DNA of 35,768 nt, from assembly GCA_016777265.1 (NCBI GenBank), contig JADHRU010000003.1, positions 1 to 35,768 on the forward strand, given 5' to 3'. Shown piece by piece: positions 1 through 35,768 of the stretch. The stretch comes from Synechococcus sp. BS30m-G31. Its GTDB lineage: Bacteria; Cyanobacteriota; Cyanobacteriia; PCC-6307; Cyanobiaceae. The position numbers were made by a program, and so were the translations under genes. The notes under the pieces were generated by a model. It did no database searches. It had not been told where the DNA came from and saw nothing but the letters and a program-made list of their open reading frames with translations. Positions within the stretch are counted from its first letter, which is position 1, and every line of letters begins with the position of its first letter.

Positions 1-306
1 CTGCATGTTTCAAGCAGCCGCACTGGCTGGCTGAAGGCCTATGGCAACGCGGGCTCCCTTGTGCTGCCCATCGCCCATGGCGAAGGTCGTTATCAGTGCA
101 GCAACGACACCTTGAAACAACTTCAGGATGACGACTCCATTGCGCTTCGATACGGATCAAACCCCAATGGTTCAGTTGAAGACATTGCTGGAATCACCAA
201 TGCTTCTGGCAATGTTCTGGGACTCATGCCCCATCCAGAGCGCGCCTGTGATCCAGCCACCGGTGGCACCGACGGCCGCAGCATGCTGCAAGCCCTGCTG
301 AACTGA
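1..306 (+). CDS. purQ: Phosphoribosylformylglycinamidine synthase subunit PurQ, C-terminal part (5' end outside window)
   Basis: Frame 1 is open from base 1 to TGA at 304-306; class I glutamine amidotransferase C-terminus with PIAHGEGRY and [10 protein letters not shown] motifs. Confidence 0.92.
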
Positions 307-1271
307 TGATCCAGCGCCGTTCGCTGCTGATCTCAGGGGCGGCCACTGCACTGGGTGCGCTCATCGGCGGACGGGCCAACGCTCGAGCTAAAGCATCCAT
401 CCCCAACCTTCCACCCCTCCGAAAGGGATCCCGCTTACGCGCCGTTAATCCGGGCACTTGGATCGAGCCAGACACAACATTTGATGCCCTGATCGACCGC
501 TGCGCCACCGAGGGTTGGACCTTGGAGATTCCGACCTCAGTGACTGAACAATGGCGATATTTTTCGGGCCGCGACCATGAACGGGCATTCGAGCTATCAA
601 CGGCTTGGGCGGATCCCAACGTTGACGCCGTGATCTCTCTCGGTGGGGGATGGGGCAGCGCTCGTGTCTTGGAGGCTGGTTTTCAGTTCCCCCGTCGGCC
701 CAAATGGAGCCTTGGCTTTTCAGACAGCTCTTCCCTTCTGCTTGCCCAGTGGTCCGCCGGGCTGCCTGGGGCCATTCATGGCTCCACAAGTGGGCCAGCA
801 GAGCAATGGCAGCGAACCGTTGCCCTGCTCAAAGGACTGCCCGTCGCGCCCCTTGATGGACGAGGGCTGGTTCAAGGCATTGGAGAAGGCCCTCTCGTGG
901 TGACCAACCTCACCGTGGGAACCCATCTAATCGGCACCCCCTGGATGCCCTCTCTCGATGGAGCCATTGTGGTGTTTGAGGACGTTGGGGAAGCCCCTTA
1001 TCGAGTGGACCGGATGTTGACCCAATGGAGAAGCGCCGGGCTGTTGGACAAGTTGGCCGGGGTGGCATGTGGTCGGTTCAGCTGGATGGAAAACGACATC
1101 TTGCCGGGTGATTTCAGCATGGAAGAGGTTCTCGAAAACCGCCTGGGAGGACTGGGAGTGCCCTTGGTCGTGAACTTACCCATCGGCCACGGCCTTCCCA
1201 ACCAGGCCCTGCCGTTGGGGCAGCGGGCACGCCTGGATGGTCGACGCGGGAGGCTTTCGCTCCTTCCTTGA
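306..1271 (+). CDS. LD-carboxypeptidase family protein (peptidase S66), Tat-like signal
   Basis: [22 protein letters not shown] leader; GGGWGSARVLE and SLGFSDSSSLLLAQ (S66 nucleophile region), PLVVNLPIGHG motif. Confidence 0.85.
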   Translation: MIQRRSLLISGAATALGALIGGRANARAKASIPNLPPLRKGSRLRAVNPGTWIEPDTTFDALIDRCATEGWTLEIPTSVTEQWRYFSGRDHERAFELSTAWADPNVDAVISLGGGWGSARVLEAGFQFPRRPKWSLGFSDSSSLLLAQWSAGLPGAIHGSTSGPAEQWQRTVALLKGLPVAPLDGRGLVQGIGEGPLVVTNLTVGTHLIGTPWMPSLDGAIVVFEDVGEAPYRVDRMLTQWRSAGLLDKLAGVACGRFSWMENDILPGDFSMEEVLENRLGGLGVPLVVNLPIGHGLPNQALPLGQRARLDGRRGRLSLLP

Positions 1272-3046
1272 TTCGCGCCCTTGTTCTGCTGCTGATTCTT
1301 TGCACTGACCTCAGCTGCCCTGAGCTCGTTGCTGCTGAGCTTGTGGGCGCTGCTCCCGTGAGTCGGGATGACCCCGAGGGCGCTGAAAGTAGCCATCGAG
1401 CAATCTCCTCAGCCGCAGGTTTAGCGGTGGTGGTGACAGCCCATCCACTCGCAACGGATGCTGCCCGCGAGATGTTGAAGCAAGGAGGCGATGCGGTGGA
1501 TGCCCTCGTGGCAGCACAAACCGTGCTGGCCGTGGTGGAACCGCAAAGCTCAGGCCTGGGCGGTGGCGGATTTCTGTTGCATTGGAATGCCCGACAACAG
1601 ACGTTGGAGGTGCTCGATGGTCGAGAACAGGCACCAAGTTCGAGCCAACCGGACGATCTACTGAGATCTGACGGAGGTCCCATTCCGTGGCGTGAAGCCT
1701 CCAGCCAACTCCGCGCCATTGGCATCCCAGGCACCGTGGCTCTGCTGTGGGATGCCCATCAGCGCTTTGGTCGCCTCCCATGGGACAGCACGTTTCAACC
1801 GGCCATCAACTTGGCCCGTGAGGGGTTTCGACCCACCCCACGGCTCTTGCGCTCGATCAGCCTGGCCAAACGGATCGGCACAGGCCACAGCCCCGGATTT
1901 GATCAGCTCTATCGACCTGGTGGTGAACGACCAAGCCTGGATCAGGTGTTTCGAAATCCGGTACTCGGAGACACCCTTGCGCAGATTGCACGGGACGGTG
2001 GTCCCACGTTTTACGACGGGGTGCTGGCCGCTCAAATCCTGAATGGCATCGCCGATCTTGGCTCGAATGAGCAGGCCTTTCAGGGATGGTCGTCAGCAGA
2101 TCTCAAGAACTACTCCGTCATTCGACGGCGTCCGGTTTGCCACCCCATCCAGCGCTGGAAGCTCTGCACTGTGCCACCACCAAGTGGTGGCGGGCTCGCC
2201 ATCCTCCAAACCCTGGCGCTGTTGGATGCCACTGGAGTGATCTCCAATCCCAGACGCCCAAAGGCGTGGCAACGGTTTGCCACGGCCCTCCAATGGGCCG
2301 ATGCCGATCGCTCTTATTGGGTCAACGACCCAAACGACTGGCCTGTACCGATGCAGGGATTGCTAGCTCCGCAATACCTCCGGGGACGAGCCAAGGCGAT
2401 GCTGGATCAGCCGTACTCCCTTCCAGGTCCAGGGTTGCCACCGGGGCGCAGCCGTTACCCCTTTGCCAGAACAAGTCCTGGCATTGAGCAAGGGACGACC
2501 CATCTTTCCATCGTTGATCGACACGGAAACATGGCCGTCTACACAGGATCGGTGGAAACAGTCTTTGGAAGTCGCCACGTCGTCGCCGGAATGGTGATGA
2601 ACAATCAGCTCACAGACTTCGCCTTTCAGCCAGCCATCCAGGGGCGACCGGTCGCGAACCGTCGCCGTGCAGGCAAACGCCCGATGTCATCCATGGCACC
2701 GCTCATCGTGTTCGAACAGGGACAACCCGTCCTGGCCGTGGGGTCCCCTGGAGGACGAACCATTCCCCACTTCATCAGTCGTGTGCTGATGGCATCGCTG
2801 TTGTGGGGACTCACCCCTGAACAGTCCGTTGCCATGCCCCATCTCTCGATCCGCGGCAATGGGCTGGTGGCTGAACGCGATTCACCCATCCCCTGGCCAT
2901 TTGCTTGGACAGAGCTCAGTGGGGGAGAGCAGGAGATCAGATCCCAACCGCTGAACAGCGGCATTGCCCTGCTTCAGCTGATCCAAGGGCGCTGGCATGG
3001 CGTCGCGGATCCGCGGAGGGAGGGCACCGCGATAGCCATTCCTTGA
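1268..3046 (+). CDS. ggt: Gamma-glutamyltransferase
   Basis: SSGLGGGGFLLHW, EQGTTHLSIVDRHGNMAVYTGSVE (catalytic Thr), GSPGGRTIP; overlaps the upstream ORF by 4 bp. Confidence 0.93.
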   Translation: MIRALVLLLILCTDLSCPELVAAELVGAAPVSRDDPEGAESSHRAISSAAGLAVVVTAHPLATDAAREMLKQGGDAVDALVAAQTVLAVVEPQSSGLGGGGFLLHWNARQQTLEVLDGREQAPSSSQPDDLLRSDGGPIPWREASSQLRAIGIPGTVALLWDAHQRFGRLPWDSTFQPAINLAREGFRPTPRLLRSISLAKRIGTGHSPGFDQLYRPGGERPSLDQVFRNPVLGDTLAQIARDGGPTFYDGVLAAQILNGIADLGSNEQAFQGWSSADLKNYSVIRRRPVCHPIQRWKLCTVPPPSGGGLAILQTLALLDATGVISNPRRPKAWQRFATALQWADADRSYWVNDPNDWPVPMQGLLAPQYLRGRAKAMLDQPYSLPGPGLPPGRSRYPFARTSPGIEQGTTHLSIVDRHGNMAVYTGSVETVFGSRHVVAGMVMNNQLTDFAFQPAIQGRPVANRRRAGKRPMSSMAPLIVFEQGQPVLAVGSPGGRTIPHFISRVLMASLLWGLTPEQSVAMPHLSIRGNGLVAERDSPIPWPFAWTELSGGEQEIRSQPLNSGIALLQLIQGRWHGVADPRREGTAIAIP

Positions 3047-3056
3047 AACAGAAGCT

Positions 3057-4208
3057 ATGAGTCAAAAACCGAAGGATGGAATCGTGGCAGATCTCACCAT
3101 TGCCAATTCCGTTGTCAATCTCATCCAGGGGGATATCCAAGAACACCTGCCGATGTCGCACATTCCCTTGGCAGGAGATGTGCTTGGCCTGGGAACCACC
3201 ACCAGCATCGACAACGGCGAACTCACTTTTCTCCGAAATCGAGATAACACCACCGCTATTTGGCGCTGCATAGCCCACGACGGCAGCATCGTGCGCCTTT
3301 CCCCTGGCGATGGAAGCAGCAACTTTCCTTACGTGTGTTTCACCGCAGACGCCACGGCTCTGCGGAGACCTGTCCAGCTGAGCAGGCTCGGGGCTCAGGA
3401 AGGGCGACCACTGCAAGAACTCGTCGAAGCAGCGATCAAAGCAGGGCGTCAACAGGGAACCCTGGAGGACGCCCCTGTTTATGGGGTTCGACTTGTGGCC
3501 CACTGGCAAGAGTTGGTGATCACCGTGGCCTCCAAGCTCTGCATGGGTCAGCAACGCCGCAACAAAGGATTGGTCACCAGCAATGCCAACCCAGCAACCG
3601 CGGAACGGAGCATCTACGACACGCTTCAGCACTACCGACTCTCTCCGCTAAGCCAAGAGGACACCAACGATCCGATTCAATATCTGGGTCGGTCCATGCA
3701 CTGGGACTGCTGTGGCTTCTTCGATACGGAACCCGAACGCGGACGCGTCACCGTTCCCCAAGCGGGAGCCCATCTGCATCTGCATGGATGCAGCACGGAC
3801 TTGGCCTACGGAGGTCACCTACACCATGAACATGCATCCAGCAGGCTGGGTGCGCTCGACAGCTTGGTGCTCTACCCGCTGAGAACCATCCAAAAGCTCT
3901 CCAGCGACCTCGCCATTGAACAGCTTCGCTACGACAAGGGGTTAATCCATTTTCGAGCGGTCAACCTCGGGGCACTCGACGTCAACGACGTCGGCATCAG
4001 CGTGGTGTTGGACGACTCATACAGCAGCCATCGCTATGTGCGGATTCCCTGGATGGATGCGGGTGGATCAGAAGACTTCGCCGTGGCCTGGGAGCTCACG
4101 CCTGGTGCGCATCAGATCGAGGTGATCGCTGATCCCGAAGAACGGGTCATCGAAGCCGCGCGTGCTCGAGAAAACAACCGATTGCAACTGAAGCTTGTGG
4201 TGCCTTAG
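3057..4208 (+). CDS. Alpha-acetolactate decarboxylase-like domain with C-terminal CARDB-like domain (uncharacterised)
   Basis: LGLGTTTSIDNGELTFLRN, PVYGVRLVAHW and HLHLHGCSTDLAYGGH resemble ALDC metal/active-site segments; C-terminal FRAVNLGALDVNDVGISVVLDD...WELTPGAHQIEVIADPEERVIEAARARENN resembles CARDB. Confidence 0.65.
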   Translation: MSQKPKDGIVADLTIANSVVNLIQGDIQEHLPMSHIPLAGDVLGLGTTTSIDNGELTFLRNRDNTTAIWRCIAHDGSIVRLSPGDGSSNFPYVCFTADATALRRPVQLSRLGAQEGRPLQELVEAAIKAGRQQGTLEDAPVYGVRLVAHWQELVITVASKLCMGQQRRNKGLVTSNANPATAERSIYDTLQHYRLSPLSQEDTNDPIQYLGRSMHWDCCGFFDTEPERGRVTVPQAGAHLHLHGCSTDLAYGGHLHHEHASSRLGALDSLVLYPLRTIQKLSSDLAIEQLRYDKGLIHFRAVNLGALDVNDVGISVVLDDSYSSHRYVRIPWMDAGGSEDFAVAWELTPGAHQIEVIADPEERVIEAARARENNRLQLKLVVP

Positions 4209-4223
4209 GCACGTTGCACAAAC

Positions 4224-4250
4224 AAAAAAATGGGGCCCACTGGGCCCCAA
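4224..4250 (-). terminator. Rho-independent terminator of class II FBA
   Basis: Minus strand reads GGGGCCCAGTGGGCCCC followed by ATTTTTTTG: perfect GC-rich hairpin plus T-tract, just past the stop at 4273. Confidence 0.88.
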
Positions 4251-4272
4251 GCGATTCATGGCTGAGTGCTGA

Positions 4273-5346
4273 TCAGGCAGCAACAGCGGTTTTGGGATCA
4301 AGAACACCCTTGGCGTACAGGCCGGCGTAGTAGTTGATGTCGCTTTGCTTGATCTTGCTGGCATTACCGGCAGCCCAGAACTGCTGATAACGATCGAGGC
4401 AAACCTGCTTCATGTACTTCCGAGCCGGCTTGTTGAAGTGGCGGGGATCGAAATTGGCAGGATCAGCCATGGCTGCTTCACGAACAGCAGCGGTGAAGGC
4501 GAGGCGGTTATCGGTGTCGATGTTCACCTTGCGAACACCATTACGAATGCCTTCCTGGATCTCTTCGACAGGAACGCCGTAGGTCTCAGGGATAGCACCG
4601 CCGTACTTGTTGATCATCTCCAGCCATTCCTGAGGAACGGAGGAGGAACCATGCATCACCAGGTGGGTGTTGGGGATGGCTTTATGGATTTCAGCGATGC
4701 GGCTGATCGCCAGCACTTCACCTGTGGGCTTGCGGGTGAATTTGTAGGCACCATGGCTTGTGCCGATGGCGATGGCCAAGGCATCAACCTTTGTTTTGGC
4801 GACAAAATCAGCAGCTTCTGCTGGGTCGGTGAGGAGCTGATCTTTGGAGAGCTCACCCTCAAAGCCATGGCCGTCTTCGGCTTCACCTTTACCCGTTTCT
4901 AAGGAGCCGAGGCAACCCAGTTCACCTTCAACACTTACGCCGATGGCATGGGCAACATCCACCACGTCTTTGGTGACATTGACGTTGTAGTCGTAGCTGG
5001 CAGGTGTCTTGGCATCAGCTTCGAGGGAACCGTCCATCATCACGGAGGTGAAGCCGTTAGCGGCAGCACCGAAGCAGGTAGCGGGGCTATTGCCGTGGTC
5101 CTGGTGCATCACCACCGGGATGTTGGGGTAAGTCTCAACCGCAGCCAGGATCAGGTGGCGAAGAAAGTTTTCGCCTGCATAGGTCCGCGCACCGCGCGAT
5201 GCCTGCAGGATCACTGGGGAATCGGTCTCGTTAGCCGCTTCCATGATCGACTGCACCTGCTCAAGGTTGTTCACGTTGAAGGCAGGAATGCCATAGCCGT
5301 TTTCGGCGGCGTGGTCTAGCAGTAGACGGAGCGGTACGAGCGCCAT
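4273..5346 (-). CDS. fba: Fructose-bisphosphate aldolase class II
   Basis: [55 protein letters not shown]; full-length. Confidence 0.96.
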
Positions 5347-5472
5347 AGTGAAATCTCAGTGAAGGCCATTCAACGGACAAATGTCCGTAGCCGCGAGACT
5401 TTACCTTTGAGTCGTGTGAAATGTCACGACACTCCGTTGCCTAAACGACGAGGGAGTGTCAGATGCAATCGC

Positions 5473-6542
5473 TTAGTAGGTGTAACCAGCCAGAAATAGC
5501 TGTTCATCAGACGACGGTTGTGACCCTGCGACATAACGACCTTGAGAGGCTTCGGAATTGGCTTATGCACGCGCAAGAAGCGCGGCTTGACCCTGTTCCC
5601 CGTCTCCGATCCTTTCCACGCTTTCAAACATGAATGTTGAAGTGCCCGTCCATAGGAAAAGCCGAGATTCCAGCTTGCTTTTTTAGGGAAACTATTCATC
5701 GTATTGAGATAAATAGATGCAGCTTCTTCACTCAAGCCACCGGAGAGAAAAACAATTCCTGGAACATTGGCAGGAGCACTTCTTTCCAAGGTTCGGACTG
5801 TCATTTCAGCAACAATCCTTGGATCGGCCTTCTGGGGACAATCAGCCCCCTGCACCGTCATCGATGGCTTAAGCAATGTGCCTTCTAAAAGAACACCTTT
5901 GGCATGGCAAGCCTGATCAACCTCTTGGATAACTCGCTCTTGAACAGCTGCCGTCACCTCAATCGTATGGTCACCATCCATCAAAATTTCAGGCTCAATA
6001 ATTGGGACTAAACCCGACTCCTGAACACTTCTGGCATAACGGGCAAGCCCCCAGGAATTTTCACGAACCGAGAGATCAGAAGGACAGCCATCGGCTGTGA
6101 TCTGGAGAACTGCGCGCCACTTAGCAAAGCGAGCACCTTGGGCGTAGTAGTCGGCAGCACGCTCCACCAAGCCATCGAGACCAGTGCAAAGGGTTTCCAC
6201 AGATCCTGCGCCAGGAAGAGGGCGAAGACCCTGATCAACTTTGATTCCTGGGATCACACCCAGATTCTGCAATTTTTAAACCATCGACTCACCGTCTGCA
6301 TCGTTTTGGAACAACGTCTCTTCGTAGAGAATCGCTCCACTGATGTATTGCCCTAGGCCTGCTGATGTGAACAGCATGCCGCGATAGGCCTGGCGATTTG
6401 CCTCTGTATTTTCAACATTTATTGAGCCCAATCTCTTGCCAACTGTCTTGGTGGATTCATCCACAGCAAGAATTCCTTTCCCAGACTCAGCGAGAGCACG
6501 TGCTGTTGCAATGAGCTCTTGAGAAAAGTCAGACAGCGACAT
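5473..6542 (-). pseudogene. fda: Class I fructose-bisphosphate aldolase, disrupted by two TAA codons and one frameshift
   Basis: ORFs 6276..6542 and 5424..6272 are in the same frame, separated by TAA (ESMV*KLQNLGVIPGIKV). Near 5598-5601 the reading shifts frame: the alternate frame reads EQGQAALLARA*ANSEASQGRYVAGSQPSSDEQLFLAGYTY*, the expected C-terminus, with another TAA at 5563-5565 and the ancestral stop at 5473-5475. Confidence 0.92.
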
Positions 6543-6666
6543 ACTTAACCAAAAAGGAAATAGTTATCTAGTCGGAAAATTGCTACGACTTGTCATTCGC
6601 TAACAAGCCATCGTGTCAATTGCGACAAATCATTGATTCATAGCGTTCAAAATTTAGGAATTCAGG

Positions 6667-7734
6667 CTATTTCGATGCCGCTGCATCACACGCAAGCCGG
6701 CTCGCCACGCCTTCCATCAATCCCGGAACCATCGGTTGCCCGCTGCGCATACTCTCCGCCCACCAGCCCTGAATCCTTGCCACGGGAGCCACGCGACCAT
6801 CACTCCAGGTGGTGGAGAAGGCCAAATCCGCATCAGCCTGGATCGATCGCAGCGGTTCTCCAGGGGATGCATGCCAAAGGGAAAAACCATGGACATAGTC
6901 CTTTTGGTTCTCGCTACCCAGGATCATGGTTCCCTTGGATCCATACACCTCCAACCAGCAGCCGCGGCCTTGGCGAGCGACCGACGCAAGATTCAACTGC
7001 GCTGGCACTGCACAATCGGAACGCCCTTGCCAGTTCAGGGTGGTCTGAATCAAGGCGACGTCTTCCGCATCAACGGCTTTCATCGCACCATCCGCGCCAG
7101 GGCGCTCAGGAATTGAGACGCTGTTCAGCGCTTGGACCGAACCCACCGGACCAATCAACCAAGCCAACGTATCGAAAGCATGGGTCCCCAAGGCACCGAT
7201 CACTCCACCGCCGGCTTTGCGATCGGAATACCAGTTCCAGCCACGGCTGGCATCGGCCCGGCTACTCATCAACCAATCCAACTTGACCAACCAAGGGGTC
7301 CCCACGGCGCCCGAGCGCAACAAGCGCTCGGCCTGCATGAATAACGGCACCGCTCTGTATTCGTAATCCACAGCGACGCTTCGCTGTTGCCGCAGCGCTA
7401 ACCGCTGCAATTCCATCGCCTCATCTGCATGCAGCGCGATCGGTTTTTCCAGCAACACATGTTTGCCCGCTTGAAGCGCTGCTCGGGCCAAATCGAAACG
7501 CGGGCCTGGAGGCGTCGCCACAATCACCGCATCCACCACGGGATCAGCCAGCAACGCATCCCAGTTGTCGTATCCCTTAAGCCCCGACGCCGCACAGGCC
7601 TGATCCAAACGCTCACGGCGGGGATGCCAAATCGCCACCGCCTCTAAGTCCTGATTGGCCTCTAAGGCCGGCAGATGCACCTTTTCACCGAAACCAAGTC
7701 CGGCAACAGCAACGCCAATGGGTTGTGTGGACAT
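6667..7734 (-). CDS. Gfo/Idh/MocA family NAD(P)-dependent oxidoreductase
   Basis: GVAVAGLGFGEKVHLPAL, VDAVIVATPPGPRFDLARAALQAGKHVLLEKPIALHADEA. Confidence 0.92.
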   Translation of the reverse strand: MSTQPIGVAVAGLGFGEKVHLPALEANQDLEAVAIWHPRRERLDQACAASGLKGYDNWDALLADPVVDAVIVATPPGPRFDLARAALQAGKHVLLEKPIALHADEAMELQRLALRQQRSVAVDYEYRAVPLFMQAERLLRSGAVGTPWLVKLDWLMSSRADASRGWNWYSDRKAGGGVIGALGTHAFDTLAWLIGPVGSVQALNSVSIPERPGADGAMKAVDAEDVALIQTTLNWQGRSDCAVPAQLNLASVARQGRGCWLEVYGSKGTMILGSENQKDYVHGFSLWHASPGEPLRSIQADADLAFSTTWSDGRVAPVARIQGWWAESMRSGQPMVPGLMEGVASRLACDAAASK

Positions 7735-7735
7735 G

Positions 7736-8107
7736 TCAGCTGGAGAGAGGTTCGTTGCAGACAGCTTCGATCACCGAAACGATCAAACCATCGTTCTCTG
7801 CAGCCTGAAAAGTGGAACGAAATCGGGGAATTCCGTTGACTTGTTTGTCGCGATACAGCGACTGCCCACAATCAAGCTCCATCACGTAAAGCTCCCCCTG
7901 ACGCTGTTCTCCATCCTCGGATGGAGCTGGCGTAAACCGACTGAGCACAGTGCGCAGACCGTTTTTATTGTCTCGAATACTGCCGCGGTCCCACCACTGC
8001 TGCCCCGCATCGGTGGCAGGCACTTCAATCCATTCCACGGGTCCAGCCCAGCTGATTCCCACAAAACAGAACAGGGCGATGAACAGAACAAGAAGGCGAC
8101 GAATCAT
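7736..8107 (-). CDS. Hypothetical secreted protein
   Basis: Signal peptide [23 protein letters not shown]; tightly spaced between accD and the oxidoreductase on the same strand. Confidence 0.75.
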
Positions 8108-8985
8108 GCGTTAGTGAGCTCCAACGACTTCGATCCATGCAGGCGGAGGAGAGATGCCAGCGTGCTGCGGAATTGGGTCCGCGGAACGATGGTGTCGACG
8201 AAACCGTGGTCTTGGAGATATTCAGCCGTTTGAAAGTTATCGGGCAATTTCTCACGCAACGTTTGTTCAATCACCCGACGACCGGCAAACCCAATCAAGG
8301 CCTTCGGCTCAGCCAAAATCAGATCACCCAGCATCGCAAAGCTTGCGGTAACGCCACCCGTGGTGGGGTGGGTGAGCAGCGGTAAATACAGCAGCTCAGC
8401 CTCCCGGTGACGTTCCAGAGCTCCAGAAATTTTGGCCATCTGCATCAGGCTCAACATCCCCTCCTGCATGCGCGCACCCCCGGATGCACACACGATCAAC
8501 AGGGGGAGCTTGCGTTTGGTGCATTCCTCCACCAAACGGGTGATTTTTTCCCCCACCACAGAGCCCATGGATCCGCCCATGAAGCGAAAATCCATGACCG
8601 CCAAACCCATGCCAATCCCATCCACGAGGCACAATCCGGTGACCACCCCATCGTTCAATCCCGTCGCAGCCTGACTTTCCCGCAGGCGGTCTGCGTAGGC
8701 ACGACGATCTTTAAATCCCAGTGGGTCGATGGGAGCCAGATGCTCATTCAGGGGTTGGAAACTCTCCGAATCAGCAATCAAAGCAATCCGTTCGGAGCTG
8801 TCGATGCGGTGGTGGTATCCACAGCCGGCACAGACACTGGCGTTCAAGCGAAGGTCCTTGAGATACACAACAAGTCCGCACTCGGGGCACTTGCTCCAAA
8901 GGCCATCCCCCTCTTCGGGTTCCTGTTTGACATTGCCGACGTACTGACCTTTACGGCGATCAGCAAACCAGTCGAACAGAGACAC
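8104..8985 (-). CDS. accD: Acetyl-CoA carboxylase carboxyltransferase subunit beta
   Basis: Zn-finger [56 protein letters not shown]. Confidence 0.97.
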
Positions 8986-9007
8986 ACGAACCGGTCGGTT
9001 GATTCCA

Positions 9008-9808
9008 TTAAAGACCCATCCATGGCGTCAGAGCCGCCTGCCATTGATCCCACCACCAAAAAGGCCCCATTAACCACACCAGCCAAATGCCCAGGGCGAT
9101 GAATGGGCCGAAGGGAAACGGTTGCTGCGGAGCCAAGCGTCCGGTGATCCGAGCCACGCCGCCAACGACGGCACCAGCCAACACCGCAAGACCCATCGCC
9201 AGGCCAATACCCCATAGACCAAGCCAAGCCCCTCCCATGGCAGCGAGTTTGGCGTCGCCAAGGCCAAGCGCCGGCTTCCCCACCAAACGCTCTGCCAAAG
9301 AACTCAGTCCCTCCAAAGCCAAAAGCGACAGCACCGTGGCGATCAGATGCTGGACGAACACAGGGACTCCAGCCATAGCACTGATCGCCAACCCCACCAA
9401 CACACCCCAGCGACAGAGGGGTTCGGGCAACCACATGTGATCGAAATCGATCAAAACGAGGGGAAGCAGCAGGGCAATCAGGGGAAGTCCAGCCCAGGGC
9501 AACACTGCAGTGGGCAAGTCACCGCCCCCACTGGGCTGCACATAGGCCGCACTGAGCCACAACCCAGCGCTGAGGGCCTCAACAATGGGGTAGCGGACAC
9601 TGATGGGAGAACGACAATCGCGACAACGACCCAGTAACAACAGCCATCCGACGACCGGCAGGTTGTCGTGCCACCGCACGCCATGGCCACAACGGGGGCA
9701 ATGGCTGCTTGGAACAACAACCGACTCTTGCCTGGGCAGACGCCACGCCACCACATTGGTGAAACTGCCCACACAAGCTCCAAACAGGGCAAGAACTAGC
9801 CCCTGCAT
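9008..9808 (-). CDS. pilD: Prepilin peptidase (A24 family)
   Basis: [29 protein letters not shown] two CxxC pairs; [11 protein letters not shown] and GLGDAKL aspartate motifs; multiple TM segments. Confidence 0.93.
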
Positions 9809-10083
9809 CGGTTTCTCCCTCGAGTGCTACGACCACGAATCAGATCGATGCCAACAAACTCTTCGTCTGGCAACAGCACAGGCACCTCAAAAGCCACACG
9901 ACCATTTCCATTGCGCAAATGGATCACGGCACCAAGGGGATCCAAACCGGAGGGTGTAGTGGAGAGGTAATTGAAATATGTGGATCGTGCCAGAGCAATC
10001 AAGGCTCGGCTATCGACACGATCCCAGCGCGGTGTGCTTGGTGTACCAACAGCACCGCGAATTTCGAAGGAGGGCGAAGACAA
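9796..10083 (-). CDS. Hypothetical protein
   Basis: 95-aa ORF overlapping the pilD start by 13 bp, starting just downstream of the prk terminator. Confidence 0.55.
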   Translation of the reverse strand: MSSPSFEIRGAVGTPSTPRWDRVDSRALIALARSTYFNYLSTTPSGLDPLGAVIHLRNGNGRVAFEVPVLLPDEEFVGIDLIRGRSTRGRNRCRG

Positions 10084-10085
10084 AG

Positions 10086-10116
10086 AAAAAGGCCCACCTG
10101 ATCAATCAGATGGACC
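10086..10116 (-). terminator. Rho-independent terminator of prk
   Basis: Minus strand GGUCCAUCUGAU-UG-AUCAGGUGGGCC (12-bp stem with G-U pairs) followed by TTTTTCTTTG. Confidence 0.82.
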
Positions 10117-10163
10117 CATTGTAGAGATAAAAGTTCAATCCAATCTTGATTGGATTACCACGT

Positions 10164-11066
10164 TCAGCTGAGATTCTTTTTCTCTTCGATCATGCGATGA
10201 ATGATCGGAGTGAGGATGAGTTCCATGGCGAATCCCATTTTACCGCCGTTCACAACAATGCTGGTGGGGCTGGACATGAAGGAATCGTGGATCATTCTCA
10301 GCAGGTAGCCGAAATCAATACCCCACTTCTCGCGAGCTCCCTTGCGGAAGTGAATGATCACGAAGCTTTCATCGGGTGTCGGGATATTCCGGCAGATGAA
10401 AGGGTTCGAGGTGTCAATCGTTGGAACCCGCTGGAAGTTGATGTCGGTCTGACTGAACTGCGGGCAGATGTGATTGATGTAATCAGGCATCCGGCGCAAG
10501 ATCGTGTCCACAATCGCTTCAGCGGAATAACCACGCTCTGCGTTGTCGCGGTGAATTTTTTGAATCCACTCAAGGTTGGTGATCGGCACCACACCGACGA
10601 GCAGATCGGCAAGACCGGCAACGTCGTAACCCTCACCCTGAACACCGCCGTGCAGGCCTTCGTAAAAGAGCACGTCGGTGCCTGAAGGGATGTCTTCCCA
10701 AGGCGTGAACTGACCTGGCTCGAGGTTCACGCCCAAGCGAGCGTTGTGTTCAGTGGCCTCTTCTGGGCTGTGCAGGTAGTAGCGCTTCTGACCAGCGCCC
10801 GTTTCGCCATAGGTGCGGAACAGTTCCGCAAGCTTGTCGAACAGGTTCGCTTCAGGACCGAAGTGGGAGAAGTTCTGCCCTGCCGAGAGCGCCTCAGCCA
10901 TCGCCTGCTTCATCGGCATGCGCTCATAGCGGTGGTAGCTATCGCCTTCCACCACTGCAGGGGTAATGCCTTCACGCGCGAAGATGTGCTCGAAAGCGCG
11001 CTTGACGGTGCTGGTTCCAGCTCCAGAGGAACCGGTGACAGCTACTACCGGGTGACGCTTCGACAT
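10164..11066 (-). CDS. prk: Phosphoribulokinase
   Basis: VVAVTGSSGAGTSTVKRAFEHIF P-loop, EGDSYHRYERMPMK, FYEGLHGG. Confidence 0.97.
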   Translation of the reverse strand: MSKRHPVVAVTGSSGAGTSTVKRAFEHIFAREGITPAVVEGDSYHRYERMPMKQAMAEALSAGQNFSHFGPEANLFDKLAELFRTYGETGAGQKRYYLHSPEEATEHNARLGVNLEPGQFTPWEDIPSGTDVLFYEGLHGGVQGEGYDVAGLADLLVGVVPITNLEWIQKIHRDNAERGYSAEAIVDTILRRMPDYINHICPQFSQTDINFQRVPTIDTSNPFICRNIPTPDESFVIIHFRKGAREKWGIDFGYLLRMIHDSFMSSPTSIVVNGGKMGFAMELILTPIIHRMIEEKKNLS

Positions 11067-11131
11067 CGACGCAGGGATTAATGATCCGGCGATCTTGCCA
11101 GATCAAAGCCAAAAAATCACCACTCCAGATT

Positions 11132-12205
11132 TCAAAGAGCCTTGAGCAATTGCTCGCCCATGGCCTGACATCCCAGCGGAGTACAGCCTTCCGACATCAA
11201 ATCGCCGGTTCGGAATCCGGAAGCAAGAACAGCATCAACGGCCCGTTCGAGGTCGTCTGCGGCAGAACTCTGCTTCAAACCAATGCGCAGCATCATCGCG
11301 GCGGAGAGCACCATGGCCATGGGGTTGGCCTTGTCTTGACCGGCGATGTCTGGAGCAGAGCCATGCACAGGTTCGAACAAGCCAGGACCATCGCTACCGA
11401 GGGACGCGGAGGGCAGCATTCCAATCGACCCCGTGAGCATCGCGGCCTCATCGCTGAGGATGTCGCCAAACAAGTTGCCCGTCAGCAGCACGTCGAACTG
11501 GCGGGGGTCACGCACCAGCTGCATCGCCGCATTGTCCACATACATGTGGCTGACATCCACATCGCCATAACGAGGCGCCATCGCATCAACACGGTCCCGC
11601 CAAAGCTGACTGACATCCAGAACATTGGCTTTGTCCACGGAACAAAGGCGATTCTTTCTTTCCTTAGCGATCTCAAACGCCACCTTGGCAATGCGATCCA
11701 CCTCTGAGGCGGAGTAAGTCATCGTGTTGAACCCTCGTTCCTCCCCATCGGCTTCAATCCGACCCTTCGGTTGACCGAAATAGATGCCACCGGTGAGCTC
11801 GCGAACCACCATCAGATCGACCCCTTCAATCACCTCCTGCTTGAGGCTGCTGGCAGCAATTAAAGCCGGGACGATCTTCACCGGCCTCAGATTGGCGAAC
11901 AGCTCGAGACCTGATCGCAGACCAAGCAGTCCCGTTTCCGGTCGTTTCTCCCGGGGCAAGCTGTCGAAACGAGGGCTCCCAATCGCGGCCAGAAGCACCG
12001 CATCGGCCGACCGACATGCGGTGAGCGTGCTGGCAGGCAGTGGTTCACCGGTGGCATCAATGGCAGAGCCGCCAATCGGCTGCTCCTCAAACATGAGCTC
12101 AAACCCATGACGCTGGGCCACAACATCCAGTAACTGGCGGGCCACAGCGGTGATTTCAGGCCCAATGCCATCGCCTGGCAAAAGAACGACGCGGTACTGA
12201 GCCAT
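11132..12205 (-). CDS. leuB: 3-isopropylmalate dehydrogenase
   Basis: [72 protein letters not shown]. Confidence 0.97.
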
Positions 12206-12237
12206 GACGAACCCGAGCGGCAGAACAGGCGCTGAGG

Positions 12238-13281
12238 TTACTGAGAGATGTCGCGCTTCATCTCTCGAAGGGTCTTCGCCATCTCAGGCAACTTGCTGAA
12301 TGCCGCAGAACAGCGCAGCCAGAGTCGATTGGGAATCGCTGGATAACCACTCACCACCTCACCGGGCGCCACTTCACCGTGGATCCCACTTTTCGAGCTC
12401 GCGATCGCCCCATCGCCCACCACAGCTCGATTGGCCACACCAACCTGCCCGGCCAAAATCACGCCATGGCCAAGCTTGGCGCCACCGGCGATGCCAACTT
12501 GTGACGCCAAAGCACAACCGCGCCCGGTGGTCACCCCATGGCCAATTTGAACCAGGTTGTCGATTTTCGAGCCGGCACCGATGCGGGTTTCGCCGACGGA
12601 GGGGCGATCGATCGTGCTGCCACAGCCCACCTCAACACCGTCCTCTAAAACCACCTGACCGGTTTGAGGCATCTTTCGCCATCCGCGGGGCGTCGGCACA
12701 AAACCAAAGCCCTCCGAGCCAATCACAGCATTGGAATTCACAACACAACCACGACCAAGTCGACTGCCTGGATGGAGTACGGCGTTGGCATGCAGCTCAC
12801 ACCCCTCACCCACCTCCACATCGTCGTAAATCACCACACCTGGGTGAACGATGCAATTCGCGCCAATTCTGCTCGAGGCGCCAATGCAGACGCGTGGGGC
12901 GATAAAGGTTCCAGGGCCAACCACCGCCCGCTCGTCCACCACTGCGGAGGGATGAATCTCCGCCAAAGGGCGCAGCCGTGGATGGAGACGCTCCAACGCT
13001 TCAGCAAAGGCCAACCGTGGATTGGCCAACACCGCAAAAGCAATGCCCCGTTCACTGGCGCATTGGATCAGATCGGGTTGATCGGGAAGCAAAAGAGCTC
13101 CAGCACCCGTTTCGGTGAGCGCGGCAATCAGCGCATTGCCCTTCTCGAGGAAGCTCAATTGATCCCCCTTGGCCTGCTCTAGCGAAGCGGCACCGGCCAG
13201 AATTGGATCCGCGCCGCACTGGCTCCAACGCAGCTCGGCTTCACCGGTCTGCAGGTCCTTAATGAGGGTGCTGAAGCGCAT
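12238..13281 (-). CDS. lpxD: UDP-3-O-(3-hydroxymyristoyl)glucosamine N-acyltransferase
   Basis: Left-handed beta-helix hexapeptide repeats, [22 protein letters not shown]. The ORF track start at 13368 overlaps proB; an internal ATG at 13281 ([11 protein letters not shown]) is the more likely start. Confidence 0.9.
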
Positions 13282-13309
13282 GCTGTGGCGGAGCTGTTGA
13301 TCAAAAACG

Positions 13310-14404
13310 CTACCGGTCTTGAAGGACCAAGGCATCACGGTGCACGACAACCGGGGAGGCCTCGGCATCCGTTACGACGGACAAGGCCTGACGCACCTGG
13401 CTGCTGTTGAGGGTGCAAAGACCCCGACCCAACTCCTGTCCATCGGGATCACGCAACAGCACAGGCCGGTTTGCCTCGAACTGCCCCTTCACCGCCGTCA
13501 CACCCACCAGCAACAAAGAGGCACCGCGATGCAAAAGAGCCTGACAAGCGCCTTGGTCCAGGCAAAGTTCCCCCTCTGGAACCAAGACATGGGCCAACCA
13601 GCTGCGACGGTTGCCGAGGGGTTCGGGATGAGGATGAAAGACGGTCCCGCCGCGGTCTCCCTCGAGCAATCCGGCTAACCGCGCGGGATCGCGTCCATCG
13701 GCCAAATGAACGGTGACCCCGCTCGCCGTCGCAATTCTGGCGGCGGCGAGCTTGGTGGTCATTCCCCCCGTCCCCCAGCGTCCACCATCGCCGGCTCCGG
13801 CCTCCAGCTGCTTGAGATCACGGGGATGATGCACGTCCGAAATCGGTTGCGCATTTGCATTGCGGCGCGGATCTGAGGAATACAAGCGATCAACATCCGT
13901 TAGGAGAAGGAGCTGATGGGCACCCACCGCTGCTGCCACCAATGCAGAGAGCGTGTCGTTGTCGCCAAAACGCAGTTCAGCTGAAGACAACGCATCGTTC
14001 TCATTGATCACAGGCAGAACACCCCAAGCCAACAGCTGCTGCAACGTTCCCGACGCATTTTGGTAGCGGCGCCGATCGACCAAATCGGACCGGGTCAGCA
14101 GCACCTGGGCAACAGAAATGCCATGAACCGCCATCGCCCGCTCATACAACGCCATGAGGTATCCCTGCCCAGTGGCTGCTGCCGCCTGGAGGGCGACGAC
14201 GGCATCGGGCCGCCTCGGAAGGCGAAGTTGTTGGCAGCCCAAACCAACCGCTCCACTGGTGACCAACACCACCTGATCACCGCGACGCATGGCCGCTGCA
14301 AGTCCTGAGGCATACCCCTCAATCGTTGCGGCTGTGTCGCCCCGCAACAGACTCGTCCCAAGCTTCACAACCCACAGGGTCATGCCGTAGGGGCCCCCAT
14401 CCAT
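13310..14404 (-). CDS. proB: Glutamate 5-kinase with C-terminal PUA domain
   Basis: [59 protein letters not shown]. Confidence 0.95.
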
Positions 14405-14901
14405 CGCGCAAGAGTGCGCTCAAAGCGTTGAACGCGATCTTGATAACAGGCGGTGCCGTCGAGACGAACCGGACGTACAAGCACGGTGTACAGCCCCAGA
14501 CGATTCCCACACAGCACATCGGTGAATAACCGATCCCCGACCATGGCAACGCGGTTCGCGGGCAAGTCCAAGTCGGCGAGGACACGCCTCAAGGCACCAC
14601 GACGCGGTTTGCCCGCTGCAGCGGTGAAACTGACGCCCAACTGATCGGCTACAGCTGCAATCCGGCTGTGGGAGGGGTTATTGCTGAAGAGATGCAGAGA
14701 AAACCGCTGCTTGGCCTCCATCAACCAGAACCGAACCGGCTCTGGAAGGGTCACATCCCGACCGGGAAGCAGAGTGCGGTCCACATCTAAAACTGCCGCT
14801 TCAATTCCTTGAGCCGTCAGATGGGACAACGCCAGATGAGCAATGGTTAGCCCCGGATCCCAATCGGGCTGCAACCAATGTTGACCCATCATTCCGGCCA
14901 T
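14380..14901 (-). CDS. YqeG family HAD-IIIA-type phosphatase
   Basis: AAVLDVDRTLLPGRD, FSNNPSHSRIAAVADQLGV, KPRRGALRRVL, VAMVGDRLFTDVLCGNRLG. Confidence 0.9.
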   Translation of the reverse strand: MAGMMGQHWLQPDWDPGLTIAHLALSHLTAQGIEAAVLDVDRTLLPGRDVTLPEPVRFWLMEAKQRFSLHLFSNNPSHSRIAAVADQLGVSFTAAAGKPRRGALRRVLADLDLPANRVAMVGDRLFTDVLCGNRLGLYTVLVRPVRLDGTACYQDRVQRFERTLARWMGAPTA

Positions 14902-15443
14902 TCACGCTCCTCAAGCTCCGCCTCGATCCGGGGCTGAATCCGGTCAAGCTCATCTTCATTGAGAAGTTCCGCTTGGCCATCCACCATTCGGACTAAGACA
15001 AGAAATGGATCGAGCGGGATGTAGAGGCCATATTCCTGAGCATCCACCATGAAACTCACCAGAAGCTCAAAGGTTTCTGCATCGTCATCAAGGTCGTCTT
15101 CGTCCTCTAATTCTTCCAAGTCGTCCTGATCTGGCTCCTCCAGTTCTCCACTCACCGTGAGGGTAATGGCGGAGCGCACCAAAACGAGATCGTGCTCTTG
15201 TAAAACCACATCCGCTACGGAGAGGATTGGCTCACTGCTGGAGATACTGGTGATCGGCTCTGGCTCGTCGTTATCGCGTAGCCGAAATAAGGAAACGGGG
15301 GTGTCAACTGGCGAAAGCAGGGCGTAATCCAGACCATCGAGCGGGATGAGGTGCTCAAGAAAACAAAGCAGGTCGTGGCCCTCGCGATCACGCACCAACA
15401 GTGTTGGGTGGTCTCCGCTCTTTCCTGCTGCGATGTCCGACAT
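14889..15443 (-). CDS. DUF3727-like acidic protein
   Basis: Acidic protein between yqeG and ruvX; cyanobacterial family recognised from LLCFLEHLIPLDGLDYALLSPVDTPV. Confidence 0.7.
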   Translation of the reverse strand: MSDIAAGKSGDHPTLLVRDREGHDLLCFLEHLIPLDGLDYALLSPVDTPVSLFRLRDNDEPEPITSISSSEPILSVADVVLQEHDLVLVRSAITLTVSGELEEPDQDDLEELEDEDDLDDDAETFELLVSFMVDAQEYGLYIPLDPFLVLVRMVDGQAELLNEDELDRIQPRIEAELEEREWPE

Positions 15444-15462
15444 CGACTCTCACTATCTGAAG

Positions 15463-15957
15463 TCAGGATCCACCATCCACGGGCTCGGCGCCCGTCCCAG
15501 CAGCCATCAATTGGGCCGGTTTAAGCGCCGGCCCATCCTGCAGCCATTGTTCAAGCAGTAAAGCCGCCGCCGCACTGTCGAGTCGGCCTGTGCGATCACC
15601 CTGCAAACCATGGCGTTCGCCAGCCTCCCAAGTGCTGCTGTGCTCATTCACCCAAGCCAAGGGAAGGCTCAAGGATTGGGCTAAGCGCAAGCCGTAGCGG
15701 CGGCAGTGCTCAGCCTGAACGGTGAGCTGTCCAGCGGCATCGAGTGGCAAACCCACAACGAGTCCCTGTACCGATCGCCGCTGGCAGTGGTCACGCAACA
15801 CCAACAAATCATGGTCAAAACGTCCTCGCTGCAGCGCCGTCAAGGGCGTCACCGTGATACCGAGCGGGTCACATCCTGCGAGGCCGATGCGTCTCCGACC
15901 AACGTCCAAACTGAGTACGGAACATGCGGATGGCATGGCTACCGAGGCCCTAAACAT
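15463..15957 (-). CDS. ruvX: Putative pre-16S rRNA nuclease / Holliday junction resolvase RuvX (YqgF)
   Basis: SLDVGRRRIGLAGCDPLGITVTPL, GLVVGLPLDAAGQLT, WVNEHSSTWEA. True start may be the internal ATG (MPSACSV). Confidence 0.88.
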   Translation of the reverse strand: MFRASVAMPSACSVLSLDVGRRRIGLAGCDPLGITVTPLTALQRGRFDHDLLVLRDHCQRRSVQGLVVGLPLDAAGQLTVQAEHCRRYGLRLAQSLSLPLAWVNEHSSTWEAGERHGLQGDRTGRLDSAAAALLLEQWLQDGPALKPAQLMAAGTGAEPVDGGS

Positions 15958-16994
15958 CGCGGACCCAAGCTTGGGTTCGGCAGGGGGCTCCCTTGCGGGC
16001 GTAGCCGCCCAAAAACATCATCCAAGGACCGACTGAGCTGAGGATTGCGGTGTGCCGTGTGGCGGCGCCACATGCTTCGGCCTAAGAGCAACTGCTCACC
16101 ACCTCTCGTCCAGCCTTGGCCCTCCAAAACCCCACATAACGGAGCATCGTCGAAGGCCGTGATCAAAGAGCCAAGGGCTCCTTGATGCAGAACCCGGCCC
16201 AGCACGACGGGCAACGCCTGATCGAGGCGAGCATCCCAGGCCACATCGCGCAGCAACTCAAAGGTGCCGTGCTCACTACTTTCCGTCTGGCGGATGCAAC
16301 CGGCCAAAACCGTTTCTCCATCGACCAAAACACCGCAACCGGGGCCACTGCGGTCCAAGAGATCCAACCAATGTCGATCTGTGATCTGGCGCAGGTGGCT
16401 GAAATGCCCCACCTGCTCGATCGGCCAAAGCAACTGAGCCGTGCGGCGGGTAATCGGCAACCAACTCAAAGGGTCGATGCCTCCAATGGGAGGAGGCGTC
16501 GCAGGCGCTTGCGGGGGCAACCAGCTTTGATACGGCCGAAGGGGCTGAAACCCCAGTTCCCGCATCAGAGCAATGGCATCAGCGTCTGAGGCTGGGCAGC
16601 GGATCACCCAGCTGCAAACCTGCGGCGCGCCCAATTGAAGAGCTTCAAGCAGCAAATCGTGCTGCACATCCCGGAGGCTGTGGCGACAAGCCTCACCGCT
16701 CAACTCCGGCAGCTGCAACGTCCAGCAGGTGCCACGACGGTTGTAAGGACGCGCAACAACCGTGGCAAGAAGCTGATCCTCGTCCAAGGCCACCAAACAT
16801 CGGGGCGAACGGCTGGGGAGAAGATCTGGAAAGCGTTGTTCAAAACGCGCCAACCAATCGCCGATCAGAAAAGCTTGAAAACGAGGTAGACCACCCGAAT
16901 CGGCGATGACCCGGCAACGAGCTAGGTGAGCCGGATTAAGCGGTTCAATTCTTAGAGAGGACAGGACTGGTTCCGACATCCCCACTCCCCGCAA
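15939..16994 (-). CDS. Hypothetical protein, GNAT-like
   Basis: 351-aa ORF with features of an N-acetyltransferase-like fold (LSSLRIEPLNPAHLARCRVIAD...LMRELGFQPLRPYQSWL); overlaps ruvX by 19 bp. Confidence 0.7.
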   Translation of the reverse strand: MRGVGMSEPVLSSLRIEPLNPAHLARCRVIADSGGLPRFQAFLIGDWLARFEQRFPDLLPSRSPRCLVALDEDQLLATVVARPYNRRGTCWTLQLPELSGEACRHSLRDVQHDLLLEALQLGAPQVCSWVIRCPASDADAIALMRELGFQPLRPYQSWLPPQAPATPPPIGGIDPLSWLPITRRTAQLLWPIEQVGHFSHLRQITDRHWLDLLDRSGPGCGVLVDGETVLAGCIRQTESSEHGTFELLRDVAWDARLDQALPVVLGRVLHQGALGSLITAFDDAPLCGVLEGQGWTRGGEQLLLGRSMWRRHTAHRNPQLSRSLDDVFGRLRPQGSPLPNPSLGPRCLGPR

Positions 16995-17022
16995 AGCCTG
17001 TGTTCACAATGTATCGCTCAAT

Positions 17023-18198
17023 TCAGCTCGGGCGAACCAAAACCAAAGGAGTTCGCTGGTTGGCGTTCCCCGCTGGGTTGGGCTGGAGCGCCCGGTGCAG
17101 CAGAGCTTCATCGCAACCAGCACTCGATGCCAGCACCTTCACCCGACCCAGATCATTGACATCGACAATGGCGACTGCAACGCCTAGGGCCGCTGCAGCT
17201 TCCTGACAAAAGGCAGAGGGATCGTCAGGACCGAGCACAAGCGTTTGGTCATAGGGCGGCGTCGTACCGGTGATGTCATCAATCAAGCGGGCTTGCGGTC
17301 CAGCCAAGCGATAAAAACCGCCGGGGATCCCAATCAATTTCATCAACAGGCCACCGCACCAAGCCGCAAGTACACGGGTCGGGCCCACCACATCAATCAA
17401 GGTCTGCATTCCGCAGGCCGAAGCCAAGCTGCTGGTGGGATGAAACACCCGACAGGCCAATCGAGCCACCATGCCTGGATTCACCTCACTGGGGTGCCGG
17501 TAACGCCCCTGGATCACGGCTAGAGGTGTTTCCCCAAGTGTGAGCACGTCGCCCGGTTGCACCACTGCAGAGGCATAGGTGCGCAGCACATCAATCGCAT
17601 CGTCCAGGGGTCCCAAAAGGTGGGTTTTTAAGGGCAACACGGAACAACCATCTCCTGGTGTGAAACACGCTTCAGCCGCTTGAACAGGCTGGGGACGACG
17701 CAACGGCACCAGAACACCCTGGCGACGCTGCAAGCGACCAAACGGTCCGTAATTGCTCCAATGGGTATCCACCCAAAGACTGTCGACCAGGTCGAGAGGA
17801 TTCACACCAGCGACATCGATCCTCACCTTCACCCGCGTGGTTTTGCGGCCTTTCACGATGTAGGCCACCCAGTACCCATCCGGCCGAGTCTCCTCATCAG
17901 GATGGTCGGCCTCCACGCGTGTGGTGACCTTCAACACAGATGGATCGCTCCGCCCCAGCAAAACGGGATTCACCTGCAGATCAGGGACAAAAACCTCCAT
18001 GCGTGGATGGGGGTTATGGATCTCGAGAACACCCTCAATCCGAAGCATTCCTGAAAGGCTGGTCACAGACCAATGCTTCGGCTGCATGCGCAGCGGCGAT
18101 GATGGTCTGAGCCGATGACGAAGCTCCAGCCAGGCCGCACCAAGTCCGAGGGCCAGTGGAGCGATCATCAAGGACACGGCGAACAACCGGCGGAACAC
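17023..18198 (-). CDS. CofE (F420-0:gamma-glutamyl ligase)-like protein with N-terminal membrane anchor
   Basis: PLKTHLLGPLDDAIDVLRTYASAVVQPGDVLTLGETPLAVIQGRYRHP and GLLMKLIGIPGGFYRLAGPQARLIDDITGTTPPYDQTLVLGPDDP; N-terminal TM segment. Confidence 0.65.
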   Translation of the reverse strand: MFRRLFAVSLMIAPLALGLGAAWLELRHRLRPSSPLRMQPKHWSVTSLSGMLRIEGVLEIHNPHPRMEVFVPDLQVNPVLLGRSDPSVLKVTTRVEADHPDEETRPDGYWVAYIVKGRKTTRVKVRIDVAGVNPLDLVDSLWVDTHWSNYGPFGRLQRRQGVLVPLRRPQPVQAAEACFTPGDGCSVLPLKTHLLGPLDDAIDVLRTYASAVVQPGDVLTLGETPLAVIQGRYRHPSEVNPGMVARLACRVFHPTSSLASACGMQTLIDVVGPTRVLAAWCGGLLMKLIGIPGGFYRLAGPQARLIDDITGTTPPYDQTLVLGPDDPSAFCQEAAAALGVAVAIVDVNDLGRVKVLASSAGCDEALLHRALQPNPAGNANQRTPLVLVRPS

Positions 18199-18243
18199 CG
18201 GGAAAACTCGCGAGCAGCGTAGGCGCCCCCCACCAAGGCGTCC

Positions 18244-18786
18244 TTAGTTTGAGGTGACCTCAACGTTCACTTCGTTGAAACTTCCGTCTTGGTTGATGTC
18301 ACCCAAGTCAGGTGCTGGCAATCCAGTGGCAGAGCTAATCGCCTGATTGATCTCTGAAAGGGGCACTTGACCATCACGATCAAACACAAGTCTCGAATCG
18401 GGTCCGATCACCACCACCTGAGGAATGGATCCGTTCCAGTACGTGGCTGGATCCTTGGCTCCTGAAGCAGGGCGCCCCTGCAAACCGTCCGTTGTCAGTG
18501 GAATCAACTCAATGTTTTGGCCCCAAAGCCGCTGCAATTCGGACACCACAGGAGCAAAGCGCTTACTGACGGCGCTGTCATCCAGGTAATAGATCACCAC
18601 GGATGTTCGTCCAGAATCCATGGCTTCGCCGAGGGTGCTGGCGGGGGGGACGAGCGACCCGTTGCCCGCATACAGGGCATAGATATTGCCGTCATAACTG
18701 TCGGTATTGAGGATGGCTCCAACGGGGGCAACCCAAAGCAGCAGTGCTGCCGTCAAACCGATCACAAGCTGCAGCAAAGGGGCCAT
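18244..18786 (-). CDS. Thylakoid membrane thioredoxin-like protein (putative PSI accumulation factor family)
   Basis: MAPLLQLVIGLTAALLLWVAPVGA TM/signal, SVVIYYLDDSAVSKRFAPVVSELQRLWG thioredoxin-like without CxxC. The track start at 18879 overlaps the upstream gene; internal ATG at 18786 preferred. Confidence 0.65.
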   Translation of the reverse strand: MAPLLQLVIGLTAALLLWVAPVGAILNTDSYDGNIYALYAGNGSLVPPASTLGEAMDSGRTSVVIYYLDDSAVSKRFAPVVSELQRLWGQNIELIPLTTDGLQGRPASGAKDPATYWNGSIPQVVVIGPDSRLVFDRDGQVPLSEINQAISSATGLPAPDLGDINQDGSFNEVNVEVTSN

Positions 18787-18835
18787 CAATCCGACGTCGC
18801 AGACGCCATTGTGACCTTCAGGCTCCGCTGCAACG

Positions 18836-20461
18836 TCAACCTCTGCCAAGACTGCGGCCCATGCCCTGGGCAATGCCACGACCCACGAGACCGATCGCGC
18901 GACCCAAAACCTGGGTCAACAACACGACGGCGAGGTCGCCCAAACGTCGGACAAGGCCCTGCACCTGCGGTGCCAAAGCGTCACGGGTTTCCAGCAACAG
19001 CGCCACCTGACGCTGCCACCAACCCAGCTGGTTCAATTCGTGATCCCTCGGTTCAGTGAGCTGAAGCGGCTCAATGCGCCCCTGACGCAATTGAAACAAC
19101 GTCCGTTGGCTTTCATAGAGCTGAATCGGACGTTCAACCCAGTCGGCCCAGCGCATCTGAGAGTTGAGTCGATTCCTCAAGCGATCCAACTCTCGTGTCG
19201 CAAGGAGTGAGTCGCGAAGCAAATAGCGTCGTAACTCAGGCCATTGACCACAGGACTCGAGCAATTCGGATCCGATTAGTTCCGCAGTGCGAACCAACCA
19301 ATTGCTCACCAACGTTTCCAGTTGAAGCAACGCTCGGGGATCATCAGCTGGGAGCAACTGACCGTTCACCAGCACGGGTTGATCGCTGAGCAACGGCGCC
19401 AGCATCGAGGAGGGATCGGGAAGATCCCCGTCATCACCACTGAGATCGGCCTGCTCCAGCAAGACAGTCACCACAGATTCCAGATCACCATTGCGTGGAA
19501 TTTGCACATAGCTCCCCGCCATAGCGGTGACCGCTTGCTGGCGAAGTTCAGGCTGAAGTTGCTCCCACAAGCTTCCCAAGCAAGGGGCTTGATCACCTCC
19601 CCGTAATCGATTGAGAACACAATCAAGCTGCTGAATCAGGGCCAGCAACAATTCACGACGGCGCTCTGGATGCAAGCCTTCGATGGCCAGCAACCGACCC
19701 GTGGCATTGGTGAGACCAGCTTGAACAGAGTCATCGAGACGCCCACGGATCGCTTCCCAGACAGCGGTGGCATTGCGCTCCCGCAGCGTGATGGCGGTGT
19801 GTTCAGGCTTTGGCTTGGGATGACCGGTGGCTGCCCTTAGGGGCACTGCATCCGCCAAGCCAAGCTGCAATGGTCCCCAAAGCAGAAGCAATAAGTCGCG
19901 GGCACTTCGCAATTCGCGACAGCGACCCTCCATCAACAAGCGCAGTAGGAGCTGGTTTGGCGGAGGGTTGAGCATCGCCTCAATCACCTGGAGATCGTGA
20001 CTGATCTGCTGCAGGCCGCTCATCAAGACCCATTGGCCGAAGCCCATGGTGGGGGGCTCAACTTGGGGCGACTTACGTCCAGCTTCTAAGCGAACAAACC
20101 GTCCACCCGTCAACAACGCTTCGATCGAATCGGTGAGTGTGGCGAGATCACAGTTCTGCAACAAACCACTGGCAGGAAGACCCAACAGCTGCTCGCGGGT
20201 CGCAGCAACATCCAGGGGTAAGAGAAGCAACAAGGGCGCTGGCAGCCAGCGCTCCCCCAATCGCATCGCTTCCTGCTGAATCGCACCAAGGGAGGTCACA
20301 GCGTCGATCGACCAGACCACCAAGGCGGGGTGACCGGGCAACTGGTCAGGCTTTAAAAGCACCTCCCAACTGGGATTTGCCGTTGTTAGCTGCAACGCCA
20401 ACGACTCCCCCAGGAGGTCGGGTGCCAACAACAAAATCCTCACAGGAGACGAAGAGGCCAA
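18836..20461 (-). CDS. DUF3685 / Ycf55-like protein
   Basis: 541-aa protein with response-regulator-like N-terminus (RILLLAPDLLGESLALQL) and long helical C-terminus typical of this cyanobacterial/plastid family. Confidence 0.65.
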   Translation of the reverse strand: MASSSPVRILLLAPDLLGESLALQLTTANPSWEVLLKPDQLPGHPALVVWSIDAVTSLGAIQQEAMRLGERWLPAPLLLLLPLDVAATREQLLGLPASGLLQNCDLATLTDSIEALLTGGRFVRLEAGRKSPQVEPPTMGFGQWVLMSGLQQISHDLQVIEAMLNPPPNQLLLRLLMEGRCRELRSARDLLLLLWGPLQLGLADAVPLRAATGHPKPKPEHTAITLRERNATAVWEAIRGRLDDSVQAGLTNATGRLLAIEGLHPERRRELLLALIQQLDCVLNRLRGGDQAPCLGSLWEQLQPELRQQAVTAMAGSYVQIPRNGDLESVVTVLLEQADLSGDDGDLPDPSSMLAPLLSDQPVLVNGQLLPADDPRALLQLETLVSNWLVRTAELIGSELLESCGQWPELRRYLLRDSLLATRELDRLRNRLNSQMRWADWVERPIQLYESQRTLFQLRQGRIEPLQLTEPRDHELNQLGWWQRQVALLLETRDALAPQVQGLVRRLGDLAVVLLTQVLGRAIGLVGRGIAQGMGRSLGRG

Positions 20462-20504
20462 GCCTTACAACTGAAGGGTTGTCGTCAAGGTAACGAGCCT
20501 TTGC

Positions 20505-20963
20505 TCAATCCTCCAGTGGGCGACGCCCATTGAGTTGAAGCGTGTAGGACTCAATGCGAAAACCAGTGCGTTGTTCGATCTGAGTGAGCAGCTCCTCTGG
20601 CAAATTCACATCAATATCTTCAATCAAGCCTGAATCAAGACAAGTGAGGTGGCTATGGGGGTCACTGCGGTACCCATACAGACGACCATTGGCGCGGTCT
20701 AAACATTCAATAACTCCAGCGGACTGGAGCGCTTCAAGGTTTTGATAAACGGAGGTATGACCAATGCTCCTGCCTTGCACATTCAATTTTTCAAAAATAT
20801 CTCGAGCACTTAAGTGACTTTTCTCACTCCACAACAAATCCAGGACCATGCGCCGCTGACGGCTTAGGCGCATTCCTAACCGCCGGCATTGCTCAAAAAC
20901 GTTTTGGAGGCTGTCCGGATTGGGCAGACCATCGATGTCAGTGGTGGAGGTTGGCCTTACCAC
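20505..20963 (-). CDS. Fur/PerR family transcriptional regulator
   Basis: GMRLSRQRRMVLDLLWSEKSHLSARDIFEKL...IGHTSVYQNLEALQSAGVIECL winged helix, HSHLTCLDSG. Confidence 0.92.
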   Translation of the reverse strand: MVRPTSTTDIDGLPNPDSLQNVFEQCRRLGMRLSRQRRMVLDLLWSEKSHLSARDIFEKLNVQGRSIGHTSVYQNLEALQSAGVIECLDRANGRLYGYRSDPHSHLTCLDSGLIEDIDVNLPEELLTQIEQRTGFRIESYTLQLNGRRPLED

Positions 20964-20999
20964 AGAACACTGTCTCTCAACAAACCTTAGAACCCATCA

Positions 21000-21767
21000 T
21001 TAGGCCAAATCAGTTGAGCCGCAAGTTATGTCCTGCAGTCGGTCATCACCGATCGCAGCGATCGCCTCCGCCAAATCAATCCTGCCGTCGTACAAAGCCC
21101 GGCCAACAATCACGCCGCTGACGCCCTGATCTTCAAGGGGAAGTAGTGACAAAAGATCAGCCATGCAACCAATGCCTCCTGAGGCAATGACTGGAACGCT
21201 GCTGGCCTGAGCCATGTCACGCAGGGCTTCAAGGTTGGGTCCCGCCAAGGTTCCATCGGTCGCGATATCGGTTGTGATGATCGCCGTGATTCCCGAATCA
21301 CTAAAGCGGCGGGCGAGATCCGTTGCCAAAACATCGCTTTGCTCGAGCCAGCCTCGCGTTGCCACCATTCCTTGATTGGCATCAATGCCAACAACCACAG
21401 CCCCTGGATGACGCTCCGCAAGAACCTGAACCATTTCAGGCTGTTCGATCGCGACAGTGCCCAAAATCACCCGTTCTAAGCCGCACTTGAGCAGATCCTC
21501 GGCGCGTTCGATCGAGCGCACACCTCCACCAAGCTGAACGGGAATATCCAGTGCGTTGGCGATCGCTCTCACCGCAGCATCATTAACTGGCTCCCCACGT
21601 TTTGCACCATCCAGATCGACGAGATGAAGCCGCTTGGCTCCCTGACGCTGCCAACTGAGCGCTTGGGCTACCGGATCGTCGCTGAACCGCGTCACCTGGT
21701 CGTAATCCCCTTGGTGCAAGCGCACACAGGCACCGTCGAGCAGGTCGATGGCGGGGATGATCTCCAT
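21000..21767 (-). CDS. hisA: Phosphoribosylformimino-5-aminoimidazole carboxamide ribotide isomerase
   Basis: MEIIPAIDLLDGACVRLHQGDYDQ, VQLGGGVRS, TDIATDGTLAGPN, VIASGGIG. Start at 21767 rather than 21791. Confidence 0.95.
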   Translation of the reverse strand: MEIIPAIDLLDGACVRLHQGDYDQVTRFSDDPVAQALSWQRQGAKRLHLVDLDGAKRGEPVNDAAVRAIANALDIPVQLGGGVRSIERAEDLLKCGLERVILGTVAIEQPEMVQVLAERHPGAVVVGIDANQGMVATRGWLEQSDVLATDLARRFSDSGITAIITTDIATDGTLAGPNLEALRDMAQASSVPVIASGGIGCMADLLSLLPLEDQGVSGVIVGRALYDGRIDLAEAIAAIGDDRLQDITCGSTDLA

Positions 21768-22040
21768 GGAGCTACACAAGAAGGTATTCATCCTGCAGGA
21801 GGGCTGTCTTTTGCCCCCCGGCCATTGGAGAATTCACACAAATTTTGAGCGACTTTTAAAGCTCAATAATCTTTTCAATACCCATAAGTGTTGAACATCA
21901 CTTATATCAGCAAGGACAAATCAAATAATTCTGATACTTAACCTGCATCATTCCCGTCAAGATTTTGCAAGACAAAACATCTGAACCCACGACTGATTCA
22001 CGCCATGTTCCATCCCTTAGATTTTCGAAGTTTTAAATCT

Positions 22041-22068
22041 TTGGTTAGGAACAAACCGTCTTAACCAA
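22041..22068 (+). promoter_or_regulatory. 5' leader stem-loop upstream of the CSP41-like gene
   Basis: UUGGUUAGGA-ACAAACCG-UCUUAACCAA: 10-bp stem (one G-U), 8-nt loop, 2 nt before TGGAGG (SD) of the gene at 22086. Confidence 0.55.
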
Positions 22069-22085
22069 TCTGGAGGCGCAACGTC

Positions 22086-23006
22086 ATGCAAATTCTGGTG
22101 ATGGGGGGAACCCGGTTTGTGGGCAAGCCTCTGGTGGCTCGGCTCATGGCTCAAGGGCACACCCTCACCCTGTTTACGCGTGGGAAGAACCCTGTCCCCG
22201 CCGGCGTTGAGCACATCACGGGTGACCGCAGTAGCGATGAAGGCCTCAGCGCACTGCAGGACCGCGCTTTCGATGTCATCGTCGATAGCTCTGGCCGAAC
22301 ACTGGACGACAGCCGTCGCGTCCTAACGGCGACGGGGCATCCCAGCCATCGCTTTGTCTACGTCAGCTCTGCCGGGGTCTATGCGGGGTCAGACCACTGG
22401 CCACTGGATGAAAACAGCCCAACAGACCCCAAAAGCCGGCATGCAGGAAAAGCCGACACTGAGACATGGCTCAAAGCCGAAGGCATCCCCTTCACCAGCT
22501 TCCGGCCGACGTACATCTATGGGCCTGGTAACTACAACCCAATCGAGCGCTGGTTTTTTGACCGAATCGTGCATGAACAGCCGGTGCCCCTCCCCGGCGA
22601 TGGCACCACGATCACGCAATTGGGCCATGTCGACGATCTCGCCGAAGCCATGGCCCGCTGCATCGATGTCGATACAGCCGCCAACCGGATCTACAACTGC
22701 TCCGGCAAGCAGGGAGTCACGTTTAAAGGCCTGATTCGGGCAGCCGCTCAAGCCTGTGGCAAGGATCCCGAAACCGTTGTGATGCGGTCGTTTGATCCAT
22801 CAGCCCTGGATCCGAAAGCACGGAAGGCCTTTCCGTTACGACTGAATCACTTCCTGACGGACATCACGCGGGTCGAGCGGGAGCTGGCCTGGCAACCGCA
22901 GTTTGACTTGGCGGCTGGCTTGGCCGATAGCTACACCAACGATTACGCCACCAATCCCAGCCAAAACCCCAACTTCAGCTCCGACGCCAGCCTGATTGGG
23001 GCTTGA
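22086..23006 (+). CDS. NAD-dependent epimerase/dehydratase family protein, CSP41-like (chloroplast stem-loop-binding protein homologue)
   Basis: MQILVMGGTRFVGKPLVARL, RFVYVSSAGVY, RPTYIYGPGNYNPIERWFFDRI; extended SDR typical of cyanobacterial CSP41 relatives. Confidence 0.88.
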   Translation: MQILVMGGTRFVGKPLVARLMAQGHTLTLFTRGKNPVPAGVEHITGDRSSDEGLSALQDRAFDVIVDSSGRTLDDSRRVLTATGHPSHRFVYVSSAGVYAGSDHWPLDENSPTDPKSRHAGKADTETWLKAEGIPFTSFRPTYIYGPGNYNPIERWFFDRIVHEQPVPLPGDGTTITQLGHVDDLAEAMARCIDVDTAANRIYNCSGKQGVTFKGLIRAAAQACGKDPETVVMRSFDPSALDPKARKAFPLRLNHFLTDITRVERELAWQPQFDLAAGLADSYTNDYATNPSQNPNFSSDASLIGA

Positions 23007-23547
23007 GGTAGCTCAAGGCCGAGGTCAAGGCCAAGGCCCAAGAGGGCCAGAACAACCACCACCCGCAAACCACCAGAGTTGACTGGCCGACCCATCCCGG
23101 CGGCCAGAGCAACAGCAACAAGCTCAAAAACTGAAGGATGGTTTTGGCTTTACCGCCCCACGACGCTGGGGCCCCATCACTGACTCCCGCACGCCAACCT
23201 GAGATCAACAGCTCACGGGCCAGCAGGATCCAAATCGCCCACAAAGGCAGTGTTCCAGAAGCTGCGAACCACAACAGAGGGGCCGCAATCAGCACCTTGT
23301 CGGTGAGGGGATCAAGCCTGGCGCCCCAGCTGGTTCCACCACCAGCACGGCGGGCCAACCAGCCATCAGCAGCATCGCTCAGACCAGCCAAAAGCAGCAG
23401 CCACCAGGCCAACACCGCCCAGCCCTGTTGAAGCGCCAGAATTAATGGGAGGCCTGCCACGGCCCTGCCGATGGTGAGGCCATCAGCCAACAAACGCAGG
23501 GATTGAGACAAGGATCGAGACGGTGATCGAGACGGTGGACGAGACAA
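22975..23547 (-). CDS. pgsA: CDP-alcohol phosphatidyltransferase, probably phosphatidylglycerophosphate synthase
   Basis: LSDAADGWLARRAGGGTSWGARLDPLTDKVLIAAPL = DG..AR...G..D...D motif. Start uncertain (TTG at 23547, within a 12-bp repeat array). Confidence 0.88.
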   Translation of the reverse strand: MSRPPSRSPSRSLSQSLRLLADGLTIGRAVAGLPLILALQQGWAVLAWWLLLLAGLSDAADGWLARRAGGGTSWGARLDPLTDKVLIAAPLLWFAASGTLPLWAIWILLARELLISGWRAGVSDGAPASWGGKAKTILQFLSLLLLLWPPGWVGQSTLVVCGWWLFWPSWALALTSALSYLKPQSGWRRS

Positions 23548-23549
23548 CG
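23502..23549. repeat. Four tandem 12-bp units at the divergent pgsA/CBS junction
   Basis: ATTGAGACAAGG / ATCGAGACGGTG / ATCGAGACGGTG / GACGAGACAACG read directly. Confidence 0.8.
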
Positions 23550-23579
23550 GCGCAGAATGGATGCAGATCGTTCTGAATC

Positions 23580-24053
23580 ATGGTCCTGCAGCTGACGGTG
23601 GCCGACGTGATGACCAAGCCCGTACTCACCGTTCGAGCCGACACTCCACTGCAGGAGGCGGTGAAGATCATCAGCGACCACCACGTGAGTGGTCTTCCTG
23701 TTGTTGATGACCAAGGGGCATTAATCGGCGAGTTGAGTGAAAAAGACCTGATGGTGCGCGAAAGCGGCGTGGATGCAGGTCCTTACGTGATGCTGTTAGA
23801 CAGCGTGATTTATCTAAGGAATCCACTCAACTGGGACAAACAAGTGCATCAAGTGCTTGGCACCACTGTGGGTGAATTGATGCAAAAAAATAGTCACAGT
23901 TGCGATGTCACTCTTGCTCTTCCCAAAGCCGCTTCAATGCTCCACAACAAGGGCACACAGCGTCTCTTTGTGCTTGACAACCAGAAACATCCAATTGGTG
24001 TTCTAACTCGAGGAGATGTTGTACGAGCGATTGCCTCCCACCAAACAAACTAA
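23580..24053 (+). CDS. CBS-domain-pair protein
   Basis: TVADVMTKPVLTVRADTPLQEAVKIISDHHVSGLPVVDDQGALIGELSEKDL plus second CBS copy ending PIGVLTRGDVVRAI. Confidence 0.93.
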   Translation: MVLQLTVADVMTKPVLTVRADTPLQEAVKIISDHHVSGLPVVDDQGALIGELSEKDLMVRESGVDAGPYVMLLDSVIYLRNPLNWDKQVHQVLGTTVGELMQKNSHSCDVTLALPKAASMLHNKGTQRLFVLDNQKHPIGVLTRGDVVRAIASHQTN

Positions 24054-24104
24054 TTCAATAGATCTCGTCATCAAATCACTTAAATCAATCGAAGGTTAGG
24101 TGCA

Positions 24105-25268
24105 TCAACTGCCTTTACGGATCGCAATCGCAATAGGCCGTATCGCACGGAAATCCACATAATCGCCAACGTTCAGATTTTTCACTGGCTCCCCATTGAT
24201 GTCACCATGAACATCAAGGTTGTGTACTCCTCCGAATGGACCACGAAGGCTGAGCTCATGGTCGTTTTCCGAGACCTTCACCACCTCTGCAGTGCCGCTG
24301 GTCATCGCCACCTTGGCGCCTTGGCGTACGGGACCAAATTGCTCCGAAAGAATCACATCTTCCCTGGCAAATGTGAGAGCCTTTCGCGAGCTTTTGCGTA
24401 GATCAACGACCAATCCATCGAGCAGATCAACCGTGACCTGCTCACCCACTTTGATTCCGGCAGTGGACAAATCAACGCCACTGGTGATCAACATGTCGTG
24501 GCCATAGGGAGTGCGAAGTTCCAGCACCTTCTCAGCAGGACGGATCCGTTGAACCGTGCCAAACACTTTTGTAATTTCAAAAGATTGAAGCAGCTCCGCC
24601 TTCAAACTTCCCTGTTTAGTGACGGCATCAGAAAGCAGGGGTTGCGACTTCGTCGCTGCGTTGGCTTGGGCCTTTGCAATGGATGCCTTTTTGATCTGAA
24701 CGGCAACAGGTTGGATCAAACGAAAATCCACCAGATCCCCCGCGTTCAACAGCGGGAAAAGGTCATCACCGGAATCGGCAAGAACATCGAGGTTGTGAAT
24801 GCCTCCAAGTGGACCCATCAAGCTGATGCTGCGGTCGACCTCCGACAATTTGATGATCCGTGCTGTGCCCGATGCCAGAGCGAGGCGCATTCCCTTCTTT
24901 AATGGCCCCATATTGAGGGGCATGATGATGTCTTCACGGTTAAAACTCAGCTCTTTTGTCGCGCTGCGCTGAAGGTCCACGACCAATCCATCCAGCACCG
25001 AAACATCCACGCCATCTCCGGGCTGCAAACCCAGTGGAGCCAAGTCGATACCAACAGTGATGATCTCCTTATGACCTTCAGGATCAACCACTTCGATCAC
25101 CTTTTGGGCAGGTGACACCAGATTCACAACACCACGCAGGTGTGTGACTTCAAAACCAGCCAATTCCTCCAGGGAGAAACCAGCTCGGGCAGGGATGTTG
25201 ACCGTGAGAGCCGAAGCGACGGCTGCAGCAGTAATCAGAGCTGCACGAAAACCGGAAGTTCGGATCAT
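24105..25268 (-). CDS. Secreted protein with two duplicated ~160-aa modules (unknown function)
   Basis: Signal peptide MIRTSGFRAALITAAAVASALTVNIPARAG (internal ATG at 25268); module 1 GLVVDLQRSATKELSFNREDIIMP..SGTARIIKLSEVDRSISLMGPLGGIHNLDV vs module 2 GLVVDLRKSSRKALTFAREDVILS..SGTAEVVKVSENDHELSLRGPFGGVHNLDV. Confidence 0.8.
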   Translation of the reverse strand: MIRTSGFRAALITAAAVASALTVNIPARAGFSLEELAGFEVTHLRGVVNLVSPAQKVIEVVDPEGHKEIITVGIDLAPLGLQPGDGVDVSVLDGLVVDLQRSATKELSFNREDIIMPLNMGPLKKGMRLALASGTARIIKLSEVDRSISLMGPLGGIHNLDVLADSGDDLFPLLNAGDLVDFRLIQPVAVQIKKASIAKAQANAATKSQPLLSDAVTKQGSLKAELLQSFEITKVFGTVQRIRPAEKVLELRTPYGHDMLITSGVDLSTAGIKVGEQVTVDLLDGLVVDLRKSSRKALTFAREDVILSEQFGPVRQGAKVAMTSGTAEVVKVSENDHELSLRGPFGGVHNLDVHGDINGEPVKNLNVGDYVDFRAIRPIAIAIRKGS

Positions 25269-25354
25269 CAAACGACAACGAATTAGGCGATGAGCCGACG
25301 CTAGCTCCTTTCGAATGCGGCAGAATGAACGAAGGTTGCTTTTTACGGAAATCC

Positions 25355-25816
25355 ATGTCCGTCCGTCCATCGTTATTGGCAGCCCTGCTTGCAATTGGCT
25401 TTTCTTCGACGGCACCCGTTCAAGCGGACACGTCAATTGAAGTAAGCTTGAAACAACGATATCTCACACTATTTGAGAACGGAAAGGTTATTGGTAAATA
25501 CCCAATCGCCATTGGAGCCCCTGAGTCTCCCACCATTCCAGGAGACTTTGATATCCAGAATAAAGATGCTTCACCCATCTATCACAAAAAAGGGAAGGTC
25601 GTTGCACCAGGACCGGACAACCCTGTAGGTGTTCGTTACATGCCCTACGTGAGAATTGGGCGAGATGAATATGCAATTCACGGCACAGCCTGGCCCAGCT
25701 GGGTCAAATTAAGAGCTGCAGTGAGTCTTGGCTGCATTCGTATGTTGAATAACGATGTGATTCAAGTGTTTAACCGCGTCAAGGTTGGAACACCAGTTGT
25801 CGTAACCACCAATTAG
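25355..25816 (+). CDS. L,D-transpeptidase (YkuD domain), secreted
   Basis: Signal peptide MSVRPSLLAALLAIGFSSTAPVQA; catalytic motif HGTAWPSWVKLRAAVSLGCIRM. Start at the internal ATG 25355 preferred over 25325. Confidence 0.92.
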   Translation: MSVRPSLLAALLAIGFSSTAPVQADTSIEVSLKQRYLTLFENGKVIGKYPIAIGAPESPTIPGDFDIQNKDASPIYHKKGKVVAPGPDNPVGVRYMPYVRIGRDEYAIHGTAWPSWVKLRAAVSLGCIRMLNNDVIQVFNRVKVGTPVVVTTN

Positions 25817-25833
25817 CCCTTCACATAGCACCC

Positions 25834-26106
25834 ATGATTTTCAGATTACTTCTCATCTCTGCCGCAAGCGCCCTGCTTTCAACCGTTGCCCTGGCGAACG
25901 CAAGCCAGGAAATGAATGAAGGGGATTTTCTCGATTTAGTCGATGCCAGCGGCCACGTCACCGTGCAAGGCAATGGAGTGGCCGGTGTCAACGCCAATGC
26001 AAAAGCACAAGGCTTGAGTAGTCCAGCAATTGGATACTGGTCTCCTGAAGGACATTGCTTCGTTATGCCTGCACCAGGCCCCTGCAATGGTGTGTTTAAA
26101 CAGTAA
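25834..26106 (+). CDS. Small secreted hypothetical protein
   Basis: 90 aa, clear signal peptide MIFRLLLISAASALLSTVALANA; follows the L,D-transpeptidase by 17 bp. Confidence 0.7.
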   Translation: MIFRLLLISAASALLSTVALANASQEMNEGDFLDLVDASGHVTVQGNGVAGVNANAKAQGLSSPAIGYWSPEGHCFVMPAPGPCNGVFKQ

Positions 26107-26275
26107 AAAGATTTAAATCAAATATAATCCGGAAATACGCACGATCGACCGGCGTTCTACTATCAAAAACTCAACTGAAAATCAATAAACTGAACTACTA
26201 TCTAGATACAATTTCTATATAATTTTGCCGAAAGGCTAAACAATATTGCTTGAGGGTTGATCACAGATCAAACAA

Positions 26276-26407
26276 TTAGCAGCCAAAAAGGCAATTCCAT
26301 ACAGCCCCAAAGTGCATTTCTCCCTTCGAATAAATCATTACAGCTAACGCAATGATGCCAGCATTGACTGTAATGAATACTGCGCTTACTGTAATTCGAT
26401 CATTCAT
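26276..26407 (-). CDS. Putative 43-aa single-TM small protein
   Basis: Read on minus strand: MNDRITVSAVFITVNAGIIALAVMIYSKGEMHFGAVWNCLFGC*; hydrophobic segment; lies in otherwise gene-free 480 bp. No strong SD. Confidence 0.35.
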   Translation of the reverse strand: MNDRITVSAVFITVNAGIIALAVMIYSKGEMHFGAVWNCLFGC

Positions 26408-26583
26408 GAACAGATTATTGCACATTTATGCCAATATCAATCAACTATCACTACGGAAACTGTCTGACCTGAAGACTGGCATGGCTCTGATCAAGCACAC
26501 AGAAATATGAAGTGCCCGATTCAGCCCAATGAAATTGTTATCTCAGAGCCCATTCATTGCTCTTCCCAGCCTGCCTAAAAAAC

Positions 26584-26763
26584 CTAATTGATGTTATTGA
26601 AACTTGAGCCGGGACAAAGGGAGGGTGCATCCAACTCCAATTGAGAAGAGGCCAAGTCGTGCTCTTCGGTTTTCGTGAGCTGGCACACGAGATTCAGGGC
26701 ATCCTGAGCCGACATCTCGCCGTTCTCTTCCCACTTGATACTGGAGAGTTCGACGGCGGACAT
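26584..26763 (-). CDS. Small hypothetical protein
   Basis: MSAVELSSIKWEENGEMSAQDALNLVCQLTKTEEHDLASSQLELDAPSLCPGSSFNNIN; ATG at 26763 preferred over 26799. Confidence 0.45.
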   Translation of the reverse strand: MSAVELSSIKWEENGEMSAQDALNLVCQLTKTEEHDLASSQLELDAPSLCPGSSFNNIN

Positions 26764-26868
26764 CGGCATTGCGCTTGAGGCAATGAACCTAGTCAGCAAT
26801 TCTTATGAGACGGGGCAGCGACTCACGCTTGGTAACTTAAAAAAATTGGAAGACTCTTCTCTAAGACA

Positions 26869-27093
26869 TCAATCGCTGGCTTTTGCGTCGTCCCACTTGG
26901 CCTTGCCGTCGAGCAGCAAAACAAGCTCTTCCAATTTTTGATTGGTTTCACGAACATCGACAGCTTCAGGCATCGTGCCATCAGCAACAACGTTGTAGTG
27001 GTCGCGGCAGCGATTACGCAATTCCTGCAGGAGTTTTTTCGTGATCGTTTTCTTTTCTGCAGCGGTCGCCATACCAAGTTTGATCCATGCCAT
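26869..27093 (-). CDS. Small hypothetical protein, charged/helical
   Basis: MATAAEKKTITKKLLQELRNRCRDHYNVVADGTMPEAVDVRETNQKLEELVLLLDGKAKWDD; true start may be ATG at 27072. Confidence 0.55.
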   Translation of the reverse strand: MAWIKLGMATAAEKKTITKKLLQELRNRCRDHYNVVADGTMPEAVDVRETNQKLEELVLLLDGKAKWDDAKASD

Positions 27094-27166
27094 CCATAGT
27101 TTGCCTTATCGCATTAAGAGATGGATCTGGCTTCAAAAAAACGGCTTGCAACAGGACGACACAACA

Positions 27167-27751
27167 TCAATCAACATCCTGTGCCGCGATGGTGATCAGG
27201 TACTGACGCCAACGCAACAGGGTGAGGCTGTAGAGCTGGCCAAAACATTCTGCTGAGCCACGTTGTCGATCAAGGGCAACGTTCGAAAGCCCTCCAGCGA
27301 GGCCATAGCCACTGGCTTTAAGCACGGCCTCCTTGATCGTCCAAAGCTGCATAAACGACCAACGCTCTAAGCATGCGGCTGCATCCCGTTCCGTTTTAAA
27401 CATCCGCCGCAACAATAATGTGGGAGAAACGCCGATCCGGCGATTCTCAGCTTCCACATCAATACCAATCGCCCCCTCACTCAACACGCCAACAGTGATA
27501 GGCCCGGTATTGGAAATGCTGTGATTGAAAGAACAATCGCGGCGACATCTGAGCTGCGGTTTGCCATAAATCGTGCGACCCAACTCCGCTGGTTGGACCA
27601 CAACACCTGCTTCACCAAACAAGCGCAAGGTGAGTTGCTCACTCACCTGAGTCTGGATCGCGCGTTGAGGAGGCTCCGTCAACACTCCTACGAGGGGACG
27701 ATACCGAGACGATGTTTCCTCGATCCATTCCCAAGACGGAGCAACCCTCAT
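27167..27751 (-). CDS. 4'-phosphopantetheinyl transferase (Sfp/HetI type)
   Basis: YGKPQL...FNHSISNTGP, GIDVEAENRR, FMQLWTIKEAVLKASGYGLAGGL. Confidence 0.93.
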   Translation of the reverse strand: MRVAPSWEWIEETSSRYRPLVGVLTEPPQRAIQTQVSEQLTLRLFGEAGVVVQPAELGRTIYGKPQLRCRRDCSFNHSISNTGPITVGVLSEGAIGIDVEAENRRIGVSPTLLLRRMFKTERDAAACLERWSFMQLWTIKEAVLKASGYGLAGGLSNVALDRQRGSAECFGQLYSLTLLRWRQYLITIAAQDVD

Positions 27752-29316
27752 TCCGCCATAGGAGGGAGCGGCTGCAGCGGAGCGAACTCAAGGGGAGGGA
27801 GCTCTGGCGGAGGAGGCGCATCATTCAAGCCATCATTCAAACCGTCATCCAAACCGTCATTCAGATCGAAATCGAGGCGAGATTGAGGCGGCAAAAGTCC
27901 CTCCTCGTTGGGAATGACGGGTTCAATCGACTCGTCGAGCACGATCGGAGGGGGCAAATCTGGGGGCAAGGGCAGGAAAGGATCAGAACGATCCCAGGTT
28001 TCATCCCCACCTTGATCCGGATCGAGCTCATCGCTGTCGATGGAGGGCTGTTCACGCAAGACAAGAGGGTCTGCCGTGATGGGCGGCTCCCGCAAGGGAG
28101 CGCGATCCGAATTCATCGGAGCTACGGAATCATCACGATCCTGCCTGGGCTTACTGCCGGGGGATGGAGCCCAAATCATCCGAGCCAGGGGCTCAACACC
28201 CTGCTCCATCACCCGGTTCAAACCGGCCAACGCCCGGTCGGCCAGATGGCTGCCAACCTTCTGAGCACAATCCACAGGTCCGTCGCAGGATTGCTGCTCA
28301 ATCAATTTGGGGGTAAGACCTGCCACCAAATCCCCCCGCAGCCACCGCTTGCGTGGACTGAGACGCAGCATGTACGGCACATGCACGAAGCTGGTAGCGC
28401 CACCGCTGATCCAATTGGCATCTTCTTCGGTGAACCCTTTTGTTCCAGGAATGATGAAACGACTTTTTGAGGCGTGATCAGGCATGTACGCCGCGAGATA
28501 GCCACGACGTCTGGCCAAGTCCTTTGTTTGTTCAAGGGTGAGCCCGTCACGACTCATCAAGATCTCCAAATGGCCGTCGTCCCGAAGGCCCATCACCATG
28601 CGTATGCGTGGCAGGTAGTAGCGAATGCGCTGCCCCATGCTGATGCTGTAAGCACCCTTGTAGGTGTCTGGTGGATCTTCCAGATCGTTGTAGAGGCTGT
28701 GAAGACCGCCAATGAAGGTGTCGTAGCTGTTGCTGCGAGCGTCTGTGAGCTCCCCGTAGCCAAAGTCAACGCTGCCATCTTTTTGGATTCCAATAAAAGC
28801 GCGCTGACGCGAGGCGGTGCGATTCCGCCCCTTCCAAACCTTGGAGCCAAACTTCAGATCGCCGAGCGGAACGGTTAGTTCCTGTCCGGCAGCATCAACA
28901 TGACGCTCGTACATCGGACCTGAGACGTAGGCCAGTGCAGAAATGTCGTCAAAGGCATCGTCTTCCCGATCCCAACCCTCTAGAAGGCCAAAACGCACCC
29001 GACGGGGATCGAGGTCGAGGGCATAGACCTCCTCATCAGGGATGTAGTTGAAGGGTGTGTCATCTCCTGATCGATTCGCAGACCTGGCCTGATCCGTCCG
29101 TTCATTCTCCGGACGATCTGGAGCCTTCGGAGCAAGGGCGATCAAAGCCACTAAAACCACAAACGGCAGCGCAAGCAGCAACCAGCGTTTTCGCACCCAA
29201 CTCTTTGGAGAGGGAGTCGCGGTTTTGGGAGCGTGTTTTTTCACGCGGTCTGTCGTCCTCGTTTTTTGGGAAATGAGGCGAGCCAAGGAACGATGGCGTC
29301 CTCGGCCACTAGCCAT
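27748..29316 (-). CDS. Hypothetical membrane-anchored protein with proline/acidic repeat tail
   Basis: N-terminal TM RWLLLALPFVVLVALIALAP, extracytoplasmic domain, C-terminal LNDGLDDGLNDGLNDAPPPPELPP tail; overlaps the PPTase start by 4 bp. Confidence 0.75.
   Translation of the reverse strand: MASGRGRHRSLARLISQKTRTTDRVKKHAPKTATPSPKSWVRKRWLLLALPFVVLVALIALAPKAPDRPENERTDQARSANRSGDDTPFNYIPDEEVYALDLDPRRVRFGLLEGWDREDDAFDDISALAYVSGPMYERHVDAAGQELTVPLGDLKFGSKVWKGRNRTASRQRAFIGIQKDGSVDFGYGELTDARSNSYDTFIGGLHSLYNDLEDPPDTYKGAYSISMGQRIRYYLPRIRMVMGLRDDGHLEILMSRDGLTLEQTKDLARRRGYLAAYMPDHASKSRFIIPGTKGFTEEDANWISGGATSFVHVPYMLRLSPRKRWLRGDLVAGLTPKLIEQQSCDGPVDCAQKVGSHLADRALAGLNRVMEQGVEPLARMIWAPSPGSKPRQDRDDSVAPMNSDRAPLREPPITADPLVLREQPSIDSDELDPDQGGDETWDRSDPFLPLPPDLPPPIVLDESIEPVIPNEEGLLPPQSRLDFDLNDGLDDGLNDGLNDAPPPPELPPLEFAPLQPLPPMAE
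27820..27866. repeat. Four 12-bp in-frame repeat units encoding (L[N/D]D[G/A])n
   Basis: Plus strand ATCATTCAAGCC / ATCATTCAAACC / GTCATCCAAACC / GTCATTCAGATC. Confidence 0.8.
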
Positions 29317-29918
29317 TGTTGGTAACGCTCGCCGCAGTCATGGCCTCCCGTCAACTGTCCGAAGGCAGGGATCACCAGCCGTGGCCCCTTCGGATCAAAG
29401 GCAAAACATGGCAATCGCAACCGATCTGAACGACTTCGTACCGACGCCACGGGATGAAGATGGCCACAAACATTGAGCTGATCGGGATGTGGCGGCGTTT
29501 CAGGAATGTGGCTTAGCCAGAGGTCACCAAGGCCCTGGGAGGGTTGTTGAGGCAATCCTTCAAGCCAACTGTCTCGATCGTGATTGCCGCCGATGAACAC
29601 CAACTCGCATCCGCAAAGAGCAGGCAGTGCCCTTAAGGCATCGCGCAACGACGGCGTTAGTCCAAGACGGGCATGGATCAGATCCCCCAAAAGAATCAGC
29701 CGATTGGGTTGCCACCAATGGCACAGATCAAGGAGCGGGTTGAGGGTTCCGGAATCGCCATCACTCGGCATCGGTACACCGTTGGCTTGAAATACCTCGG
29801 CCTTACCAAGGTGCAAATCAGCCACCATCAGCACACGATCTTTCTCACGCCAGAGCGCCTTTTCCGGCAAGAAGTGCAGATATTCGTTTCCCCAACCCCA
29901 AATGTGACTAGCCATCAC
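29241..29918 (-). CDS. pdeM: Ligase-associated DNA damage response endonuclease PdeM-like metallophosphoesterase
   Basis: RVLMVADLHLGKAEVFQANGVPMPSG-like (PSDGDSGTL), ILLGDLIHAR, FIGGNHDR, VCGHLHPVASVR. Confidence 0.85.
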   Translation of the reverse strand: MMASHIWGWGNEYLHFLPEKALWREKDRVLMVADLHLGKAEVFQANGVPMPSDGDSGTLNPLLDLCHWWQPNRLILLGDLIHARLGLTPSLRDALRALPALCGCELVFIGGNHDRDSWLEGLPQQPSQGLGDLWLSHIPETPPHPDQLNVCGHLHPVASVRSRSDRLRLPCFAFDPKGPRLVIPAFGQLTGGHDCGERYQQWLVAEDAIVPWLASFPKKRGRQTA

Positions 29919-30076
29919 TCAAAGAGAAAAAAGAGAGCATTTCTCCGCCGAAGCTCCCGCATTGTGCCGCCTTCAACCACCAAATCCAGCATTGCGTTGT
30001 CGGCTCGTTGGCACGACATGTGGTGGGGACGATGCATCGGTGCCACCCTGAAATCACCCGCACGACACGAGCCCCC

Positions 30077-30157
30077 ATGACCATCGCTCTGCTGATAGCA
30101 CTGGCTGGCTCCTTGGCGGCCATGGCGTTGATTGTGCGTCGTCTTGAGCAGCGTTAA
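30077..30157 (+). CDS. Putative 26-aa single-TM small protein
   Basis: ATG...TAA reads MTIALLIALAGSLAAMALIVRRLEQR*; classic hydrophobic helix then positive tail; not in the ORF track because it is below the 60-aa cutoff. Confidence 0.5.
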   Translation: MTIALLIALAGSLAAMALIVRRLEQR

Positions 30158-30226
30158 ACCACGCCAAAGCATTCGGTCGCATCGCCGTTGTCGTGGCACC
30201 CTGAATCCAGACGAGGGGCCGCATCC

Positions 30227-31300
30227 ATGCGGAGGTTCCGACAAAAATCAGCCGTTGTGGTGGTTGTCCTCCTGCTAGCGGGACTCCCAGCGCAAGCGCG
30301 AAAATTAAAAGTAGGCGTCAGCGGTTCCCCACCGTTTGTGATTCAGGCGAACAACTCCTTTCAAGGCATCAGCCTTGATGTTTGGCGGCAGGTCGCTGAG
30401 GACAACGCGCTGGTGTACGACCTCGTGCCGCAGAGCTCGCCGGAGGCCGGCATCGCGGCGGTCGACCAGGGACAGATCGATGTGTTGGTCGGGCCGATCA
30501 GCATCACCCCCCGCCGATTGGCCATGCCAGGGGTCGATTTCACTCAGCCTTACTACCTCGCCAAGTCCGGAGTCTTGCTCCCCCTCGACTCACCCACAGT
30601 CTTTAGCCGCCTCAAGGTGTTCTTCGGCTGGGCTGTGATCTCCTCGCTCTTGATCCTTGTCAAAGTGTTGCTGGTGGTGGGCAGTTTGATTTGGCTTGCT
30701 GAACGTCGCGACAATAGTGAACAGTTTCCGAAACGTTGGCTGCCAGGAATTGCCAGCGGAATGTGGTTTGCCGTCGTCACCCTCACCACCGTGGGTTATG
30801 GCGACAAAGCCCCGATCAGTCGAACAGGCCGAGGCATTACGGCCACATGGATGGTGATCTCTCTGATTGCCGTGTCGTCGTTAACGGCAAGCCTGGCCTC
30901 AGCATTCACCTTGTTTTTCTCCGGAGCGAGAGAAACAAGGATCGGTTCACCCGCTCAACTGCAACATCGTCGGGTGGCCACCATCGAAGGGACCAGTGGG
31001 GTGGAGTTAGCTGAACGAGGCAGCATGCGGGTTCTCAAAACTGAGAATCTGACTCGCGGCATTGAGTTGGTGTTGTCGGAACAAGCAGAAGCACTGATTT
31101 TTGAGCGGCCGGCCATACGGCATTACATCAAACAAAATCCTCACTTGGCCGTTCAGCTGGCGCCCTTCACGCTTGCGGAGGAGACCTATGGGTTCGTGTT
31201 TAAGACAGGGAATCCCCTAAGAAATCCCCTGAACGTGTCGATCTTGCGACTGCAAAGCTCCGGCAAAATTAAATCCATCGCTGATGGACTACTGAATTAG
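30227..31300 (+). CDS. GluR0-type prokaryotic ionotropic glutamate receptor / K+-selective ligand-gated channel
   Basis: Signal peptide; S1 LKVGVSGSPPFV...ISITPRRLAMPGVDFTQPYYLAKSGVL; pore TLTTVGYGDKAP; M3-like SSLTASLASAFT; S2 VATIEGTSGVELAE...ALIFERPAIRHYI. Start at internal ATG 30227. Confidence 0.9.
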   Translation: MRRFRQKSAVVVVVLLLAGLPAQARKLKVGVSGSPPFVIQANNSFQGISLDVWRQVAEDNALVYDLVPQSSPEAGIAAVDQGQIDVLVGPISITPRRLAMPGVDFTQPYYLAKSGVLLPLDSPTVFSRLKVFFGWAVISSLLILVKVLLVVGSLIWLAERRDNSEQFPKRWLPGIASGMWFAVVTLTTVGYGDKAPISRTGRGITATWMVISLIAVSSLTASLASAFTLFFSGARETRIGSPAQLQHRRVATIEGTSGVELAERGSMRVLKTENLTRGIELVLSEQAEALIFERPAIRHYIKQNPHLAVQLAPFTLAEETYGFVFKTGNPLRNPLNVSILRLQSSGKIKSIADGLLN

Positions 31301-31570
31301 TCAGCTAAGGGGACGGTGACGACGAAGCCCTTCCTCCAACAGGTAAGCCGCGAGATTTCCACAACTGCGGCCTTCATCCAGGGCATGGCGCTTCAAATCG
31401 TCCATCACTCCGCGGGGGAGGGTCACGTTGATGCGCTCAGAGCTGGCGGCATCCGCGACCGCTGCAGTCGGGGGAACAGGGGCAGCCTCCCCGAGCCGTT
31501 GCTGTAACTCAAGAACAAGATCCTGAAGAAGTGACACGATTTCGTAACAATAATTACTCAATATTGACAC
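31301..31570 (-). CDS. Ribbon-helix-helix (CopG-like) domain protein
   Basis: ERINVTLPRGVMDDLKRHALDEGRSCGNLAAYLLEEGLRR. GTG start at 31570 (alternative GTG at 31537); convergent and abutting the GluR0 stop. Confidence 0.75.
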   Translation of the reverse strand: MSILSNYCYEIVSLLQDLVLELQQRLGEAAPVPPTAAVADAASSERINVTLPRGVMDDLKRHALDEGRSCGNLAAYLLEEGLRRHRPLS

Positions 31571-31583
31571 ATTATCGTGACAA
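31531..31583. promoter_or_regulatory. Two related 20-bp dyads at the start of the RHH gene
   Basis: Minus strand TTGTCACGATAATGTGTCAA (31564-31583) and TTGTTACGAAATCGTGTCAC (31531-31550), 15/20 identical, centres 33 bp apart. Confidence 0.5.
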
Positions 31584-31645
31584 ATGGGCGGTGGTGTTTC
31601 TCAGCCACCACTTCGGCGTAATCTTGTACGGATTTTTGAGGTGCC

Positions 31646-32248
31646 ATGCGTCCCCTGCCGCTCAAGCTTGCACCCGGCAGTGACCTGCGCCTCAGCCTGG
31701 AAGATTTGGCTCGTCGCGAGGGGATTCAAGGATTCGTACTCAGCGTTGTGGGCAACCTCACACGCGCAGCCTTCCAGTGCCCAGGCCAATCAGAGCCCAC
31801 CGTCTTGGAAGGGGATCTCGAAGTAATCACCCTGAACGGCACGCTCAACCCCGATTCCGTCCATCTTCACCTCAGCCTTTCCGACGGTGCTTGTCAGGTT
31901 TGGGGAGGCCACCTTGAGCCGGGCACCATTGTGCAAAAAGGGGCCGATCTTCTGATCGGTGTTCTTGAGCAACACAAACCGGCGGCGGTTACGACCGTAA
32001 CGGCACCGCGTTTAGAGATTGCTGTGTTGCCAGGATGTCCATGGTGCAGCAGGGCGCTCCGCCTGCTTCGCACCTTGGATCTGCCGCATACCGTGACCAC
32101 CGTGAACGATGACACCACGTTCACGAGCGTTCAGAGCCGTAGTGGGATGGGAACATTTCCGCAGGTGTTCGTCGACGGCACCGTGATCGGTGGCTACGAC
32201 GACCTCACCACGCTGCACGCTGCTGGTGACCTCGAAGCCCTCCGCTAA
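31646..32248 (+). CDS. PPC (DUF296) domain fused to glutaredoxin
   Basis: N-term FVLSVVGNLTRAAFQ...VHLHLSLSDGACQVWGGHLEPGTIV (PPC); C-term IAVLPGCPWCSRALRLLRTLDL...GMGTFPQVFVDGTVIGGYDDLTTL (dithiol glutaredoxin). Confidence 0.88.
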   Translation: MRPLPLKLAPGSDLRLSLEDLARREGIQGFVLSVVGNLTRAAFQCPGQSEPTVLEGDLEVITLNGTLNPDSVHLHLSLSDGACQVWGGHLEPGTIVQKGADLLIGVLEQHKPAAVTTVTAPRLEIAVLPGCPWCSRALRLLRTLDLPHTVTTVNDDTTFTSVQSRSGMGTFPQVFVDGTVIGGYDDLTTLHAAGDLEALR

Positions 32249-32483
32249 CGACTCTGCCGAACTTCCATCGTTCTGGTCGCTCAAACCTTGGTGGTGTCAG
32301 CCCTGGTCCATTCTGGCGACCGGATTGGTCGGAGTGCTCGGCTCCTGGCTGGTCCTGCAACGGCTTTGGATCAGTGTTCCCATTGCCATAGCCGTCGCCC
32401 TGTGGTGGGGACTTTTTCTGGTGGTTGTGCCAAGCGCCTACAAAGCCAGCCTGGAGCAGGACTTAATGGGCCGCAGACCGTGA
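32190..32483 (+). CDS. Small membrane protein (DUF6737-like), start uncertain
   Basis: FWSLKPWWCQPWSILATGLVGVLGSWLVLQRLWISVPIAIAVALWWGLFLVVVP two TM; the start overlaps the PPC-Grx gene, GTG at 32226 is an alternative. Confidence 0.65.
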   Translation: MATTTSPRCTLLVTSKPSANDSAELPSFWSLKPWWCQPWSILATGLVGVLGSWLVLQRLWISVPIAIAVALWWGLFLVVVPSAYKASLEQDLMGRRP

Positions 32484-32690
32484 TGCTTCGCGGTAACGCT
32501 GCTTCTCCTCATAGAGCTCCCCCTCCAACTGCTCAATCAGACGACTGACCAGATCCTGAAATTCAGGCTGGCATCCACGAAAAGCAGCTTTGTGGCGGAT
32601 CGGTTCATTCCGCATCCGTAGATCGGTCAACATCAACTGCAGAGAATCAATCCTGGCGTTGGAGTTCATCCTGAGAGCTAGCTCGCGCAC
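32463..32690 (-). CDS. Small hypothetical protein
   Basis: MNSNARIDSLQLMLTDLRMRNEPIRHKAAFRGCQPEFQDLVSRLIEQLEGELYEEKQRYREA; 75-aa helical ORF. Confidence 0.6.
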   Translation of the reverse strand: MRELALRMNSNARIDSLQLMLTDLRMRNEPIRHKAAFRGCQPEFQDLVSRLIEQLEGELYEEKQRYREASRSAAH

Positions 32691-32714
32691 AGAGGTTATG
32701 ACGCAACCGTCCGC

Positions 32715-34250
32715 TCAGATTCCCAACTCCTTCAGCAAACGCGTCTGAGCCTGGCCACCCAAGATGGCGTGGGCCGCCATCGCTCCACTTGCCGCAACGG
32801 GTGGAATGCCAATTCCAGGAAATGTGCTGGCCCCACAAAGCCAGAGATTCTCGAGCGGAGTGGTCACCCCAGGGAACAAGCCCTTCGCAGCCGAAAGAGC
32901 AGGTCCATAGCTGCCTTGGCTCACGTTCAAGAAATGGCTATGGGTTAGGGGCGTGCCCTCCATCACCAGATCACATCGGTTACGAATATCTGGGATGCTG
33001 CGCTCTAAAACCCGCCAGAAAACCTCGCAACGCTCCCGCTTGAACGCGTCATAGGCCTGCGTCCCACGCGCGTGCTCGCGCCACAGCGTCCAAGGCTCAC
33101 TCGCTGGGGTATAGCCATGCAAGACATGGCGACCGGCAGGAGCCATCGAGGCGTCCAGGACGGAAGGAACCGACAACACCACCACATTGCGCTCGGCAGC
33201 AATTCCCCGTTCCCAGTCGTTGACCCACACCGTGTGAATGGGCAAGGGATCCAGACCGCTGGCATCAAAGCCCAAATGAAGGTGCAAAAAGCTGTTGCAA
33301 CGTGGGGTCTCTGCCCGTTGACGCTGCCAGGCCTTGGCAGCGTCAACAGGAAGCATCGCCAGGGTGCTCCAAATGTCGGCGTTACTCACAACGCGCTGCG
33401 CAGAAATCGTCTCCCCGTTCTGCAACTCGACGCCTACAACGCGATCACCATCCAGCAGCAGAGATCGCACGGTGACCCCTGTACGCAGGCTGCCGCCATG
33501 GGCCTCAAGTCCCTTGACCAGGGCATCCACCACCGCAGCACTGCCACCAAGGGGATAGTCGAGATGAGCCTCAGGCTGAAACCACTCCCCAAACAATGTG
33601 GCCATCGCAGCAGCGTTGGTATCGCCCATCGGCATCCCGCTGATCAGGAAGCAAAGCAAATCCACCCAATGGCGAAGGAACGGATCCTGGAGATGTCGAT
33701 CGACCAGTGGACCAAATGCGCCGGCGAGGTGACGCATCGCCCGGAGGTGGGGCAGTAAACGTCCCCCACGCTGCAACAGCTGAGCCATGCCATCGACACC
33801 CGGCCGCATGGAGAGGAGCGGCAACGCATCGGCCGCCGCGGCAATCGGACGAAGCACATCCATAAATCGGTGCCACTCCTCCACGGCAGCGGGGCCCCTC
33901 AGCTGACGCACCACCGCCTCAAACCCGTCATCGCCAACGGCAACGCTCAGGTCGCCTTCGGGAAGAAGCACGTCCCAGGTGCGGTAAGGAACAACCTCCA
34001 AGGTCTGACCCAGGGCCCGTAACACTTGAGCCAAAGGGTTATTGCTGGGCCAGCGCCCCAAGCCACTCCACAGGGACGGACCCGATTCGAGGTGATATCC
34101 CTGTCTTTGGAAACCATGGGCCGCTCCGCCAGGCTGGTGATGGGCCTCAAGCACCAGCACATCCCGGCCCGATTTGGCACAGAGCCCCGCGCAGCAGAGC
34201 CCCCCGATACCACTTCCAATTACGAGGACATCAACGCTGTCCTTCACCAA
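32715..34250 (-). CDS. CrtISO/phytoene-desaturase-like FAD-dependent oxidoreductase
   Basis: VLVIGSGIGGLCCAGLCAKSGRDVLVLEAHHQPGGAAHGF; YPLGGSAAVVDALVKGLEAHGG; C-terminal NLWLCGASTFPGIGIPPVAASG. Confidence 0.88.
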   Translation of the reverse strand: MVKDSVDVLVIGSGIGGLCCAGLCAKSGRDVLVLEAHHQPGGAAHGFQRQGYHLESGPSLWSGLGRWPSNNPLAQVLRALGQTLEVVPYRTWDVLLPEGDLSVAVGDDGFEAVVRQLRGPAAVEEWHRFMDVLRPIAAAADALPLLSMRPGVDGMAQLLQRGGRLLPHLRAMRHLAGAFGPLVDRHLQDPFLRHWVDLLCFLISGMPMGDTNAAAMATLFGEWFQPEAHLDYPLGGSAAVVDALVKGLEAHGGSLRTGVTVRSLLLDGDRVVGVELQNGETISAQRVVSNADIWSTLAMLPVDAAKAWQRQRAETPRCNSFLHLHLGFDASGLDPLPIHTVWVNDWERGIAAERNVVVLSVPSVLDASMAPAGRHVLHGYTPASEPWTLWREHARGTQAYDAFKRERCEVFWRVLERSIPDIRNRCDLVMEGTPLTHSHFLNVSQGSYGPALSAAKGLFPGVTTPLENLWLCGASTFPGIGIPPVAASGAMAAHAILGGQAQTRLLKELGI

Positions 34251-34294
34251 TCACTGTGCGGCGGAATCATCATTGTGGTCGCTTCTTGTTGTTG

Positions 34295-34837
34295 ATGCGT
34301 GGGCGATTTCTCCTGCCAGTGCTGTTGCTGGGGCTGGCCTGGGCGCAGGAATTAATCGACCAAGTGCTCTTCGGTGGAACCTGGAATCTGCCGATGGGGC
34401 CGGGTCTGCCGTGGTGGGGAGTCCTAAGCGCCCCGTTTAGCCACGCCGGCTTTGGACATTTGTTGTCCAACAGTGTGATCTTCCTCGTGCTGAGTTGGCT
34501 GGTGCTCACCCGAGGGGTCAGGGATTACGTGTCCATCTGGGTGGCGGTTCTAATCGTCAATGTGCCAATCGCGCTGTTGTGGCCAGCCCGAAGCCATGGG
34601 CTCTCTGGAGTGATTTATGGGCTTCTCGGTTATGTCTTAGCGGTTGGCTGGCTCGAGAAAAAAATTCTGCCGATCGTGTTGAGCCTGGTGGCGTTTTGGT
34701 TGTACGGATCAGCACTCATCGCCCTAATTCCAGGAGTCTCACCAGCGGGAGTGAGCTGGATTGGCCACGCTGGTGGATTCGCCGCTGGACTGCTCGCCGC
34801 ATGGACACAAAACAAGGAACGTTCCAATGCGATTTAA
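34295..34837 (+). CDS. Rhomboid family intramembrane serine protease
   Basis: HAGFGHLLSNSVIF, HGLSGVIYGLLGY (GxSG), SWIGHAGGFAAGLLAA (catalytic His). Start at internal ATG 34295. Confidence 0.88.
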   Translation: MRGRFLLPVLLLGLAWAQELIDQVLFGGTWNLPMGPGLPWWGVLSAPFSHAGFGHLLSNSVIFLVLSWLVLTRGVRDYVSIWVAVLIVNVPIALLWPARSHGLSGVIYGLLGYVLAVGWLEKKILPIVLSLVAFWLYGSALIALIPGVSPAGVSWIGHAGGFAAGLLAAWTQNKERSNAI

Positions 34838-34872
34838 ATGAAATAAACCAACGGAACATCCTGGGTGAACCA

Positions 34873-35646
34873 TCAGAGGTATTGATCCAAGAAAGCCAAC
34901 GGGTTAGCCATCGTCTCGGAATAACCCAAGAGGCTTTTGTCGCAGTGTTGATACAACAAGTCATCATCACTGTCTAACAAATAGGTAGCTCCACGTTGGG
35001 TGATGTAGTCATCACAGGGCACATAGGTGCGCCAGTTTCCAAGCACTTCGTTCATATTTCTCAGTCGCCAAGTCGCCAATTCAAACGGTCTCTGGAAGCC
35101 ATCACCGCCGGCACGTCGGAACATCTTTCCGCGAAATGACGGCAGGGGCGAGGCCTGCACCAGATCGTCATCCGCGAACAGCTGCGGCGCCCGACGGTCG
35201 CCCGTGTAACCACGCAACACCTCCTGCAGTGTTCCTGGAGATCCAACACCAGCACACATCAACAAAAAGCCAGGCCAAGGCCCCCCTGGAATTTTCAATC
35301 CAGCCTCAAGCTCCAATTGCTCATGCAGTGTTGGAACAGGGTCAACTTGCAGTTGCTGGCGGGGAAAACGTGTGAACCCACAAAAGCGATCAGCCCCTGC
35401 GGCATCGCCAATCGCGAACACTTGAACACTGACGCCGTGGTCTCGCAAAGAATCCAAACGGGGAACGAGTGCCTGGGCATATTCCAAGGAATCAAAGTCG
35501 CCAAGCTGTCCCATGACAGCCACAAGACGCCTTGAACCTGTTGCCATACCTGGTAGTGGTGCGAGACGACTCAACAATGCTTCTGGTGCTTTCATAACCT
35601 TCTGGACAACAGCGTTGACAACAAATTTTGTTGTCAACGCCAGCAT
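34873..35646 (-). CDS. AhpC/TSA (peroxiredoxin-like) family protein
   Basis: RLVAVMGQLGDFDSLEYAQALVPRLDSLRDHGVSVQVFAIGD..., thioredoxin-like organisation; translation start uncertain (35646 or 35595). Confidence 0.5.
   Translation of the reverse strand: MLALTTKFVVNAVVQKVMKAPEALLSRLAPLPGMATGSRRLVAVMGQLGDFDSLEYAQALVPRLDSLRDHGVSVQVFAIGDAAGADRFCGFTRFPRQQLQVDPVPTLHEQLELEAGLKIPGGPWPGFLLMCAGVGSPGTLQEVLRGYTGDRRAPQLFADDDLVQASPLPSFRGKMFRRAGGDGFQRPFELATWRLRNMNEVLGNWRTYVPCDDYITQRGATYLLDSDDDLLYQHCDKSLLGYSETMANPLAFLDQYL
35612..35640. promoter_or_regulatory. Perfect 14-bp inverted repeat (1-nt spacer)
   Basis: GCGTTGACAACAAA-T-TTTGTTGTCAACGC read directly. Confidence 0.7.
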
Positions 35647-35768
35647 GCTCTTTTTATGGCATAACCGTTGAGGTGCACGCCATTGGTCAGCCGCTCGAGT
35701 GCCATCGCAGCGAACTAGTCATCGTCAAACTTTTCAACTGATCAATCAATCAGTCCCTTTGCATCTTT

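Follow-up and report, generated by a model that had tools for sequence, protein, structure and literature searches.

A PPC (DUF296)-glutaredoxin fusion gene of marine Synechococcus and related picocyanobacteria

Related systems

PPC (DUF296) proteins are known from bacteria, archaea and plants; the solved relatives of the PPC domain form trimers. The pairing of this domain with a glutaredoxin (Grx) has been known since 2009, when Alves et al. (PMC2679010) described a bacteria-specific DUF296-GRX architecture, its Grx being of the CPYC class, and suggested DNA binding; their main text takes the family no further. No later study of this architecture was found in the literature searched, and none of the titles and abstracts searched assigned a function to bacterial DUF296 or to DUF6737, the family of an adjoining gene. 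The fusion described here likewise joins DUF296 to a CPYC-class Grx, in the same order, within one bacterial protein. The present analysis adds its distribution, the alternation of Cys and Ser at the second active-site position, two fusion-specific PPC cysteines and an overlap with the DUF6737 gene.

Several other systems resemble parts of the protein. Stand-alone PPCs (Salmonella 2hx0/2nmu, Vibrio 2p6y, Pyrococcus 2dt4 and Archaeoglobus 2h6l) have the fold and the invariant residues H73, H75, H89, E59 and G93 (fusion numbering) in common with it, but those examined have no equivalents of C45 and C83 and end in a C-terminal tail of their own instead of a Grx. Class I glutaredoxins (E. coli Grx3, 1fov; Synechocystis GrxA, 3qmx) are alike in fold, cis-Pro, GG motif and, for the copy analysed here, the CPxC site. 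Yeast Grx6 and Grx7 (CSYS/CPYS) match the CPxS site type of the Ser-containing half of the family, although they are eukaryotic and have no PPC domain. The hybrid peroxiredoxin-Grx of Haemophilus (Prx5, 1nm3) is also bacterial, and its C-terminal Grx is likewise attached to the module that it serves, in that case a peroxiredoxin and not a PPC domain.

Gene and domain organization

The window, that is, the whole stretch of 35,768 nucleotides analysed from Synechococcus sp. BS30m-G31, contains the fusion gene at 31646..32248 on the + strand. As the first-pass annotation had claimed, it is a single open reading frame (ATG to TAA, 200 aa) in which both domains score over the curated Pfam cut-offs: PF03479 (PCC) at residues 2-108 with 74.5 bits against a cut-off of 25 (E=1.1e-20), and PF00462 (glutaredoxin) at residues 125-181 with 43.9 bits against 22.9 (E=2.7e-11). 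The PPC/PCC domain comprises residues 1-108 (31646..31969), and the PPC motif HLHLSLSDGACQVWGGHLEPG corresponds to residues 73-93. It is followed by a flexible linker of residues ~109-122 (31970..32011), fast-evolving and variable in length among the aligned homologues, and by the Grx domain of residues 123-200 (32012..32245), which carries C131-P-W-C134, cis-Pro172 and GG182-183, all on the + strand. The proposed PPC identity of the N-terminal part was thus upheld, but not its size of ~120 aa, the domain having ~108 aa with ~14 aa of linker behind it. Sequence matches in the PDB were PPC proteins for the N-terminal part (2hx0, 2nmu, 2p6y) and glutaredoxins for the C-terminal part (e.g. 2mzc, 1fov). 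Among NCBIfam models, glutaredoxin-type ones alone matched, each under its cut-off.

An AlphaFold2 monomer model was predicted from 56 window and locus sequences. Mean pLDDT was 93.9, with ~97 for PPC, ~95 for Grx and ~52 for linker residues 111-120, so that both domains are confidently predicted by the model. Their mutual arrangement is not given by it: pTM was 0.56, and PPC and Grx are therefore not fixed relative to each other. The best PDB folds found by Foldseek were 2nmu, 2hx0 and 2p6y for the PPC part (2p6y at 1.2 A over 109 columns) and, for the Grx part, glutaredoxin structures.

PPC domain

Residues were compared between 83 distinct fused sequences and 23 stand-alone PPCs of cyanobacteria and relatives. 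H73, H75 and H89 were invariant in both sets (83/83 and 23/23), and E59 was invariant as well. Two cysteines were confined to the fused sequences. C45 was found in all 83 of them and C83 in 82 (the exception being L108); neither occurred in any of the 23 stand-alone PPCs, which always have Gly at the position of C83. Cysteines at these positions are also lacking in the Burkholderia and Nostoc plasmid PPCs and in the aligned Salmonella and Vibrio structures, and both are retained in Prochlorococcus copies of just 36-44% identity. Fused and stand-alone PPCs are further distinguished by N37, P46, K98 and G99, D101 being another fused-specific residue, and the C-terminal tail FxRxxDxxTGYxEL of stand-alone cyanobacterial PPCs has the linker and Grx in its place in the fusion.

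Metal binding is plausible in view of the invariance of the three His residues and of an archaeal PPC structure, 2h6l, whose title calls it metal-containing; the fused PPC is a candidate metal-binding module. The presence of the cysteines in PPC only when it is fused to Grx provides a lead that some PPC domains use thiol or glutathione chemistry.

Glutaredoxin domain

C131, P132, P172 and G182 were each present in 83/83 fused sequences and G183 in 81/83. The active site (CPWC, residues 131-134, 32036..32047, + strand) follows the family pattern CP[WFY][CS], position 134 being Ser in 42 and Cys in 41 of the 83. A tree of 68 rows was constructed by a quick method with this column left out; on this tree, which has several long branches, the Cys/Ser state changed at least twice by supported branches and four times at the fewest. 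This alternation indicates that the second Cys is dispensable and that what is conserved is the chemistry of a single catalytic Cys with glutathione (GSH); on these sequences, the conserved Grx chemistry of the fusion family is monothiol. The domain had been annotated as a standard CPWC dithiol glutaredoxin, which fits the window copy and its genus; in the family at large the second Cys by which the dithiol (CPxC) subclass is recognized is not conserved among orthologues. The protein also differs from class I glutaredoxins in its fusion-borne Grx and in scoring 55.6 bits, under the 90-bit cut-off of the glutaredoxin 3 equivalog TIGR02181.

A CPxS-type site can be catalytically active, since the CPYS-type yeast ScGrx7 is active with GSH (PMC5382279). 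The GSH-contact position D185 is relaxed in some fused copies. The missing GSH-contact Lys before CPxC was considered as a sign of inactivity and dropped, because ordinary stand-alone Grx proteins of the same genomes (YTWQxCPFC) are also without it. Separate Grx genes, one CPFC and one CGFS (L003), are present in the genome, so the fusion is not simply the housekeeping Grx.

Neighbouring genes

In marine Synechococcus the gene order is metallophosphatase, glutamate-receptor-type channel, divergent ribbon-helix-helix (RHH) gene, fusion and DUF6737. The channel gene of the window (30188-31300, + strand; SBP_bac_3 with Ion_trans_2/Lig_chan) encodes a glutamate-receptor-like potassium channel and is conserved in marine Synechococcus, and the RHH gene (RHH_5 by Pfam; 31301..31570, - strand) is by synteny the usual upstream neighbour there. 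Alignment of the upstream regions showed no conserved operator in the interval from the RHH gene to the fusion.

The DUF6737 gene (PF20522, 74.6 bits; 32226..32483, + strand) encodes a small, probably membrane, protein, and its start overlaps the stop of the fusion in most carrier loci. In the genus of the window the conserved start is a GTG at 32226, 20 bases before that stop, with a further in-frame GTG upstream at 32190; in other loci the overlap is a 4-base ATGA, GTGA or TTGA. This overlap suggests coupled translation, and DUF6737 is likely to be a translationally coupled partner of the fusion. It would be so in part of the family only, since DUF6737 is widespread among cyanobacteria beyond the family and is without a match in the fusion-keeping Prochlorococcus genomes G122, G123 and G153; for the same reasons it was ruled out as a fusion-specific partner.

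In several Prochlorococcus-type genomes the fusion adjoins pgsA-like and NAD-epimerase genes, which in the window are located ~8 kb upstream of it, a placement that fits vertical descent. No neighbouring pathway gene was conserved across the whole family.

Proposed function

In the reading that we tentatively favour, at somewhat short of even probability, the PPC part is a scaffold, and a GSH-dependent monothiol glutaredoxin acts in cis on its cysteines or on its ligand. The PPC domain, a putative trimer, would bear the conserved three-His site, possibly with a metal, together with the fusion-only C45 and C83. The tethered Grx, acting through its single essential C131 and glutathione, would reduce or (de)glutathionylate the PPC cysteines in cis, or else act on a thiol ligand bound at the PPC site. 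As a physiological role, the state of the PPC module might thereby be coupled to the cellular glutathione pool. The hosts of the protein dominate ocean photosynthesis. A redox function can be put to the test, given the cysteines confined to the fused form and the absence of a second Grx Cys from about half of the relatives.

A rather unlikely alternative is that PPC is itself an enzyme, or binds a small thiol or a glutathionylated molecule, with Grx supplying the GSH chemistry, and that C45 and C83 shape this site and are not redox targets. The invariant His triad and E59 agree with such a site, K98, D101 and the other fused-specific residues suggest that a ligand site has been altered, and in the hybrid Prx5 (1nm3) a Grx is indeed fused to the enzyme that it serves; however, the literature consulted gives no catalytic activity for PPC proteins, and a family-wide neighbouring pathway gene is lacking. 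Unlikely too is a version in which redox or metal is sensed at a His/Cys site formed by H73, H75, H89, C45 and C83, with the monothiol Grx resetting this site in cis and the signal possibly being relayed through the coupled DUF6737. If that were true, the ocean's most abundant phototrophs would have retained a self-contained switch coupled to glutathione.

It is likewise unlikely that the protein is a metal or Fe-S carrier, in which a monothiol-like Grx would bind a glutathione-ligated [2Fe-2S] cluster or pass metal to a His/Cys site of the PPC trimer. The second Grx Cys is dispensable, as in cluster-binding glutaredoxins, and the metal-containing title of 2h6l and the combination of an invariant His triad with new cysteines point the same way, but the site is CPxC/S and not of the CGFS class usual for Fe-S transfer, and the genome has a separate CGFS Grx (L003).

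A DNA- or nucleoid-associated redox regulator is very improbable, and the suggestion of a DNA-associated PPC in the first-pass annotation found no support: by inspection, the 200-aa sequence has no AT-hook-type motif (RGRP core), and no feature for DNA contact was found in it. Although PPC relatives carry 'DNA-binding' as a database name, the link to DNA stems from such names and from the plant AHL proteins, whose DNA binding is by AT-hooks. In favour of this role is that it was proposed for DUF296-GRX proteins by Alves et al. 2009 (PMC2679010).

Distribution and conservation

The fusion was found in the same frame in 19/19 near-complete genomes of the window's genus, and relatives in single-contig genomes were 93-94% identical. 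Based on an approximate count of strong matches (E of 5e-39 or better) in the 272 genomes of the family, ~240 carry it, many of them single-contig; it is present in most marine Synechococcus, Prochlorococcus and Cyanobium relatives. Among the matches listed in the family the majority cover both domains in one frame, and all nine inspected of those ending after the PPC half continue into Grx behind a longer linker. These genome tallies are the independent count; since being fused was the criterion for choosing the 83 homologues, their intact frames do not provide one. Homologues are therefore not two separate proteins, the circumstance that the first-pass annotation had named as pointing to a local artefact. 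On a single-cell contig (L056) the frame is lost after residue 104. In the remaining ~30/272 genomes, which include single-contig Prochlorococcus, there were no more than weak hits on other Grx or PPC genes, so the fusion is not essential everywhere; some Prochlorococcus-type genomes (G205, G133 and G134) had no PPC match whatsoever.

Compared with L005, dN/dS was 0.021/0.511 for PPC and 0.035/0.488 for Grx, with dN high in the linker. Judged by these rates, both domains are under purifying selection and flank a loose linker. An assembly or frameshift artefact joining two genes, which the fragmented assembly of the window (105 contigs, 65% complete) might have brought to mind, is refuted by this conservation in so many genomes, single-contig ones included, and by the selection acting on both domains.

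A scan of GTDB contigs with short exact patterns, which distant fusions elsewhere could escape, returned picocyanobacterial fusions, one Planctomycete-labelled contig (L041) and an unrelated glutaredoxin (L058). PPC genes were sporadic in cyanobacteria outside the family, and those inspected had no Grx. The best explanation includes vertical inheritance of the fusion within the picocyanobacteria, the family to which marine Synechococcus, Prochlorococcus and Cyanobium belong. A phage or plasmid origin was ruled out, no full-length relative being present among phage records, viral contigs or plasmids.

Contig L041 (PAFA01000044.1) is labelled as the Phycisphaerae MAG MED835. It carries the fusion with the synteny of marine Synechococcus and is picocyanobacterial by both sequence and synteny; binning contamination is probable. 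The fusion copy L119 (genome G215) has a stop a few residues earlier than usual, and this may be its natural terminus.

Other arrangements of PPC were also noticed. In genome G446 a 648-aa open frame (L073) runs uninterrupted from GlmU (N-acetylglucosamine-1-phosphate uridyltransferase) into PPC, possibly a second kind of PPC fusion or a case of an internal start. Two 335-aa open frames (L077 and L139, in G059 and G050) consist of acetyltransferase-like sequence followed in frame by a PPC of the stand-alone type; the PPC gene may begin there at an internal ATG, and both genomes have several PPC paralogues.
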